Notes under the pieces: generated by a model
Seen by the model: the letters and a program-made list of their open reading frames with translations, nothing else
Told to the model about the DNA's origin: nothing
The model's database searches: none
Origin: Formosa agariphila KMM 3901
GTDB taxonomy: Bacteria; Bacteroidota; Bacteroidia; Flavobacteriales; Flavobacteriaceae
Reading direction: 5' to 3'
Assembly (NCBI RefSeq): GCF_000723205.1
Contig: NZ_HG315671.1
Location: 1,833,351 to 1,897,350, forward strand
Length of the DNA: 64,000 nt
Shown here: positions 1 to 64,000 of the stretch, one piece after another
Position numbering within the stretch: the stretch's first letter is position 1
Layout: every line of letters starts with the position of its first letter
Made by a program: the position numbers and the translations under genes

Positions 1-479
1 AAAATATTGAAATAGAATATCAGAACAACCAAGATGAGTTTAGCAAAGAAATTATCATTTCTCAATTAGGCACGTTATTCAAATATGCCAATCGTTTCTA
101 TGAAAGACAGTTTTTGAATAGAAAAGAATTATCAAATAACTTGTTGGAACGATTTAATCTACAATTGTCTGAATATTTTGAATTAGGAAAGCTACAAGAA
201 AAAGGTATTCCGAGTATAGAACGAATAGCAAATAAAATGTCCGTTTCTCAACGTTATTTAAGTGATACACTAAAAAAAGAAACAGGAAAAACGACTACCG
301 AACATTTACACTTGCGTTTAATCGATGAAGCAAAGAATATTTTATTAAAACCTAATAAAAGTATTTCGGAAGTAGCTTATGAGTTGGGATTTGAATATCC
401 GCAATATTTTTCAAGATTATTTAAAAAGAAAGAAGGTATAAGTCCAACGGAATACAGAGAAAAATATAAACTAAACTAA
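1..479 (+). CDS. AraC-family transcriptional regulator, C-terminal part (5' end outside window)
   Basis: The reading frame is open from base 3, so the gene starts left of the window; the TTG at 114 is not a real start. The last ~100 residues form the two helix-turn-helix motifs of the AraC/XylS DNA-binding domain: the first around IANKMSVSQRYLSDTLKKE, the second ending in GFEYPQYFSRLFKKKEG followed by SPTEYR, the classic family ending. The sensor half is missing, so the ligand cannot be inferred. It stops one base before the next gene, so the two are probably co-transcribed. Confidence 0.9.
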   Translation, partial: NIEIEYQNNQDEFSKEIIISQLGTLFKYANRFYERQFLNRKELSNNLLERFNLQLSEYFELGKLQEKGIPSIERIANKMSVSQRYLSDTLKKETGKTTTEHLHLRLIDEAKNILLKPNKSISEVAYELGFEYPQYFSRLFKKKEGISPTEYREKYKLN

Positions 480-480
480 A

Positions 481-996
481 ATGGAACTATTAAAATTAGC
501 CATAGAGTGGGCAAAAGCTGAAGTATTCTCAACACGTTTCTTCATCTTTTTTGCAATTTTATTTTTAATCGCAAGTGTTGGATTTTGGCAGTTGGGAAAA
601 ACGGATTTAGCAAAGGCTTATATCATTCCAACTTTAGTCGCAGGCATATTACTTTTGATAATTGGTAGCGGTCTTAATTACACAAACATTCAAAGAGTTA
701 ATCAATTTGAAAAGGATTTTAATTCTGATGTATCTACTTTTTACCAATCTGAAATTGAACGTTCAGAAAGCACTTTAAAGGAATATTCAGTTGTATTTAA
801 AGTAATTCCATTTTTAATAATCATAGCGGCATTATTAATTCTGTTTGTTAATACACCAACTTGGAGAGCAATTAGTATTACAACCATTGCAATGCTAATA
901 GTCATTTTATTAGTTGACGGAACTGCACACTCAAGAATAGAAAGCTACCACAAAGAATTGAAGTTAGTGGATATTCACAATGAAATTAAAAAATAA
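481..996 (+). CDS. Small integral membrane protein, unknown function
   Basis: 171 residues with four hydrophobic segments (roughly residues 18-36, 46-66, 106-126 and 128-146) and a charged loop between the second and third pairs. I recognise no catalytic motif. The ATG lies one base after the stop of the AraC regulator, so the two are probably one transcript and the regulator may control it. It is followed directly by an attC-like palindrome, so the pair may be cargo of a cassette-like unit. Function not assigned. Confidence 0.75.
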   Translation: MELLKLAIEWAKAEVFSTRFFIFFAILFLIASVGFWQLGKTDLAKAYIIPTLVAGILLLIIGSGLNYTNIQRVNQFEKDFNSDVSTFYQSEIERSESTLKEYSVVFKVIPFLIIIAALLILFVNTPTWRAISITTIAMLIVILLVDGTAHSRIESYHKELKLVDIHNEIKK

Positions 997-1000
997 CTAC

Positions 1001-1133
1001 ACACAACAATGTGTATAAGCAATAGCGGTTTGAGTGTTAACTCGAACCGTTTTTCCGTATAATTTAAGTATATTTCAATCCGAAAAGTAGTCGCTTAAAA
1101 TCCGCTGCTGCTCATACACGAGACCGTTAGCAA
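1001..1133 (+). repeat. attC-like imperfect palindrome between genes
   Basis: The arms GTGTATAAGCA (from 1011) and TGCTCATACAC (to 1119) are imperfect inverted copies, continued inward by AGCGG/CCGCT. The right end carries CCGTTAGCA, which recurs as CCGTTGGCA at 2981. Size, terminal AAC/GTT and position between two single genes resemble integron attC sites. No integrase gene lies in the window, so 'attC-like' describes structure only. Confidence 0.55.
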
Positions 1134-1168
1134 TAATTAAACGAGCAACTTCAAACAGAACCATCTAA

Positions 1169-1612
1169 ATGAAAGAATTTAAGAAATTGAATATTATTAT
1201 ATCGATTTTATTCATAGGATTATCACTATCGTGTACTGATAAAAGTCAAACGAACGAAAACCAAGAGAATATATTATGGAATTTGGAAGAAGAATATATA
1301 AAAGCTCATAAAGATGCTGACCACTCAAAAATCTTATCAATGTGGGACGAAAATTTTCTAGGTTGGCCTAGTCGTTTAGAAAATTCTGCGCAAAAGAATT
1401 CTGGTTCGGATTATTTGGAAAAATACTTTTCGAAACCAATGCCAACAGAAACAAAATTCCGAATTGAAAAACAAGGAATTCATATTGAAAATAATATTGC
1501 AATTCTACATTACCGCTTTCTTCTATTTGAAAGTAGCACCAGAATAACACACACGTGGATAAAAAGAGGAAATAAATGGTATATCCTTGGAGGAATGGAT
1601 TGGAATGAATAA
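1169..1612 (+). CDS. Small lipoprotein with NTF2/SnoaL-like (DUF4440-type) fold
   Basis: 147 residues. The N-terminus is a lipoprotein signal peptide with a lipobox-like LSLSC around residues 18-22. The mature part has the NTF2-like pattern: an N-terminal helix (LEEEYIKAHKDADHSKILS), W-x-F core residues and a C-terminal curved sheet ending WIKRGNKWYILGGMDW. Family members are either small-ligand binding proteins or enzymes, so no reaction is assigned. It stands alone between two attC-like palindromes, as in a cassette. The fold call is by pattern only. Confidence 0.7.
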   Translation: MKEFKKLNIIISILFIGLSLSCTDKSQTNENQENILWNLEEEYIKAHKDADHSKILSMWDENFLGWPSRLENSAQKNSGSDYLEKYFSKPMPTETKFRIEKQGIHIENNIAILHYRFLLFESSTRITHTWIKRGNKWYILGGMDWNE

Positions 1613-1670
1613 ACCGAATTAAAAAACTATTGCTAACAAAGTACTGTGGTAAAAAACAAGTAAAAAAGCA

Positions 1671-2642
1671 TTAACTTTTCACTAAAGTACTTCGATAAGA
1701 ATCATCATATATTAAACCAGATTTTGCGATAGCAAAAGCCTGTTTTAGAAGCTTATTACACACAGCTATTAAAGCTAGTTTTTTACTCTTCCCTTTTGCT
1801 ACAATTCGTTCATAAATATCTCTGCATGCTTTGTTGTATTTACAGGCATTAAAACTGCACATAAATAATAAATTACGAAGCTTTTGATTTCCTATTTTAC
1901 TTATTCTACTACGTCCATTTACACTGCTACCACTCTTTCTAACTACAGGAGTTAATCCAGCATAACTGCAGAGTTCACTACCGCTTGTAAAACGCTCAAA
2001 ACCATCCGTAAGAACCACAAGCATCAATGCCGTTTTATTTCCAATTCCTGGTATGCTTTTTAAGCGAGTTAATACATCCTGGTGGACTTCTTTAACTAAT
2101 ACCATCAGTTTATCTTCTAAAGTTTTGATTTCTTTTAAAACGTGTTTTAAGCTTCGTTTAATAGAACTTACAACTGCTTTGCTAGGATTTCCTAAAACGG
2201 CTTCACCATGTATTTTATTCTTCAGCATAGTGCTCTGTTTTGTATACACAGAAAGGAGTCTGGTCATTTGAAGACATTCTGTTTGATGTTTGGATTGACC
2301 TTCCCAAAGCTTTAAATCTACTTGTTTTGCATATTCACAAATAAGTTTAGAATCACTCTTATCGGTCTTGATCTTAGACAACTTCATCTGGATAAAGCGT
2401 TTAACAGCTAAAGGGTTTTCTACTGATACTTTTATCCCTAATTCTAGTAAATAATAGGCCAATTGATAGTGGTAGTATCCCGTGGCTTCCATAACACAAT
2501 GACTATCCAAATCTAAGAGTTTTGTCAATTTTTTAAAGCCAGAAATTGTGTTTTTAAATTGGTAGTAATTGCCATCTGAATCTGTCACATCAAAAACTAA
2601 ATGGCTAATATCAATTCCAAAATATTTAATATCTTTATTCAT
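1671..2642 (-). CDS. IS110-family transposase (DEDD recombinase)
   Basis: 323 residues, normal length for the family. The N-terminal RuvC-like DEDD domain shows FGIDIS (first Asp), VMEATGYY (Glu) and KTDKSDSKLI (last two Asp). The C-terminal Transposase_20 domain shows the helix-hairpin-helix-like IPGIGNKTA and the serine-bearing GSSVNGRSRISKIGN. Known family members excise as circles and recombine at a dinucleotide core guided by a bridge RNA. The gene appears intact, so the element may be active. The ATG at 2642 is the natural start, with the long non-coding end directly upstream. Confidence 0.93.
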   Translation of the reverse strand: MNKDIKYFGIDISHLVFDVTDSDGNYYQFKNTISGFKKLTKLLDLDSHCVMEATGYYHYQLAYYLLELGIKVSVENPLAVKRFIQMKLSKIKTDKSDSKLICEYAKQVDLKLWEGQSKHQTECLQMTRLLSVYTKQSTMLKNKIHGEAVLGNPSKAVVSSIKRSLKHVLKEIKTLEDKLMVLVKEVHQDVLTRLKSIPGIGNKTALMLVVLTDGFERFTSGSELCSYAGLTPVVRKSGSSVNGRSRISKIGNQKLRNLLFMCSFNACKYNKACRDIYERIVAKGKSKKLALIAVCNKLLKQAFAIAKSGLIYDDSYRSTLVKS

Positions 2643-2659
2643 AAGAAAATGATTTTTGA

Positions 2660-2812
2660 AAGGACGACTACGCGAGTTTCAACGACTTAAAATCGAGGTC
2701 TAAAAGCCTCATAGAACTGTACGAAATCTGTGTAGTAAAAGAGAGGGGATTTTCAATGTTGACGAGATCTGTAGTCTCTCCGTATATAATAACCTTATTC
2801 CTCTCTTTTGTT
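2660..2812 (-). ncRNA. Candidate bridge RNA of the IS110 element
   Basis: Non-coding DNA upstream of the transposase, read on its strand, folds into two loops. The target-type loop is closed by a perfect 10-base stem (2737-2746 with 2800-2809) with an inner GAGA/TCTC hairpin; its 5' side holds 2780-2790, identical over 11 bases to target flank 2866-2876, which abuts the core. Its 3' side (2754-2763) can pair at 7 of 10 positions with the other flank (1632-1641). The donor-type loop has stems 2667-2671/2732-2736 and 2675-2680/2723-2729 and an inner hairpin 2695-2698/2707-2710; 2713-2720 matches the element end 1640-1647 at 7 of 8. Known IS110 biology supports the role. The RNA ends are guesses. 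Confidence 0.75.
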
Positions 2813-2865
2813 CTTTCTAATTTATAGGTATTAATTTAGTGTTTTTATTAAAATGCTAACTTAAG

Positions 2866-2988
2866 CCGTATATAATTTATTGCTTGGTTCTAGCTTACTT
2901 ACGAAAATCCTCGCGGATTTTCTATTCGGTTTGTATTTGTTAACTTAGTTGCTTAACCACGCAACAAACCATATACAAAACCGTTGGC
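2866..2988 (+). repeat. attC-like palindrome, left arm split by the IS110 element
   Basis: With the IS removed, the left arm is 1632-1641 plus 2866-2889 (34 bases) and the right arm is 2955-2988 (34 bases). The reverse complement of the right arm aligns to the left arm without gaps: GCTAAC against GCCAAC, GTATAT in both, TTGC in both, TGGTT in both. The centre is AT-rich with a local hairpin, AAATCCtcGCGGATTTT-like, near 2915-2930. The outer GCTAAC/GTTGGC pair plays the place of attC core boxes. No integrase is visible. Confidence 0.65.
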
Positions 2989-3035
2989 AACAATTTTGAC
3001 CCGTCCTGAATAAAGGCTACATAATTTTAAACATT

Positions 3036-3407
3036 ATGTACAAAAATGACAAAGTAATCAGACGGTATTCAGAACCTTTCAAACTGAAAATTTTAGCCGA
3101 ACTTACAACCGGTAAACACACAAAGAGCGAACTTTGTAAACTCTACTCCATTGCTCCTACAACGGTCAACGAGTGGATTAAAAAGTACAATCGTAAAGAT
3201 CTAATGAACACCAGAGTAAAAGTGGAAACAAAAGACGAAATATCTAGAATTAAAGCACTTCAAAAAGAGATTGAACAGCTTAAAAAACTACTGATTAAAA
3301 AGGATTTAGATACTTTGGTATTAGATTCATACCTTGAGGTAGCAGCCGAAGACTTAGGCTATAAATCGGTTGCTGAACTAAAAAAAAAGCTAAGTATAAA
3401 GCCTTAA
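3036..3407 (+). CDS. IS3-family transposase OrfA (DNA-binding part)
   Basis: 123 residues. Residues ~8-50 form a helix-turn-helix that binds the terminal repeats (FKLKILAELTTGKHTKSELCKLY, then TTVNEWIKKY). Residues ~72-95 form a leucine zipper-like coiled coil (ISRIKALQKEIEQLKKLL). It ends in a run of nine A (3380-3388) inside the last codons; a -1 slip there enters the OrfB frame, producing the OrfAB transposase as in other IS3 elements. Confidence 0.88.
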   Translation: MYKNDKVIRRYSEPFKLKILAELTTGKHTKSELCKLYSIAPTTVNEWIKKYNRKDLMNTRVKVETKDEISRIKALQKEIEQLKKLLIKKDLDTLVLDSYLEVAAEDLGYKSVAELKKKLSIKP

Positions 3408-4258
3408 TTAAAGCCAAAGAGAAATCCAAGGGATTTACATCTTTAACAACTATAACACGTTGTTTTGGACTTAAACGTGATGCGTATTATAAATACAAAT
3501 CTAGAGCTGATAAGCGGTTAATACAGGAACAACAAATTATAAAAATAGTCAGTAGAAAACGTAAATCCCTTCCTAGAGAAGGTGTGCGTAAACTCATTAG
3601 ATCGTTAGACAATGAGTTTTACAAAGCCAATCTTAAAGTCGGCAGAGACTCTTTATTTAGCGTACTTAGAAAGTATAATATGCTTACACTAAGAAAGAAA
3701 ACCAGTGCCAGAACTACAAACTCTTATCATCGTTTTTATAAATACAATAACCTGATAAAAGATATGGAAATTACAAGGCCAAATCAGGTGTGGGTAAGCG
3801 ATATTACCTACATAAGAACCATTAAAGGATTTTGTTACTTAGCACTAATAACAGATATGTATTCTAGGAAAATCGTAGGATATGACCTAAGTGATAGCCT
3901 AGAATTAAAAGGATGTGTCAGAGCTTTAAACAAAGCTATATATCAAGCTAAAAACACAAAGAAACTTGTACATCACTCCGATAGAGGCATACAGTATTGT
4001 AGCAATGTATACACGCAAATATTAAAAAGAAAAAAGATAGATATTAGTATGACTGAAGAAAATCATTGTTACGAAAATGCTATGGCAGAGCGGGTAAATG
4101 GCATACTAAAAGATGAATTCTATCTTGACCAAACCTTTGATAACGTGGCGCACGCCAAGAGAGCTACAAAAAATGCAATTAATCTATACAACGAAATAAG
4201 ATTACATTTATCTTTAGATTATAAAACACCTAATATGGTATATAAATTATCAGCTTAA
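3377..4258 (+). CDS. IS3-family transposase OrfB (DDE catalytic part)
   Basis: The OrfB frame is open from 3377 (after TGA at 3374), overlaps the end of OrfA and lacks a good start codon; the GTG at 3584 is internal. The rve integrase core shows all three acidic residues: Asp in VWVSDITYI, Asp in HHSDRGIQY, and Glu in ENAMAERVNGILKDE. An HTH_21-like segment precedes it (PREGVRKLIRSLDNE). It is expected to be made mainly as the OrfAB fusion through the nine-A run at 3380-3388. It appears intact. Confidence 0.88.
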   Translation, partial: TKKKAKYKALIKAKEKSKGFTSLTTITRCFGLKRDAYYKYKSRADKRLIQEQQIIKIVSRKRKSLPREGVRKLIRSLDNEFYKANLKVGRDSLFSVLRKYNMLTLRKKTSARTTNSYHRFYKYNNLIKDMEITRPNQVWVSDITYIRTIKGFCYLALITDMYSRKIVGYDLSDSLELKGCVRALNKAIYQAKNTKKLVHHSDRGIQYCSNVYTQILKRKKIDISMTEENHCYENAMAERVNGILKDEFYLDQTFDNVAHAKRATKNAINLYNEIRLHLSLDYKTPNMVYKLSA

Positions 4259-4324
4259 AAACAATTTTAACCTGTAGCCATATTTCAGGACAAGACATAC
4301 GAAAAATCCAATTCCAAATAAAAA

Positions 4325-5182
4325 ATGAGTAAATATTTATATGACGATTTTATAATCAACCTTTCAAAAAGAATAACTAGCAGATTAAATGAAATTAGCG
4401 CAGATTATAACTTTGATTATGGAGATGAATATGAAATTGCGATATGTGAACTTTTAAGAGAATTTTTACCAACTAAATATGGGGTTTGCCGTGGTTTTGT
4501 TGTAAATAAAGCAGGTCAAAAATTTGGCGATGATATTATAATTTATGACCAAGTAAGTTTTCCCACCTTGAAATCCTTAAATAAAAATGATTGGGCTCGT
4601 AAGGAAAATATTCCGATAGAAGCAGTTTATTGTTATATAGAAGCGAAATACTCTTTGGATATATCAGAAAATCCTAATTCTAACTTATCCAAAGCATTAA
4701 AACAAATTAGCGACGTAAAATCATTGGTAAATGAAAGAGAAAAATATGAACTAAATAAATACGACCCTTATCACTTTATTCCTAAACCATTAAATCCAGT
4801 ATTTGGAATTCCACCATACAGAAACCCTATTTTCAGTTTAATCGTAAGTAGATATGTAAAAAATGGAGACAATAGAATTGAAAATTTAGAAACCATCAAA
4901 ACACTCATTAATAAATATGTTGAAAAATATAAAGTCACAGAGAATTCACCTGAAGGAATAGTAGTTGGACAAGATAATTACATATTTACCGCAATTAAAA
5001 AATATCCAAATAATAATCCGACACGTTTTATAATTCCCTATGAAGAAAATATCTATCAAAGTATGCAAAAAGATTCTAATGCATTGGCAATTGCATTAGT
5101 GCATTTATATGCTGGCATAGATTGGATTCGTTTGGACAAAATGCCTTGGGAAGAAATATTTAATGATATAAAAAATAAGTAA
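4325..5182 (+). CDS. DUF6602 protein, possible PD-(D/E)XK-type fold
   Basis: 285 residues, soluble, no signal peptide. The N-terminal ~120 residues carry the features I associate with DUF6602: EYEIAICELLREFLPTKYGVCRGFV, then FGDDIIIYD and YCYIEAKYSL. The D...(E)xK spacing (GDDIIIYD followed by IEAK) resembles a PD-(D/E)XK nuclease core, which is inference. Many DUF6602 genes sit in mobile or defence contexts. Here it is a single gene between an attC-like palindrome (plus IS3) and another attC-like arm hit by an IS110-type element, so it looks like cassette cargo. Activity is unknown. Confidence 0.72.
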   Translation: MSKYLYDDFIINLSKRITSRLNEISADYNFDYGDEYEIAICELLREFLPTKYGVCRGFVVNKAGQKFGDDIIIYDQVSFPTLKSLNKNDWARKENIPIEAVYCYIEAKYSLDISENPNSNLSKALKQISDVKSLVNEREKYELNKYDPYHFIPKPLNPVFGIPPYRNPIFSLIVSRYVKNGDNRIENLETIKTLINKYVEKYKVTENSPEGIVVGQDNYIFTAIKKYPNNNPTRFIIPYEENIYQSMQKDSNALAIALVHLYAGIDWIRLDKMPWEEIFNDIKNK

Positions 5183-5194
5183 AGCGCATAACAA

Positions 5195-5269
5195 AGTACT
5201 GTGGTAAAAATCAAGTAAAAAAGCATTAACTTTTCATAAAATAACTTCCATAGACATCATTTGTATATT
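5195..5269 (-). pseudogene. Relic of a second IS110-type element (3' end only)
   Basis: 5195-5241 repeats the end of the intact element at 1640-1686 almost perfectly, and similarity fades by about 5269. The translation on the minus strand still resembles the last residues of the transposase but has diverged. The flank GCATAACAA before the AG core (5195-5196) resembles GCTAACAA at the first insertion, so both elements used the same kind of site in the same orientation. The rest of the element is gone; an IR of nine bases (5281-5289/5300-5308) follows in otherwise featureless DNA up to 5454. Confidence 0.75.
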
Positions 5270-5454
5270 AAACATGTTGTTATTTTCACGGTATTCAGGG
5301 TGAAAATAGCGTATTAAACACACGATATTTGTAGCGAATCACAAAGAGGAAGTACGTTAAAAGCGCTGTTACAGTTAAAAAGGCGTAGGTAGCATGAATA
5401 CCTCGTACGAATGGGGTTATTAATCCAAATAATGTGCTTCAATACAAAATCAAT

Positions 5455-7179
5455 ATGATTTATAAACAAATTCTGTTACAGTACCCTTTAATCTTATTTT
5501 TACTCTTAAACACGTTATGTCTTCATGCCCAAAACACTATGGAATACTCTAATGAAGCACTTCAAGCAAAAAGTAAAACCGAGTTAATAGGCATCGCAAC
5601 AGCCTTATTAAAAGAAAAGCACCCAGAATACATTTTAAATACCAACGATTTTAATATTCGGGTTTGGAATACTAATTATGGCAGTATAAAAGTAATTTTC
5701 ACAAGAGCTGTACGATATGTTAACAGTAATACAGCTGTTACTAATTATGACATCTCTATCGATTTAGTTTCAAAAGAAATCCTGCCTTTAGATGATCCAG
5801 ATTTGCCGTTTTACACGCCTTCTAAAGAGGCAGATAAGACTATTGCCGCTTTAAAGGCAAAAGGATTGTTACCAAAAAGCAACCAGCCAGATGTTGAATA
5901 TACCATTACAGAAAATACAGCATATCACTTAATATCGTGTTTCGACAATCTTTATGAGATTAACAAAAACTCAATAAAAAACCAAATACACCCTTATTTA
6001 AGCAAAACCCTTGTAAGTAAAAAAACGGGAGACACGCTTTATTTTAAAGGCCATAATCCCTTTTACTACCTAAGCCAAATTACATTTAAACATTATTATC
6101 AGGAACATTTATTTGCTGTTTTAACAGTAAAAAAATCAGCGGATAACGATGCGATTATTAATATGGCCGTTTCTATACTAAAAGAAAAACAACCTGAACT
6201 AAACTTAAATCCTAACGATTATGACATCATGATTTTAGGTAATTATAAAGACCTTATTGTTAAATACAGACGCTTTATTAGGTTTAATACAAGTGATAAA
6301 GAAACCGTTTTCGATCTTGCTGTTAATATCATAACAAAAGAAATAAGCCCTTTTAATACTCCTGAAATTGCTTTTTATACCCCAACATCATCCAACAACA
6401 AAGCGATTAAAACCCTACAGAAGCTTTTGCCTTTAGAACAAAGTGAGCACATAGAGCATACGGTATCAGAAAACGATAATTATTTTTTTGTGACAAGCAT
6501 TTATGAAAGCGTTACAAAACACTATTTTATAAGTAAAAAAAACAATGAGATTGTGTGGACTAATGACGCGTTCACGCTACAATTTAATAATCGCGAAGAT
6601 CTATCGTTACAAGACCATTATAAAAGAATGCATGGTTTGTTTAATGTTACATCAGAAAACAATAAGCCACTGGAAGTTATGACGTTGGCTGTGTTAAATG
6701 AAAAACAATTCAGCCCGAATATTAAGCTTGACGATTATAGTATCGGATATAAAATAAATAAAGATGAAGTGGAAGTGACCTTGACTCGGTTAGTTACATT
6801 CGTCCCATTAAGACATAAAAACACACCCAACCTAGATTACAACTTAAAGGTTAATCTTGTAGAAAAAACGGTAGCTGAAAACCCTAAACATTTTTATTAC
6901 CCTACTGATGCGGATCTAGTAACGACTAAATTAATTGAAACCAAATTAGCAGATTTCCTTGAAGGGGCCGATAAAATTTATTATCCTATAGAAATTATTG
7001 AAGAACCTGATTTTTTTAATATTAAACATTCAGGCCGTTTTAAATTAGGAGCATACACCAATATAACGTACCGCATGGATAAAAAAACAAAACGAATAGT
7101 AGCGGTTATTCCTACTATAAATCCCATATATCCAAACCCCGCAATGCAACCTAGTCCTTATAAAGAAATTAAAGACTAA
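5455..7179 (+). CDS. Secreted protein made of three tandem ~185-residue repeats, unknown function
   Basis: 574 residues from the ATG at 5455; an in-frame GTG at 5434 is less likely because the signal peptide (MIYKQILLQYPLILFLLL... ending HAQ) starts at the ATG. After it come three divergent copies of a two-part unit. Part A begins ATALLKEKHPEY / MAVSILKEKQPEL / MTLAVLNEKQFSP and ends near PFYTP / AFYTP / FYYPT. Part B begins VEYTITEN / IEHTVSEN / IYYPIEII. The A part has a weak PepSY-like look (helix plus strands with vDl.tKei). No catalytic residues recognised; likely periplasmic or surface protein. Confidence 0.75.
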   Translation: MIYKQILLQYPLILFLLLNTLCLHAQNTMEYSNEALQAKSKTELIGIATALLKEKHPEYILNTNDFNIRVWNTNYGSIKVIFTRAVRYVNSNTAVTNYDISIDLVSKEILPLDDPDLPFYTPSKEADKTIAALKAKGLLPKSNQPDVEYTITENTAYHLISCFDNLYEINKNSIKNQIHPYLSKTLVSKKTGDTLYFKGHNPFYYLSQITFKHYYQEHLFAVLTVKKSADNDAIINMAVSILKEKQPELNLNPNDYDIMILGNYKDLIVKYRRFIRFNTSDKETVFDLAVNIITKEISPFNTPEIAFYTPTSSNNKAIKTLQKLLPLEQSEHIEHTVSENDNYFFVTSIYESVTKHYFISKKNNEIVWTNDAFTLQFNNREDLSLQDHYKRMHGLFNVTSENNKPLEVMTLAVLNEKQFSPNIKLDDYSIGYKINKDEVEVTLTRLVTFVPLRHKNTPNLDYNLKVNLVEKTVAENPKHFYYPTDADLVTTKLIETKLADFLEGADKIYYPIEIIEEPDFFNIKHSGRFKLGAYTNITYRMDKKTKRIVAVIPTINPIYPNPAMQPSPYKEIKD

Positions 7180-7267
7180 TACACCTGGGTATGAACTAAA
7201 AAAATAATTATAGAAACTGTTAACTTTCATTAAGAAAAAAATAACATAATTCCGAAAATATTGTATC

Positions 7268-7275
7268 TATATTTG
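7268..7275 (+). promoter_or_regulatory. Bacteroidetes -7 box (TATATTTG)
   Basis: TATATTTG fits TAnnTTTG. Transcription from it would begin near 7281, so the GTG at 7280 cannot be the start of the following gene and the ATG at 7319 is preferred. No good -33 TTTG is visible. Confidence 0.45.
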
Positions 7276-7318
7276 GAGAGTGAAAGAAAATGGTAATATA
7301 AATAAATTCAATTCAACA

Positions 7319-7657
7319 ATGTCTGTTTTTGGACTCGTGTTGTTGCTTTTGCTTTTACCTTGTAAGGTTAGGAATTTTGTTCAAGCAGAATTAGGGGTTC
7401 CTCAAACCAAAGTCTTAAACAAGAGTCAATCTACAATTTCACAATCCAATTGCCAGACGTTTGAGTTTTCTGAAACGATTCAGTCCACTACAAAACCAAG
7501 TGTTCAGCAACCTGACGTTCTAATTTCAGAAGCTTTTCATTTTGATCTTACGTCCTATCTATTCAAGCATGCTTTTAAACTTCAAACATCAAGAAACCAA
7601 GAGGTTTCTGATGTTCCGCTCTATATTTTATATCAAAACCTCAAGGTCTATTCGTAA
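7319..7657 (+). CDS. Small secreted or membrane-anchored protein, unknown
   Basis: 112 residues from ATG 7319, chosen because a promoter-like box sits just before the longer GTG frame. The N-terminus has one hydrophobic helix (VFGLVLLLLLLPCKVRNFVQAELG). The rest is polar, Ser/Gln-rich and low in conserved motifs (SQSNCQTFEFSE). It lies upstream of the DoxX/DsrE/DoxD genes and is probably their first operon member. Function unknown. Confidence 0.6.
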   Translation: MSVFGLVLLLLLLPCKVRNFVQAELGVPQTKVLNKSQSTISQSNCQTFEFSETIQSTTKPSVQQPDVLISEAFHFDLTSYLFKHAFKLQTSRNQEVSDVPLYILYQNLKVYS

Positions 7658-7730
7658 TTGATTTTCTTAATAAGAAAACGTAAAGCAGCTATTATTTCTG
7701 CTATATATCAATCAATTACAAATATCTTAA

Positions 7731-8140
7731 ATGAAATTTCAAGACCAAACACTTGAAGTTAGCTACAAATCTGTAGTTATACTTCGCATTATGCTTAGCC
7801 TAATTTTTATAATAGCAAGCACCAATCATTTTTTAAATACCGAAAAAACGGTGAGCAGAATAGAAAATTCCTCAATGGGTTTTATTGGAAATATTCTAGG
7901 AACACCAGAAATAGCTGTGATTCTATCAGGAATTGTTATGCTAATTGCAGGCATTTCATTACTTCTTGGATTAAAACGAAAATGGCCTCAATAGTATTAA
8001 TAGCCGTTTTAATTCCTATTACGCTAACTGTACAAGTTGGACAAATGACAACGCTAGGTCCGCTTTTTAAAAATGTTGCTCTGCTTGGTGGACTTCTTTT
8101 TTTTAGTATGAATTCAAACTTAAACATTCAAAAACAATGA
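7731..8140 (+). pseudogene. DoxX-like membrane protein, split by a frameshift
   Basis: The first frame (7731-7994, 87 residues) covers two to three membrane helices and stops at GLKRKWPQ. The natural continuation, IVLIAVLIPITLTVQVGQMTTLGPLF then a last helix, lies in another frame (7982-8140). One extra base near 7985 would rejoin them as W-A-S-I-V into a ~136-residue DoxX-family protein. Either one base was lost here, it is a sequencing error, or the two parts are made separately from an ATG at 7982. It sits in the DoxD operon and its stop overlaps the next start (ATGA at 8137). Confidence 0.7.
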
Positions 8141-8559
8141 AAAATTCAATCTTATATATAACAACACTGTTCCTTTTACTTTGTGGAACATCTCAATTAC
8201 AAGCACAAGATATTAACTCTAAAAAGAATAATTATGTAGTGCTTTCAAAGAACATTCAACAACTAAAACCTGTTTTGCTAACAGCCAATGAACTGGCTAA
8301 AGAAGATGGGAAAAACTATGGTGCATTTTATGTTATTATTTGTGGTAAAACAGAGAATGATATCTCAAATAATTCAGATTTTAATGCCTTGCTAGAAGAA
8401 GCAAAAGCCCAAAAGGTGAACGTCTTTGTCTGTGGCATTTCACTGTCGAAATTTAATATAAATCCAGAATCCTTACCGAGTAATCTTGAAATAACACCGA
8501 ATGGTATTTTATATGGTTTTCAACTTAAAAAGAAAGGTTTTATAACACTTACAATTTAA
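8137..8559 (+). CDS. Secreted DsrE/F-like protein
   Basis: 140 residues with a signal peptide ending around LQAQD. The mature part has the small alpha/beta DsrE fold pattern: YGAFYVIICGKTEND, then a helix FNALLEEAKAQKVNVFVCGISLSKFNI and a final strand. DsrE-like proteins carry sulfur or sit beside sulfur enzymes; the Cys in VFVCGIS is at the usual position, though its role here is inferred. The ATG overlaps the preceding stop (ATGA), so it is translationally coupled to the DoxX frame and precedes DoxD by six bases. Confidence 0.75.
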   Translation: MKNSILYITTLFLLLCGTSQLQAQDINSKKNNYVVLSKNIQQLKPVLLTANELAKEDGKNYGAFYVIICGKTENDISNNSDFNALLEEAKAQKVNVFVCGISLSKFNINPESLPSNLEITPNGILYGFQLKKKGFITLTI

Positions 8560-8565
8560 TACATT

Positions 8566-9582
8566 ATGAAAACAGTACATATAAAAAATGATGCAGGGCT
8601 CTTGGCTCTAGCATTACGGTTAGTCGTAGGTTGGACGTATTTCTCGGCATTTTGGAGAAGAACCATATTGGCAGATAAACTAGATCCAGAAGTAGCTGGT
8701 TACATAGGCGAAAAGTTTAATGCTTTTTTACCGCATGCCTTAGGCATAAAACCTATTATACAATACTTGGTAGAGAACCCAGATGTGCTTTGGATAAACA
8801 TGGTAATATTTACTATTGTTGAAGGTGTTGTTGGGTTATTTATACTTTTTGGGTTATTTACTCGAATTATGAGTATTGGCGTATTTGGCTTAGCTATGGG
8901 AATTCTTTTGGGTTCGGGCTGGATAGGTACAACTTGCTTAGATGAATGGCAAATTGGTGTGTTAGGCATTGCTACCGGATTTGTTTTATTTTTAACTGGA
9001 AGTGGTAAATATTCTTTAGATAATTATTTAATGAAACGCAATTTCGCTTTCACCAAAACCAAATGGTTTAATTGGTTAGGTTCGGGACTTTTGCCTATAA
9101 AAGACAGTATTTTTCCTAAAGTCGTTTTAATAGGTTCGCTATTTATTTTTGGAATGACATTAATGACCAATCAAGTATTTCATGGCGGACTTTGGGGGAC
9201 GCTTCATAACAAATCGGTAAAACCAAAACTTGAAATAACGAATGGAGAAATTCAAAACAACACCCTTACTTTTGATGTCTTTAGAACCGAAGGCGTGGAT
9301 GTGTATGGTTCTTGGGTTATAAGTATTCATTTATATGACCAACAAAACAACTTAATATTAGAATATTCTCAAGAAGATTTAGCAATCTTAAACAAAACAA
9401 GTATTTCAAACTACTATGTTGCTAAAGTAAAACCAGGCACACACAGTTTGATTGTGCCTTTAGGTGCAAAAGCAAAACTTAATTTAGAACATGATAGTTT
9501 ATCAAACTTACCTAAAGGCATATATACGCTTAAAATTACAGACATAAGTGGAGCGTATTGGGTACATCAGATTGAAAAATAG
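8566..9582 (+). CDS. doxD: Thiosulfate:quinone oxidoreductase-like DoxD (DoxD + DoxA fusion)
   Basis: 338 residues. The N-terminal ~190 residues are the DoxD membrane domain with four or five helices (LALRLVVGWTYFSAFWRRTI, EGVVGLFILFGLFTRIMSIG). After another anchor (VVLIGSLFIFGMTLMTN) comes a DoxA-like extracytoplasmic beta domain of ~140 residues. In archaea DoxDA oxidises thiosulfate and reduces quinone; bacterial homologues are mostly annotated by similarity. With DsrE-like and DoxX-like neighbours it suggests sulfur or thiol oxidation at the inner membrane. A strong terminator follows, ending the operon. Confidence 0.85.
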   Translation: MKTVHIKNDAGLLALALRLVVGWTYFSAFWRRTILADKLDPEVAGYIGEKFNAFLPHALGIKPIIQYLVENPDVLWINMVIFTIVEGVVGLFILFGLFTRIMSIGVFGLAMGILLGSGWIGTTCLDEWQIGVLGIATGFVLFLTGSGKYSLDNYLMKRNFAFTKTKWFNWLGSGLLPIKDSIFPKVVLIGSLFIFGMTLMTNQVFHGGLWGTLHNKSVKPKLEITNGEIQNNTLTFDVFRTEGVDVYGSWVISIHLYDQQNNLILEYSQEDLAILNKTSISNYYVAKVKPGTHSLIVPLGAKAKLNLEHDSLSNLPKGIYTLKITDISGAYWVHQIEK

Positions 9583-9608
9583 CTAAACCTAATCATGTAT
9601 TAAAACAC

Positions 9609-9642
9609 AGGGCGTTTGGTGCTAAATCAAACGTCCTTTTTT
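9609..9642 (+). terminator. Rho-independent terminator after doxD
   Basis: A ten-base stem AGGGCGTTTG with CAAACGTCCT (one G-T pair), a nine-base loop and a run of T from 9637. Confidence 0.9.
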
Positions 9643-9751
9643 AGTTATAAAGTCCGCTAAATATAACCGTTAGCACTTAAGAAAAAATAAAAACAATTTG
9701 AGGAGAACTCGCATATAAATAATTGCTTAATTTAGAGGTAAATAAAGGGAG

Positions 9752-9835
9752 TTGAGTGTTTGCTTCGTCTGAATCTGTTAACGCCAGCTCGTTATGCTCG
9801 TATCTACCGGGAAATTCTTGTACGCAAACACTCAA
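9752..9835. repeat. Long hairpin with perfect 12-base arms
   Basis: TTGAGTGTTTGC at 9752-9763 and GCAAACACTCAA at 9824-9835 are perfect inverted copies around a 60-base centre. A CCGTTAGCA motif like that of the attC-like sites occurs just before it (about 9668). No protein is convincing here. Confidence 0.6.
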
Positions 9836-9877
9836 TTTGAACCTTAAAATCACATTGTACATAATTTAAATTGCCCC

Positions 9878-11107
9878 ATGAGATACATTTTTAAATTCAT
9901 AGTAGCTTTCACTTTCATTTTCTTTTCATGTTCAGATCAAGAGTCTTCAATAGATAAAACAGATGTAGAAATTAATCAAAAAAAAGTAAGGATTGGAGAC
10001 ACCATAACTGTAACCGGTAAAAATTTAGACATCATTTCACATTTTGCTTTCAATGGTACTCAAGCCAAGTCGTTTCTTGTAAGTTCGGAAGAAATGAAAG
10101 TGATTGTGCCTATTATTTATAATGAGGATTTCGATTTAATATCTTACCAAAATCATCAAATCATAGCGTCAACTCCCATGAAACTTATTGGGACTTTCCC
10201 ATTAAAATCTGGTTTACCCAGTGGGACAATTACGGGTATAAAAATGATTAATGAAGACATTGTTTATATCACCTTAGGTTCTAAATTATACAAAACTACT
10301 ACTGGTGGATCTGATTGGGATGAAATTAAAGATTTTAATGCTATTATAGCACACATGTATTTTATTGATGAAAATGAAGGTTGGATTGGAATTAATGATA
10401 ATTTCGATTATTATCTGTATTACACAAATGATGGTGGTGCTAGTTTTACTAAAATATTTGATCGTGGTTTATCTTACTCTCAAATTCTTGGTATACAATT
10501 TAGTACGCCAACCAATGGATGTTTAGTGAGTAATGTAGGAGAAATATACCATACAAATGACAATCTTAATTTTGATTTAATTTATAACTTTTCAACAAAT
10601 CCTGAAGGGGGAAATTATTCTTTTAATAGGTTTAGTTTATCTCATAACCATTTCATTGCTTCAGGTATAAACTACTCTAAAAGTAAATCTGTGCTACTAC
10701 AAGGCATAAATAATGTTTTTAGCTATACCATTCTAGAAAACGATACCGCTAGTAACACCGGTATTGAGAATATACAGCTTATTGAAGACACGCAAGCGTA
10801 CATGCTATATAAAGGAAACGCTTATTTTAATAGCAATATACTAAGCGGTAATTGGGAAGATCAGGGGGGTAATCAGGAAATAAGAGATTTTCATTTTATT
10901 GATAAAAGTAAAGGCATTGGGATAACAGAAACTATAAGTCAATTCCATAAAAGCCATGTTGTTTATGAAACTTATGATGGGGGAAAGACTTGGATAAACG
11001 AATATAGTTTTAGAAATTACGAGTATAGTACACATATCGATTTTTATAATAATACGGGGTTTATTACTGGAATAGATGGGAAGATTTGGAAACACATATT
11101 CGAATAA
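9878..11107 (+). CDS. Lipoprotein with IPT/TIG domain and YCF48/BNR-type repeats
   Basis: 409 residues. Signal peptide with lipobox FFSCS (Cys near 18). Residues ~30-100 form an IPT/TIG immunoglobulin-like domain (VRIGDTITVTGKNLD, FNGTQAKSF). The rest is a propeller-like series with BNR/YCF48 motifs: TTGGSDWDEI, TNDGGASFTKIF, TYDGGKTWINEY, and linking FIDENEGWIGI / FSTPTNGCLVS / FYNNTGFITG strands. Such proteins sit on the outer membrane surface and usually bind or display; no enzymatic residues are evident. Isolated gene, preceded by the long hairpin. Confidence 0.8.
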   Translation: MRYIFKFIVAFTFIFFSCSDQESSIDKTDVEINQKKVRIGDTITVTGKNLDIISHFAFNGTQAKSFLVSSEEMKVIVPIIYNEDFDLISYQNHQIIASTPMKLIGTFPLKSGLPSGTITGIKMINEDIVYITLGSKLYKTTTGGSDWDEIKDFNAIIAHMYFIDENEGWIGINDNFDYYLYYTNDGGASFTKIFDRGLSYSQILGIQFSTPTNGCLVSNVGEIYHTNDNLNFDLIYNFSTNPEGGNYSFNRFSLSHNHFIASGINYSKSKSVLLQGINNVFSYTILENDTASNTGIENIQLIEDTQAYMLYKGNAYFNSNILSGNWEDQGGNQEIRDFHFIDKSKGIGITETISQFHKSHVVYETYDGGKTWINEYSFRNYEYSTHIDFYNNTGFITGIDGKIWKHIFE

Positions 11108-11341
11108 ATACATACTACAAAGCCTGTAATTCATACAACATTTAGAGCTTAATTCACCTTTAAGTGATTTTAAACCTGCTGCATAAAATCTATCCGATTG
11201 AGTACACTGTCCTAGATTATTCTCTTTTAAAGTGGTTGCTTACGGAATTAACACTAATAAAATCAGTGTTTTAAGGTGATATATGCCTATATTTAAGATG
11301 AATAAAAGGCGTTAAGACGCACCAACAGAACCCGCCAACCC

Positions 11342-12116
11342 ATGATAAGATTCTTTAGAAAATTACGCTACGACCTTATGGGAATACACAAAAGTACTAA
11401 TCATACTTCGCCATTAGTACGGTATTTAAAATATGCTATCGGTGAAATAGCGCTTGTTGTTATAGGTATTTTGATTGCACTATCCATTAATAATTGGAAT
11501 GAACATAGAAGAACAAGTAATAATCAAGACACCTATTTAATTCTACTTAAAAAAGAAACACTTAATAATATAGAGGAATTAACAAAGGTAAAAACTAGAG
11601 TTAATGAGATGCTGAAAGCACAAAAAAAAACTTGTTCATATTATTGATATAAAAAGCGACACATTATCAGAAAAATATTTCGATAAGATATTAGCACTTG
11701 CTTTCGGACCTAAAACTAAATTCACCCTAGAAAACAGTGTATTTTCAGAATTAAAAACTACAGGAGAATTAAAGAACATTACTAATGAGAAAATAAGAAA
11801 AATGCTAGTTGGATTGGAACCACTTGTACACAGAGTAAAGGAACAAGAAGACAATGTAATTATTGCAAATGAACAAGGGAGAGAAGTTTTAATAGATGTC
11901 GGTAATATGGCTTCAATGATTACTAGTGCTGGTGTAGATGTTCCTAATTTATTTAATGAACAGGCTACTAATTTATCTATGCTGAATAACAGTAGGTTCA
12001 AAAATATTATTGCCATTTATATAGCAGAAACCGAGGTTAGTATTAATGAAAATTATCCAGCATTAGAAAAGCATTTAAATGTTCTAAATACCATGTTAGA
12101 TGAGGAACTAGACTAA
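11342..12116 (+). pseudogene. DUF6090-family membrane protein, frame broken at a nine-A run
   Basis: The first frame (11342-11647) has the typical DUF6090 start: MIRFFRKLRYDLM, then YLKYAIGEIALVVIGILIALSINNWNE with one membrane helix. It leaves the frame at AAAAAAAAA (11622-11630). The continuation (KLVHIIDIKSDTLSEKYFDK ... to 12116) is in the +1 frame and completes a normal ~257-residue protein. Eight A would restore the frame. Loss of function, slippage-based rescue and sequencing error all fit. Family function is unknown. Confidence 0.8.
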
Positions 12117-12958
12117 ATGAATAATAACTAAAACATATCGAAAAGATAAACATAGCACGACCAAATATATTAGCGACGGTTAACACAAAACTCATGAATT
12201 GGCTTGTTAAATTACTCCATGAATAGTAGTCATAAGAAATGGTTTTATTTGTAAGCATTAGTTTACTATGCTGTAGGAATAGCAAAGATATTATAACGCC
12301 TAAATAAGCCATATATTCAGATGGGCTTCGAGTCATCTTCGGCTTTTGTTCGGGAGATGATTTCGTTTATAAAAAAGCATTAAAATTATACCCGAATCTC
12401 TATCGAACATGACTCGAACAAGACTCGAACAAAACCCCTAGCAAAAACGGGTTCGATTCTGGGGTGAAAACGGACTTTTTTTTAAGAAATTTAGACTGAT
12501 AGTAGGCAGTAAAAACTAAAATTTTAGTCCGCTTTTTTCATACCATATGAAATAGTAGATTTTGTAGGACAATGTTATAGGTGCTAAGCTTAAAATCAGT
12601 ACAAATTAGCGATGTTTTGTAGGTTAAGTGTGTTTGGTTGTTCTCCTAATTGTAGTGTTCTAGAAGTGTTAGAGAACGAATAGTAGAGCGGAAGTAAACC
12701 AAATTAGTTGTATTTGTAAGTAAGTGTTTTTTATATATTTTGGTTTAGTTACGTAATTCTGAATTATATATATCTTATATTTGAGTGTGTATCCTGTTTA
12801 AATGCAATATATTAACACTGTAAAATGTAAATGTATGGAGGACTTGATTATTATACATTAAGACTTTTAGACAAACTTGGTTTGCTAATTTCGTTATAAA
12901 CTCACGATACTTTCTCTCTAATCATGATATTTTAGTATAACATAACACCATTTTAAAT
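12117..12958. other. 842-base stretch without a convincing gene
   Basis: AT-rich. It holds a near-tandem GACTCGAACAA repeat at about 12412-12432 and several TTCGGG/CGAAC motifs between 12336 and 12460, which resemble the sequence upstream of the DUF6266 gene (54525-54555). No terminator or RNA gene is evident. A minus-strand ORF (12043-12336) is judged spurious. Confidence 0.5.
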
Positions 12959-13144
12959 ATGAATTACAACATTAAAACCGGAATCATAATTTCTACAATT
13001 TTAATTTTATTATCAATGTTATCTTTGCAGTATAAAATAGTAGGGGCACAAACTGTTATAGATGTCTTTATAATGTCAGCTTTTATAGTAAACCTGTCCT
13101 TGATTTATAAAATCTTTCAAAAACAGAACAAGACTGAAAAATAA
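12959..13144 (+). CDS. Tiny two-helix membrane protein
   Basis: 61 residues: MNYNIKTG, then two hydrophobic helices (IIISTILILLSMLSL and VFIMSAFIVNLSLIY), then a basic tail FQKQNKTEK. The good start, clean membrane topology and position before a decayed attC-like element suggest a real cassette-type gene. No family recognised. Confidence 0.5.
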   Translation: MNYNIKTGIIISTILILLSMLSLQYKIVGAQTVIDVFIMSAFIVNLSLIYKIFQKQNKTEK

Positions 13145-13240
13145 AAAACGGTCTAAAATAACTTATAGCTTCAGTTTATAATATACCAGTATATATTAGT
13201 TACTAATGTGTGTTGAAGCTTTGAACTGTTGTGCTTAAAA

Positions 13241-13309
13241 GTTGTTGTATTTGGTTACGATATATTTACGCAACCCTACAACAAATTATATACAAACCCG
13301 TTTGCTGCA
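13241..13309. repeat. Decayed attC-like element
   Basis: The stretch 13269-13309 (GCAACCCTACAACAA, then TATATACAAACCCGTTTGC) closely resembles the right arm at 2955-2988. A local partner, TTGTTGTATTTGGTTACG at 13242-13259, pairs with its start. A full matching left arm is not found, so it looks worn. Confidence 0.4.
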
Positions 13310-13332
13310 TTTGAAATCATTAAATAAAAATT

Positions 13333-14286
13333 ATGATACTATCTTCAGTATTTATTATTGTAGGCTTTGCGAGTTTAATTTTTGGCGCAAATTGGCTAGT
13401 TGACGGTGCTACGTCATTAGCAAAAAAACATCATATTTCTGATTTAGTAATCGGACTCACCATTGTGGCCTTCGGAACGTCTGCCCCCGAATTGGTTGTT
13501 AATACTGTGGCGTCATTTCATGGGCATTCAGACATCGTCTTTGGAAATATTATTGGAAGCAATAATTTTAATTTGTTTATCATACTTGGAATCGCAGGTT
13601 TAATCTATCCCATTACAGTTCAGTCATCTACAGCTTGGAGAGAAATTCCAATTTCCTTACTTGTAGCCTTATTGCTTTTTGTACTAGCTAACGACTTTTT
13701 TAGTCATCAGCTTCCTGAAATCTCTAGAGTTGATGGAGTACTTTTATTGGTGGTATTTATTTGCTTTTTGTATTCTATTTTTAAGCAGTTGAAACAAGAC
13801 CCCATTGAAGCTATTAGTTACGAAAATAAATCTAATTTTAAGATTTGGAGTTTGGTAATATTGGGTATTGCAGGACTCATAATAGGAGGGAAGTTAGTTG
13901 TAGACCATAGTATAGATATAGCAACGAAACTAGGCGTGAGTCAAAAAATAATAGGATTAACCATAATTGCTGCAGGAACTTCGCTTCCAGAACTAGTTAC
14001 ATCGGTAGTTGCGGCTTTAAAAAAGAATAGCGATATCGCTATAGGAAATGTTATTGGCTCTAACATATTTAATGTGCTATTAATTCTTTCTATAAGCGCG
14101 TTTGTACATCCCATAACTTATAATCCGAATTTTAATCAAGATTTGTTCATCCTAATAGGTGGAACTGTGTTTCTAATACTAGCCATGTTTACAGGAACAC
14201 GAAAAAAACTTGACAGATGGGAAGCCTTTATATTGTTAAGCTTTTATGTTATTTATACCAGTTATTTAGTGATGAAAGAAATTTAA
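13333..14286 (+). CDS. Calcium/sodium antiporter, CaCA family (YrbG-like)
   Basis: 317 residues with about ten membrane helices in two inverted halves. Both halves have the alpha-repeat signature: GLTIVAFGTSAPELV (residues ~45-60) with GNIIGSNNFN, and GLTIIAAGTSLPELV (~205-220) with GNVIGSNIFN. The conserved Glu of each PEL motif is present and is needed for cation binding in this family. It would exchange Na+ (or K+) for Ca2+ at the inner membrane. Single gene; intact. Confidence 0.93.
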   Translation: MILSSVFIIVGFASLIFGANWLVDGATSLAKKHHISDLVIGLTIVAFGTSAPELVVNTVASFHGHSDIVFGNIIGSNNFNLFIILGIAGLIYPITVQSSTAWREIPISLLVALLLFVLANDFFSHQLPEISRVDGVLLLVVFICFLYSIFKQLKQDPIEAISYENKSNFKIWSLVILGIAGLIIGGKLVVDHSIDIATKLGVSQKIIGLTIIAAGTSLPELVTSVVAALKKNSDIAIGNVIGSNIFNVLLILSISAFVHPITYNPNFNQDLFILIGGTVFLILAMFTGTRKKLDRWEAFILLSFYVIYTSYLVMKEI

Positions 14287-14653
14287 TAAAGCTAAACATA
14301 CTACCTGCTTATCGGTTTAATGTTTAGTAAGTGCATATTAAAATTAGGTTTAATTTCATTTCATTTGGTAACATTTAGAGATATCAGGTGTTTTATCTTA
14401 TTTTTATTTGATAGATTTAATATCTAAAACACCTTAGTTTCTAATAAACTCAGACTTAAGATGAACAAAAGGGGTGATACCAAATAGAGCCCTGACATTT
14501 AAATGATGTACTGTTTTAATACAACCAATGCATCTTCAGCAATCAATATTAAAATAGATAATATGTGGTTGAAACGTTAAAAGGTAAGTGTATTACAACA
14601 GTACAGATATAAAACCGATTATAGAAAAGTTATGATGTAACAACCAACAAAAC
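14287..14653. other. Intergenic stretch, no feature seen
   Basis: 367 AT-rich bases between two plus-strand genes. No ORF, clear promoter box or hairpin-plus-T terminator stands out. Confidence 0.5.
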
Positions 14654-15163
14654 ATGAACACTATTAGAACACAACTGACTTTATTTATTGAAGTTTCACA
14701 AGAACACATTGAAACAGTAAGAGCCACATATAATCCAGAGCAATACAAATTAATTTCTGCACACATTACGCTGTGTCGCGAAGACGAGTTAAAACCCTTT
14801 GATGAAATTATTGAGCGTTTAAAATCCATGTATTTAAAACAACCTCTCCGTATTACCTTAGGCGCTCCCGAACGGTTCGCAAACGGAACAGGTGTTTTTT
14901 TACCCGCGACGGGACCTAATATTGAGTTTAAAACTTTAAGAGAAACAATCTTGGGTACAAAGCAGATTAATGAACACTATCCACATGTAACTTTAATGCA
15001 TCCACGTAATTCGACCTGTACAGATCCAGTATTTTCAGAAATTAAAAAACATAAATTCCCAACCGAATTATATTTTCATAAGATTAGTGTCATAGAACAA
15101 GTGCAAGATGGACCATGGCAAGTGTTAGATGACTATTATATTGCCGATAGAGTCGTTATTTAA
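14654..15163 (+). CDS. 2'-5' RNA ligase-type 2H phosphoesterase
   Basis: 169 residues. The two H-x-T/S motifs of the 2H superfamily are present: AHITLC (about residue 36) and PHVTLM (about residue 115), spaced as expected for the two-lobed fold. Such enzymes open or form 2',5'-phosphodiester or cyclic phosphate bonds in RNA or nucleotides; the true substrate is usually unknown. Single cytoplasmic gene with no operon partner. Confidence 0.82.
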   Translation: MNTIRTQLTLFIEVSQEHIETVRATYNPEQYKLISAHITLCREDELKPFDEIIERLKSMYLKQPLRITLGAPERFANGTGVFLPATGPNIEFKTLRETILGTKQINEHYPHVTLMHPRNSTCTDPVFSEIKKHKFPTELYFHKISVIEQVQDGPWQVLDDYYIADRVVI

Positions 15164-15490
15164 ATGTCATTACTAATTCAGAAATAGGATGCCCTGTCAT
15201 CCATTTAAAGCAGTAGAGATTCTAATATACTCATCACTTTTATAGTGTTAATCTTAAATATATTGACTAAATTTGAGATGCATAATTATTTTACACATGG
15301 CAGCCTATCACTTTTATTATACTACAAGAAAACCTTTAGGGGTGGCGCTGTCATTATCGTATTTACATGACGATATTTTTTTAAAAAATTCAAAAGAGTT
15401 TATTGATTAATCCCTGTTCCGACTCAAGGCAGGGCTACATTTAAATATTCTCAAAATTTCAATCTTATTTTCTTCTTATTACCATTTTAG

Positions 15491-15534
15491 CACTCAAAAA
15501 GAGGCGCTCAATATTATGCGCGCGGTTTTGAGTG
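15491..15534. repeat. Hairpin with 9-base arms in a 421-base gap
   Basis: CACTCAAAA (15491-15499) and TTTTGAGTG (15526-15534) pair perfectly, continued by GCGC/GCGC inside. It has no T run. The rest of 15164-15584 holds nothing else I can name. Confidence 0.5.
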
Positions 15535-15584
15535 ATTGAGTCAGAACGACATGGTATGAGGAAGGCGATTCAAAAAAAAATATT

Positions 15585-15959
15585 ATGTCAGAAAATGTAA
15601 TTTTAACCACAGGAATTTACGATATGATAAAAGATCATATCCGAAGAAAAAAAGTAAGCAAACAAGAAGAAGCACTTTTACTTTTAGAATTAAAAAACGC
15701 CAAACAAGTCCTTAGACGCGACTTACCAAATAATGTTGTTACGGTAAACCGACGTGTAAAAATTAAAGACCATACAGATAATAAAGAAAAAGAATACATG
15801 TTTGTGGCAACCACCAAAACAAATAATAAAAAAGGAAAATTATCTATTTTATGCGATGTTGCGGTGGCCACTATTGGTAGACAAGTAGGCGATATTATAC
15901 ATTGGCCTTTTAAGGATGGAGAACGAAAATTAGAGATTCTAATGGTTGAAACAATTTAA
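15585..15959 (+). CDS. GreA/GreB C-terminal-domain protein (Rnk-like)
   Basis: 124 residues. The C-terminal ~70 residues match the GreA/GreB FKBP-like domain: VVTVNRRVKIKD, then CDVAVATIGRQVGDIIHWPF with the PxxG-like turn typical of Gre and Rnk. The N-terminal helices (EEALLLLELKNAKQVLRRD) are short, as in Rnk, not the long Gre coiled coil with acidic tip, so it likely binds RNA polymerase without Gre's transcript-cleavage activity. Followed by a clear terminator. Confidence 0.75.
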   Translation: MSENVILTTGIYDMIKDHIRRKKVSKQEEALLLLELKNAKQVLRRDLPNNVVTVNRRVKIKDHTDNKEKEYMFVATTKTNNKKGKLSILCDVAVATIGRQVGDIIHWPFKDGERKLEILMVETI

Positions 15960-15974
15960 CCATCCACACAATAG

Positions 15975-16013
15975 AAAAAGAGTCTTTGCTAACCTAAGTA
16001 AAGGCTCTTTTTG
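15975..16013 (+). terminator. Terminator after the Rnk-like gene
   Basis: AAAAAGAG.CTTT pairs with AAAG.CTCTTTTT, giving a stem with one mismatch and a T tract at 16008-16012. Confidence 0.85.
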
Positions 16014-16034
16014 TATTTTAATGTAAATCTTACC

Positions 16035-16160
16035 AATCCTATTGTTTTGGAACAAAGATTATTTGTTAGCGAAAGTCAAGTAGGTGAGAAACTAAAAAAA
16101 AGAAATATTGATTTTAAACCTAATGATAATTTGCTGAGTGTGTTTTTGCAGCTCATCTAA
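16035..16160 (+). pseudogene. C-terminal relic paralogous to the downstream 392-residue secreted protein
   Basis: The frame 16035-16160 reads EQRLFVSESQVGEKLKKRNIDF, closely matching EQSLFVTKSRVGEKLKNGNIDF near the end of the next gene (about 17530-17600). No start or upstream domain is left. The following 16161-16522 has no recognisable gene. This points to an ancient duplication with loss of one copy. Confidence 0.75.
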
Positions 16161-16522
16161 GTTCATGAATCTGAACGAATTTTAAACTTCTTATGGATGA
16201 TAATTAGAAAATCACTTATATATTCGTAATACAGAAATCCTTCAGTAAAAATATGCGTCTCTTAATTTATACTTGCTTAATACTCGTGTCTCAAATGGGA
16301 TACGAGTATTAAAAGTTTCTGAAGTTGCTTCGGCTCATGAGCTTATGAATGTATTATTTGGAGACCATGACGATTTAATGGTGAGTAACGTAACCCTATG
16401 GAACTAAGTCAATAGACGTGTAGAAATTATATTTAAAAAAAACTAAAACAAACCTCGTCTGCAGGTATCAAGATTTTAATAAAAAAAGTTTTAAAAAAGT
16501 ACTGTAATAGCACATTCATAAT

Positions 16523-17701
16523 ATGAAAACATTAATTACATCCCTTTTTGTTTGCTTGGCTTATACCTGTTTTTCGCAATCGAAGACCTTAGTTATTCTT
16601 GACCAAGCGTCTAAAGCACCTATAGATTTGGTACAAGTATATTACCCTGGTTTAGATATTGGAAGCATTTCTAATGCAGACGGTAAACTTAAACTACCTT
16701 TATTAGAACATGACATTGTGATTTCGCATATAAACTATATTGAACAGACCATGCCTTTTAATCGTTTTAAGGAGAACGACACTATATATCTAAATCCTAA
16801 AAACAATCAATTAGACGAAGTTGTTATTTATAACTTAAATTTAAAACAGAAGTTTAAAGACATTTTAGAACACAGTTATTTAAAAAAATACGCCACCGAC
16901 AAGGTAATACACAGCAGCACATACAAAGAAACGTTTAGTGTAAACGATTCGTTATCAAGGATTTTTCAGGCACAGTTAGATTGGTTTAGTAAAAATTCAC
17001 TGTTTAAATCGAATAGCCCAATAGACAAACAAAATATAATCAATTTAGAATCGGTAGATTATTCTAAAATAAAAACGCTTGATAGTTCTATAGCCACTAC
17101 AAAAGCAGCATACGTAGAGAATAAAATATTCTTTCAGTTTATGCATTTAAATTTACTTTTAGAGCTACTCATTAATTTAACCGAAGATTATGAAATCGAA
17201 ACTATAGAGCATAACAAACATACCAATACAGTATATTTTAATGCCGCTTTAAAGCAAAATGGTGAGCTGATTTACACGCATGATAAGAGTTTAATTGTTT
17301 TCGATAAAGATTATAAAGCTATAAAACAGTTAAAGTTTAATATGGTTTATAACACCGATTTTGAAGATGATATTTCAAGGATTAATAATATACCCTACAA
17401 AAAGAAAACGGACTATCATAGTATGGAACTTTCTTTTCATACGTTAAAAAACGGAAAATACTCTATAAGCTACTATATTTCAAAACTTAATGCCGTTATT
17501 GTTACAGAACACAATACCGATTATATTGTTTCTGAACAAAGTTTATTCGTTACTAAAAGTCGAGTAGGTGAGAAACTTAAAAATGGAAATATTGATTTTT
17601 ATACACCTCTTTTTGAAAATATACCTAAAAGCTTAAATACTAATGATGTGAAAATATTATTAACCACTACTGAAAAAGATTTTTTAAATAAGTCGTTGTA
17701 G
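16523..17701 (+). CDS. Secreted protein with carboxypeptidase-D regulatory-like domain
   Basis: 392 residues. Signal peptide MKTLITSLFVCLAYTCFSQ. Residues ~20-95 form a CarboxypepD_reg-like beta sandwich (VQVYYPGLDIGSISNADGKLKLPL; LDEVVIYNLNLK), the domain that starts many TonB receptors but here stands alone. The rest is a ~290-residue module of unknown function common in flavobacteria. Probably periplasmic or surface. A fragment of a paralogue lies upstream. Confidence 0.75.
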   Translation: MKTLITSLFVCLAYTCFSQSKTLVILDQASKAPIDLVQVYYPGLDIGSISNADGKLKLPLLEHDIVISHINYIEQTMPFNRFKENDTIYLNPKNNQLDEVVIYNLNLKQKFKDILEHSYLKKYATDKVIHSSTYKETFSVNDSLSRIFQAQLDWFSKNSLFKSNSPIDKQNIINLESVDYSKIKTLDSSIATTKAAYVENKIFFQFMHLNLLLELLINLTEDYEIETIEHNKHTNTVYFNAALKQNGELIYTHDKSLIVFDKDYKAIKQLKFNMVYNTDFEDDISRINNIPYKKKTDYHSMELSFHTLKNGKYSISYYISKLNAVIVTEHNTDYIVSEQSLFVTKSRVGEKLKNGNIDFYTPLFENIPKSLNTNDVKILLTTTEKDFLNKSL

Positions 17702-17961
17702 CTAAATATGACTTTAACAAACACATCCCGGAAATAAAAGGCTGGTACTGAAATTTATACAGGTTTAAAATCCATATTCTATTGTAGTTAAAGTATAATT
17801 TGTTATAAATCAGATTACAGATATTTAAAATTGCGTATTTTAGTTTTTATAATTATCTACATGTGCTGTTTGTGTGTTGGTTTTTATTCGTTGCATTGTC
17901 TTGACGAACACTAGCACAATTGGGTATTTAAACTGTTGCTAATTATTAAAAATCTATAGCT

Positions 17962-18771
17962 ATGAAAAAAATATTAGTCTTATTGTGTCTTACTATTTTT
18001 TCCTTTGGCTGTAAAAATAAAGGGATTGTATATAATGATCCTATTCCAGAACACGACAGTTTAACTATAAGCTCCTCATATGTTAACGAAGACCGTGTTA
18101 TTAATGTTTGGACACCACCAAACTACGATATGTCTACAGACCGTTTTCCTGTGCTATATATGCCAGACGGTGGGATTAAAGAAGATTTTCCGCATATAGC
18201 AAATACGTTAGCAAAACTCATAGCTGCACAACAGATTCCACCATATATTTTAGTGGGTATTGAGAATACAAACAGAAGAAAAGATCTTTCTGGCCCTACA
18301 GACGTTGAATACGACTTAACCATTGTACCTCATCCTGGAGGTTCAAATAACTTTAGAGGCTTTATTAAAAATGAGCTCTTTACAGAAATAAATAAAAGAT
18401 ATCGTACACAAGACAAACGCGCTATTATTGGAGAGTCTGCCGCAGGAATTTTTGTGATTGAAACCTTTCTTTTAGATAATGCTATGTTTGATTATTATAT
18501 CGCTATGGATCCTGCCTTATGGTATAATGAGCAGTATTTGGTTAAAAATTTTGAATCCTTGGCAAAAGACGATTACGGACAACAAAAGAAACTGTGGTTT
18601 GCTGGATCTGATGCTGTAGACATTGCGCAGCATACGAAAGCGCTTAATGAAACATTAAAACAATTGGATTTAGGATTGCAATGGAAATACTCAGATGAGC
18701 CTAACGAGCAACATAACACGATTTTTAGAGCTACTAAAGAAAAAGCTATGATATGGGCGTTGAATGAATAA
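17962..18771 (+). CDS. Esterase D / Fes-like alpha/beta hydrolase lipoprotein
   Basis: 269 residues. Lipobox FSFGC (Cys near 17). Core: RVINVWTPPNYD, PVLYMPDGG, the nucleophile elbow GESAAG (Ser near residue 158), and a late His in EQHNTIF near 252, the order seen in the PF00756 esterases that act on siderophore esters, feruloyl or acetyl groups. Substrate cannot be told. The 260 bases upstream contain imperfect inverted arms TGTGCT.../...AGCACA. Confidence 0.85.
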   Translation: MKKILVLLCLTIFSFGCKNKGIVYNDPIPEHDSLTISSSYVNEDRVINVWTPPNYDMSTDRFPVLYMPDGGIKEDFPHIANTLAKLIAAQQIPPYILVGIENTNRRKDLSGPTDVEYDLTIVPHPGGSNNFRGFIKNELFTEINKRYRTQDKRAIIGESAAGIFVIETFLLDNAMFDYYIAMDPALWYNEQYLVKNFESLAKDDYGQQKKLWFAGSDAVDIAQHTKALNETLKQLDLGLQWKYSDEPNEQHNTIFRATKEKAMIWALNE

Positions 18772-18966
18772 ATACAGTAGTATATCAAATTTAAAATGCA
18801 TTCATACATTATGAAAGGTTAGCGTCTGTAACCTGAAACTAAAGGTGTTTAAATTAAAAAGTTTCACTAGTCTTATCAATTCATCCTTGTTAAATGACGA
18901 TTGAGAATCTTAAACTTCTAAAAGCAGTAGAATAATCGGAAATTTGAACTGATAAATTTAATACAC

Positions 18967-19626
18967 ATGGAAGAAACGATTAAGATTTTAATCTACATAC
19001 ACGCTTTTTTAGGTGGTATAGGATTAATTACTGGAGTTTGGAGTGTTTTAGTTAAGAAAGGAAGTCTGATGCATAAAAAGATGGGAAAAATATTCTCAAT
19101 AGGAATGATAGGCAGTACTCTGATTTCTATACCAATCTCTTGGTTGCCTAATCATGAAAATCTTTTTTTATTTTTAATTGGTTTATTTACAATATATCTT
19201 GTTTTGGCAGGAAATAGAGCGTTAACGTTTAAGACTAAAGACAAAGCAGATTGGATTGATAAACTTATTTCTGGAAGTATGTGTTTCTTCTCGTTTGTTA
19301 TGATCAGTATTGGAACTTACGGCTTAATTCGGGGCAATTCGCTTAGCGTGTTATATCTGTTTTTTGGAGGTTTCGGTTTGTTATTATCAATTAAAGATTT
19401 CATCTTTTACAATACCCCAAAACGATTTAAACAAGCTTGGCTAATATCTCATATTGGTAAAATGATTGGTGCTTTAATTGCATCGATTACGGCTTTTATA
19501 ATTGCTGGTTTAGGCATCGGACATATAATCGCTTGGACTGTACCTACAATTCTAGGCAGTATTTATATTATATATTGGAAACGAAAAGTCCGTAGTAAAA
19601 GAGTTGTAAAGCGCACTTTAAACTAA
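18967..19626 (+). CDS. Multi-pass membrane protein, DUF2306-like
   Basis: 219 residues with six or seven hydrophobic helices and a very basic C-terminus (WKRKVRSKRVVKR). The N-terminal pattern YIHAFLGGIGLITGV followed by KGSLMHKKMGKIF, with paired His residues, resembles DUF2306-type membrane proteins, where such His may bind haem or metal. Function unknown; single gene. Confidence 0.7.
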   Translation: MEETIKILIYIHAFLGGIGLITGVWSVLVKKGSLMHKKMGKIFSIGMIGSTLISIPISWLPNHENLFLFLIGLFTIYLVLAGNRALTFKTKDKADWIDKLISGSMCFFSFVMISIGTYGLIRGNSLSVLYLFFGGFGLLLSIKDFIFYNTPKRFKQAWLISHIGKMIGALIASITAFIIAGLGIGHIIAWTVPTILGSIYIIYWKRKVRSKRVVKRTLN

Positions 19627-19723
19627 CCTATTAAATCGCTTTGTAACATGGTAATAAATAGTATTATTTATATTTAAGTAACATTGGGTAATCTATTTAA
19701 AAACAAACGAGTAGTTAAAAGAT

Positions 19724-20059
19724 ATGGAAAGTAATTCAATATATGCATGTAAGATTGAAAAGTCGAAAATTAATAACAATTATACGGTCTGATTACCCGA
19801 GCAACCAGATTATGTGCTTGTCGAGGAATTATGTGATACGTATAGATTACATCAAGGCACGGTTTTGGAAAAGCTCTTTAAAACTGCAGCGCGAGATAAA
19901 AACTTAGATGTTTCTGAAGTTTACTTTCAGCCTGAAGGCGATGTATTTGTGTCGTATACCCGTGATTATGACGTAGCAGTAAAAATGAGTGCTGTTTTAA
20001 ACACACTCATTTCAAATGATGATTATCTAACGTTTGTTATCAGTCAAACGTGTTCTTAA
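19724..20059 (+). pseudogene. Small unknown gene with an in-frame TGA
   Basis: From the ATG at 19724 the frame runs 22 codons (MESNSIYACKIEKSKINNNY...) to TGA at 19790, then continues in the same frame without another stop to 20059 (LPEQPDYVLVEELCDTYRLH ... VISQTCS). Read together it would be a ~111-residue soluble protein. An internal GTG (19814) could start a shorter version. The stop may be a mutation or a sequencing error. Family unknown. Confidence 0.45.
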
Positions 20060-20202
20060 TAACACCTAATTACATTGTATTAATACTTTACTTTTTTGCA
20101 TTACCTAAAAAAGTAACATAAACGACTTAGCATTAAGCTGTTTAACCGCTCTATTATTACAGGACGATAAGTCGTTTATGTTCTGCTTGTATATTATAAG
20201 TC

Positions 20203-21570
20203 TTAATCTACCCAAATGGTTTTGGTATTCACAAACTCTTTAATGCCGTAACCAGAAAGCTCACGACCGAATCCACTGGTTTTTATACCACCAAAAGGGA
20301 GTCTTGGGTCGGATGCCACTAGCTTATTTACAAAACAACTTCCTGCTTCTAATTGTAAGGCTATTGTTTCACCTTTCTTCTTGTCGCTTGTAATCACACC
20401 TGCACCTAAACCAAACTTAGAGGTATTGGCTAATGCAATAGCATGTGCTTCATCTTTAGCACGGATTACAGACGCTACCGGTCCGAATAACTCTTCGGTA
20501 AATGCTTCCATACCATCTTCTAAATCCGCTAAAATAGTAGCAGGGTAGTAGGCTCCTTTCTGTTTAGGGATTTCACCACCTAAAATTAATTTACCACCTT
20601 GAGCGATGGTTTTTTTAACTTGTTCATGCAATTCATCTCGTAAATCCAAACGGGCTAAAGGACCGTAATATGTATTTTCATTTGTAGGTTCTCCCATTTT
20701 GGCGCCCTCCATTTTCTCTTTATATAACTTTAAAAAATCATCGTATATTTTATCTAAAACAATAATACGTTTCGCAGCGATACAAGTTTGTCCGTTATTT
20801 TGTAAACGTCCAAGTGTTGCTAATTCTACAGCCTCTTCCAAGTCGGCATCGTCTAAAACAATATAGGCATCATTTCCGCCCAATTCTAATACCGTTTTCT
20901 TTAAGTTTTTACCAGCTATGGAAGCAACAGATTGCCCTGCAGGACCACTACCTGTTAGCGTTACGGCTACAATGTGTTTATGTTCAATAACAGCTTCAAT
21001 AGCATCTGATTCTACATTTAAATTAGAAAAAATGCCTTTTGGGAACCCTGCCTTAATAATAGCAGCTTCAATAGCAAAAGCACACCCTTGCACATTAGAA
21101 GCATGCTTTAAAACTCCTGTGTTTCCCGCCATAAGCGCAGGTGCTAAAAACCGAATAGCTTGATAGAATGGGAAATTCCAAGGCATAACAGCCAATACAA
21201 CACCTAGAGGTTGAAAGGTCACATAACTTTTTTCGGCTTCTGTATCTACTGAAGTGTCTGCTAATAAATCTTTAGTATTGTCTGCGTAATACCGACACAC
21301 CCACGCACATTTTTCAACCTCTTTTCTGGATTGAGCAATAGTTTTTCCCATTTCTGAAGTCGCTATTTGGGCATAATGTTCAGTGTTCGTTTCAAATTCC
21401 TCTGCCAGTTTATGCATTAATTGTGCACGCTCATCTAAAGAAGTTTGTTTCCAAGTTAAATAGACTTGATGCGCGTCTTCAATTTTAGACATCGTTTCAG
21501 ATGTGGTTAAACGCTCATATTCCGCTATTTTTTCTTCAGTTGCAGGGTTTATTGAAATTGATGTATTCAT
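20203..21570 (-). CDS. NAD(P)-dependent succinate-semialdehyde dehydrogenase (aldehyde dehydrogenase superfamily)
   Basis: 455 residues, as in the short YneI/Sad-type SSADHs. Motifs: PWNFPFYQ (substrate channel), LTGSGPAGQSVA (cofactor), catalytic Glu in VLELGGND, catalytic Cys in GQTCIAAKR, and FGPVASV. It would oxidise succinic semialdehyde or a similar short aldehyde to the acid. It lies five bases downstream of the acetolactate-synthase-like gene on the same strand, so they share a transcript. Exact substrate is inferred. Confidence 0.88.
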   Translation of the reverse strand: MNTSISINPATEEKIAEYERLTTSETMSKIEDAHQVYLTWKQTSLDERAQLMHKLAEEFETNTEHYAQIATSEMGKTIAQSRKEVEKCAWVCRYYADNTKDLLADTSVDTEAEKSYVTFQPLGVVLAVMPWNFPFYQAIRFLAPALMAGNTGVLKHASNVQGCAFAIEAAIIKAGFPKGIFSNLNVESDAIEAVIEHKHIVAVTLTGSGPAGQSVASIAGKNLKKTVLELGGNDAYIVLDDADLEEAVELATLGRLQNNGQTCIAAKRIIVLDKIYDDFLKLYKEKMEGAKMGEPTNENTYYGPLARLDLRDELHEQVKKTIAQGGKLILGGEIPKQKGAYYPATILADLEDGMEAFTEELFGPVASVIRAKDEAHAIALANTSKFGLGAGVITSDKKKGETIALQLEAGSCFVNKLVASDPRLPFGGIKTSGFGRELSGYGIKEFVNTKTIWVD

Positions 21571-21575
21571 GGTGT

Positions 21576-23246
21576 TTAAGATTTTAATTGTTCTGAAAAT
21601 TCTTTAATAAGTACATTTAAGATTTCATGATTTAACGAATAATCGATAGCTAAATCGATAACGTGAATGCCTTTAGCATGTAATGCGTTGTTTAATGCTG
21701 TTTTAAATGCGGCTACCGAATCTGGTTTGTATCCAACAGCACCAAAACTTTCAGCTAATTTAACAAAATCTGGGTTGGTATATTCCAATCCGTATCTAGG
21801 AAAACCTTCGTCTTCTTGTTTCCACTCAATCATGCCATACCCATTATCATTTAAAATAATAACTACAAGATCTAATTTTAGTCGAGAGGCGGTTTCAAGT
21901 TCTTGAACATTCATCATAAAGCCACCGTCTCCATTTATAGAAATCACCTTTTTATCAGGTTTTAATGCTTTAACCATCATTGCCGACGGCAAACCAGCGC
22001 CCATAGTCGCTAAGGCATTATCTAAAATTAATGTGTTTTGTTTATAGGCTTTGTAATTTCTAGCAAACCACAATTTATACATCCCATTATCTAAAGTTAC
22101 GATACCGTCTTGCGGTAAGGTTTCGCGTACTATTTTTACTAAACGTTGAGGAAGTATAGGAAAACGGTTATCGTCTTCGTAGGTCGTTAAGTGCTTACAC
22201 ACATTATCTTTAACCCGAAGGAAAAACGTATTATCCCAAGACTTTGCGACTGGTTTTAAAGCTTCTGTAAGCTGATTAACACTGCTAGCAATATCTCCTA
22301 TAATATTTAAATGAGGGAAATACAGCTGATCTATTTCTGCGGCAAAATAATTAACATGAATCACCTTTTGGTTGCGTTCTGCTTCCATTATAAATGGAGG
22401 CTTTTCTATGGTATCATGCCCTATATTTAATATTAAATCCGCTTGATTCACGGCTTCATGCAGAAAATCGTCGTTAGACAATGCAGCAGTTCCTAAATAT
22501 AACTCATGACGTTCATCAATTATACCTTTTCCCATTTGTGTATTAAAAAACGGAATTTCTAATGTATCTACAAATTCAGTAAGTGCTTTACTCGTACGGT
22601 TCCTATTAGCCCCAGCTCCAATAAGTACTAAAGGTTTGGACGCTGATTTTATTAGAGACACAGCTTGTTGTATCGCTTTTAAATCGGCTATAGGTTTTCT
22701 GTCGTTTACAACATCAAACACTCTGAGTTCGTCTAACTCTTCTTGAGCGATATCTTCCGGTAGTTCAATATGTACTGCACCTGGACGTTCTTCTTGCGAT
22801 AAGCGAAACGCTTCCCGAACCATGGAAGGGATATGATTGGCATGTGTAACTTGCTTGGTATATTTGGTTAAGGGTTGCATCATTTCTACGACATCTAGGA
22901 TTTGAAACTTCCCTTGCTTGCTTTTTTTAATCGGTTTCTGCCCTGTAATCATAAGCATGGGCATCGCACCTAATTGTGCATAGGCTGCAGGCGTCATTAA
23001 ATTTGTTGCGCCTGGTCCTAAAGTCGATAAACACACCCCTGGTTTCCCGGTAAGACGGCCATAAGTAGCTGCCATAAACCCGGCACCTTGTTCGTGCCGG
23101 GTAAGTATGAATTTAATCTGTTCTGATTTCCTGATGGATTCTAGAATATCTAAGTTTTCTTCTCCTGGAAGTCCAAAAATATATTCGACTCCTTCATGTT
23201 CTAATGCTTTGACAAAGACATCTGAGGCTTTCATTTTAGTGTTCAT
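21576..23246 (-). CDS. Acetolactate synthase large-subunit-like ThDP enzyme
   Basis: 556 residues with the three-domain layout: N-terminal PYR domain (catalytic Glu in ILTRHEQGAGFMA, residue ~51), central domain (PLVLIGAGANR), and C-terminal PP domain with the ThDP motif GDGGFMMN...NDNGYG. No small regulatory subunit or other ilv genes are nearby, and the partner is an aldehyde dehydrogenase, so it is more likely a catabolic AlsS-type or other 2-oxoacid-handling enzyme than a branched-chain biosynthetic one. That distinction is inference. Confidence 0.85.
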   Translation of the reverse strand: MNTKMKASDVFVKALEHEGVEYIFGLPGEENLDILESIRKSEQIKFILTRHEQGAGFMAATYGRLTGKPGVCLSTLGPGATNLMTPAAYAQLGAMPMLMITGQKPIKKSKQGKFQILDVVEMMQPLTKYTKQVTHANHIPSMVREAFRLSQEERPGAVHIELPEDIAQEELDELRVFDVVNDRKPIADLKAIQQAVSLIKSASKPLVLIGAGANRNRTSKALTEFVDTLEIPFFNTQMGKGIIDERHELYLGTAALSNDDFLHEAVNQADLILNIGHDTIEKPPFIMEAERNQKVIHVNYFAAEIDQLYFPHLNIIGDIASSVNQLTEALKPVAKSWDNTFFLRVKDNVCKHLTTYEDDNRFPILPQRLVKIVRETLPQDGIVTLDNGMYKLWFARNYKAYKQNTLILDNALATMGAGLPSAMMVKALKPDKKVISINGDGGFMMNVQELETASRLKLDLVVIILNDNGYGMIEWKQEDEGFPRYGLEYTNPDFVKLAESFGAVGYKPDSVAAFKTALNNALHAKGIHVIDLAIDYSLNHEILNVLIKEFSEQLKS

Positions 23247-23267
23247 AATGGTATGTTTTAGTAACTA

Positions 23268-24200
23268 TTATGATTCTGAAGCTCCTGAATTTGCTATGTT
23301 TTCTAAGGCCTGAGAAATGGTTTCTAAAGTGTCATCATTATCATCTACATCATGACGTTCTGCTAAATAAAATGGGTCATTATAGATAATATGCACTTTA
23401 CCCTCAGCATCTTGATATACTAACATTTTTTGAGGTAAATCTAAAGCCATGGTTCTAGATTCATTCATTAAAGGTGTTCCTAAAACGGGATTTCCGAATA
23501 TAATAAGTTTTGCTGGCATTAACTCCATACCAATACTTTCGGCATTGGCTTGATGGTCTAATTCTGCCATGATGCTTATTGGCTCTAGATTATTTAAGGT
23601 GTTAATGATGTTGTTATAAGTGGTATCAAAATCATTTGAACTAGCAACAGAGACAATACCTTTTGAACCTTCATTTTCTATAGGATTAAGAACAACAGCC
23701 TCACCGGTTGCAGACTCTACAATATTCGCTAGAGCATTTTCAATCATTTCGGTAGACGATACTGTTCCTAAACTGTGTCTGTTGATGATATAATCTACAG
23801 AATTATAAGTTACAACTGTATGATTATCTTCATCTGTATAGACGCTAATACGTTGCGGAAGATCTAAACCCGCCTGAATATTATCTTGCATAAGTGGTGT
23901 CCCTAAAGCTGGGTTTCCAAAATACACGGTTCTTGTATAATCTAGACTTAAACCCGCGTTTTGAGCATTTGCAGAATGATTCACTTCAGCAACAATTCCA
24001 ATATTATCATTGGCATTTAAAGTCGCAGTAATCGCATTATATATGTTGGTGGGGTCTTCATTAGTTTCTGAATACCCAATTCCGGCTGTTTCAGGAGTGT
24101 CGTTATCGGGGATTTGTGTCGATTTATCATCGTCGCTATCGCAAGATGTAATTAGTAATAGTGCACTAAAAAATATGGATGTAAGTGTTAATGTTTTCAT
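23268..24200 (-). CDS. Lipoprotein with two DUF302 domains
   Basis: 310 residues. Lipobox LLITSC (Cys near 20), then an acidic linker. Two DUF302 copies follow: each has a helix with NANDNIGIVAEVNHSANAQNAG / NNLEPISIMAELDHQANAES, then FGNPALGTPLM / FGNPVLGTPLM, then LDLPQRISVY / LDLPQKMLVY. The duplication within one chain is clear. DUF302 proteins are small periplasmic folds of unknown role. It is 21 bases upstream of the acetolactate-synthase-like gene on the same strand. Confidence 0.88.
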   Translation of the reverse strand: MKTLTLTSIFFSALLLITSCDSDDDKSTQIPDNDTPETAGIGYSETNEDPTNIYNAITATLNANDNIGIVAEVNHSANAQNAGLSLDYTRTVYFGNPALGTPLMQDNIQAGLDLPQRISVYTDEDNHTVVTYNSVDYIINRHSLGTVSSTEMIENALANIVESATGEAVVLNPIENEGSKGIVSVASSNDFDTTYNNIINTLNNLEPISIMAELDHQANAESIGMELMPAKLIIFGNPVLGTPLMNESRTMALDLPQKMLVYQDAEGKVHIIYNDPFYLAERHDVDDNDDTLETISQALENIANSGASES

Positions 24201-24325
24201 GGTATCTATTTTTAATTACACGCAATGTAAGGAAGCTTGTATTTAATTATTAGCACTATCACTGATAAAATTGACGTGATAACGCACCATGTTCTTGAGG
24301 TGTTCTAATACTTATAATTCAGGAA

Positions 24326-25630
24326 CTAAGATGCTCTTAATGGCTTGAAACAGATAAAAGCTACTGTGTAAAATAGTAAAAAGACCAAGTACCACGTATT
24401 GCTCACCAAGTCTAAGTAATTTAAACCTTGATTAGAAAAACTAAGAATCATTAATACTTGAGCACCATAGGGCAATACCCCTTGAGAAATACATGAAAAA
24501 ATATCTAAAATAGAGGCAGTTCGTTTATTATCTAATTGATATTCGTCGTTAATGGTTTTACTAATCGGACCAGCAATAATGATGGATACTGTATTATTAG
24601 CAATGGCCAAATTGATGGCACTGACTAAGGTGGCGATTCCAAATTGTGCCGATGTTTTGTTTTTTATGCGTTTTTTAATATTGACTAAAATATAATCGAT
24701 ACCACCATGCTTTTCAACTAATGCAGCTAAACCTCCAGTAAGTAGCGATAATAGGAATATCTCGGTCATGTTTGTAAATCCGGTATAGGTGATATTAGTG
24801 GCTTCAAGCAATGTAAAATCGCCATACATTAAACCTAGAACCCCTGCAGATACACTGCCTAAAAGCAAGGTTACAAACACATTAACACCTACTATTGAAA
24901 GTATAATTACAAGTATGTAAGGCACTATTTTTATAATGGTGTAACTCTGAACAAGCAATGTTGTATTGTCATCAGATTTTAAGTCCAAACCTTGAAAAAT
25001 TAAAACGGCAATAGTTAGTAATGCAGCAGGTAACGCGATTTTGATATTCTGTTTGAATTTATCACTCATTTTACAACCTAAAGATTGTGTTGCTGCAATG
25101 GTGGTGTCGGAAATCATAGATAAGTTATCACCAAACATACTGCCTCCTAATAATGCTCCACACAGTATGGCTAAATCGGCATTACTCTTTTCTGCAACAC
25201 TAACTACAATAGGTGCTAGCGCGACGATAGATCCCACGGAAGTTCCTGTAGACACCGATAAAAAACCAGCAATAATAAAAATACCGACATAAATATATTG
25301 AATCGCTATATAGTCTAATCCTAGATTTACAATAGCATCTACACTACCAGTTGCTTTAGCAATGGCTGCAAACGCACCAGCGAGTAAATAGATTAAACAC
25401 ATGGTTAAAATCTTATAATCGCCACACCCTTTTAAAAGTGTTTTTATTTTAGAATCTATTGATTGTCTAAAGAGCAGAAAGGCTGCAATAATTCCTATAA
25501 TTACGGCTATAGGAGAGGGTAAAGCGTAAAAATCGTCTTTATAAATACCAACGCCTAAAAATGTAAATACAAATACGAATAGCGGTATTAATGCTGAAAA
25601 TTTAGGAGTTCCGGAGTTACTGTTTGCCAT
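24326..25630 (-). CDS. NhaC-family transporter, probable methionine carrier (MetT-type)
   Basis: 434 residues with about eleven membrane helices. NhaC-family motifs: GTSVGSIVALAPIVV, LLGGSMFGDNLSMISDTTIAA, NNTVSIIIAGPI. The family includes Na+/H+ antiporters and the MetT methionine transporters, which are classically controlled by SAM riboswitches. A shortened SAM-riboswitch-like leader lies directly upstream (25703-25768), which favours methionine as substrate; this is inference from context. The DUF302 gene starts 126 bases downstream. Confidence 0.85.
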   Translation of the reverse strand: MANSNSGTPKFSALIPLFVFVFTFLGVGIYKDDFYALPSPIAVIIGIIAAFLLFRQSIDSKIKTLLKGCGDYKILTMCLIYLLAGAFAAIAKATGSVDAIVNLGLDYIAIQYIYVGIFIIAGFLSVSTGTSVGSIVALAPIVVSVAEKSNADLAILCGALLGGSMFGDNLSMISDTTIAATQSLGCKMSDKFKQNIKIALPAALLTIAVLIFQGLDLKSDDNTTLLVQSYTIIKIVPYILVIILSIVGVNVFVTLLLGSVSAGVLGLMYGDFTLLEATNITYTGFTNMTEIFLLSLLTGGLAALVEKHGGIDYILVNIKKRIKNKTSAQFGIATLVSAINLAIANNTVSIIIAGPISKTINDEYQLDNKRTASILDIFSCISQGVLPYGAQVLMILSFSNQGLNYLDLVSNTWYLVFLLFYTVAFICFKPLRAS

Positions 25631-25702
25631 TATAATTAATTTTAAGAGACTATAGTAGCAAATAAGTAGAAAGATGAGTTAACATGTGTTCCAAGTAATT
25701 GG

Positions 25703-25768
25703 CTTATCTATTTAGCACCTTGCTCGTTATTGCAGGTTGCTATCTCTTGTCTTGAGATTCTTGATAAT
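25703..25768 (-). promoter_or_regulatory. SAM-riboswitch-like leader, shortened (lacks inner P2 and P4)
   Basis: On the minus strand the conserved S-box pieces occur in order: TTATCAAGA, AGCAACC, AAGGTGCTAAAT, GATAAG. P1 pairs 25763-25767 with 25704-25708. P2 is only ATCTC/GAGAT (25754-25758 with 25742-25746) with a seven-base loop; the kink-turn and GGCCC-type pseudoknot part of SAM-I is absent. P3 pairs ACC-TGC with GCA-A-GGT (25732-25737 with 25717-25723). P4 is absent. A CCAA/TTGG hairpin follows. It could be a reduced active variant or a decayed one. Confidence 0.65.
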
Positions 25769-25781
25769 TATTTTAAGGGCG

Positions 25782-25789
25782 CAAAAGTA
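25782..25789 (-). promoter_or_regulatory. -7 box (TACTTTTG) for the NhaC-family transporter
   Basis: On the minus strand TACTTTTG fits TAnnTTTG and predicts a transcript start near 25775, a few bases before the P1 strand of the SAM-like leader. That places the leader at the very 5' end of the RNA, as expected for a riboswitch. Confidence 0.6.
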
Positions 25790-25875
25790 TTTGTTTTAAT
25801 CAGAAATACAGCTTTAAAATCTGTTAATTTTTTTAATGAATCAATCAGGTGAATAAAAAGAAAACTATGTAATTA

Positions 25876-27636
25876 TTAGTCTTTAACATCTATAGTCTTT
25901 TTTATAACCACATGTTTTCCTGAAAGCGTGAAGCCTTCTAACACTATTTCGTAAGTTCCTGTTACACTTGAAGTGTAAAATTCGATATTTTTGGAATTAG
26001 TATCCATTACTAATTTAGGCAGCCATAAGAGTTGTTTTCTATAATCTGGAATTCTATTAAAAGCGGTTAGTTCTGTATCGTATTTTGGTGAATAAAAAAG
26101 TTTAGAATTAAGTGGAGCATCAAGATTGAGGTATATTTTATTATCAGCGTTACCTTCTAATACAAAATCTCCATTTTTTGTTTTAATATCTATAATTCCA
26201 TAATAAACACTAGGACCATAAAAATAAGTGTCGCTTAAAATACTTATGCGTTCTATATTTCTAGCATCGTAATTCATAATATCTTCATTATTCTGAATTA
26301 ATATACCATCAAAAAGCACCAAAGGATCGTAACCAGAATAATAACTTGTTTGGTCTTCAAGTACTTTAAATTTAAGGGAGCCTTTGCTTTTTCGAATAGC
26401 TCCAGATTGAATGATTTCGACAAAAGTTTCTTTTAAAGTTGGGAATCTCTTGTAATCATCTAATACGTATTCAACATCTGGCTCAACATAAAACAAAGAA
26501 GAAGGTAGCCTATTTATTATACTATCTTTTTTAGAGTTAAAATATGCATTCTCTATTTGGGTATATTTACTTGTAGTTGTTAACCAATCTTTTAAATTTG
26601 GATTTAAATACACAGATTCAAAGCGAAGATTAGTAAAATCGTAAACTTCTGGATTATCTAAAACAATTTTGTATTCACTGTTCGTTGTTTTATCTATAAC
26701 TTGTATTAATACATCTGTGCTCGTATAATTCTCAGATAGACTAAAATAAAAGCGACCTGAATTGTTTGTTTTTACATTCTTTAATATAAACTCTTTACCT
26801 GGAATAGAAAGAGAAACAACAGCATTTCTTACCAAAGAATCATTCGATTTATTTTTAACAGTCCCTGATATAATTTCTCCTCTTAATTCAGGTAATGTAT
26901 TAGAACTATCAATTAATTTTATAATATTTTCACCTTCAACTGTTGAGTTGTTTTTAATTTCTAATGGGGATATTTTTCTTACCGATAAAGCATAATTTCC
27001 ATTGTATAAATCTACGTTGTTCGTTGTTAAACGAATAGAAGATAAACGCCTAGGTTTTAAACTTTCCGAATTAGTTTCTATTGTAATACCTGTAGGTTCT
27101 ATTGGTTTAGAATTTACAGCGCTATTTTTAGATTTTGAAATAGCTATAGATTTGGTGTCTTGTATATTAGAATGTTTTAAAAATGGATTTATAATATAGA
27201 CATCACTAATAAAAACAGCATCTTCATTTTTCATCCATTTTGTATACGCAATGAGTTTGTATTGTCCTGTTTCAATATCAGCAGGAATAAAATAGTCGCC
27301 AGACCCGAGCCCCTCATCTAGTTTTAATTTATGGTTAAAAAGGAAGTCTCCATCTTGTCCAATTAATTCTACATATCCAATCTTACTTATACTACTTGGT
27401 TTATTGTTTTCAATTAAACTGTAAAAGTTATAATATAAGGTTTCACCAACCAAAAATGTATTCGCATTATGACTTAGATGTACTGTTTCTCTAGGAATTG
27501 CATCTAATGTATTAACGTTGACTTGCCCGTAAACAAGAATATTTAAAAAGCACAATAGTATTGTAACTTTTATAGTTTTATGTTTTATTAATCTTCCCAA
27601 AATTCTGGTTTTATACTGGTTCCAAATACTGAACAA
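25876..27636 (-). CDS. Secreted MG2-type protein of a TonB-receptor operon
   Basis: Up to 586 residues. The ATG at 27636 overlaps the upstream DUF4249 gene by 49 bases; a TTG near 27603 would give a neater signal peptide (ILGRLIKHK..ILLCFLNILVYGQ), so the start is open. Domains: a macroglobulin MG2-like sandwich early (LVGETLYYNFYSL, GQYKLIAYTKWM), a carboxypeptidase-like repeat near 260-330 (VVSLSIPGKEFILKNVKTN), then a TonB-plug-like piece (DPLVLFDGILIQNNEDIM; ARNIERISILSDTYFYG). Probably helps the neighbouring receptor at the outer membrane. Confidence 0.75.
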   Translation of the reverse strand: MFSIWNQYKTRILGRLIKHKTIKVTILLCFLNILVYGQVNVNTLDAIPRETVHLSHNANTFLVGETLYYNFYSLIENNKPSSISKIGYVELIGQDGDFLFNHKLKLDEGLGSGDYFIPADIETGQYKLIAYTKWMKNEDAVFISDVYIINPFLKHSNIQDTKSIAISKSKNSAVNSKPIEPTGITIETNSESLKPRRLSSIRLTTNNVDLYNGNYALSVRKISPLEIKNNSTVEGENIIKLIDSSNTLPELRGEIISGTVKNKSNDSLVRNAVVSLSIPGKEFILKNVKTNNSGRFYFSLSENYTSTDVLIQVIDKTTNSEYKIVLDNPEVYDFTNLRFESVYLNPNLKDWLTTTSKYTQIENAYFNSKKDSIINRLPSSLFYVEPDVEYVLDDYKRFPTLKETFVEIIQSGAIRKSKGSLKFKVLEDQTSYYSGYDPLVLFDGILIQNNEDIMNYDARNIERISILSDTYFYGPSVYYGIIDIKTKNGDFVLEGNADNKIYLNLDAPLNSKLFYSPKYDTELTAFNRIPDYRKQLLWLPKLVMDTNSKNIEFYTSSVTGTYEIVLEGFTLSGKHVVIKKTIDVKD

Positions 27637-28790
27637 TCCATACAGTTTCGCTTTGCAACGGTGTAAATCGTCGAATCATCGGGATGATCGTATACTGTAT
27701 ATTGACTTGATAAATAATTATATAATTGAAGAGACTGATTGTCGTCGTCGTCGGTTTCAGATTTGTCAAAGGTTTGTGCATCGCAATCAATGATATATGG
27801 AGGAATATCAATGCCGATATCTTTATAATTGAAAAATATTCTTTTAGAATCTACTGTAGACACATCAAAATATCCTATAACCTTTTTGTTTTCATTTGTA
27901 GTAGAACTAATATTTCCTTGAATAAATCCAGGTTGATTATCTAATAAAACACTATCGTCACCTTGAAGTTCTTTTAAAATCCTGTAAAAATTATAAGCAT
28001 TTGCAGATTGCACATACTGCCTAACTAAAATACTATATCTGTTTTTAAAAACACTATAATTGTTATGACTTGTAAAACGAATAGGAAAACTTACAATTTG
28101 ATCGCCTGTAACCACATCTTTATTTGCTAAAATAATTCCTGAATAATTTGTTGGATAACATATTTCTTGCATTTCGGGATTTGGAAAAATAGAGACATCA
28201 TAATGTATTGTACCATCGAACCCCTCTATAACATTTATTAACTTGCTATCCATACCTGTGTAGTAAGGTGCAATTAGCTTGTATGTTTCGTCGTATTCAT
28301 ATCTAAAAAATTGTGCATCGCCTAAATTGTTGTTAGTATCTACAAAAATTTGCACACCATAATCGTCTCCTAAATTTACTAATTCGGGATACAAATTATC
28401 TATAGAAGCTTCACTTGGTAAAAGCTCTTCTGTAGAGACATATTGTGTGCCGTCGGTAGTATTTATTATTAACTGATAGGTGACATCTTTTAAAGCTTGA
28501 AACTCTAAATTGGATACATACACACCGTTACCAGTATCTTGAAAAACATACTCGTTGTTTTTGCTATCTAATATTTTGACATCGGCATTTTCTTCTACAA
28601 TAACATCACTACTTTCAAGCCTAAACGTTCTAGAAAGTTTTATTTCGTGCTTTTTAAACTCATTTGTAAAAGTAGCTTCAACTACTAATGCATCTTGAAA
28701 ATCTTCGGTTTTTAATTCTATTTGTTCTGTGCAATTAAGCATAGAAAAACCTAAGATGACAAGAGATAATATGATAAATTTATGTGTCAT
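27588..28790 (-). CDS. DUF4249 lipoprotein
   Basis: 400 residues. Lipobox SMLNC (Cys near 20). The mature start is the standard DUF4249 pattern: LVVEATFTNEFKKHEIKLSR, then VEENADVKILDSKNNEY and YQLIINTTDGTQYVS. This family is nearly always encoded next to a TonB-dependent receptor in Bacteroidetes. Its ATG overlaps the receptor's stop (TAATG at 28788-28792), so translation is coupled. Ligand unknown. The C-terminus carries several Cys (CDAQTF, CMDCSVF). Confidence 0.9.
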   Translation of the reverse strand: MTHKFIILSLVILGFSMLNCTEQIELKTEDFQDALVVEATFTNEFKKHEIKLSRTFRLESSDVIVEENADVKILDSKNNEYVFQDTGNGVYVSNLEFQALKDVTYQLIINTTDGTQYVSTEELLPSEASIDNLYPELVNLGDDYGVQIFVDTNNNLGDAQFFRYEYDETYKLIAPYYTGMDSKLINVIEGFDGTIHYDVSIFPNPEMQEICYPTNYSGIILANKDVVTGDQIVSFPIRFTSHNNYSVFKNRYSILVRQYVQSANAYNFYRILKELQGDDSVLLDNQPGFIQGNISSTTNENKKVIGYFDVSTVDSKRIFFNYKDIGIDIPPYIIDCDAQTFDKSETDDDDNQSLQLYNYLSSQYTVYDHPDDSTIYTVAKRNCMDCSVFGTSIKPEFWED

Positions 28791-31567
28791 TAAAACTTGA
28801 AATTATATGTTATTGTTGGAATTGGCACTGAAAATATAGAAGATTGATAGGCTTCAATTTGTCCGCCTTCATTTACAAAGAAAACAGAGTATGGATTATT
28901 TCGTCCTAATACATTATAGATGGAAATATTGATGAAACTGTGTGCTAGTTTTTCATTTTTATGATTTCCTTCAATGTTTAATCCCACATCTAGTCTAAAA
29001 TAATCTGGTACTCTAAATTTATTTCTATCACTATACAGTACATTTTCTGTACCTGTAAATTCATATTTCCCAATAGGGTAGGTAACAGGTCTCCCTGACT
29101 GGTAATTGAAGTTAAAAGAGACACTATAACGTTCTGTAATTCTATAATTAGTAACTAAATTTAAATCGTGTGGCCTATCTTGATTAGCCGCGTAATATTC
29201 ACCTCCATTAACTTGATTTGTTAAAAATTCACTATCCAGTTTTATTAAGGTTCTCGAATAAGAATATCCTAACCAACCATTTAATCGGCCTAAACTCTTT
29301 CTAAGAAGGAATTCAACCCCATAAGCTTTTCCTTCTCCAGTTAATAATTCTGTTTCTATATTATTGTTTAAAACCAGTTCTGCTCCAGTTTTAAAATCAA
29401 GAAGATTCTTCATTTTCTTGTAATAACTTTCAAGACTAATTTCGTAATCACTGTTTTCAAAGTTTTTAAATAAACCAATCGATACTTGTTGCGCTTTTTC
29501 AGGCTTTAAATTAGGATCTGATAGTTTCCATGAATCTACAGGAGATGCTGTAGTGTTTGTAGAAAGCAAGTGTGAATATTGAATAGTTGTGCTGTAACCT
29601 GCCTTTAAAGACAGATTATCATCAAGGAAATATCTACCAGAAAAACGGAATTCTGGACCGCCATATGTTTGTATAACTTCGTTATTATTGTATTGTTTTG
29701 TTTCTGTAATTGTTTCTTCACTTATCGGCAAACTTGGATCGTAATAATTTTGATCTTTAGGGCCTAAAGATAAATAAGTGGAAAATCGTAACCCTAGATC
29801 GAATGATAGCTTATCGTTGACTTCAAATAAATCTGAAATAAACAATGCCGATTCTAATCCTTTCTCTTTACCAATACTTTCTTGTCTTATTACAGATTCT
29901 GCACCTAAAGGTTCTATAGAACCTGGCTGAATTTTATATAGCTTACTGCTTAAACCATATTCAATTTTATGCTTTTTATTTAGGTTGTATTTTGCCTTTA
30001 ATTTTAACTGACTTTCATTTATAGTATAACCATAATCGAAATTAGTGTTAAATGCACCATCGTATAAAATATTATAGCTATACTGACTTGTTGCAAATTG
30101 GGTTTCTAGACTGTTTTTCTCATTAAATTTGTGATCCCATTTTATAGATCCAATCAAGTTTCCATAGCTGTAAATAGAATCTGAGGAAATACTAAATTCA
30201 TCTTTACTAAAATATGCAGTGGCCTGAATGTTGTTGTTGTCGTTAATCTTATGTTCGTATTTTAAAGCAGCATCATAAAAAGACGCATTACTGTTTTTTA
30301 TCGATTTGTCTTTTAATTGATTTAATATCCAATCAGAATATGTTGCTCTTCCACCAATCATTAAAGCGCTTTTTCCTTTAACAATAGGAGTTTCAATAGC
30401 TAAATTAGCAGTAACCGGACCAATGCTTCCTTCGCCAGAAAATTCATTCTTATTAATGTCTTTGGTAGAAATATCGATTACAGAAGATAATCTTCCTCCA
30501 AATTCCGAAGGAATTGTTCCTTTATAAATTTCTACATTCCCAGAAATAAAAGGATTTATAGCAGAAAATACACCAAAGAAATGTGATGGATTATATATTA
30601 CAGCATCATCAAAAAGAATTAAATTCTGATCTGCTTTTCCTCCTCTAACATTATAGCCAAGTGCACCTTCACCAGCACTTTTAACACCTGGCATAGTAGT
30701 CGCTACCTTTAAAATATCCCGTTCCCCTAAAACCAAAGGAATAGTTTTAATGCTTTCAACATCTATTTTTGTAACACCAGAAACCACTCTTTTAATATTC
30801 TCATCTCTGTTAGACTGTATAAGAACTTCTTCTAGTTGCTCTAAATTTTCATTAAGGTCAAAACTAAAAGTACCATCTCCGTACACAATAATTTGCTTTT
30901 GAATTTTTCCATGTGATAGCGAAGATGTTTCTAAAATGTGAAATCCAGAAGGAAGCTCTAAACTGTAGTAACCATTTGCATCGGTAGTTGTATTTACATT
31001 TTTATCTTTAACGTAAACGGATAGATTTTCTATTCCTTTTCCTGTATTAAAGTCTTCTACATTTCCAGAAATAGTATACTTATTTTTTAAAGCTTGGTCG
31101 TTTTCTTTACCTATTGAATATACTCGGCTATCTAATTCATTATAGTGTGTTGTATATTGTTTTTGTAACACAGGTGCTGTAATGGCGTCTTCAGTAACTT
31201 CTGAGATTACTTCGGTTTTAGTATCGTCTTCAGAAAAATAATTAAGCGGTAATTCTTCTCTAATATTATTGTTTTTTGTTAAGATGATATTACGATCTAT
31301 AATAGTGTAATTAATAGGAGTGTCTTCTAAAATACCGTATATAATTTCTTCTTTAGTTGCACCGGTAAACGTTTTTGATATTAATGTGTCGCCAAACCAA
31401 GCTTCATCAAAGTAAAAAACGAAATCTATCTTTTTTTCTAATTGCAGTAGCGCATCTATATGCGTAACATTTTCAAAAACTATGGATGTTTTTCTATCAG
31501 ATTGACTAAATCCAAATTGCACTATCAATAAAAGTAAAAATGCTAAAAATATTTGTCTTGAATTCAT
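28790..31567 (-). CDS. TonB-dependent outer membrane receptor with STN and carboxypeptidase-like N-domains
   Basis: 925 residues. Signal peptide to about residue 22. Residues ~25-95 form an STN (secretin/TonB N-terminal) domain, usually linked to signalling through an anti-sigma factor. Residues ~165-250 form a CarboxypepD_reg-like domain (GIENLSVYVKDKNVNTTTDANG). The plug follows (LVLGERDILKVATTMPGVK, NVRGGKADQNLILFDDA), then a ~600-residue beta barrel ending in NFKF. No sigma/anti-sigma pair is in the window. Substrate unknown. Confidence 0.92.
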   Translation of the reverse strand: MNSRQIFLAFLLLLIVQFGFSQSDRKTSIVFENVTHIDALLQLEKKIDFVFYFDEAWFGDTLISKTFTGATKEEIIYGILEDTPINYTIIDRNIILTKNNNIREELPLNYFSEDDTKTEVISEVTEDAITAPVLQKQYTTHYNELDSRVYSIGKENDQALKNKYTISGNVEDFNTGKGIENLSVYVKDKNVNTTTDANGYYSLELPSGFHILETSSLSHGKIQKQIIVYGDGTFSFDLNENLEQLEEVLIQSNRDENIKRVVSGVTKIDVESIKTIPLVLGERDILKVATTMPGVKSAGEGALGYNVRGGKADQNLILFDDAVIYNPSHFFGVFSAINPFISGNVEIYKGTIPSEFGGRLSSVIDISTKDINKNEFSGEGSIGPVTANLAIETPIVKGKSALMIGGRATYSDWILNQLKDKSIKNSNASFYDAALKYEHKINDNNNIQATAYFSKDEFSISSDSIYSYGNLIGSIKWDHKFNEKNSLETQFATSQYSYNILYDGAFNTNFDYGYTINESQLKLKAKYNLNKKHKIEYGLSSKLYKIQPGSIEPLGAESVIRQESIGKEKGLESALFISDLFEVNDKLSFDLGLRFSTYLSLGPKDQNYYDPSLPISEETITETKQYNNNEVIQTYGGPEFRFSGRYFLDDNLSLKAGYSTTIQYSHLLSTNTTASPVDSWKLSDPNLKPEKAQQVSIGLFKNFENSDYEISLESYYKKMKNLLDFKTGAELVLNNNIETELLTGEGKAYGVEFLLRKSLGRLNGWLGYSYSRTLIKLDSEFLTNQVNGGEYYAANQDRPHDLNLVTNYRITERYSVSFNFNYQSGRPVTYPIGKYEFTGTENVLYSDRNKFRVPDYFRLDVGLNIEGNHKNEKLAHSFINISIYNVLGRNNPYSVFFVNEGGQIEAYQSSIFSVPIPTITYNFKF

Positions 31568-31573
31568 ACTATT

Positions 31574-32329
31574 TTAAGCATTAATATTATCTAAGGTGAA
31601 TAAAATTGTTTTAAAGAACTGTTCTCTATTTATTCTATAAAGGTTTTTATTTTCTTTATAAAAAGATTGAATTAATTTCTTTTGTGAATTAAAAATAGAT
31701 GTAAGGTCTTTTATATTATTTATCTGATAGTAAGTATCGTCTTTTTGCAGAAAGTAATTTTCTTTAGAATTGAATGTGTAATAAACTTTGAGTTGGTCAA
31801 TTACTTCATTTTTATCTTTTATGTATTTTGTAAATAGTGTATAATTTGTTCCTTTAAAACTTTCTTTAAAATATCCATTTCTGTAATAGCGCTCTAATAC
31901 CTCGTGATTAGGTAAATGAATAAATTTGTCTCCAGCTAAAGTAAACTCGGCAACCAATTCAGAATTTAAACTAACATAACTTACCTTTTCATTAATTAAT
32001 TCTACAATAATTAAATCATTTAATATATCATATTTAAATTCAACACCGTAATAAGGCTGTTCGCTATAAACTATAGAACCTTTTAAAAATATATCGGAGT
32101 TATAAAATTTATGGTTTTCTTTTTTTAAACTTCTATAAGTGTCCAAATACTCTTTGCCATTAATTAAATTAATATTTTGACTTAAAGTATCATAAGTTTT
32201 ATAATAACTTTCTGTAGAAAAATCTGTTTGAGCAAAAACAAAACTGGATAAAAACACACTACATAACAGTGTAAAATTAGCATGTTTTTTTTTGCTATTG
32301 TTTAGTAAAAAAGAGGTCATAGATAACAA
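31574..32329 (-). CDS. Secreted protein, first gene of the TonB-receptor operon, unknown
   Basis: 251 residues. Signal peptide MLSMTSFLLNNSKKKHANFTLLC... cleaved near VFAQT. The mature part is rich in Tyr, Lys and Asn and predicted mainly beta; no known family or catalytic motif recognised. It lies six bases upstream of the receptor, so it is co-expressed and may share the same import or surface role. Alternative starts at Met4 give the same signal peptide. Confidence 0.65.
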   Translation of the reverse strand: MLSMTSFLLNNSKKKHANFTLLCSVFLSSFVFAQTDFSTESYYKTYDTLSQNINLINGKEYLDTYRSLKKENHKFYNSDIFLKGSIVYSEQPYYGVEFKYDILNDLIIVELINEKVSYVSLNSELVAEFTLAGDKFIHLPNHEVLERYYRNGYFKESFKGTNYTLFTKYIKDKNEVIDQLKVYYTFNSKENYFLQKDDTYYQINNIKDLTSIFNSQKKLIQSFYKENKNLYRINREQFFKTILFTLDNINA

Positions 32330-32875
32330 TTAGCCGTGAATATATAAAATTAATGTTAATTTAAATTTAAATATTTTTCTTGAATAAGACCCTTAATATT
32401 ATACTGTATGCTTGTTTTAAGCTTTAGGCGTGTTAAATTTATTAAGTGAGCAAAATGATTGAATTTAAATATGAAATTTTAAGAAAACACCCTTCTAAAA
32501 TGTAATTATCGAAATAATTTAAACTATATATATATTTGACTGATTTATTGAAAATATATTACAATAGGCTTTCAGTTTTTGTTACAGAATTTATAAAAAA
32601 AAGTAAATCAGAGATGCTCTAATAAAGTAAATGTCGTTAGCATTAGGTCGTTCAATAATCCCAAAACACAAGGTTTGCGTTATCTTCATTCTTAGTGGTA
32701 AAATATGTTCCGTCTATACTGCATGAGTTATTAATCCTTATCGTTAGTATTGCGATTGATCTATTTTAATAGATATAAAATAGAAACTGTTAAGTAAAAG
32801 TTTAAAGCGAAAAAAGAATCATTTATTTTATGGCACTGATTTAAAACTGTTACTTTTATACCCTCAAATTTTAAT
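32330..32875. other. Divergent intergenic region (546 bases)
   Basis: Very AT-rich. It must hold promoters for the minus-strand receptor operon and the plus-strand MFS gene. A TATATTTG box is seen at 32531-32538 (plus strand), but no good -33 partner, and it is 340 bases from the MFS start. No hairpin or ORF is convincing. Confidence 0.45.
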
Positions 32876-34198
32876 ATGTCTACGCCCAATAAATTCTCTT
32901 TTGTTAATCCTAAAAACGTTCCTTTTTTCTATGGCTACATTGTGCTTTTTATAGGAAGTATTGGTGTGCTTGCGAGTATTCCGGGGCAAACGGTTGGGGT
33001 GTCTGTTTTTACCGACCCGGTAAAAGATGCTTTGGGCTTAAGTAGAAATCAGTTTAGTAATGCGTATATGATTGGAACTATACTAAGTGCCTTTTTTGTA
33101 TCGAAAGCAGGTATTTTATTCGACCGCTATGGTGCGCGCTATGTGGCCTTTGGTGCTACTGTTGTATTAGGGATGTCATTACTATTGTGTTCTGTTGCTG
33201 TAGAAATTAGTCACGCTATTAACACGCTTTTAAAGATATCTACTTGGATGGTTCCGTTTGGTGTTATGTGTGTCTTGTTTTTTTGTATTCGATTTAGTGG
33301 ACAAGGTGTTTTAACAATGGCATCTAGAAACATGATCATGTTGTGGTTCGATAAAAATAGAGGTAAAGTTAATGCTTTAAGTAGTGTAACTGTTTCTCTT
33401 GGATTTTCGAGTTCGCCTTTAGTTTTAAATTATTTAATTGATAATCATGGATGGGAGCGGAGTTGGCAAATTCTGGCTGTATGTCTATTTGTGTTTAGTT
33501 TTGGTATCCTGCAATTGTATAGAAATAAACCAGAAGATTTTAATATGGTTCCCGATGGTGTAAAAACGCCCGAAACCAGTGATGAAGTACAAACAATTAC
33601 AGAACCACTTAAAAAGGTACTCAGGCACTTTACTTTACACGAAGCAAAACAAACCCGCGGTTTCTGGATGTTTAGTTTAATTTTAGCGTTTAATAGTTTT
33701 TTTACTACAGGATTTACATTTCACGTGGTGTCTATTTTTGGGAGTCAAGGGTATTCCAAAACCCATGCCATTGCTATTTTTATCCCCATTTCTATTATCG
33801 CGTTATCAGTATCTACATTATGTAATATTTTAAGTGATTACATCAGTCATAAAATATATTTATACGTTATGATTGGTGGTGGTATTTTAGCATCTTGCGG
33901 ATTAATGTGCTTGTCGCATCCGTTTGGCGTGTATGCATTAGTGGCTGGCTTAGGACTATTAAGCGGATTATTTGCTGTAATTAATGCAGTAACTTGGCCA
34001 AGATATTATGGTCGTTTACATTTAGGTGCTATTACCGGAAAAGTAATGAGCTTTTTAGTGGTAGCAAGTGCCATTGCACCAAGTTTGTTTAGTTATTGCT
34101 TTAGCACGTTCGGTTCTTATGCTTATATAAGTTACATGGCTTTGGGGTTCTTGTTGTTTTTAACAGTGGGTGCTATAGCTGTAAAGAATCCGCAGTAG
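32876..34198 (+). CDS. MFS transporter
   Basis: 440 residues, twelve hydrophobic helices in two halves with a long central loop (~residues 215-260, EDFNMVPDGVKTPETSDEV). MFS signature between helices 2 and 3: SKAGILFDRYGARYVAFGA (G-x-x-x-D-R-x-G). The second half begins ARGFW-like (QTRGFWMFSLILAFNSFF). The overall pattern resembles organic-acid type MFS carriers, but substrate cannot be assigned. Single gene. Confidence 0.88.
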   Translation: MSTPNKFSFVNPKNVPFFYGYIVLFIGSIGVLASIPGQTVGVSVFTDPVKDALGLSRNQFSNAYMIGTILSAFFVSKAGILFDRYGARYVAFGATVVLGMSLLLCSVAVEISHAINTLLKISTWMVPFGVMCVLFFCIRFSGQGVLTMASRNMIMLWFDKNRGKVNALSSVTVSLGFSSSPLVLNYLIDNHGWERSWQILAVCLFVFSFGILQLYRNKPEDFNMVPDGVKTPETSDEVQTITEPLKKVLRHFTLHEAKQTRGFWMFSLILAFNSFFTTGFTFHVVSIFGSQGYSKTHAIAIFIPISIIALSVSTLCNILSDYISHKIYLYVMIGGGILASCGLMCLSHPFGVYALVAGLGLLSGLFAVINAVTWPRYYGRLHLGAITGKVMSFLVVASAIAPSLFSYCFSTFGSYAYISYMALGFLLFLTVGAIAVKNPQ

Positions 34199-34426
34199 TA
34201 TTAACAGCTTTTCTATTGATATACTATATTTGACAGTGTATTTATATAATCAGCAATCTACTATTAATTTTATGAACTGATTATTTCTAGAAAAAGCAGT
34301 TGTAAAACCAAAAAGTTTGGGATGAGAATAGGGAGGAAAGCAAATCAAGTGTTTCTAAAAATCGGCACTTAAAACAATATTCTTCCTCTCACATATAAAC
34401 AGACATAAAAAACAATCCATATCGTT

Positions 34427-35263
34427 ATGAAACGTATACTACCATTTTTAGCTATTTCTATCTTAATTAGCTGCTCGCCTAAAATCTCTGAATCGTCGCA
34501 TGCAATACAAAGTGGTACAGCTGCTGTAAAACAAGAATTAAGCGTACCAACCCAAGAGAATTTAATGTTGGCTGTGTTGTGGCAACAACTAGCTTCCGAG
34601 TACAAAGCGTTGTGTTATCAGTCTTATAATCTTGCTCGACTGCGCTTAGACCAACACCTGTTAGAGCATGATAGCAATATGCCACTAGCAATAATAACCG
34701 ATATAGACGAAACGGTTCTTGATAACAGTCCGTACTCAGGGAAATTAATTGAAACTGATATAAAGTTTACAGCTGAAAGTTGGGATACATGGGTTAACTT
34801 AGAATCTGCAGAGCCTGTACCCGGAGCAGTCGATTTTTTAAATTATGCTGCGAGTAAAAATGTTGATATATTTTACATTTCTAATCGTGAATATTCACAG
34901 ACTCAAGCAACCATTAATAATTTAAAAAAAGAAGGTTTACCTTTTGCTGATGCAGCACATGTATTGCTTCAAACCGATACTTCAAATAAAGATTTAAGAC
35001 GACAAAGTGTACTAAAAACACACCATGTCATTATGTATCTGGGAGATAATCTTGGCGATTTCGACAGTGTATATGATCATAAAACAACCCCAGAACGCCA
35101 TAAGATAACCGATAGTTTACAATCTAAATACGGAGCTTCGTATATTGTATTTCCTAATCCTATGTATGGCGCTTGGGAATATGGATTGTATAATAAAAAC
35201 CCATATGGCATTAATGACGTTAAAAAGGATTCTCTAAGAAGAGCCAAATTAAAATCGTATTAA
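34427..35263 (+). CDS. Acid phosphatase / 5'-nucleotidase, lipoprotein e(P4) family
   Basis: 278 residues. Lipobox LLISC (Cys near 16). HAD class B/C catalytic motif DIDETVLDNSPY around residue 90; second motif ISNREYS near 145; late acidic motif YLGDNLGDFD near 205. In Haemophilus this outer membrane lipoprotein dephosphorylates NMN and other nucleotides so that the nucleoside can be taken up. A similar scavenging role is likely here. The start is clear because the signal peptide follows the ATG directly. Confidence 0.93.
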   Translation: MKRILPFLAISILISCSPKISESSHAIQSGTAAVKQELSVPTQENLMLAVLWQQLASEYKALCYQSYNLARLRLDQHLLEHDSNMPLAIITDIDETVLDNSPYSGKLIETDIKFTAESWDTWVNLESAEPVPGAVDFLNYAASKNVDIFYISNREYSQTQATINNLKKEGLPFADAAHVLLQTDTSNKDLRRQSVLKTHHVIMYLGDNLGDFDSVYDHKTTPERHKITDSLQSKYGASYIVFPNPMYGAWEYGLYNKNPYGINDVKKDSLRRAKLKSY

Positions 35264-35470
35264 TCGCATTGAACCTGTTTTGAGTGCGATGCTGAATGTA
35301 TTTCCGCATTTCATTTTTAATATATTTAAGTATTTCAGAATCCATTTGATATTAAAATACAATGCCGTTAGCCCAAACATGTGAATTGCGTATTGTCCTG
35401 TTTTTTCGTAAAACACATAAAACACGGTTTTCGGGGATAATTAGTCGTACTACATTGCCTACATTTGCGC

Positions 35471-37564
35471 ATGCGTTTTAAGTCCCAAAACATACTTTTA
35501 TTTTTTTGTATCTGTTACACGTCCATATGTATGGCGCAAAGCACGACAGTTATTGAGGTGGAAAATCAGAAAATAGACTCCCTGTTTTACTATTTCAATA
35601 ATGGCTCCGATAAAAAAGCATATCAAGAGGCGCATCGTTTGCTACCTCAGTTTAAAACCAATAAGGCCATAGTAAATACAAATTTTCTATTGGCTTACTA
35701 TCACAATCGTTATGCAGCAATAGATTCTTCTATTTATTACACTCAAAAAGCACTTAAAAGTAGAGCCTCGGTAAACGATTCTTTAAGCATTCGATTAACC
35801 ATTTTAGCCTATCAATTACTTGCTATAAATAATAAAAATAAGGGCTTATATCACGAAAGTAAAAAGTGGCATATTCAGGGAGCCGAACTTAGTGAAGCCC
35901 ATAACGAGACCAATTTATATTACTCTCACATACACGGACTAGCAAGTACTTATATTGCGTTGGGTAAAAACACCGAAGCTTTAGAGCTTTTAGAAAAATG
36001 TATTACATATTCTAACGATCAAGAAATTATTTTAGGAAGCTATATCAATTTAGGTTCCATTTATTCATCACTAAATCAATACAAAACCTCTAATACCTAT
36101 TTGCAGAAAGCTAAAGAGATCTGCGAACAGGATCCTCATCAAAAACAAGCCTTAATAAACGTTATCATTAATATAGGCGATAACTATATAAACAAAGGCG
36201 AATCAGATAAAGCTTTGTATCAATTTTACGAAGCCAAAAAAATAAGTTTCGATAATGGGTTTCATAATCTAGATCTTATTATTTCAGACAAGATTGGTAC
36301 TGTTCTGTACAATGAAAAACGCAATACCGATGCCCTTTTAATCTACACCAGTGCATTACCAAAAGCAATGAGTTTAGGGTCTTTAGATGTCTTAATGCAC
36401 ACCTATTTGATGTTAGAAAAGTTATCGGTTAGAAATGACGATTACAACAATGCGTATCACTACGGGAAACGCTATTATAAGATTAAAGACTCTATAGAAA
36501 ACTCTCAGAAAGAGAAAGAAATAAATAGTTTAGAAGTTCAGTTTGAAACGCTTGAAAAGGAGAAAAAAATAAAGTTATTAGAGATTGAAAACTTAAATAA
36601 GAGTTTAAACATTAAAAATAAAGATGCAGATATAGAGAAGTACAAACTGCAGCAAGCCATTATTGCAAAACAAAACGAGAACCAGGTTTTACAATTTCAG
36701 AATAAAGCCGAAAAACGTCAAAGCGAGATTGCTCTACTTAAAGAAAAAGAAGCCTTAAAGGCGGTAGAACTAGACCGCGAAAAAACCATTAAATATGTGG
36801 TGCTGGTAGCGTTTTTTATTCTATTGGTTCCCATTGTGGCGCTTTTAATTATCTATTACCAAAAACTACAAGCACAAGGGTTACTTAATTTAAAAGAAAA
36901 AGAGATTAACGAACAGCGCGTCAATTCATTAAAAAAAGATCAGGAATTAAAACTTATCAAAGCTTCTGTAGAAGGACAAAATCAGGAGCGTAAAAAAATT
37001 GCGCAAGAAATGCACGATAGTATAGGTGGTAATTTAGCGGCTATAAAATTACAATTCAGTCAGCTAACAAATCATCCAGAAAAGATGGCGTTAATTTACA
37101 GTCAGTTAGACGATACTTACGAGCAAGTACGGAACCTATCGCACAATCTATTACCAAAGAAAATAAGAGAAAAACACCTTGTCTTTTTAATTAAGGAATA
37201 TATTTACACGGTAGAAGATGCTAGCAACATCACTATAAACGTGTCGTTTTTCGACGAAGCTAAGATTAACACCCTAAACAAAAATTTACAAAACGAATTG
37301 TTTTCAATATTTCAAGAATTGACCACCAATACGCTTAAATACGCTAAAGCTAAAACCATAGACATTCAGTTAGACCTCCTAAATGCCTGTATCTTTTTTG
37401 TATACGAAGACGATGGAATTGGCTTTGATGTTTCTAAAACATCTTTAGGTATAGGCTTAACCAATATCAAGCAGCGGGTAGCAAGTTATAATGGAACGTT
37501 ACATATAGATTCTAAACAACATCGTGGTACAAGTATAAATATTGAAATTCCCCTAAACGCCTAA
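35471..37564 (+). CDS. TPR-containing sensor histidine kinase (HisKA_3 / HATPase_c)
   Basis: 697 residues from ATG 35471 (an in-frame TTG lies six bases before). Signal peptide ending ICMAQS; about seven TPR-like repeats (e.g. HGLASTYIALGKNTEALELLEKC) in the periplasm; a long coiled coil (~345-440); one membrane helix (VVLVAFFILLVPIVALLIIYY-like, ~447-468); a dimerisation helix with the phospho-His in QEMHDSIGGNLAA (~515); ATPase boxes NTLKYAKA, EDDGIGFD and GIGLTNIKQR. Paired with the LuxR-type regulator five bases downstream. A TACATTTG box ends only four bases before the ATG, so the message may be leaderless. Confidence 0.9.
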   Translation: MRFKSQNILLFFCICYTSICMAQSTTVIEVENQKIDSLFYYFNNGSDKKAYQEAHRLLPQFKTNKAIVNTNFLLAYYHNRYAAIDSSIYYTQKALKSRASVNDSLSIRLTILAYQLLAINNKNKGLYHESKKWHIQGAELSEAHNETNLYYSHIHGLASTYIALGKNTEALELLEKCITYSNDQEIILGSYINLGSIYSSLNQYKTSNTYLQKAKEICEQDPHQKQALINVIINIGDNYINKGESDKALYQFYEAKKISFDNGFHNLDLIISDKIGTVLYNEKRNTDALLIYTSALPKAMSLGSLDVLMHTYLMLEKLSVRNDDYNNAYHYGKRYYKIKDSIENSQKEKEINSLEVQFETLEKEKKIKLLEIENLNKSLNIKNKDADIEKYKLQQAIIAKQNENQVLQFQNKAEKRQSEIALLKEKEALKAVELDREKTIKYVVLVAFFILLVPIVALLIIYYQKLQAQGLLNLKEKEINEQRVNSLKKDQELKLIKASVEGQNQERKKIAQEMHDSIGGNLAAIKLQFSQLTNHPEKMALIYSQLDDTYEQVRNLSHNLLPKKIREKHLVFLIKEYIYTVEDASNITINVSFFDEAKINTLNKNLQNELFSIFQELTTNTLKYAKAKTIDIQLDLLNACIFFVYEDDGIGFDVSKTSLGIGLTNIKQRVASYNGTLHIDSKQHRGTSINIEIPLNA

Positions 37565-37569
37565 TTAAA

Positions 37570-38211
37570 ATGAAGCATAATCTTATCATAGCCGACGACC
37601 ATAAAATGTTTTTAGACGGCTTATTAAGTATTCTAAGCACAGAAAGTGATTACGATATTGTATACACCGGAAAACACGGTGGCGACGTTCAGAAATATAT
37701 TTCTATCAATACTGAAGAACAAATAGATTTGGTTATTACCGATGTGACCATGCCAGAGATTGATGGCATTGAACTTAATAAATGGATTAAAAATAGCTCT
37801 AGGGATATTAAAACGTTAGTAGTGAGTATGCATAATTCGGCAGAGATTATAGACAATCTTATTGCGAACGATGTCGATGGATATCTTCAGAAAAATGCAC
37901 AAAAAGAAGAGTTTCTAAAAGCGATTAAAACCATTTTAGGTGGTGAAAAATATTTCTCTAGAGAAATTAAAGACATCTATCTTAAAAACAAATTCGAAAA
38001 ACAAAAAGATCAGGACATTAAACTTACAAAACGCGAAGTAGAAGTCATCTCGCTTATCGCAGAAGAATTTACCACACAAGAAATAGCAGATAAGCTGTTT
38101 TTAAGTAAACACACCATAGAAAGTTACCGCAAAAACCTGATTACAAAACTGAATGTGAGAAACCTAGCTGGTCTCACCAAATACGCTATTAAAAAAGGGT
38201 ATGTTTCTTAA
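37570..38211 (+). CDS. NarL/LuxR-type response regulator
   Basis: 213 residues. Receiver domain with acidic pair ADDHKMF, phospho-Asp in LVITDVTMPE (Asp58), Ser/Thr VVSMHNS and Lys in YLQKNAQ. The C-terminal LuxR helix-turn-helix is LTKREVEVISLIAEEFTTQEIADKLFLS then HTIESYRKNL. It is the cognate partner of the TPR kinase directly upstream; together they form a typical flavobacterial two-component system. Targets unknown. A terminator follows at once. Confidence 0.95.
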   Translation: MKHNLIIADDHKMFLDGLLSILSTESDYDIVYTGKHGGDVQKYISINTEEQIDLVITDVTMPEIDGIELNKWIKNSSRDIKTLVVSMHNSAEIIDNLIANDVDGYLQKNAQKEEFLKAIKTILGGEKYFSREIKDIYLKNKFEKQKDQDIKLTKREVEVISLIAEEFTTQEIADKLFLSKHTIESYRKNLITKLNVRNLAGLTKYAIKKGYVS

Positions 38212-38234
38212 TAATCTACCGTAAATTATACACC

Positions 38235-38264
38235 AAAAGGTACTATTTAAAATAGTACCTTTTT
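38235..38264 (+). terminator. Terminator after the two-component operon
   Basis: AAAAGGTACTATT pairs with AATAGTACCTTTT around a three-base loop, followed by T. Confidence 0.93.
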
Positions 38265-38572
38265 TATTTTATCTATCTGTATAAAAAAGCATCGGAGTTC
38301 TATATCTAGAACATATCATGGTTATGCTTAATTTTTAAAATAATAGACTTCAAAGTAAAACCATAAAATGTAGTGCATTCATTAAGTTACTCAAAATCAG
38401 TGTAAAATTTATAACACTCACTGTTTTCAGGGATATGCACTTTCACCAAATAAGGGGTTAAACAGCAGAGGCTATTCGTCTAAATTTGCTTCAGAATTTG
38501 AAACGCATCACAAAACTAGATGATGTTATCATTAAGAAAAACGAAACAACTTTTAACCTTTAAAAACACCTT
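38265..38572. other. Intergenic stretch, possibly a worn gene tail
   Basis: AT-rich. A short frame ending at the TAA near 38563 reads ...ITKLDDVIIKKNETTFNL, faintly like a linker before a LytTR domain, but no upstream gene is left. Otherwise no feature. Confidence 0.3.
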
Positions 38573-38992
38573 ATGATTTTCGGAATTACACTCATCGTAT
38601 TAAGTATTATTGCAGTACCCTCGTTATTATTATCTAAAAAACCTAATGCCAAAGAACTCTTAGAAAAAATAGAACCTTACCAAGGATGGATTGGTTTAAT
38701 CTTTTGTTTTTATGGAATTTGGGGTATCGTCTTTTCAATTTTAAACTTGGGTTGGATTTCAACATTTCCAATCTGGTGGGGAACCTTATTAGCAGGAAAC
38801 ATCATTCAAGCCGTATTAGGATTTATGTTGGGCTTTAGTTTAATCAACAAATATGTATTATCTAAAAACGATACCGTTAAAGACAATGCAATCATTCTAA
38901 GAGAAAAACTTGCGCCTAAACAAGGTAAACTAGGTCTTATTGGCATAGTTGTAGGGATTTGGATGATAGTCGCTAATATTTTATTCTTTTAA
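38573..38992 (+). CDS. Small membrane protein, unknown
   Basis: 139 residues, four hydrophobic segments (about 3-20, 38-60, 66-90, 115-136), with a repeated pattern: [21 protein letters not shown] and [21 protein letters not shown]. The internal duplication suggests two related halves. No known family recognised. It is 29 bases upstream of the SIMPL gene and probably co-transcribed with it. Confidence 0.65.
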
Positions 38993-39021
38993 TATTATAA
39001 TCACTTTAAAACTAATTTATT

Positions 39022-39639
39022 ATGAAAAATATCATGTACGCCATCATCTTAATGTTTGCTTTACCAAGTATGGCACAAAACAGTAAAAACACAATTACAG
39101 TTGTTGGAGAAACAGAAAAACATGTGACCGACGACAGTTATACCATTTTAATAGCCTTACAACAAGTTATGGTTTACGAGGGACAAGGCGAAGTAGAAGC
39201 CACCTCTTTAGATGTGGTAAGAGAAAATTACATTAAAAAGACAGAAGAAGCAGGCATAGATTTTAACAATTTTAAAAAAAATACACATTATGAGTTTGCC
39301 ATGTCGTATTCACAAAACAGAGAAACTGCCTGTTACTATTTAAAAACCTCAGACGAAGCTGAAGTTAGAAAAATAGTAAAATTAAAATCTGCTGGAATGT
39401 CTGTGGTCAATGTCGATGTAGAAACCAAAGATTTAACAAGTCAAGAATTGGTAGCGCTTTCTACAAAAGCTATTGCCAATGCAAAAGAAAAAGCAGAGGC
39501 TATGGCTAAGGCACTAAATAAAAATATTGGGGAGATTGTTAGCATTAACGATACAAATAGCAGCGAACAATATGTGCAAAGTTATGGCACTTTACCTACA
39601 CAAATCCATAGTGTATCTGTGTCTTTCGAATTACTATAA
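39022..39639 (+). CDS. SIMPL-domain (DUF541) secreted protein
   Basis: 205 residues. Signal peptide to MAQN. The mature part follows the SIMPL pattern: TITVVGETEKHVTDDSYTIL, a central region, then ALSTKAIANAKEKAEAMAKALNKNIGEIVSI and a last strand VSVSFELL. SIMPL proteins are periplasmic or surface proteins of unclear role in stress or envelope maintenance. Middle gene of a three-gene run ending with the LipL32 homologue. Confidence 0.8.
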   Translation: MKNIMYAIILMFALPSMAQNSKNTITVVGETEKHVTDDSYTILIALQQVMVYEGQGEVEATSLDVVRENYIKKTEEAGIDFNNFKKNTHYEFAMSYSQNRETACYYLKTSDEAEVRKIVKLKSAGMSVVNVDVETKDLTSQELVALSTKAIANAKEKAEAMAKALNKNIGEIVSINDTNSSEQYVQSYGTLPTQIHSVSVSFELL

Positions 39640-39682
39640 AATTACAAATGTCTATATATTAACATAACACCAAAACACAAAA

Positions 39683-40363
39683 ATGAAAATTAAATTACTA
39701 GTATTATCAGTATTCGCTATCTGTTCAGTTTTTAATGCAGAAGCACAAAAATTAAACAAGTTTGGAAGTTCTATAGAGAAAAAAGTTGGACCAAAAACCA
39801 TTCAAGTGCCTTACACAGACGTTATTTCTTATTTAGGCTATGCGGCTGCAGGTAACGAAGATGAAGTCGTAGACGGTAAAAAATTCTATTACATTTACTT
39901 ATGGATTCCAGCTGTAGCACCAGAACTTGGTGTAAGAATGTTGTCGCCTGTAGCTAAAACAAAAGTAAAAAATGCAATAGAATCTGCGGATTACAAAGAC
40001 AACGCATCATCTAGCGATTATTTTGATACATACATAACTTTAGAACGTTCTACTATTTTTACTAAAGAAGACATTTCTGAAGCGGCTGTAAAAAGCGCTA
40101 CGTGGACAACACTTGCTAGTAACGACGACAGTAGTGAAATGCCAAAACAACCAAGCGGAAGTAGTTACAATTCTTTATTGAGATACGAAAGTGAAGTTGG
40201 AAATCCTACAAAAGCTTTAACTGTTGGTTTATACCGTATCGGATTTACAACCTATAAAACAGGAGAAGTTAATGGAACATTTTTAGCCGAAGTTGCTGCA
40301 CCAGTAAAATTACCAGGTGTGGTTATGGCTAAAACTATTGAAGAACTTAAAAAAGGACTATAA
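39683..40363 (+). CDS. LipL32-family secreted protein
   Basis: 226 residues. From memory of the Leptospira protein, the match runs over most of the length in the right order: VDGKKFYYIYLWIPAVA then ELGVRMLSP, FDTYITLERS, YNSLLRYE and GLYRIGFTTYKTGEVNGTF. LipL32 is the most abundant outer membrane lipoprotein of pathogenic Leptospira and binds Ca2+ and matrix proteins. Here the signal peptide (to AEAQ) has no lipobox Cys, so it should be secreted but not lipidated. The acidic Ca2+ loop is reduced to SNDDSSE. A terminator follows. Confidence 0.85.
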   Translation: MKIKLLVLSVFAICSVFNAEAQKLNKFGSSIEKKVGPKTIQVPYTDVISYLGYAAAGNEDEVVDGKKFYYIYLWIPAVAPELGVRMLSPVAKTKVKNAIESADYKDNASSSDYFDTYITLERSTIFTKEDISEAAVKSATWTTLASNDDSSEMPKQPSGSSYNSLLRYESEVGNPTKALTVGLYRIGFTTYKTGEVNGTFLAEVAAPVKLPGVVMAKTIEELKKGL

Positions 40364-40391
40364 TCAAACCATACATTTGTAATGATAATCA

Positions 40392-40427
40392 ACATCTCTT
40401 TATGGCAAATAGAGAGGTGTTTTTTTA
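40392..40427 (+). terminator. Terminator after the LipL32 homologue
   Basis: ACATCTCT pairs with AGAGAGGTGT (one G-T pair and a slip) over an ATGGCAAA-type loop, followed by TTTTTTT. Confidence 0.82.
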
Positions 40428-40536
40428 TTTTTCCAGATTTACTTTAAAGCTTAAATCCACTGTTTTAGATTAGGCCTTATTACACCTTTTAGTTTATAAA
40501 TTATACTACTTTAGAACCTTAAAATAAATTTATCCC

Positions 40537-41918
40537 ATGTCAGATTTTCTCTCGATACTATTAATTATGATTGGTGTAGGTCTTTTATTCCTGCTTCCAA
40601 CTGCTTTTATTGGTGGTAAAATAAGTTTAATAGTTGTAACTATAATACTAACAGCAATTAGTGCTTTTCTGCTAATCTACGCAAAAGCATTAGGAAGTTC
40701 TTTTGCTAATGGTGGTGGGGGTTCTTCTAAATCTTTCGATTGGGATCTTATGTTTATGGTCTTAGCATATGCTGCCTTGTATGCATTTATTGCTTATGGT
40801 TGTTTTTGTTTAAAACAGGTAACTTATGGTATAGATGGCTATAAACTTAAACTATTAATTTGGGGTGTAATCTTATTAGGATATCCAATGTATCTATCTA
40901 TTAGCGCTGCGAGTAGTTTGTACAACACACAAAAAAAAATTATGAAACCGAAATTATAATTGCACATCCCATAGATTTTCCTATTCTTATTGACCGCTTA
41001 AGATTTTTCGATTCTAAAACTAATAAATCATCTTCTTTAACTTCTAGATTTCTTGAAAACGACAGAAAACTGAACCAAATAGAAGGTTTAAGTGACGCTT
41101 TCGAATTTTTGCAGAGTCAGAGGTACTACACTAGATTGCCTAAAATGTTAATTCCAATTGAGTTTGATACTTTCGAATTGTCCTGGTATTCCGTTCCCGA
41201 AGAAAAATTTTATAGAGATACCTTTTCTATCGATCAGAAAAAATTAAAAGTAGATGAAAATTATGATAAACAATTAACAATAAGTGACCTACTAGTTAAT
41301 ATATTACCCAATGGCCATGTAGAGTTATTAAAGAACGAATATACCAATTATAGCCATTTAAATTCCTATTATGATGTTGCATTTAATGATGTAAAAGGTC
41401 AGAGTATAGATTCTATTTTCAAACAATACTCTCAGATTCCATCAGAAAACATCGATTACAAAAATCTAAATCGTGATTTTAAAATATTAACTAATGGCAC
41501 AGTTGATAAATTAACTCCAGAAGAGATATTGGCTTTTAAAAATCTACATACCTATGGTATTCAGGTTGAATTACAACAAAAAGAACAAGGATTTAGTATG
41601 TCTCAAGACATTAAAGTCATCGATTTTTATTTGAATCAATACACAAGGTCTTCTGATTTTTTAAGAAAAGAAAGCACAAAACCCTTACCGAGTCTCATCC
41701 AAATTAAAATTTTAAAGGATAGAGAATTTAAAGACCGGATAGAAGTTATGTTCGATAAAAAGGAATTACAGAATCAGTTTAATATGTTTACAGCCACACC
41801 TAAAGCAGATGTGCATTTTAACATTATTATTAATGTAGACGACTTACAAAAAAGTATCGTAGAATTACAATCTAAAAACGAAACTATGACTTTAAACAAC
41901 TGGTATATTGCAGACTGA
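40537..41918 (+). pseudogene. Membrane protein with a soluble domain, frame broken at a nine-A run
   Basis: The first frame (40537-40959, 140 residues) holds four membrane helices. The second frame (about 40930-41918) is open back to the nine-A run at 40931-40939 and has no good start of its own. One added A joins SLYNTQKK to NYETEIIIAHPIDFPILIDRL and gives a ~460-residue protein with a C-terminal soluble domain of ~320 residues. I do not know the family. Slippage in the A run, mutation, or read error are all possible. Confidence 0.75.
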
Positions 41919-42278
41919 TAGTATTCTACTGCATTTAGTTTTCTAAGAAGAATAGTTTCTTTTAAAAAGAATATATATCCTATATTTTAGTGTATTAGCA
42001 CGTCTTTAATTGTTGGTAAACATTAAAACAGTCGTATTAAAAATAAAGTGAAGTTTTTTTGTTTTAAATAATTTGATGTTAAGCATATGCGACATAAATC
42101 TTATATTTGGAAGTATGTAGTGTTGTATTGCTAATTATGGGATGCGTTAAGCCTAAACAATCATAATCGAACATCTTGCACGTTTGTGACATAATAATTA
42201 AATACTTGATTATTTCTCATCATCTTAACGCAACCAAACTATAAAAAAGGCATCTACTTTATAAAACATAAACAATAT
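41919..42278. other. Intergenic stretch with an inverted repeat
   Basis: TGCGTTAAG (42143-42151) and CTTAACGCA (42224-42232) are perfect 9-base inverted copies. A TATATTTG box lies at 42102-42109 ahead of the next gene. Nothing else recognised. Confidence 0.45.
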
Positions 42279-42701
42279 ATGAAACAATACATTTTACTTT
42301 TAATGTTTATGGGCTTATTATGTTCTTGTAATCAAAATGATGATGCAACTCAATCAGAAACTAAACTTATTGGGAATTGGAACCTTATACAAATGACGGG
42401 TAGCATTCCAGACTCTGAAACTACAGGTGCAGAAATGGACTGGCAAGAAATCTATCAATTACGAGCAGACGGTACCTTTTTAAAATCAAGAGACAGAGCG
42501 GGAGTGATTATCGAAATTACAGGAACGTATAATTTAATTGACAATTCGATACTAGAATTTACGTTCGATGGCGCAAGTGAACTTATTGGGTCTTGTACGT
42601 CGCACACCAAAGAAACAATGACTCTTCAATCGGACACTATTTTTTTAAGTACTTGGAGCGCTTGTGATGGCCCTGGTCTTACATATAAAAAATTAGATTA
42701 A
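42279..42701 (+). CDS. Lipocalin-like lipoprotein
   Basis: 140 residues. Lipobox GLLCSC (Cys near 17). The mature part starts KLIGNWNLIQMTG and follows with the beta-barrel strand pattern (YQLRADGTFLKS, EITGTYNLIDNSILEFTF, TMTLQSDTIFL) seen in Bacteroidetes 'lipocalin family' lipoproteins. Likely binds a small hydrophobic ligand, or only an envelope protein; not testable here. Next gene starts 24 bases later. Confidence 0.8.
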   Translation: MKQYILLLMFMGLLCSCNQNDDATQSETKLIGNWNLIQMTGSIPDSETTGAEMDWQEIYQLRADGTFLKSRDRAGVIIEITGTYNLIDNSILEFTFDGASELIGSCTSHTKETMTLQSDTIFLSTWSACDGPGLTYKKLD

Positions 42702-42725
42702 AACAGACTTTTAACACCCTAAACA

Positions 42726-43223
42726 ATGTCATCTATAAGTTTTGAAAAAAAGATAGCAGAAGCGTTTAACCTTAAGGACGAGCGTTGGTTAAAACATGCC
42801 AATCCGTGGTCTATATGGACCAGGTTTGCAACTTTACCCTTTTTGGTTGTAGCCATTTGGTCTCGAGCGTGGATAGGTTGGTTTTGTCTTATTCCAATAG
42901 CAATTCTCATCATATGGTTATTTGTTAACCCGACTTTATTTAAAGCACCCAAACATCTTAATCACTGGGGGTCAAAGGCAGTTTTAGGCGAAAAATTATG
43001 GTCAGAACGCAAGACTAATCCCGTTCCCAAACACCACTATACACCAATTCATATTTTAACCATTCTACAAACTCTAGGTAGTATACTTTTAGTTATTGGC
43101 TTATGGAACTTTCACCTGTATTTAACCATTTTAGGAGCATCAATAGTCTATATGGCTAAAATGTGGTTTTTAGACCGCATGGTTTGGGTCTTCGAAAACA
43201 TGAAAAACCAACACATAGAATAA
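42726..43223 (+). CDS. DUF6653 membrane protein
   Basis: 165 residues with four hydrophobic helices in two pairs and a charged middle rich in Lys/His/Trp (NPTLFKAPKHLNHWGSKAVLGEKLW). I recognise the DUF6653 pattern in the N-terminus (HANPWSIWTRFATLPFLVVA) and FLDRMVWVFE near the end. Function unknown. Follows the lipocalin-like gene closely. Confidence 0.78.
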   Translation: MSSISFEKKIAEAFNLKDERWLKHANPWSIWTRFATLPFLVVAIWSRAWIGWFCLIPIAILIIWLFVNPTLFKAPKHLNHWGSKAVLGEKLWSERKTNPVPKHHYTPIHILTILQTLGSILLVIGLWNFHLYLTILGASIVYMAKMWFLDRMVWVFENMKNQHIE

Positions 43224-43322
43224 CACAACATGCTACGGTTTATTTGCTAACTTACACACTTAATTAGGCAACTCAATAGCATATAATAAAGTTGTACTCT
43301 GCTTAAAAATGGTTTCATATTT

Positions 43323-43694
43323 ATGAATGATACAACTGTAAGTATATTACTGTGTACGATTTTTATTTGTCAATTAGCATCGCTAACCATTGGTTATAAA
43401 ACAAAAACACTAACCGCATCTATAGCGTATGTAAACGCCATTTTTGCTATTGGTGTACTTGGTTTTGGTAGTGTTGATTTGTTATGTGGAAATCCTCAGC
43501 TATTTGAATTACTAACGGTAGTTATACTAGCAATAGAAGTCGTAATTTTAAGTTGTGCGCTCTATGTTATTCTAAGATTTAAGAATACAATCTATGTAAA
43601 AGTAATAAACACTTTGGGGTTTTGTTTTCATATATTAGCGACACTAGGTATGCTTATTTTTATGTTTACATTTAATTTAAATCGCCTTTTTTAA
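43323..43694 (+). CDS. Small membrane protein, unknown
   Basis: 123 residues, four hydrophobic helices (about 5-24, 32-50, 62-86, 96-118) with very few charged residues. No known family. It lies 16 bases upstream of the next secreted-protein gene and is probably part of the same transcript (43323-44919). Confidence 0.6.
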   Translation: MNDTTVSILLCTIFICQLASLTIGYKTKTLTASIAYVNAIFAIGVLGFGSVDLLCGNPQLFELLTVVILAIEVVILSCALYVILRFKNTIYVKVINTLGFCFHILATLGMLIFMFTFNLNRLF

Positions 43695-43710
43695 AACAAC
43701 GTACTCCATA

Positions 43711-44388
43711 ATGAAGCGTATCGAAATACAACTATTGATGATAATATGCATAATAATTCAAGTGTCTGCATATGCCCAATCTAAACAGGATATGACAGCC
43801 CATTCCATTACAATTCCTCTAAAAAGTGGCACAAATCCAAGTTTTCAATTCGAAACATTACATGTAGAATCTGCGAACGTTGTTATTCAGGCGGACCCCA
43901 CACAACACGTTTTACCAAACATTCAGCTAGAATTAAATAGCATAGCAAACAACACGACCTATTCAACTTTTCTTTGGCATCATACAGACGCTGAAGGTTA
44001 CCAAAGCATAAACTATCCTAAAGCATTTCAGAATTACATATTTAAACTAACCTTCACTACTAAAGACGATATTGCTTTGGTTGTTAAAAAAATAGACTTC
44101 GAAATGCCGTTTTATATAGAGCTTGGTCGTACTGCAAGTATTGAAAACTTAAACATGACGTTTGTACATTGCATAGGCGAGTGGTCGGAAGATATTCATG
44201 GTAATCAGCACAGTGCATTTAACACCTATAACATTTCGCTATCTGAAGAGCATGAACAACATAATATTTCTTTTACGTCTCTAGATTGTGCAGATAAAAA
44301 AAAACTGTTACTAACTTGGAAACAGTATACCTTTATAATATTAGAAGATTCAGATAAAGCTTTAAAATTACAAGTTTCTAAAATATAA
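43711..44388 (+). CDS. Secreted protein, unknown
   Basis: 225 residues. Signal peptide ending SAYAQSK. Mature part mainly beta strands and polar loops, with one Cys pair (VHCIGEWS, LDCADKK). No recognised domain. Between two membrane-associated genes, so an envelope role is plausible but not shown. Confidence 0.6.
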   Translation: MKRIEIQLLMIICIIIQVSAYAQSKQDMTAHSITIPLKSGTNPSFQFETLHVESANVVIQADPTQHVLPNIQLELNSIANNTTYSTFLWHHTDAEGYQSINYPKAFQNYIFKLTFTTKDDIALVVKKIDFEMPFYIELGRTASIENLNMTFVHCIGEWSEDIHGNQHSAFNTYNISLSEEHEQHNISFTSLDCADKKKLLLTWKQYTFIILEDSDKALKLQVSKI

Positions 44389-44409
44389 AGAGAAAAACAA
44401 CACGCATTC

Positions 44410-44919
44410 ATGAAGAAAATACTACTAGGTTTTGTTACGTTATTACTACTAGGCGTTGGCTTAGTAGTCTTAATTTTCTTTGTGCTTTCGCTACCTAAAA
44501 CTCGTGATGTTTCTAATGAACCTCCCTTTTCTAATATTGTACAAAAAGACCTCATTACTAAAAAGCAGCTTTTAATAGTGAATGATGAAAGCATTAAACA
44601 AGATAAAGATTACACATATCACCTAGAAGACGGTAGCAGTTATGGCATGGATTCAGGACTAGAAGTTGTTGCTACATTTCCTGTGGAAACAGCGGTAACT
44701 ATAGATAAGGTAGAACTCTATACCAATAGAGTGAGTGGCACCACTACGCCTTATCTTTTTGGTAAAATTTACAGTAAAGAGCTTCAAGCCTATTACACAT
44801 TTCAATATGCTTGGGGCGATTATCATATAATATATGAGGACACACCTTATTGGTCCTTTCCATTAGCGTTTTGGCAAGACGAGCCTTTATCTGAAACGTA
44901 TATTATAGACGTACCATAA
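44410..44919 (+). CDS. Membrane-anchored extracytoplasmic protein, unknown
   Basis: 169 residues. One N-terminal anchor (LLGFVTLLLLGVGLVVLIFFVL) and a ~140-residue periplasmic domain with aromatic-rich end (YYTFQYAWGDYHIIYEDTPYWSFPLAFWQ). No family recognised. Last gene of the plus-strand run starting at 43323. Confidence 0.6.
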   Translation: MKKILLGFVTLLLLGVGLVVLIFFVLSLPKTRDVSNEPPFSNIVQKDLITKKQLLIVNDESIKQDKDYTYHLEDGSSYGMDSGLEVVATFPVETAVTIDKVELYTNRVSGTTTPYLFGKIYSKELQAYYTFQYAWGDYHIIYEDTPYWSFPLAFWQDEPLSETYIIDVP

Positions 44920-44969
44920 TGTGTATTTTACTATTAAAATGTGAAAATGAATGTACTAGAATGTAGACT

Positions 44970-45353
44970 ATGAATTTAAATCAAATTACTATTCCATCGT
45001 TAAACCTGGAAAAATCTATTCCGTTTTATGAAACTTTAGGACTAAAGTTAATTGTAAAAGCGTTACCCGATTACGCAAGGTTCGAATGTCCCGATGGGAA
45101 TACGACATTTTCTATTCACCGTACCGAAACGCTACCCGAAGGCCCCGGTATTTCTGTCTACTTTGAGTGTAAAAACCTTGATGAACATGTAGCGAACCTT
45201 AAAAGCAAAGGCATTAAAATAGACCAAGACCCTACAGACCAAAGTTGGCTCTGGCGAGAAGCGCGGTTAAAAGATGTAGACGGAAATCAACTGATTTTAT
45301 TTTACGGTGGCGATAACAGACTGAATCCACCTTGGCGCCTTACATCGAAATAA
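44970..45353 (+). CDS. VOC-family (glyoxalase-fold) protein
   Basis: 127 residues with the paired beta-alpha-beta-beta-beta modules of VOC proteins: ITIPSLNLEKSIPFYETLGL, FECPDGNTTFSIHRTE, GISVYFECKNLDEHVANLKSKG, and WLWREARLKDVDGNQLILFYGG. Metal ligands of true glyoxalase I are not all obvious, so it may be a dioxygenase-like or binding member. Cytoplasmic single gene. Confidence 0.85.
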   Translation: MNLNQITIPSLNLEKSIPFYETLGLKLIVKALPDYARFECPDGNTTFSIHRTETLPEGPGISVYFECKNLDEHVANLKSKGIKIDQDPTDQSWLWREARLKDVDGNQLILFYGGDNRLNPPWRLTSK

Positions 45354-45418
45354 AAATATTTCAGCTTAAGAACGATGGACGTCATATGGTTATCTATTTA
45401 GATTACCTCGAGCGTTTT

Positions 45419-45868
45419 TTAGTTGGTATCATCGCCATGTACAAGACTTTCTAACGCATAATGCAATCTATTCTGCGCATTATCTTGAGAGCCGAAAATA
45501 GAGCGAAACAATTCACCTTGTTCGGAAATAAGTAACCATTGTGGTGTGCCTTCAGCATTAAATTGGTCGAAGACTTTATGGTGCTGGTCTATATAAATAG
45601 GAAACGGCACTTCGCCACTTGTAAACACGGCTTTAATAGTGTCTTTGTTGCCTTCTCTATTTTTAAAATCCGCATGTATCCCAATCACTTGAATAGAAGG
45701 GAAGGTCTGCTGAAATTCGTATGCCAACGGAATAGCACGACCCGTGCAACCCAGACAATCGTTATTATAGATAATTATAAGCAAGATTTTATTTCTATAA
45801 GCCGAGATTAAATCTACCGGCTCTCTGTCTAAATCTATAACAGGAATGTGTTGTATTAGAGTATTCAT
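45419..45868 (-). CDS. TlpA/redoxin-like thioredoxin-fold protein
   Basis: 149 residues with no signal peptide. The active site CLGC lies near residue 39 (NNDCLGCTGRAIPLAYEFQ) at the start of the first long helix, as in TlpA/AhpC-TSA folds. A cis-Pro region is present (EGTPQWLLIS). It is likely a cytoplasmic disulfide oxidoreductase. It lies 27 bases downstream of the HxlR gene on the same strand, so it belongs to that redox-stress locus. Confidence 0.82.
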   Translation of the reverse strand: MNTLIQHIPVIDLDREPVDLISAYRNKILLIIIYNNDCLGCTGRAIPLAYEFQQTFPSIQVIGIHADFKNREGNKDTIKAVFTSGEVPFPIYIDQHHKVFDQFNAEGTPQWLLISEQGELFRSIFGSQDNAQNRLHYALESLVHGDDTN

Positions 45869-45895
45869 AGTATAAGTGTGTGTAATTTCAAGATT

Positions 45896-46240
45896 TTACT
45901 TGACCATTAAGTGTTTGTTATCCACGACAGAAACGCCCCAATCGGCTATAGATTGAATAACCGGAATTAAGGTTTTACCAAAATCGGTTAACGAATATTC
46001 TACTTTTAAAGGCGGTTTAGTAGTGTACACTTTTCGCTTAATAACACCATCTTCTTCTAAAGTTTTAAGTTGTAAACTCAAGGTACGCTCGGTGACTGTT
46101 GGCATCTCTTTGCGTAATTCGTTATATCTAAGCGGACCTTTAATTAAATGGAATAGTATAACTGTTTTCCATTTTCCACCAATAACGCCCATAGTTAAAC
46201 TGGCGCAACACGGGTAGTCTTTACCTTTAAATGTATACAT
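45896..46240 (-). CDS. HxlR-family transcriptional regulator
   Basis: 114 residues from the ATG at 46240; the longer frame adds an unlikely leader. HxlR winged helix: GGKWKTVILFHLIKGPLRYNELRK, then TERTLSLQLKTLEEDGVIKR, with the N-terminal Cys pair YPCCAS. The first Cys of that motif senses quinones, aldehydes or oxidants in known HxlR/YodB/HypR members. Divergent from a nitroreductase gene with palindromic sites between them, so it most likely controls that gene and itself. Confidence 0.92.
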   Translation of the reverse strand: MYTFKGKDYPCCASLTMGVIGGKWKTVILFHLIKGPLRYNELRKEMPTVTERTLSLQLKTLEEDGVIKRKVYTTKPPLKVEYSLTDFGKTLIPVIQSIADWGVSVVDNKHLMVK

Positions 46241-46259
46241 CGTTTTCTTTTTTATTCTG

Positions 46260-46431
46260 CAAAGGTATAACACTATATAAAAGCAAACAACTATATTTTT
46301 TATAGTAAAAATATTTCACAACAAAACACTGTTAATCAGTAAATTGAGTTTTTATATTTATACTATCATTTTCGACCGTTATTGTGAGATTTAAATGCTA
46401 TACATACTTTTGTCACTATAAAAATGATAGT
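46260..46431. promoter_or_regulatory. Divergent promoters with two HxlR-type operators
   Basis: Two copies of ACTAT-N7-ATAGT occur: 46290-46306 and 46415-46431, and a half site ACTATCATTTT at 46361-46371. For the nitroreductase, a -7 box TACTTTTG lies at 46405-46412, so the second palindrome covers its start point. For HxlR (minus strand) TACCTTTG lies at 46260-46267 with TTTG sixteen bases before; the first palindrome sits just upstream of it. Confidence 0.7.
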
Positions 46432-46451
46432 ATTATTTAACACCTATAAAA

Positions 46452-47111
46452 ATGAATTTACAAGACACACTAAACTGGAGATACACCACTAAAGCATTTG
46501 ACACTACTAAGACCATTTCTGAAGCGGATATGGCACAAGTAAAACATGTACTTAGAATGAGCCCTTCTAGTGTAAACCTTCAACCTTGGCATTTTATAAT
46601 TGCTGAAACTGCAGAAGGGAAAGCACGTATGGCAAAAGGAACACAAGGATTCTTTCAATTTAATGAACCTAAAGTTACAAATGCCTCTGCTGTGGTTTTG
46701 TTTTGCGTAAAAACAGATGCCGATGATGCATACTTTCAGCATATAGCAGATACAGAAGACCAAGATGGACGCTTCCCGAATGATGATATAAAAAACGGAT
46801 TCTTAGGTGCGGTGAAAGCATTTGCTGGCATTCATAAATACGATTTAAAAGACCTTCAGCATTGGATGGAAAAGCAAGTGTATTTAAATATTGGTAACTT
46901 TTTATTGGGAGTTGCAAGTTTAGGAATCGATGCTACACCTATGGAAGGGATAGATGTAAAAGCATTGGATGAAGAATTCGGATTAAGAGAAAAAGGATAT
47001 ACTGCCTTAGTTGCTGTGTCTATAGGATATAGAGATGCATCCGATTTCAATGTAACCGATAAAACACCGAAGTCTAGATTATCAGAAGCTGAAATCTTTA
47101 CAGAAATATAA
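46452..47111 (+). CDS. Nitroreductase-family NAD(P)H oxidoreductase (NfsB-like)
   Basis: 219 residues. FMN-binding nitroreductase fold: NWRYTTKAFDTTK at the start, MSPSSVNLQPWHFI, a QVYLNIGNFLLGVASLGIDATPMEGI block and the C-terminal YTALVAVSIGYR. Reduces nitroaromatics, quinones or similar electrophiles with FMN. Controlled in all likelihood by the divergent HxlR regulator. A paralogue is at 60019 in the TetR operon. Confidence 0.92.
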   Translation: MNLQDTLNWRYTTKAFDTTKTISEADMAQVKHVLRMSPSSVNLQPWHFIIAETAEGKARMAKGTQGFFQFNEPKVTNASAVVLFCVKTDADDAYFQHIADTEDQDGRFPNDDIKNGFLGAVKAFAGIHKYDLKDLQHWMEKQVYLNIGNFLLGVASLGIDATPMEGIDVKALDEEFGLREKGYTALVAVSIGYRDASDFNVTDKTPKSRLSEAEIFTEI

Positions 47112-47276
47112 GTATTGAAACCTATTATATAATCTATCACGTTTTATAGCTTAAAAATTAAAACCCTTAGAAGATCCATCCGATTTCAAGTAATTTAATA
47201 GAATTTTATGATATTTCTCTTAATTAAAAATGAATATGGTGTTATATTTAATCTTTAAATTTAAAAAACGGAAACA

Positions 47277-47711
47277 ATGAAAACATTATATGAAGCAACT
47301 ACGGTTGCAACAGGAGGAAGAGCAGGACATGTAAAATCTGATCACAGTCCAGTAGATTTTAACTTGTCAGTTCCAGAATCTATGGGCGGTAGTGGTGGAG
47401 CAGGAGCTAATCCTGAACAATTATTCGGTGCTGCTTATGCCGCATGTTTTGGAGGTGCTCTTCAAGCTGTAGCCAAAAGTGAAGGTATTGAAATTGACGA
47501 AGAGGCTCTAAGTGTTACGGCTATTATCGGGTTCTGTAAAGACAAAGAAGGATTTTTCCTTGAAGCTACTTTAGATTCTTATATCCCTGGAGTTGATTTA
47601 GAAACCGGAGAAGACTTAATTGAAAAAGCTCATGAAATGTGTCCGTTTAGTAAAGCCACTCGCGATAATATTACAGTGACTCTAAATTTATTGATAGACG
47701 AAGACGAATAA
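47277..47711 (+). CDS. ohr: Organic hydroperoxide resistance protein (Ohr, OsmC family)
   Basis: 144 residues, normal for Ohr. Both redox Cys are present: AACFGGAL (peroxidatic, ~residue 61) and EMCPFSKATR (resolving, ~residue 125), with the Ohr Glu in EDLIEKAHE. It reduces organic hydroperoxides using lipoylated proteins. No OhrR is adjacent. Located after the nitroreductase, so the locus 45.4-47.7 kb is a redox-stress group. A terminator follows. Confidence 0.95.
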   Translation: MKTLYEATTVATGGRAGHVKSDHSPVDFNLSVPESMGGSGGAGANPEQLFGAAYAACFGGALQAVAKSEGIEIDEEALSVTAIIGFCKDKEGFFLEATLDSYIPGVDLETGEDLIEKAHEMCPFSKATRDNITVTLNLLIDEDE

Positions 47712-47734
47712 ACTTAAGTACAGTTAAAGATTTA

Positions 47735-47764
47735 AAAAGCTTACCATTTGGTAGGCTTTTTTTT
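47735..47764 (+). terminator. Terminator after ohr
   Basis: AAAAGCTTACCA pairs with TGGTAGGCTTTT around a two-base loop, ending in eight T. Confidence 0.92.
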
Positions 47765-47817
47765 GTGTTATACATCTGCTGATTTAATGATTTAAGACGT
47801 GTTAATAATGATGTTTT

Positions 47818-47960
47818 GTTCTCGGTATTACTTCGACTGCGCTCAATACAAGCTGCTCGAACACCATGAAGAACCAATACGTTATTTATACAATCTTCGA
47901 GCGGAGTTGAGAAGGAAATGTTAGAACGTGACGTAACTAGTACACGAAGTTTGTCGAGAA
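47818..47960. repeat. Dispersed palindromic repeats (REP-like), first cluster
   Basis: Contains CTTCGACTGCGCTCAATACA, GCTGCTCGAACACC (47852-47865), CTTCGAGCGGAGTTGAGAA (47894-47912) and a TTTGTCGAGAA piece. The unit alternates TTCTCGACTCCGCTCGAACACC with its reverse complement and recurs at 48.7-49.1, 53.2-53.7 and 58.03 kb. Confidence 0.8.
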
Positions 47961-48075
47961 GTATACAACAGCGTCGTCTCTAGTTCAATACCTAAATTTA
48001 TCTAAAAAACTCTTCAAAGATTAAAAGCGTTGTTTTAATTTTGCAGCACATATACCTCGCATAAATTCAAAAATC

Positions 48076-48675
48076 TTGTTAGAAAAACAATCCCCAAATC
48101 CACATCATCAATTAATAGATTCAGAGTATTTTATTTACTGCTTAGAAGGCGTAGATGATATAGATACCGACACAGGTACTAAGGCGCGAGAAAGCTTGGA
48201 ACATTTGGTTCAGAAATTTGGTATTGCCAGTATCTATAAAACATGCGATACTATAGAAGGGTTAGAGGAGAGCCTAAATACTTTGGTTCTGGATGATCAT
48301 CATTTTAATGATTATGAAATCATTTACCTGGTGATGTCTGGAGCAGCCAACACAATTTGTTTAAATGACTACCATTATAGTTTACAAGAGATAGCCGAAC
48401 TTTTTGAAGGCCGTTTACAAGGCAAGATTTTACACTTTTCAAATGCGAAAATTCTAGATTTAGACGAAGAAGAAGCGCAATACTTTATAGATATAACAGG
48501 TGCCAAAGGGCTTTCTGGCTATGGTAATGCTTATAATGGCATAGATAGCTTAAACCTGGATCAAGCGTTTTTTAATTTATTTAATGAAGACGATAATATG
48601 TTTGATGTTGTAGAAGAATTACATCAAAAACATTATGCCGCTTGTAAGTTACTTGATTTCAGATTGTATTATTAA
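48076..48675 (+). CDS. DUF6642 family protein
   Basis: 199 residues, acidic and soluble, starting at TTG 48076. Pattern YFIYCLEGVDDIDTDTGTKA, FGIASIYKTCDTIEGLEESLN, DYEIIYLVMSGAANTICLNDY matches the DUF6642 family as I recall it; caspase/CHAT-like clan similarity has been suggested by the H/C arrangement but I cannot show it. It lies between repeat clusters. Function unknown. Confidence 0.7.
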   Translation: MLEKQSPNPHHQLIDSEYFIYCLEGVDDIDTDTGTKARESLEHLVQKFGIASIYKTCDTIEGLEESLNTLVLDDHHFNDYEIIYLVMSGAANTICLNDYHYSLQEIAELFEGRLQGKILHFSNAKILDLDEEEAQYFIDITGAKGLSGYGNAYNGIDSLNLDQAFFNLFNEDDNMFDVVEELHQKHYAACKLLDFRLYY

Positions 48676-48696
48676 TCCCATGTCTTGTTCCAAGGA

Positions 48697-49118
48697 TGTT
48701 CGAGCGGAGTCGAGAACAGTGATTTAATTATATTGTCTTATATCTTTTAAAATTATAGATCTTTCCACTTTAGTGAATTTTAGTTTGTTAAGACAACACA
48801 AGCTTCTCGACTTCGCTCGAAGACCGTTTTAAATCTTGTTTTGTTTTCTATAGTGTTCGAGCAGCTTGTACTGAGCGCAGTCGAAGTAGAGTCGAGAACA
48901 GTGATTTAATTATATTGTCTTATATCTTTTAATATAATGGATGCCTATAATTTAATGTGTCCTAGAGTTTTAAAATAATACATACTTCTCGTCATACTTC
49001 GTTTGCTAGCTTCGTAAGCATCCTACTATGCTTTCTCACTAATGCTCGAAAACCGTTTAAAACATATTTCGTTATCCAAGGTGTTCGAGCGGAGTCGAGA
49101 ACAAGAATTATGATATAA
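48697..49118. repeat. Dispersed palindromic repeats, second cluster with internal duplication
   Basis: Four or more copies of the 22-base GTTCGAGCGGAGTCGAGAAC motif or its complement (48699-48718, 48801-48827, 48857-48900, 49082-49104). The segment GTCGAGAACAGTGATTTAAT with the following TATATTGTCTTATATC occurs twice (48709-48750 and 48891-48930). A ~60-base segment at 48988-49050 is an inverted copy of one found twice at 53.2-53.4 kb. Confidence 0.85.
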
Positions 49119-49167
49119 TACTTTACTTCTATTAATATAATGGATGTCAATCGAAAAATGTAAATAC

Positions 49168-49932
49168 TTACTGTTTTTCACTTAAATATTTCCAATAGCG
49201 CTTCGGCACATGTTGAATATGGAGTTTCATGTTTTTCCGAGATGCAATGTTGGTGCTTTTAAAATAGTCGTTCCACAATTGCTGAAACTCCAATTCGATG
49301 TCAGCGAATAGATCCGAGGAGGTTTTAGACGGATCGAAATCCGCATCAAACTCCAACGTAATTATATCTACTTGTTCTAAGTTGTAATAAATACCGTACT
49401 TCCGTTTTAAATCGTAAATCAGCCATTTTTGGTCGGCATAACGTTTTTTAAAATGATTTTTGATGAGTGGTAACACATTAAAATCGGGTTCAATATTCGC
49501 AAAATAAATCCCATCTTTGGTCAGTTTAAATCTCACAAACGCTTCCATTCTATGTTTTTCTCGTCCGACGTTTTTGGTAAGTTTTGAGACTTCTAAAATA
49601 TGCGCGTTCGTAAAATCTGATGCCACGTTGGTAGTAGATGCAAATACGTATATCATGGCTTGAAATAAAGTGTCTTCCACCGTGGATTTTTCACTTAAAA
49701 AGGCATAATAAAAACGACGCAACTCGTTCGCACTCATTTTCTTTTTTAAACCATGCCACACCCGATTTGCTTTTTCTTGGTCGGTAATCACTGTTTCAGA
49801 ACTACCAAATAAAGGGTGCTGAAATCGTGTTGCAGTAACTATAGTCACTGTTTTTAATTTCATCTCGAACGCGGTAAATACCGCTGTTAAGAAGCCATCG
49901 AACGAGCTATCGTATATTAGAGAGGTTTCCAT
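49168..49932 (-). CDS. TIGR03915-type putative DNA repair protein, partner of the radical SAM gene
   Basis: 254 residues. I recognise the TIGR03915/DUF4130 pattern: LIYDSSFDGFLTAVFTAFE at the start, then VWHGLKKKMSANELRRFYYA, MEAFVRFKLTKDGIYFANIEPDFNVLPLI and the basic FADIELEFQQLWNDYFKS end. Known only by co-occurrence with the adjacent radical SAM protein; the pair is thought to act on DNA. Ten bases downstream of that gene, so translated from one mRNA. Confidence 0.88.
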   Translation of the reverse strand: METSLIYDSSFDGFLTAVFTAFEMKLKTVTIVTATRFQHPLFGSSETVITDQEKANRVWHGLKKKMSANELRRFYYAFLSEKSTVEDTLFQAMIYVFASTTNVASDFTNAHILEVSKLTKNVGREKHRMEAFVRFKLTKDGIYFANIEPDFNVLPLIKNHFKKRYADQKWLIYDLKRKYGIYYNLEQVDIITLEFDADFDPSKTSSDLFADIELEFQQLWNDYFKSTNIASRKNMKLHIQHVPKRYWKYLSEKQ

Positions 49933-49941
49933 ACTAAGCGA

Positions 49942-51204
49942 CTATCCAAAAAGATTTAATTGGTTACTAAGCATGCTGGTATATTTACTCTTGGTGTTTT
50001 GTAAGATTAAACCTTTAATTTTTTCAGCAGTTAAATCACGCGTTTCAAATTGGTTTGAGGCACAAATCAAGAAATATTGCGCCCGATTTAAAGACACGCC
50101 AATGGCTTTTAAATGGTCCCAATTGAGCTGTCTGTAACGTCTTGCATGTAATATTTTAAATACCGATTTCATTCCCAATCCCGGAATTCTTGCCAACATG
50201 CGTTTATCGGCTTTATTCACATCTACCGGAAATTCGTGTAAATTGCGTAATGCCCAACCCAGTTTCGGATCGATATCTAAATCTAAATGCTGATGCTGTT
50301 CATTAAGAATTTCCTCAATATTAAATCCATAAAAGCGCAACAACCAATCGGTCTGATACAGTCTGTTTTCGCGTAACATAGGCACAGGTGTTCCAATTTG
50401 CGGTAGACGTGTATCGTAACTAATAGGCACATAACCGGAATAGTACACCCGTTTTAAATTAAAGTTTTTATAAAAGTAATTGGAGGTGTACATGATTTGC
50501 ATGTCGTTTTCGCCACTTGCACCCACAATCATTTGCGTACTTTGCCCAGCAGGCGCATATTTAGGCGTATTTTTAATCAGTTTCTTTTCGCTTTTATATT
50601 GAATGATTTCATTTTTAACCTTTTCCATAGGTTTAATAAAATCCGCTCTGTTTTTATCTGGAGCCAGAAGTTTTAAGCCCTGTTCTGTCGGAATTTCAAT
50701 ATTCACACTCAGGCGATCGGCATACAAACCCGCTTCCCGCATAAGCTCGTCACTGGCTCCGGGAATAGATTTTAAATGAATATAGCCATTAAAGTTTTCT
50801 TCTAATCGCAATTTTTTGGCCACAGACACTAAGCGTTCCATGGTATAATCGGCGCTTTTAAAAATCCCTGAACTCAGAAAAAGGCCTTCAATATAATTTC
50901 GTCTATAAAAGTTTATAGTTAAATCCACGACCTCTTGCACCTGAAAAGCCGCCCGTTTAATATCGTTGCTTTTTCGGGTGACACAATAGGCACAATCGAA
51001 AATACAATGGTTGGTAAGTAGTATTTTTAACAAGGACACACAACGACCATCTTCGGTATACGTATGGCAAATCCCCGAATTAGAAGCATTTCCTAAGCCC
51101 TTATTGGTATTGGTTCTGTTGCTACCACTAGAGGAGCAAGACACATCGTATTTGGCAGCATCTGCAAGGATATTTAGCTTTTCTTGTACACGTTCAAAAG
51201 ACAT
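49942..51204 (-). CDS. Putative DNA modification/repair radical SAM protein (TIGR03916-type)
   Basis: 420 residues from the ATG at 51204 (MSFERVQEKL); the longer frame to 51231 is less likely. The radical SAM cluster motif CIFDCAYC (C-x3-C-x2-C) is preceded by LLKILLTNH. C-terminal helix-hairpin-helix DNA-binding motif: RIPGLGMKSVFKILHARRYRQ. This combination is found in a family related to spore-photoproduct-lyase-like repair enzymes. Reaction unproven. Divergent from the XRE-S24 repressor 160 bases away. Confidence 0.9.
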   Translation of the reverse strand: MSFERVQEKLNILADAAKYDVSCSSSGSNRTNTNKGLGNASNSGICHTYTEDGRCVSLLKILLTNHCIFDCAYCVTRKSNDIKRAAFQVQEVVDLTINFYRRNYIEGLFLSSGIFKSADYTMERLVSVAKKLRLEENFNGYIHLKSIPGASDELMREAGLYADRLSVNIEIPTEQGLKLLAPDKNRADFIKPMEKVKNEIIQYKSEKKLIKNTPKYAPAGQSTQMIVGASGENDMQIMYTSNYFYKNFNLKRVYYSGYVPISYDTRLPQIGTPVPMLRENRLYQTDWLLRFYGFNIEEILNEQHQHLDLDIDPKLGWALRNLHEFPVDVNKADKRMLARIPGLGMKSVFKILHARRYRQLNWDHLKAIGVSLNRAQYFLICASNQFETRDLTAEKIKGLILQNTKSKYTSMLSNQLNLFG

Positions 51205-51297
51205 ACTTAAGTGTTTAAGTTTAAGGCGCAAAGCTACAACTTAATCTTATAAAAAAGGCGTTGTATATTAAAATAATCGCATTATAGTAACAATAAG

Positions 51298-51340
51298 TAT
51301 CTCATAATATGATATACTATTGTGTAATTATGTATATTTG
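51298..51340 (+). promoter_or_regulatory. Possible operator and -7 box between repressor and repair genes
   Basis: 51298-51316 (TATCTCATAATATGATATA) is a near palindrome with one mismatch around an odd central base. A TATATTTG box at 51333-51340 would start transcription near 51346, 19 bases before the repressor ATG. A candidate site for the repressor; not tested. Confidence 0.45.
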
Positions 51341-51364
51341 TATCTGGAAATCAACCCATTGATT

Positions 51365-51964
51365 ATGAATCGTATTAAGGAGGTATTAGAAGATAAAGGC
51401 ATCAAGCAAACCTGGTTGGCCGAAAAGCTAAATAAGAGTTATAATATGGTGAATGCTTACGTGCAAAATAGGAGGCAACCCAGCTTAGAATTATTGTACG
51501 AGATTGCTAATATTCTGCACGTTGAGGCCAGAGATTTATTAGATGTAAACAAAGCAGTATTTCCCAACACGGTTGAAAGTGATACCGTAAACATTCCCTT
51601 AATCGGAGCGGTAGCCTGCGGATTGCCTGTATTTGCCGAAGAACATATTGAAGCGCAAATCCCTATAGCAACACAATTGGTTAAAACTCCATCTGATTAC
51701 TTTCTATTAAGAGCAACAGGAGATTCTATGAATACGAAAGGCATTGATAGTGGCGACTTACTACTCATTAAACGCCAACAGACTGCCGAAACTGGAGATT
51801 TGGTTCTCGCCCTAATAGACGACGAAGCCACGGTAAAGGAATTCAGACATAACGGAAGCACGGTGGTGTTAAAACCACATTCCACGAATTTGAAGCATCA
51901 GCCCATTATTTTAACCACCGATTTTAAAGTTCAGGGTGTTGTGGCGCATGTGATAAAGATGTAA
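51365..51964 (+). CDS. XRE-S24 self-cleaving repressor (LexA/UmuD-like)
   Basis: 199 residues from the ATG at 51365. Residues 1-60 form an XRE helix-turn-helix (KQTWLAEKLNKSYNMVNAYVQ). Residues ~75-199 form an S24 peptidase: cleavage-site segment GAVACG (Cys85-Gly86, as in UmuD's Cys-Gly), catalytic Ser121 in GDSMNTKG and Lys158 in TVKEF. Self-cleavage on DNA damage (RecA) would relieve repression. It faces the repair-type radical SAM pair, which could be its target. Confidence 0.9.
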   Translation: MNRIKEVLEDKGIKQTWLAEKLNKSYNMVNAYVQNRRQPSLELLYEIANILHVEARDLLDVNKAVFPNTVESDTVNIPLIGAVACGLPVFAEEHIEAQIPIATQLVKTPSDYFLLRATGDSMNTKGIDSGDLLLIKRQQTAETGDLVLALIDDEATVKEFRHNGSTVVLKPHSTNLKHQPIILTTDFKVQGVVAHVIKM

Positions 51965-52000
51965 GTTATCTTTATAGTGTCTCTTTTTTTAATACACGTT

Positions 52001-53128
52001 ATGAAAATTGTTTTAGCACCAGATAAATTTAAGGGCTCGCTTACCGGATTCGAATTTTGCCATGGTGTAGCATCCATTTTAGAATCCATAGAACAGGTCG
52101 AAGTCATTAAGGCGCCTTTAGCCGATGGTGGTGACGGGACTATAGATGTGGTGAATTATTATTTAAATGGTGAAATCATATGTGTTGAAGTCAGTAACCC
52201 TATAGGAAACCCCATTTCAGCCCATTACCTGTATGCCGAATCCTCTAAAACCGCTTATATTGAAATGGCCGAAGCCTCTGGTTTAAAGTGTTTAGCCACA
52301 GAAGAACAGCGTTGCATGGAGACCACCACTTTTGGAACCGGTCAGCTTATACTTCATGCTATAGACCAAGGTGCACAACATATTATTTTAGGGATTGGAG
52401 GCAGTGCGACAAACGACAGCGGTATCGGAATGGCTACAGCTTTAGGGTATCGGTTCTTAGACCAACATAAGCACGAGCTTAAACCCATTGGTAAATCCCT
52501 AACGGATATAACAACTATAGACGATACTTTAGTCGATTCCAGATTAAAACACATCTCCTTTAAAATCGCTTGCGATGTTACCAATCCGTTATACGGACCC
52601 GATGGCGCTGCCTATGTATATGCTAAGCAAAAAGGGGCAAGCACTGCTGATATACGGCATCTCGACCAAGGACTGCAACGGTTTTCCACGGTATTAAATC
52701 GGCACTTTATTTTGAATGTACAAAATATAAAAGGTGCGGGCGCGGCTGGCGGACTAGGCGCAGGAGCAGTCGCTTTTTTAAAGGGAACATTAGTACCCGG
52801 GATTCAACTGATTAAAGACATCGCTCAGTTTGATACGCTAATACAAGATGCCGATTGGATTATTACGGGTGAAGGACATTTAGATACCCAAACCCTCTCT
52901 GGAAAAACATTACAAGGTGTTTTAACATCGGCTAAAAAACAGCATATAAACGTCGCGGCGTTTTTTGGACATATCGATTTGGAACAACATAACTTGCAAG
53001 ACTTAGGCATTACGTATGCAGATGCGATTACGAATCATGCTGAAGATTTAAATGATGCCATACGGCGTGTAACACACTATGTAGACCTTATGACGAGAGC
53101 CTTTGTGAATCAGGTATTACGTAAATAA
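52001..53128 (+). CDS. Glycerate kinase (GarK/GlxK type)
   Basis: 375 residues from ATG 52001; eight upstream codons are dropped. Motifs: APDKFKGSLTG at the start, PLADGGDGT, ETTTFGTGQLI, GIGGSATNDSG, GAGAAGGLGAG and GEGHLDTQTLSGKT, all standard for the PF02595 kinases that form 2- or 3-phosphoglycerate from glycerate. It is isolated from other glyoxylate genes, 36 bases after the repressor. Confidence 0.93.
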   Translation: MKIVLAPDKFKGSLTGFEFCHGVASILESIEQVEVIKAPLADGGDGTIDVVNYYLNGEIICVEVSNPIGNPISAHYLYAESSKTAYIEMAEASGLKCLATEEQRCMETTTFGTGQLILHAIDQGAQHIILGIGGSATNDSGIGMATALGYRFLDQHKHELKPIGKSLTDITTIDDTLVDSRLKHISFKIACDVTNPLYGPDGAAYVYAKQKGASTADIRHLDQGLQRFSTVLNRHFILNVQNIKGAGAAGGLGAGAVAFLKGTLVPGIQLIKDIAQFDTLIQDADWIITGEGHLDTQTLSGKTLQGVLTSAKKQHINVAAFFGHIDLEQHNLQDLGITYADAITNHAEDLNDAIRRVTHYVDLMTRAFVNQVLRK

Positions 53129-53185
53129 ACTACATAGTATATGCCGGAGCCGATTGATGGTACTTCAGACTATTCAAAAGACCAC

Positions 53186-53750
53186 TTCAGGGTGTTCGAG
53201 CATTAGTGAGATAGAATAGTAAGATTCTTTCGAAACTAGCAAACAAAATTTGTCGAGAACTATGATTTCGTTACTGTTTTAAATTCTTAGGTTTATTTAA
53301 AATACAAGCTACTAGAAGACCGTTAAAATCATAACACATGTTTCAGGGTGTTCGAGCATTAGTGAGAAAGAATAGTAAGATTCTTTTGAAACTAGCAAAC
53401 GAAGTTTGTCGAGAACAAGAGTGTTGTTATATCAATTCATTTTCTTTATTGGTATTTATGTCAATGCTTTTACGTTTTAATATAGTGAAGGCTTCTCGAC
53501 ACTACTTCAACAGCACTCAATACAAGCTACTCGAAGACCATTAAAATCATAATTTAAGCTTCAGGGCGTTCGAGCGGAGTCGAGAACAATAATTATGTTA
53601 TAACGCTTCGTTTTCTTTAATGATTTTCCTTTAAAATAACAAAATTTCTAGTAAAACTTCGTAAGCATCTCACTATACTTCTCGACTCCGCTCGAAGACC
53701 AGTTTTATCAAGTCCTGAGTTTTACAGGGAGTTCGAGCGGCCTCGAGAAC
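53186..53750. repeat. Dispersed palindromic repeats, third cluster
   Basis: A ~75-base unit (GGGTGTTCGAGCATTAGTGA ... TTTGTCGAGAAC) occurs twice, at 53189-53260 and 53345-53416, with a few changes. Further pieces: GCTACTCGAAGACC, GTTCGAGCGGAGTCGAGAAC (53569-53588), CTTCTCGACTCCGCTCGAAGACC (53680-53702) and GTTCGAGCGGCCTCGAGAAC near 53731. Short ORFs inside are by-products. Confidence 0.85.
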
Positions 53751-53771
53751 ACCACACACCTCAATCACCCA

Positions 53772-54410
53772 TCACACCACATAATCCCCCAAATACTTAC
53801 TAGTGGCTGTATTACCAGAGTTCGTATTCCTAAAGGTTGCCCATAGATGTACGCTTTCGCCATGAAAATCCGTTTCAAAATCAAGCACATCCTGTCCGTT
53901 TTCGCGTAGGCTTTGCGCCTCAAAATATGCGAAACGATGTAAAGCAGGCGCGTAGGCCACTGCTAAAAAAGCATCGGTTGGGTAAGCTAGTCCTTGGGCG
54001 CTGTTATCTTGCCACGTGATAGTCAGTGCATGTGCCGGAGCAGTTTGCACTACTGGCTGTTCTAAGCCGCATAACCCGCCCATACCCACCAGCACCTTAT
54101 TATAGTCCATGGAAAATCTTGTAGGTGTTTGTTGTACCGCCTCTCTCATATGGTAAGACATGGCCTGATTAAAAGGCGATTTACTGCCCACAGCAACACC
54201 AAAGGTTTCGGTAAGTATCCCTTTTATGGGCGTTAAAAACTGAAGTACACATTTAAACTTATCGCGTTGTCGTTGCTGGGCTGGACTAATGGGTTTAGTA
54301 GATTTAGTGGGTGCCGACCGCAGTACATTTTTACCCCGCCAATTGCTACCTACTACAGGACCAACTTTTCCTGAAAAGCCACCCAGAATCCCTTGATTTA
54401 ATGTCGCCAT
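53772..54410 (-). CDS. DUF6266 family protein
   Basis: 212 residues from the ATG at 54410. The start MATLNQGILGGFSGKVGPVVGS followed by SNWRGKNVLRSAP is the hallmark of DUF6266, a Bacteroidetes family often present in many copies per genome; then helix SPAQQRQRDKFKCVLQFL and a beta-rich C-terminal half. Roles are unknown; I have seen proposals of phage-capsid-like origin only as speculation. Flanked by the repeat cluster on one side. Confidence 0.85.
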   Translation of the reverse strand: MATLNQGILGGFSGKVGPVVGSNWRGKNVLRSAPTKSTKPISPAQQRQRDKFKCVLQFLTPIKGILTETFGVAVGSKSPFNQAMSYHMREAVQQTPTRFSMDYNKVLVGMGGLCGLEQPVVQTAPAHALTITWQDNSAQGLAYPTDAFLAVAYAPALHRFAYFEAQSLRENGQDVLDFETDFHGESVHLWATFRNTNSGNTATSKYLGDYVV

Positions 54411-54778
54411 ATCTCTGATATTTAATGTGTTACACCATTCTAAGATAAGAAAAAAAACAACTAAATCATCAAGGGAAACAGATTTTAAAGCGGTAAAAGG
54501 GTTGATTATCAAGGTGTTTACTCGAATGTGCTTCGGGGATTGTTCGGGAATTCCTCGTAAAATAAGGGGTTTTATGGAGAATCCTCGAAGGAATGTAGGA
54601 GAGGAGTAGGAGGAGGTTCCGTTTGGTATTTGTTGACCATATATTATTGCGTTTATTATTTGACAATGAATTACTTGTTAAATTTTAGTATATTTAAATT
54701 CTCCCAAACATAAATTAATATACTCTTATGGTGTTTTTTTTAAAGTAGTTACACTTAATAATTTAATATATTTTATTA
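54411..54778. other. Region upstream of DUF6266 and Sir2-HerA
   Basis: 368 bases. It includes a series of TTCGGGGAT / TTCGGGAATTCCTCG / CCTCGAAGG motifs (54525-54595), which look like short degenerate repeats and recall motifs at 12336-12460. No clear promoter box found for the Sir2 gene; no ORF. Confidence 0.45.
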
Positions 54779-56023
54779 ATGAAATATTTATACCTAAACG
54801 GTAAAAAATCTGTTGCTATTCAAATTAAAGATGGAACAGAAAATGAGATTGAAAATGTATTAATAAATGGTTCTATACATGAGTTCAAAGAGGAAGATAA
54901 TCCCAACAAAATGGATTACGCAATTAAGTCTAAGCGTAATATGTATGAGCAATTTTTAAACAATCAATTTGAAAATTTATCAGTATTAACAGGAGCAGGT
55001 TCTTCTGTAGGAATTGGAGAAACAAATCAGGGAAGATTACTATCTCAATTATGGGATGATGTAGAAATTAAAATCACATTACCAATACTAGAAAGGTTTT
55101 GCGATTTAGTTGGTTATACCGATCGTAACGAAAAGAAAGATACTCGAATAAAAAATCTCGAGAAACTATTGTCGATAGCTAATATTGCAAAAAATTATAA
55201 GGTTGATGCACCAGAGGAAGGCACCGATCCAATTAAAATAGATGAAATTATCAAAACAGTAGAGACAGTTATAAAAATAAATTGCACACTAACTTTACCT
55301 GAAAATAGTCCTCATAAGTTTTTTTTAGATAAAATTACAAAAAGGAAAGTAACAGCCCCTAGAATTAAAATTTTTACTTTAAATTATGATACTTTATTTG
55401 AACAAGCTGCTAGAAATAGTAATTACACAATTATAGATGGTTTTTCATTTTCTATTCCAAGAAAATTTAGTGGACGAAACTTTGATTATGATATAGTATC
55501 AAGAAACTCAAGTAGAGTTAAAGAGGAAGATAATTTTATAAATAAGGTTTTTCATCTATACAAACCACACGGTTCAATTGATTGGGAAAAGAATGGTGAT
55601 GATATTTATCAAAAAGATAATGTTGAAGCCCCTTTAATGATTTATCCAAAAGACAGCAAGTATGAAAGCTCATATGATCAGCCTTTCTTTGAAATGATGT
55701 CACGTTTCCAGCAAAGTTTAAGAAATGACAATGTTTTGCTAATTTGTATTGGATTTAGTTTCAATGATAAGCATATAGTTTCTGCGATAATAGAGGCTTT
55801 AGAGCAAAATCCGAGTTTTCAACTTATGGTTGTAAACAAGGGAATTGATGATTGGTCTGAAAGTTTCAAACCCTTTTTTGAGGCTGCTAAAAATTATAAT
55901 AATATAGCGTTAGTAGATGAAAAGTTTGCTGATTTTGCAGAACACTACCCAGATTTAAAATCTTATAATCATGAGGATACTAAAAAAATTATAATAAATA
56001 ATAATATATCTCCTAATGTCTAA
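54779..56023 (+). CDS. SIR2-domain protein of a Sir2-HerA defence pair
   Basis: 414 residues. SIR2_2 motifs: VLTGAGSSVGIG (residues ~69-80), FTLNYDTLFEQA (~200-212), KPHGSIDW (~261-268) and ICIGFSFNDKHI (~320). In the known Sir2-HerA pair the Sir2 subunit destroys NAD+ (and has been linked to DNA damage) when phage infection is sensed, forming a large complex with HerA. An N-terminal ~60-residue extension precedes the core. It overlaps the HerA start by eight bases, indicating coupling. Confidence 0.88.
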   Translation: MKYLYLNGKKSVAIQIKDGTENEIENVLINGSIHEFKEEDNPNKMDYAIKSKRNMYEQFLNNQFENLSVLTGAGSSVGIGETNQGRLLSQLWDDVEIKITLPILERFCDLVGYTDRNEKKDTRIKNLEKLLSIANIAKNYKVDAPEEGTDPIKIDEIIKTVETVIKINCTLTLPENSPHKFFLDKITKRKVTAPRIKIFTLNYDTLFEQAARNSNYTIIDGFSFSIPRKFSGRNFDYDIVSRNSSRVKEEDNFINKVFHLYKPHGSIDWEKNGDDIYQKDNVEAPLMIYPKDSKYESSYDQPFFEMMSRFQQSLRNDNVLLICIGFSFNDKHIVSAIIEALEQNPSFQLMVVNKGIDDWSESFKPFFEAAKNYNNIALVDEKFADFAEHYPDLKSYNHEDTKKIIINNNISPNV

Positions 56024-57842
56024 TATAAGTCCGTTTAATCACACTCATTTTATAGGATATATAAATCAAGTTACACCTCAGTTTGTAAAGATTCATTTCC
56101 CTTCTTCAGTACTTATGAAATCATTCTCTTTTTATGGAGAGCAATTAAAAGGAGGATTAGTCGGTAACTACGTAGTAATTGAGGGAGAGCAATTTGGTTT
56201 TTTAGGGAAAATTCTAGAATTAAATTTACCAGAAAAAGAACGTTTAGAATTAAGTGAAAAATCTTTTAATACTAAAGAGTTTCATCCTACAGGAAAGATT
56301 GAAATATTATTATCATTTGAGATATTCAATCCCTCAAAAATCGATAAAGGTTTGAATTCATTACCTGTAATAGGAGCTAAAGTATTTATTTGTTCATCTG
56401 AATTTATTAAAAATTATTTTAAAGGTTTTGGAGTTAAAGAAGAGCATAAAAAAGATGCTCCAACAATTGATTTTGGTTATTTAACCTATGATAAATCTAC
56501 TACGGTAGAGCTTTCACAACAAGCACTATTTGGAAGGCATTGTGCGATAGTTGGAACTACTGGAGGTGGAAAAAGTTATACTATAAGTAAATTAATAGAA
56601 GGAGTTGTAAATAATCAAACAAAAACAATAATAATAGATTCTACGGGTGAGTATAGCAAGTTTGATAAAGAGAGTTTTTCTGAGAAGTCATCCAAATTAT
56701 CTATAGATTCATTTTTCCATTATACTAATTTGGCTATAAGTGATTTGTTTGTTTTGTTAAGGCCTTCTGGACAGGTTCAATCACCTAAATTATTGGAAGC
56801 TATTAAATCATTAAAAATTCTTCGGATTTTAAAAACACACGTTGATAATGATTTTATTATTGAAGTAGATAGAAATACTTATTCAATAAAAATAGATGGT
56901 CAATTAAGAGAACATATAATAATAAAGGATGATACTATTTTTAAGTCTATGCAATTAATGAGACCTTTTAATAGAGTTTATAATCAGTTTATAGATGAAA
57001 TAGAAAGTATTAAATCAGATTTTGATATAAAATCTTTGTCAAATCAAATTGTTAATGAATGTATTTATGATGTTGATTTTGACGACAAAAAGAAATGGGG
57101 AAGACGCAATGACAACCATCTAAACAATTGTGTTAGCCTTATTTTAAGAATAAATAATCTTGTCCATAATTCTAAATTCGAGTCATTATTTGGTTTTAAT
57201 AAGCAAAAAAATGATAAAGGAGAATTAATAGAAACAATAAATAATTTTATAAATACAGACAAAAATTTATTAAGAATTAATTTTGAATTTGTTGGTTTTG
57301 ATTTTCAAGCTAGAGAAATTTTATCAAATGCAATAGGCAAGTATTTATTAGAAGAAGCTAGATCTATTAGGTTTAAAGATAATCCTTTAATCTTTTTTAT
57401 AGATGAAGCTCATCAGTTTTTAAATAAAAAGGTTAAAGATGAATATTTTGAATCAACAGACTTAAATTCAATAGATAGTATTGCCAAAGAATGTAGAAAA
57501 TATGGTTTGTTTTTATGTATAGCAACTCAAATGCCAAGAGACATTCCGAATGGAACATTAAGCCAAATGGGAACATTTATTTCTCATAGATTAATCAATT
57601 ATCAAGATAAGGAAGCTGTTGCAAATGCTTGTTCAACAGCAAGTAGAGATACTTTAGCTTTTCTACCTGTTTTAGGAGCTGGTGAAGCAATTTTAATGGG
57701 AGTAGATTTTCCAATGCCAGTAATTCTAAAAGTTAAAATGCCACTAATAACACCAAATTCAAGTACTCCTTTATTTAAATCTTCAAAAGTTAAATTGAAT
57801 GTAATAAAACCAGAAGAAGAAGAAAAAGTAAAGATTACCTAA
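56016..57842 (+). CDS. HerA-like hexameric ATPase (DUF87) of the Sir2-HerA pair
   Basis: 608 residues. Residues 1-~130 form a HAS-barrel-like N-domain (FIGYINQVTPQFVKIHFPSS, VVIEGEQFGFLGKIL). Walker A GTTGGGKS at ~180-187, Walker B IFFIDEAHQF at ~457-466, and the arginine/sensor region LSQMGTFISHRLINYQDKEAV. HerA hexamers move DNA and stabilise the Sir2 partner. The gene is complete. The pair sits between repeat clusters, typical of a defence island. Confidence 0.9.
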   Translation: MSNISPFNHTHFIGYINQVTPQFVKIHFPSSVLMKSFSFYGEQLKGGLVGNYVVIEGEQFGFLGKILELNLPEKERLELSEKSFNTKEFHPTGKIEILLSFEIFNPSKIDKGLNSLPVIGAKVFICSSEFIKNYFKGFGVKEEHKKDAPTIDFGYLTYDKSTTVELSQQALFGRHCAIVGTTGGGKSYTISKLIEGVVNNQTKTIIIDSTGEYSKFDKESFSEKSSKLSIDSFFHYTNLAISDLFVLLRPSGQVQSPKLLEAIKSLKILRILKTHVDNDFIIEVDRNTYSIKIDGQLREHIIIKDDTIFKSMQLMRPFNRVYNQFIDEIESIKSDFDIKSLSNQIVNECIYDVDFDDKKKWGRRNDNHLNNCVSLILRINNLVHNSKFESLFGFNKQKNDKGELIETINNFINTDKNLLRINFEFVGFDFQAREILSNAIGKYLLEEARSIRFKDNPLIFFIDEAHQFLNKKVKDEYFESTDLNSIDSIAKECRKYGLFLCIATQMPRDIPNGTLSQMGTFISHRLINYQDKEAVANACSTASRDTLAFLPVLGAGEAILMGVDFPMPVILKVKMPLITPNSSTPLFKSSKVKLNVIKPEEEEKVKIT

Positions 57843-58259
57843 ACATTTACTTCACGAAATCTAATATATAATTCAATTTACGAGAATCCCATAAAACAAA
57901 ATTCCCTATACATTTTACCAAATACGCGATTTATACGCAAGTACAATCTATCGCGTTGTAATCGTTTAAATCATTTCTGGAAATAATGCGCAATTAAGTA
58001 TGATAGCACGAATGGATTAGGATAATTTTTTGTTCTCGACTCCGCTCGAACACCGTTGTAATCGTATAACCAACTTCAAGAAAGAACCCACAATTAATTT
58101 GTACATAATCACTAACGCTATAAAACACTTAGGTGTTGTTATATCTGTAATTATGTCAAATAGCGCGAAATAGCGCCATTCCGTTAATTATTATAATATG
58201 TTCTATAATTTATATTATGTAAAATAGAAAATTAAGAGTACGCTCGTACCCTTTTTCTT
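57843..58259. other. Intergenic region with one dispersed repeat
   Basis: 417 bases after HerA. A single copy of the 22-base repeat lies at 58031-58055 (GTTCTCGACTCCGCTCGAAC followed by ACCGTTG). No promoter, terminator hairpin or ORF otherwise. Confidence 0.55.
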
Positions 58260-59264
58260 TTAACGATTTACTCGTCCGCCAGTATTTCCAGATAATAAAT
58301 GTTCTACATCTTTTACTGTGGCATAATTGATATCGCCAGGAAATGTATGTTTTAATGCACAGGCTGCACTTGCAAATTCCATAGCTTTATAATCGTCGAA
58401 GTTTAAAAGTCCGTAAATTAATCCTGCAGCAAATGCATCGCCAGTTCCAATACGGTCTACAATATGTGTAATTTCTATGGCGTTGGTTTCTTTAAATTCT
58501 ATACCATTCCACATACGGCCTTTAATTTTCTGCCATGAGGCATTTATAGAGATTCTAATCTTATCGAATACCTTTTCAATATTCGGATACTTTTCTATCA
58601 GTTCTTTACTGGCTGAAATAAAATCTTCGTTATCGTAACCATAATCTGTTCCTAGTATGCCGTTAATTTCGTCTATACCACCATTAAAGATATTTACGTA
58701 CTGCATTAAATCTTGAATGGCATCTTTGGCATCTACACCATATTTCCATAATCCGCTTCGGTATGTCGGATCTGAAGACACAGTTATCCCTTTGGCTTTG
58801 GCGGCAATTAAACCTGCTTTTAAGGTATCGTACGCGCCTTGCGATAATCCGGGTGTAATTCCCGTCCAATGAAACCAGTTGCATTTATTCAAGGCTTTAT
58901 CCCAATCAACCATATCTGGAGTCACCCCAGAAAACGCAGAATTAGAACGGTTATAGGCTATGGTACTCGGGCGCATAACCGCACCCACTTCTAGAAAATA
59001 CATGCCCATTGGGCGGTGTGTTCGATAAATATCGCGGGTATCTACATTGTATTGTCTTAAATAGCCTATGGCGGTTTCGCCTATAAAATCGTCTGAAATA
59101 CAGGAAATGTGTTTTACTTTATTTCCGAAATTGGCCAAGGAAATTCCGACGTTAATCTCTGTGCCTCCAAAGTAATACTCTAATAAATTGGTTTGCTTCA
59201 TCTTCTTATTGCCTAATGGTGACAGGCGCATTAAGACTTCGCCAAAGGTTACTATTTTATTCAT
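58260..59264 (-). CDS. kdgK: 2-keto-3-deoxygluconate kinase (PfkB family)
   Basis: 334 residues. PfkB start TFGEVLMRLSPLGN and GGTEINVGISLANFG; substrate-binding RPMGMYFLEVGA and YNRSNSAF; catalytic Asp in DRIGTGDAFAAGLIYGL. The pattern fits KDG kinase, which makes KDPG in uronate and alginate breakdown, common in marine flavobacteria. No aldolase is in the window, so substrate is inferred by family. Confidence 0.85.
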   Translation of the reverse strand: MNKIVTFGEVLMRLSPLGNKKMKQTNLLEYYFGGTEINVGISLANFGNKVKHISCISDDFIGETAIGYLRQYNVDTRDIYRTHRPMGMYFLEVGAVMRPSTIAYNRSNSAFSGVTPDMVDWDKALNKCNWFHWTGITPGLSQGAYDTLKAGLIAAKAKGITVSSDPTYRSGLWKYGVDAKDAIQDLMQYVNIFNGGIDEINGILGTDYGYDNEDFISASKELIEKYPNIEKVFDKIRISINASWQKIKGRMWNGIEFKETNAIEITHIVDRIGTGDAFAAGLIYGLLNFDDYKAMEFASAACALKHTFPGDINYATVKDVEHLLSGNTGGRVNR

Positions 59265-59373
59265 GTGTGTTGTTTGTTTTAGTTTAATTCCTAAATATAT
59301 AGTATTGTTTTAAAATTTTAGAGTTGATTTTAAAAATAACGTTAAACTCATCTTAAATATATTCCAAAAAAAT

Positions 59374-59401
59374 GAATGTTTATTCTTTTTTTATACATTT
59401 G
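59374..59401 (+). promoter_or_regulatory. TetR promoter with a palindromic operator candidate
   Basis: GAATGTTTATTC (59374-59385) is a short palindrome with A/T-rich arms, where the -33 element would lie; TACATTTG at 59394-59401 is the -7 box. Binding by the TetR protein here would block its own operon. Confidence 0.5.
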
Positions 59402-59420
59402 TACTATAAATATAGAATAT

Positions 59421-59999
59421 ATGCCAGTTTTAAAAAAGAGTGAAATTAAACGTGCTGCGCTTGTAAAGGCCACCATTAATTTGGTGAACAATCAAGGGTT
59501 CCACGCTGCTCCTATGGCTAAAATTGCTAAAATGGCAAATGTCTCGCCAGCCACTATTTACCTGTATTTCGAAAATAAGCAAGACCTTATTAATCAGGTT
59601 TACAAAGAAGTGAAAGCAGAATATATGACGTTTGCTTTCGAGACTTACAAATCGGATTTATCTATCGAAGCAGGTTTTGAATTGGTTTGGAGACGGATGG
59701 CCGACTATAAATTAAAGGATATTGAAAAAGGGTTTTTCTTATCGCAATGCGAAAACACACCGATGATTGATGCGGAAAGCAGACTAGAAGGGATTCAGAA
59801 TTTAAAGCCCCTACTCGACTTATGGGATCGCGGTATTTCAGAGCAAATTATAAAACCAGTATCGCATCACATATTGTATGCTTACAGTATTTACCCTTTA
59901 GCCTTTTTATTAAATGCCCACAAACGCGGGGATTTTAAAATTACAAAACAACATTTAGACGATGCGTATCAAGCCGCTTGGTCGAGTATTAAATTATAA
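59421..59999 (+). CDS. TetR-family transcriptional regulator
   Basis: 192 residues from ATG 59421; the upstream frame is a non-coding leader. N-terminal HTH: ALVKATINLVNNQGFHAAPMAKIAKMANVS then PATIYLYFENKQDLINQVY. The C-terminal ligand domain is variable. It leads an operon of reductases and detoxification genes 19 bases downstream, so it probably senses an electrophile or quinone and derepresses them. Confidence 0.92.
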   Translation: MPVLKKSEIKRAALVKATINLVNNQGFHAAPMAKIAKMANVSPATIYLYFENKQDLINQVYKEVKAEYMTFAFETYKSDLSIEAGFELVWRRMADYKLKDIEKGFFLSQCENTPMIDAESRLEGIQNLKPLLDLWDRGISEQIIKPVSHHILYAYSIYPLAFLLNAHKRGDFKITKQHLDDAYQAAWSSIKL

Positions 60000-60018
60000 A
60001 AAACAAAACACTACACCT

Positions 60019-60651
60019 ATGGAATTATTAGATAAATTAAACTGGAGATATGCAACAAAAGCGATGAACGGTACACCGGTATCGCAAGATAAAATCGACC
60101 GTATTTTAGAGGCTGCGCGTTTAGCGCCAACGTCTAGCGGGTTGCAACCTTTTGAAATTATTGTAATTACCAATCAAGAAATTAAAGAACAAATTAAGCC
60201 TGTGGCTTGGAACCAATCTGTAGTTACCGACTGTTCGCATTTATTAGTTTTTGCAGCATGGGACACTTATACAGCAGAACGTATTAACGAAGTATTCGAC
60301 TTAACAAACAGTGTACGTGGGTACGAAAACGAAGGGTTTGAAAATTACAGACAAATGTTATTAAATACCTATCCGCAGAAATCTGCTGAAGAGAATTTTA
60401 CTCATGCTGCCAAACAAGCCTACATTGCTTTTGGATTAGCTATTGCAGCTGCTGCTTACGAGGGTGTAGATGCTACACCTATGGAAGGATTTGATCCAGA
60501 AGCTGTAGATACCATTTTAGGCTTAAAAGAAAAAGGATTAGGAAGTGCCATTATACTTCCGCTTGGTTACAGAGACGAAAGTAACGATTGGTTAGCAAAC
60601 CAAGTTAAAGTAAGAAAAAGTACAGAAAAATTAATAACCGTATTAGACTAA
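60019..60651 (+). CDS. Nitroreductase-family NAD(P)H oxidoreductase
   Basis: 210 residues from ATG 60019. Starts LLDKLNWRYATKAMNGTPVS, then LAPTSSGLQPFEIIVI, IAFGLAIAAAAYEGVDATPMEGF and GSAIILPLGYRDES. Paralogue of the 46452 enzyme with the same architecture. FMN-dependent reduction of quinones, nitro compounds or other electrophiles. Second gene of the TetR operon, ten bases ahead of the next. Confidence 0.92.
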   Translation: MELLDKLNWRYATKAMNGTPVSQDKIDRILEAARLAPTSSGLQPFEIIVITNQEIKEQIKPVAWNQSVVTDCSHLLVFAAWDTYTAERINEVFDLTNSVRGYENEGFENYRQMLLNTYPQKSAEENFTHAAKQAYIAFGLAIAAAAYEGVDATPMEGFDPEAVDTILGLKEKGLGSAIILPLGYRDESNDWLANQVKVRKSTEKLITVLD

Positions 60652-60661
60652 ACATAAGATT

Positions 60662-61660
60662 ATGAATCAGACTATATTATTAAAAAGCAGACCAGAAGGA
60701 ACACCTCAATTATCAAATTTTGAGTTCCAAAAACAAGATGAAACATTACAAATTTCTGAAGGTGAATTGCTTTTAGAAACTAAGTATATCTCTGTCGATC
60801 CTTATTTAAGAGGTCGTATGAGTGATGCAAAATCATATGTGCCACCATTTCAACTAAACGAACCTATTTCTTCAGGTGTTGTTGCGAAAGTTATTGCAAC
60901 TAAAAACGACAACTTTAAAGAAGGTGATTATGTTTCTGGATCTTTAGCATGGAAAACACAACAAGTATCTAGCGGTGAAGGGTTAACAAAAGTAAATGCA
61001 GACCTTGCTCCTCTTAGTGCGTATTTAGGGGTGTTAGGCATGACAGGTTTAACCGCATTTTTAGGATTACAAGAAATTGGAAAACCTAAAGCAGGAGAAA
61101 CCTTATTAGTGTCTGGTGCTGCCGGTGCTGTAGGAAGTGTGGTAGGACAAATTGGAAAAATTCTAGGACTTCGTGTGGTTGGTATTGCCGGAACAGATGA
61201 AAAAGGTGACATGTTAAAGAACGATTTCGGTTTTGATGAAGTGATTAATTACAAAACTACCGAAGATATGACGCAGGCTATTAAAACAGCATGTCCAGAT
61301 GGTGTAGATGTGTATTTTGACAATGTTGGTGGATCAATTTCAGACAGTGCATTGTTTAGTATTAACAGATTTGCGCGATTAATTATTTGTGGTGCAATAT
61401 CGGTTTACAACAGTACAGAACTTCCAACCGGAGTTAGTGTTCAACCTTTTTTAGTGAAAAACAGTGCATTAATGCAAGGTTTTATTGTTTCTAATTATGC
61501 TGAAAAATTCCCTGAAGCGATTAAGCAACTTTCGGAATGGGTTAGTAAAGGCGAATTGAAATATAAAGAAACTATAGTGGAAGGTTTTGAAAATACTCCA
61601 CAAGCATTCATTGATTTATTCAGCGGAAAGAATAAAGGAAAAATGATTGTAAAAATGTAA
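60662..61660 (+). CDS. NADP-dependent zinc-free MDR oxidoreductase (CurA/LTB4DH-like)
   Basis: 332 residues. Start RPEGTPQLSNFEFQK as in CurA/leukotriene B4 12-hydroxydehydrogenases; SVDPYLRGRMSD; the NADPH site LVSGAAGAVGSVVGQIGK (AAGAVGS); DVYFDNVGG. Reduces alpha,beta-unsaturated ketones and aldehydes. Third gene of the TetR operon, consistent with electrophile detoxification. Confidence 0.9.
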   Translation: MNQTILLKSRPEGTPQLSNFEFQKQDETLQISEGELLLETKYISVDPYLRGRMSDAKSYVPPFQLNEPISSGVVAKVIATKNDNFKEGDYVSGSLAWKTQQVSSGEGLTKVNADLAPLSAYLGVLGMTGLTAFLGLQEIGKPKAGETLLVSGAAGAVGSVVGQIGKILGLRVVGIAGTDEKGDMLKNDFGFDEVINYKTTEDMTQAIKTACPDGVDVYFDNVGGSISDSALFSINRFARLIICGAISVYNSTELPTGVSVQPFLVKNSALMQGFIVSNYAEKFPEAIKQLSEWVSKGELKYKETIVEGFENTPQAFIDLFSGKNKGKMIVKM

Positions 61661-61774
61661 TACAGATTAGTGTGCTATTAGAGTAAGATACTAAAGTATT
61701 TCGACTATTTTACAAGTCTTATAATAATAAAACGCTGAATTGCTTTAGTAAGTAATAGCAACTAAAAGAATATA

Positions 61775-62425
61775 ATGAAAAATTTAAGAGAACAAACTGA
61801 TGCTAAAATAGCAGAAGGCCGATTAAAAAATCCTGACTTCATGAAAGGCGTAGATGCTGTAATTGAAGAGGCTAAAACTTTTGAACAAGGTGGTAACGCC
61901 ATTAAAGTTGGAGAGAAAGCACCAAAATTTAAGTTACCAAATGCTAGAGGTAAATCTGTTTCGTTAGACAATTTATTAGAAAACGGTCCTGTAGTAATTT
62001 CGTTTTATCGTGGGGATTGGTGTCCGTATTGCAACTTACAAATTAAAGCATTACAAGATATTTTAAGCGACATTCATGACTTGGGAGCCAACCTAGTTGC
62101 TATTAGTCCGCAAGTACCAGACGAGAGTTTGTCCATAGATGAGATTAGTAAAATGGATTTTGGCGTATTGTCTGATCAAGATGCTAAAGTTGCTTTTCAA
62201 TACGGTGTAGCTTGGGAAGTCCCTGAATTTTTAGCAGAACATATGCGTGAAGATCGCGGATTAGATTTAGAACAAATCAATAACGGTAATGCAACAATGT
62301 TACCTATTCCAGCGACGTTTGTTTTAAACCGTGAAGGTGTTGTAAAATGGAGCTTTGTCGATGTAGACTATAGAAAACGTTCTGAACCAAGTGATATTAT
62401 TAAAGCGTTAAAGAGTTTATTTTAA
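61775..62425 (+). CDS. AhpC/TSA-type peroxiredoxin-like protein
   Basis: 216 residues, cytoplasmic. Thioredoxin-fold redoxin domain from ~45: VGEKAPKFKLPNARGKSVSL, the active site FYRGDWCPYCNLQIKAL (CPYC near residue 84) and a C-terminal FVLNREGVVKW strand. The CxxC motif suggests a peroxiredoxin Q/TlpA-like mechanism. The N-terminal helix (LREQTDAKIAEGRLKNPDF) is extra. Fourth gene of the operon after a 114-base gap. Confidence 0.85.
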   Translation: MKNLREQTDAKIAEGRLKNPDFMKGVDAVIEEAKTFEQGGNAIKVGEKAPKFKLPNARGKSVSLDNLLENGPVVISFYRGDWCPYCNLQIKALQDILSDIHDLGANLVAISPQVPDESLSIDEISKMDFGVLSDQDAKVAFQYGVAWEVPEFLAEHMREDRGLDLEQINNGNATMLPIPATFVLNREGVVKWSFVDVDYRKRSEPSDIIKALKSLF

Positions 62426-62507
62426 AGACTGAGTTGTGTGATACAACAGGCCTAAACCATTATCATTAAAAAACAAGTAGGATTAAAAACATATATAATT
62501 AGAACTC

Positions 62508-63668
62508 ATGAACAATTTTCAATATAAAAATCCAACAAACATCATTTTCGGAAAAGATACAATCGCAAAATTAGCAGAAGAAATTCCTGCTGATGCAAAA
62601 GTATTAATGCTTTACGGTGGTGGTAGTATTAAAAAGAATGGTATTTACGATCAAGTAAAAACAGCTTTAAAGGATATTGAACATTTTGAGTTTGGAGGTA
62701 TTCCTGCCAATCCAGAATATGCAGTATTACTTGAAGCATTAAAAGTTATAAAAGACAAAGAGATTACATATTTATTAGCTGTAGGTGGTGGTTCTGTAAT
62801 AGACGGAACTAAATTTTTAGCTGCCGCAGGTGTCTTTGAAGGTGATACACCTTGGGATATTTTAACTAATAAAAAACCAACATTACAAGCGATGCCTTTT
62901 GGTACTGTGTTAACTTTACCTGCAACGGGTTCTGAAATGAATTCTGGAGCTGTAATTACACGTGCAGAAACTAAAGAGAAATTAGCAATGGGTGGTGCTG
63001 GATTATTTCCTGCATTCTCTATTCTAGATCCACAAGTTATCACATCTATTCCTAGACGTCAGTTAGTGAATGGAATTACAGATGCTTTTACTCATGTTTT
63101 AGAACAGTACATGACCTACCCTGCCGGTGCTTTACTACAAGATCGTTTTGCAGAAAGTATCATGCAAACACTTTTAGAAGTTGCTCCTAAAGTTTTAGAA
63201 GACCCTTCAGATTATGATGCGGCATCTAACTTTATGTGGAGTTGCACAATGGCATTAAACGGCTTGATTCAAAAAGGAGTACCTACAGATTGGGCTGTAC
63301 ATGCAATGGGACACGAATTAACTGCGCTTTTTGGTATCGACCACGCACGTACATTAGCAATTATTGCACCAAGTCATTACCAATATAATTTTGAATCTAA
63401 AAAAGAGAAATTAGCACAATATGCAGAACGTATATGGAATGTTACCGAAGGTTCTTTAGAAGATAAAGCTTATGCTGCTATCGAAAAAACGGAATCCTTT
63501 TTTAATGATATGGGTATAGATACAAAACTATCTAAATACACAAATGAATTTGAAGGTACTGCAGAAATTATTGCCAACCGTTTTACAGAACGTGGTTGGT
63601 TAGGTTTAGGAGAACACCAATCGCTTAAACCAGAAGATGTAGAAACCATTGTACATATGGCTTATTAA
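62508..63668 (+). CDS. Iron-containing NADPH-dependent alcohol dehydrogenase (YqhD-like)
   Basis: 386 residues. Group III ADH: YGGGSIKKNG and AVGGGSVIDGTKF (cofactor), LPATGSEMNSGAVITR, and metal ligands in DAFTHVLEQY, HAMGHELTALFGIDHARTLAI. YqhD members reduce short and lipid-peroxidation aldehydes with NADPH. Fits the detoxification operon. Confidence 0.93.
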   Translation: MNNFQYKNPTNIIFGKDTIAKLAEEIPADAKVLMLYGGGSIKKNGIYDQVKTALKDIEHFEFGGIPANPEYAVLLEALKVIKDKEITYLLAVGGGSVIDGTKFLAAAGVFEGDTPWDILTNKKPTLQAMPFGTVLTLPATGSEMNSGAVITRAETKEKLAMGGAGLFPAFSILDPQVITSIPRRQLVNGITDAFTHVLEQYMTYPAGALLQDRFAESIMQTLLEVAPKVLEDPSDYDAASNFMWSCTMALNGLIQKGVPTDWAVHAMGHELTALFGIDHARTLAIIAPSHYQYNFESKKEKLAQYAERIWNVTEGSLEDKAYAAIEKTESFFNDMGIDTKLSKYTNEFEGTAEIIANRFTERGWLGLGEHQSLKPEDVETIVHMAY

Positions 63669-63712
63669 TTAAATGTTTTAAGTCGTTTTTATTAACCTTA
63701 ACATCAAAGATT

Positions 63713-64000
63713 ATGAAAATATTATTTGTCTTAACATCACACGATACATTAGGAGATACAGGAGCAAAAACTGGATTTTGGATTGAAGAATTCGCAAGTC
63801 CGTATTATGCTTTACTAGACAACGGTGCCGACATTACCATTGCAACACCTAAAGGTGGACAAGCCCCTATTGATCCAAATAGTGATACTGAAGAAACTGC
63901 AACAGCAGCAACAAAACGTTTTGAAACAGATCCAGAAACTCAAGATAGAATTAAAAACACAGTGCCATTATCTAGCATAAACCCTAGCGATTATGAAGCT
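63713..64000 (+). CDS. DJ-1/PfpI-family glutamine amidotransferase-like protein (partial, cut by window end)
   Basis: The frame from ATG 63713 is open to the end (96 codons): MKILFVLTSHDTLGDTGAKT then GFWIEEFASPYYALLDNGADITIATPKGG. This is the start of a class I GATase-like DJ-1/HchA-type protein; such proteins act on methylglyoxal or as redox chaperones. The nucleophile Cys would lie beyond the window. Likely sixth gene of the TetR operon, 44 bases after YqhD. Confidence 0.88.
   Translation, partial: MKILFVLTSHDTLGDTGAKTGFWIEEFASPYYALLDNGADITIATPKGGQAPIDPNSDTEETATAATKRFETDPETQDRIKNTVPLSSINPSDYEA

What the first reader, a model, noticed from the sequence alone, without database searches (positions are those of the whole stretch)
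1640..2876. IS110 element whose presumed bridge RNA visibly matches its own target and donor
Seen: 11 bases (2780-2790) inside the transposase-upstream non-coding end are identical to 2866-2876, the flank touching the AG/CT core at 2864-2865. The opposite loop strand (2754-2763) can pair at 7 of 10 positions with the other flank (1632-1641). 2713-2720 matches the element end 1640-1647 at 7 of 8, and a neighbouring segment shares CTTAA with the other end. The two loops are closed by stems including a perfect 10-base one. Known: IS110 elements use bridge RNAs with target and donor loops. Inference: an intact, self-consistent guide whose target is an attC-like palindrome.
Basis: partly seen in the sequence, partly recalled or inferred. 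Interest (0 to 1): 0.8.

Follow-up and report, generated by a model that had tools for sequence, protein, structure and literature searches.

The report
RNA-guided transposon aimed at gene-cassette sites
A small jumping gene, found in flavobacteria and their relatives, carries its own guide RNA, and among dozens of related copies the guide changes together with the landing site, which is usually the recombination site of a little-described gene-cassette system.

Summary
Window 1639-2865 (-) is an intact IS110-family element: a 323-aa DEDD/serine recombinase and a 223-nt upstream non-coding end that folds as a two-loop bridge RNA. The fold shows covariation over 39 homologous ends. The left target guide follows the left flank at 8 positions (58 distinct guide-flank pairs, 0 of 5000 shuffles as good). 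Three altered right guides match their own altered flanks. The target is usually one arm of an attC-like palindrome in cassette arrays led by a tyrosine recombinase that lacks the IntI-specific stretch; such sites occur in 103 of 120 genomes of the window's family. An insertion inside an ABC-transporter gene shows that sequence, not hairpin shape, is read. Two orthologous unoccupied cassettes and 81 unoccupied sites elsewhere lack it, so the element enters between N9 and TGTTG without a shared core dinucleotide, unlike IS621. New variant of a known kind; transcription and activity are untested.

The parts
1639..2865 (-). IS110-family element, 1227 bp, reads CTTAAG...AGTACTT in transposase orientation
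   Evidence: orthologous unoccupied cassette in L187 joins 1638 to 2866 exactly; second pair L215/L003; 3 full copies in own genome share both ends, a fourth lacks its first 16 nt
1671..2642 (-). IS110 recombinase, 323 aa (DEDD RuvC + Tnp domain)
   Evidence: PF01548 and PF02371, NF033542 195.5 bits over cut-off 140, IS621 8wt6 E 2e-34 with the D, E, D, D and S columns kept
2658..2817 (-). predicted bridge RNA
   Evidence: consensus fold with covariation over 39 homologous ends
2810..2817 (-). outer stem, 5' arm (3' arm 2658-2665)
   Evidence: 94.7% of cells paired, no compensatory pair; absent from the RNAalifold consensus: weakest helix
2800..2809 (-). target-loop stem, 5' arm (3' arm 2737-2746)
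   Evidence: 99.0% paired, 3 pairs with changes on both sides
2781..2788 (-). left target guide TATATACG (target positions 1-8)
   Evidence: follows the left flank over 58 distinct pairs
2764..2778 (-). hairpin between the two target guides
   Evidence: 3 of 4 pairs with compensatory changes
2757..2761 (-). right target guide CAACA (target positions 10-14)
   Evidence: co-changes with the right flank in L064, L118-L120 and L128
2732..2735 (-). donor-loop stem, 5' arm (3' arm 2668-2671)
   Evidence: 97.4% paired, one compensatory cell
2713..2720 (-). left donor guide ACAGTTCT
   Evidence: ACAG, TCAG and TTAG variants follow the element's right end
2695..2710 (-). hairpin between the two donor guides
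   Evidence: 100% paired, 13 both-side changes at one pair
2686..2692 (-). right donor guide TTTTAAG, can pair with CTTAAG of the left end
   Evidence: sequence; near-invariant column block, so no covariation test
2681..2685 (-). handshake-type guide TCGTT facing target positions 9-5 after exchange
   Evidence: nt 2 and nt 4 covary with target positions 8 and 6
1628..1637 (+). R'' end of the cassette, TATTGCTAAC; complements the cassette's own start GTTAGCAATA at 1126-1135
2866..2990 (+). rest of the interrupted attC-like site: L'' 2868-2883, L' 2961-2976, R' GTTGGCAA 2983-2990
   Evidence: R1 121 bits, but this site is also in the model's seed; arm covariation
1009..1133 (+). neighbouring unoccupied attC-like site, not in the model's seed
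   Evidence: R1 72.2 bits; AACA|ATGTGTATAAGC with no AAG
5195..5273 (-). solo right-end remnant of a related copy, also at an R''-like end
   Evidence: 85% identity to element nt 1149-1226

Best explanation
The element is a bridge-RNA-guided IS110 recombinase system. The RNA's first loop reads a 14-nt target: 8 nt on the left (bottom strand) by the left target guide, one free nucleotide, then TGTTG on the right (top strand) by the right target guide. The second loop reads the abutted circle junction in the same 8+1+5 layout: ACAGTACT, T, CTTAA. The top strands are exchanged between positions 9 and 10, helped by nucleotides after the right donor guide that pair with the incoming target strand. 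The whole element (CTTAAG...AGTACTT) is placed between N9 and TGTTG without duplication and without a shared core. In this family that target is usually the R''-L'' gap of attC-like sites in cassette arrays. Shown by sequence comparison: element ends, RNA fold, guide-target and left guide-donor covariation, site identity. Inferred: transcription, circle form, order of cuts, and the handshake step (by analogy with IS621).
For: guide and handshake covariation; RNA fold; unoccupied sites, exact borders; insertion inside an ABC-transporter gene: with the element and its AAG removed the frame reads LSGGQQQRVTIARAL, and the two flanks fall on adjacent ABC_tran profile positions 114 and 115; target is attC-like, in cassette arrays; right flank TTGTT in 62 of 69 records; 10 remaining guide-perfect sites in the own genome, wobble allowed, against 1 for the reversed control, 4 of the 10 at attC-like sites; all three intact copies sit at sites of this class; catalytic residues as in IS621; TAAGTTTG, a TAnnTTTG-type -7 box, exact in 23 of 68 left ends, and a TTG-type box 20 nt upstream across the abutted ends in 17 of the 20 right ends that the script caught.
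Against: No RNA or transposition data. Single-sequence folding of the RNA is no better than shuffles (z -0.21). L126 fits poorly (left guide 5 of 8, right flank CTTAT against CAACA), and L073 and L124 are tandem copies whose right flank is another left end. In L055 and L071 the right guide is interrupted by a palindromic insert. L085, the clearest insertion outside attC, matches the left guide at only 6 of 8. The shuffles do not correct for relatedness; among 11 guide classes the own flank is the best match in 4, tied-best in 5 and not best in 2. Pairing at position 9 with the handshake guide is at chance, and position 7 cannot be tested. The own element's left donor guide has one mismatch (T for A, donor position 6), and its right target guide is followed by UU facing donor TT. 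Six of the ten guide-perfect sites left in the own genome are not attC-like and are unoccupied.
Confidence: 0.88

Rival explanations
1. The element recognises the folded attC hairpin (single-stranded DNA shape), and the guide match is a by-product of both being AT-rich palindromes.
For: Most insertions are in attC-like sites (41 of 57 loci tested show the cassette signature), and the bottom strand folds lower than the top strand in all four sites tested.
Against: L085 lies inside an ABC-transporter gene and L098 inside an open frame that begins with a TPR match, both with partial-to-good guide matches; L064 matches an altered target with an altered right guide; L128 has both guides re-written and, read by eye, sits in the other arm; the guide covaries position by position.
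Confidence: 0.06
2. Standard IS621-like insertion at a CT core: occupied sites were a subset of attC sites that already held AAG.
For: CT/AG stands at both borders, as in IS621; the CT core is strongly preferred in IS621 (PMC11208160, passages).
Against: Two orthologous unoccupied cassettes lack AAG; of 81 unoccupied sites in 18 other genomes 80 read AACA, one CACA, none AACAAAG; 0 of 25 unoccupied own-genome sites hold AAG; tandem copies read AGTACTTCTTAAG.
Confidence: 0.06
3. The co-variation only reflects shared ancestry of element and host arrays, not RNA-DNA pairing.
For: Related hosts carry related attC arms and related elements; shuffles here are not tree-aware, and own flanks are only tied-best in 5 and not best in 2 of 11 guide classes.
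Against: Agreement stops sharply at positions -1 and -10; the differences between guide and flank in the own genome's copies are of the G.U type; all three unusual right-guide types match their own flanks; the ABC-gene insertion keeps a match.
Confidence: 0.05

Closest known systems
IS621 (IS110 group) and ISCro4
   Same: DEDD plus serine recombinase of about 325 aa (protein match); for IS621, bridge RNA in the left end with target loop then donor loop, left guide reading the bottom strand and right guide the top strand, 14-nt target with the top-strand cut between positions 9 and 10, handshake covariation (PMC11208160, PMC11208158, passages).
   Different: No CT core shared by target and donor; the left target guide stops at position 8 and does not cover the core; the right target guide is followed by UU facing positions 9 and 8; target is an attC-like site. 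IS621 targets REP sequences (title of a reference seen).
ISEc21 (IS110 family, seekRNA)
   Same: Non-coding region upstream of tnp, bottom-strand match before top-strand match, insertion without target duplication and circle with abutted ends (PMC11187229, passages).
   Different: ISEc21 targets a site within IS3-family transposase genes; a donor-reading loop was not mentioned in the passages seen.
IS1111-attC elements (ISKpn4, ISPst6)
   Same: RNA-guided DEDD elements that insert at one end of attC sites of integron cassettes (PMC11187229, passages).
   Different: IS1111 type has sub-terminal inverted repeats and a downstream non-coding region with reversed guide order; here the long non-coding end is upstream.
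Integrons (IntI/attC)
   Same: Same-strand cassette arrays beside a tyrosine recombinase; palindromic sites; cassette start complements its own R'' end.
   Different: Recombinase lacks the IntI-specific stretch and scores below the integron-integrase cut-off; R' is GTTR plus cassette-specific bases, not GTTRRRY. IntegronFinder 2.0 names Salinibacter ruber as the one complete integron in Bacteroidetes proper (PMC9024848, passage); Bacteroidota is listed elsewhere among phyla with integrons, without detail (PMC8618304, PMC9668308, passages).

Membership tests
IS110 family, IS110 group | DEDD_Tnp_IS110 and Transposase_20 domains | tested here: met
   NF033542 over cut-off
IS110 family, IS110 group | long non-coding end upstream of tnp | tested here: met
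   223 nt upstream, 32 nt downstream of the coding frame
IS110 family, IS110 group | bridge RNA with target and donor loops that pair with target and donor | tested here: met
   covariation of fold and guides; the RNA itself not observed
IS110 family, IS110 group | circular intermediate with promoter across the abutted ends | not testable with these tools
   only a fitting TTG / TAAGTTTG arrangement seen
IS621-type bridge-RNA system | core dinucleotide (CT) shared by target and donor and read by both guides of each loop | tested here: not met
   unoccupied sites lack it; position -1 of the left guide at chance
IS621-type bridge-RNA system | handshake guides covarying with the non-cognate DNA | tested here: met
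   target positions 8 and 6; shuffles not tree-aware, position 9 at chance
IS1111-attC group | non-coding region downstream of tnp | tested here: not met
IS1111-attC group | sub-terminal inverted repeats of 11-13 bp | tested here: inconclusive
   none seen by eye in the terminal 20 nt; no formal scan
Integron (for the target system) | integrase with IntI-specific additional domain | tested here: not met
   17 residues stand where TIGR02249 has 59 positions; 199.7 bits against cut-off 265
Integron (for the target system) | same-strand array of palindromic sites beside the integrase | tested here: met
   128 of 128 site matches on the integrase strand, in 20 of 21 integrase loci
Integron (for the target system) | attC with RYYYAAC / GTTRRRY boxes and bottom-strand hairpin | tested here: inconclusive
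   AAC/GTT kept, GTTRRRY not; bottom strand folded lower in 4 of 4 sites by 1 to 4 kcal/mol
Integron (for the target system) | recombination of sites by the integrase | not testable with these tools
   same cassette found in another genus in a new setting is only indirect

The most novel reading that the evidence does not exclude
Flavobacteria carry a widespread integron-like cassette system run by a XerA-like recombinase without the IntI domain, and a bridge-RNA IS110 lineage has specialised on it: its guide tracks each host's attC arm, has been rewritten at least once to the opposite arm (L128), and recombines without any shared core dinucleotide, so that exchange depends only on guide and handshake pairing.
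Probability: 0.5. Interest if true: 0.8.

Novelty: new variant of a known kind. Interest (0 to 1): 0.62.

Why it matters
If insertion really needs no core shared by donor and target, the main fixed sequence of bridge-RNA recombinases (the CT core of IS621) is not universal, and this lineage is a natural candidate for core-free programming. The family also offers a natural record of guide evolution: dozens of guides with their targets, including rewritten pairs. The target points to a cassette system in flavobacteria that the integron surveys seen here do not describe.

Tried and rejected
Rfam over the window at gathering thresholds: no bridge-RNA family matched, one SAM riboswitch. Search for guide-like sites with a CT core built in (TATAYACGNCTTTGTT, 2 mismatches): no excess over the reversed control (37 against 51); this first hint against a CT core was understood only later. 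Integron integrase model in the own genome: no match over the cut-off (the same loose search also rings in all 14 control genomes), but the best match led to the array. Polaribacter phage P12002L, whose attC2 was shown to recombine with IntI1 (PMC9892861, passages): no match to our site model, so that experiment does not bear on these sites. Three filled loci were searched for orthologous unoccupied cassettes in 397 genomes each: the window and L003 gave one site each; L002 gave none with an intact site, and two further relatives of the L003 cassette (L216, L217) carry no such site. Structure prediction was not run. The host family is unnamed in the tool; I take it to be Flavobacteriaceae from the names of the closest carriers.

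Rows dropped: of 79 fetched homologue loci, L082, L105-L108 and L127 (partial matches at contig ends) were left out; L051, L053, L066, L088, L095 and L109 had no recognisable left end; L072 no guide; L113, L116, L119 and L120 too little left flank, leaving 65 of 76 records. The fold used 39 of 53 distinct non-coding ends. The site model used 35 of the 43 sites with an R' box, out of 64 examined. One search used 30 of 32 distinct own-genome matches. One search used 82 of 128 matches; one of the 82 was itself occupied. In one search the right-end pattern caught only 20 of 68 records. In one search seven right ends mis-caught by a pattern were replaced by hand.

Full report
What was checked. The open reading frame 2642-1671 (-), 323 aa, is an IS110 recombinase: PF01548 and PF02371, NF033542 above its cut-off, and IS621 (8wt6, E 2e-34) and ISCro4 (9t56) as solved relatives with the DEDD and serine columns kept (residues named in PMC11208158, passages).

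Copies in the genome. The own chromosome (4.23 Mb, unnamed) holds three full copies with identical non-coding ends, one copy lacking its first 16 nt, and four solo right ends. The flanks of the full copies are TATATACGG, TATACACGT and TATACACGT on the left and, after the terminal CTT, TGTTA, TGTTA and TGTTG on the right. Within the 8 guide positions the only difference is a T-to-C change that leaves a U.G pair, so all three score 8 of 8. All eight copies and remnants lie in, or within 3 kb of, the clusters of attC-like sites found later.

Homologues and the guide test. Seventy-nine loci were fetched from named genomes, mostly of genera I know as Flavobacteriaceae. Left flanks and left guides could be paired in 65 of 76 records (58 distinct pairs, 27 guides). 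Over positions -9 to -2 the mean identity is 6.98 of 8, or 7.24 with G.U pairs, against 5.58 (sd 0.12) and 6.13 when flanks are shuffled; 0 of 5000 shuffles reach the observed value. Positions -1, -10 and -11 are at chance. Among 11 guide classes the own flank is the best in 4, tied-best in 5 and not best in 2. The shuffles do not correct for relatedness. The right guide is CAACA in 59 of 69 records and was not read in 5. It is CACCA in L064, where the flank is TGGTG; AAACA in L118-L120, where it is TGTTT; and UUUUC in L128, where it is GAAAA. Read by eye, L128 sits in the opposite arm of its palindrome. L126 fits neither side well, and L073 and L124 are tandem copies.

RNA structure. A consensus fold of 39 distinct non-coding ends has a target-loop stem, a hairpin between the guides, a donor-loop stem and a second hairpin. 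On a structure of 29 pairs that I named, outer stem included, 97.8% of cells are paired against 93.7% after shuffling; 58 cells have changes on both sides against 17.9; sliding the partners by 1 to 3 columns leaves 1 to 6 such cells; the number of further pair types is not above the shuffles. The minimum-energy fold of the single window RNA is not unusual (z -0.21). The left donor guide has ACAG, TCAG and TTAG forms that follow the right end of the element, with single-base exceptions in L076 and L094 and an A/T mismatch at donor position 6 in the window's own group. Nucleotides just after the right donor guide covary with target positions 8 (11 of 5000 shuffles as good) and 6 (0 of 5000), while position 9 is at chance and position 7 cannot be tested (43 distinct pairs). 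This corresponds to the handshake guides of IS621 (PMC11208158, passages).

Borders and core. Of 30 attC-like sites examined in the own genome, 5 are occupied by left ends; the other 25 have no AAG at the place of insertion, and 19 of them read AACA|N. Of 81 unoccupied sites in 18 other genomes 80 read AACA and one CACA. The window's own cassette occurs at 98% identity in another genus with the site unoccupied, and there the sequence up to 1638 is joined directly to that from 2866. The cassette of copy L003 gives the same result at 88% identity. L085 interrupts an ABC-transporter gene; with the element and its AAG removed the frame reads LSGGQQQRVTIARAL, and the two flanks fall on adjacent profile positions 114 and 115 of ABC_tran. 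L098 lies in a 177-aa open frame whose left piece matches TPR repeats and whose right piece matches nothing. The element is therefore 1639-2865, its CTT ends are its own, and target and donor share no core dinucleotide at positions 8-9. Read on the 14-nt scale of IS621, both loops have the layout 8 + 1 + 5, with the exchange after position 9. That target duplication is not characteristic of either family was already argued by others (PMC11187229, passage); the absence of a shared core is the point that differs from IS621.

The target system. At 43 of 64 sites with enough flank, an R'-like CGTTR box lies 75-150 nt from the border. The arms of 35 sites pair with strong covariation: 76 cells changed on both sides against 23.6, score 0.375 against 0.107. 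The 10-mer at the cassette's end finds its complement, with at most one mismatch, within 3.5 kb in 41 of 57 loci, against 118 of 1140 when 10-mers are swapped between loci; in 32 of the 41 the complement ends in AACG, as a site start should. A covariance model of the site finds 30 sites in the own genome, mostly in a few same-strand clusters, sites in 103 of 120 genomes of its family and in 42 of 198 genomes drawn from its phylum. One cluster begins at a 376-aa tyrosine recombinase (P0001). It passes the XerA/integron-integrase model NF040815 (227.4 against 220), fails the integron integrase model (199.7 against 265), and has 17 residues where that model has 59 positions. Relatives at E <= 1e-60 occur in 58 of 120 family genomes. 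Of 21 such loci examined (the own one and 20 that I chose), 20 have the sites downstream, and all 128 matches are on the recombinase's strand; the remaining locus is only 2.5 kb long. E-values of the site model are rough, and it was built from sites found through the IS element.

What is in print. The library holds the IS621 and seekRNA papers, and IS1111 elements that target attC are known. Searches listed no paper on a bridge-RNA element aimed at cassette sites of flavobacteria, nor on an integron-like system of this kind there; only open-licence PubMed Central papers are held, and in five of the seven searches more papers matched than were listed. One survey names Salinibacter ruber as the one complete integron in Bacteroidetes proper (PMC9024848, passage); two other papers list Bacteroidota among phyla with integrons (passages).

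Mechanism and limits. The most likely cycle is excision to a circle with abutted ends, which would create a flavobacterial promoter (TTG-type box, 20 nt, TAAGTTTG; -7 consensus TAnnTTTG in PMC9723704, passage; the upstream box is recalled), transcription of the bridge RNA, and re-insertion at sites read by both guides. Only sequence evidence supports this. Guide specificity in the own genome is high: ten perfect sites, wobble allowed, remain unoccupied against one for the reversed control, and four of the ten are attC-like.

Noticed in passing
L047:13639-14769 (-) with array L047:8983-13523; same type in L166-L185: Integron-like cassette arrays led by a XerA-like tyrosine recombinase with an N-terminal extension of about 100 aa and no IntI-specific stretch; widespread in the window's family.
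   Followed up: partly
window 3001-4300: A two-frame insertion sequence that looks like the IS3 type (frames 3036-3407 and 3584-4258; named by eye, no family search) inserted a few bases after the R' box of the interrupted site; L091 shows the same CCGTCCTGAATAAAGG end just after its R' box.
   Followed up: no
L005, L006, L007 (window 5195-5273), L008; L161:7399 and L160:2185: Solo right ends and, before two attC-like sites, what look like left ends of IS110 elements: copies seem often to decay to one end.
   Followed up: no
L055 and L071, target loop: The right target guide is interrupted by a TCCCGAAGC(C/T)TCGGGA palindrome, a small palindromic insert inside a bridge RNA.
   Followed up: no
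L073, L124: Tandem IS110 copies with junction CTTCTTAAG, possibly the same as the natural abutted circle junction.
   Followed up: no
window 25675-25772 (-): SAM-I/IV riboswitch (RF01725, 59 bits).
   Followed up: no
L207-L213: Seven viral contigs hold an exact match to the unoccupied attC-like arm pattern, so phages may carry such cassettes.
   Followed up: no
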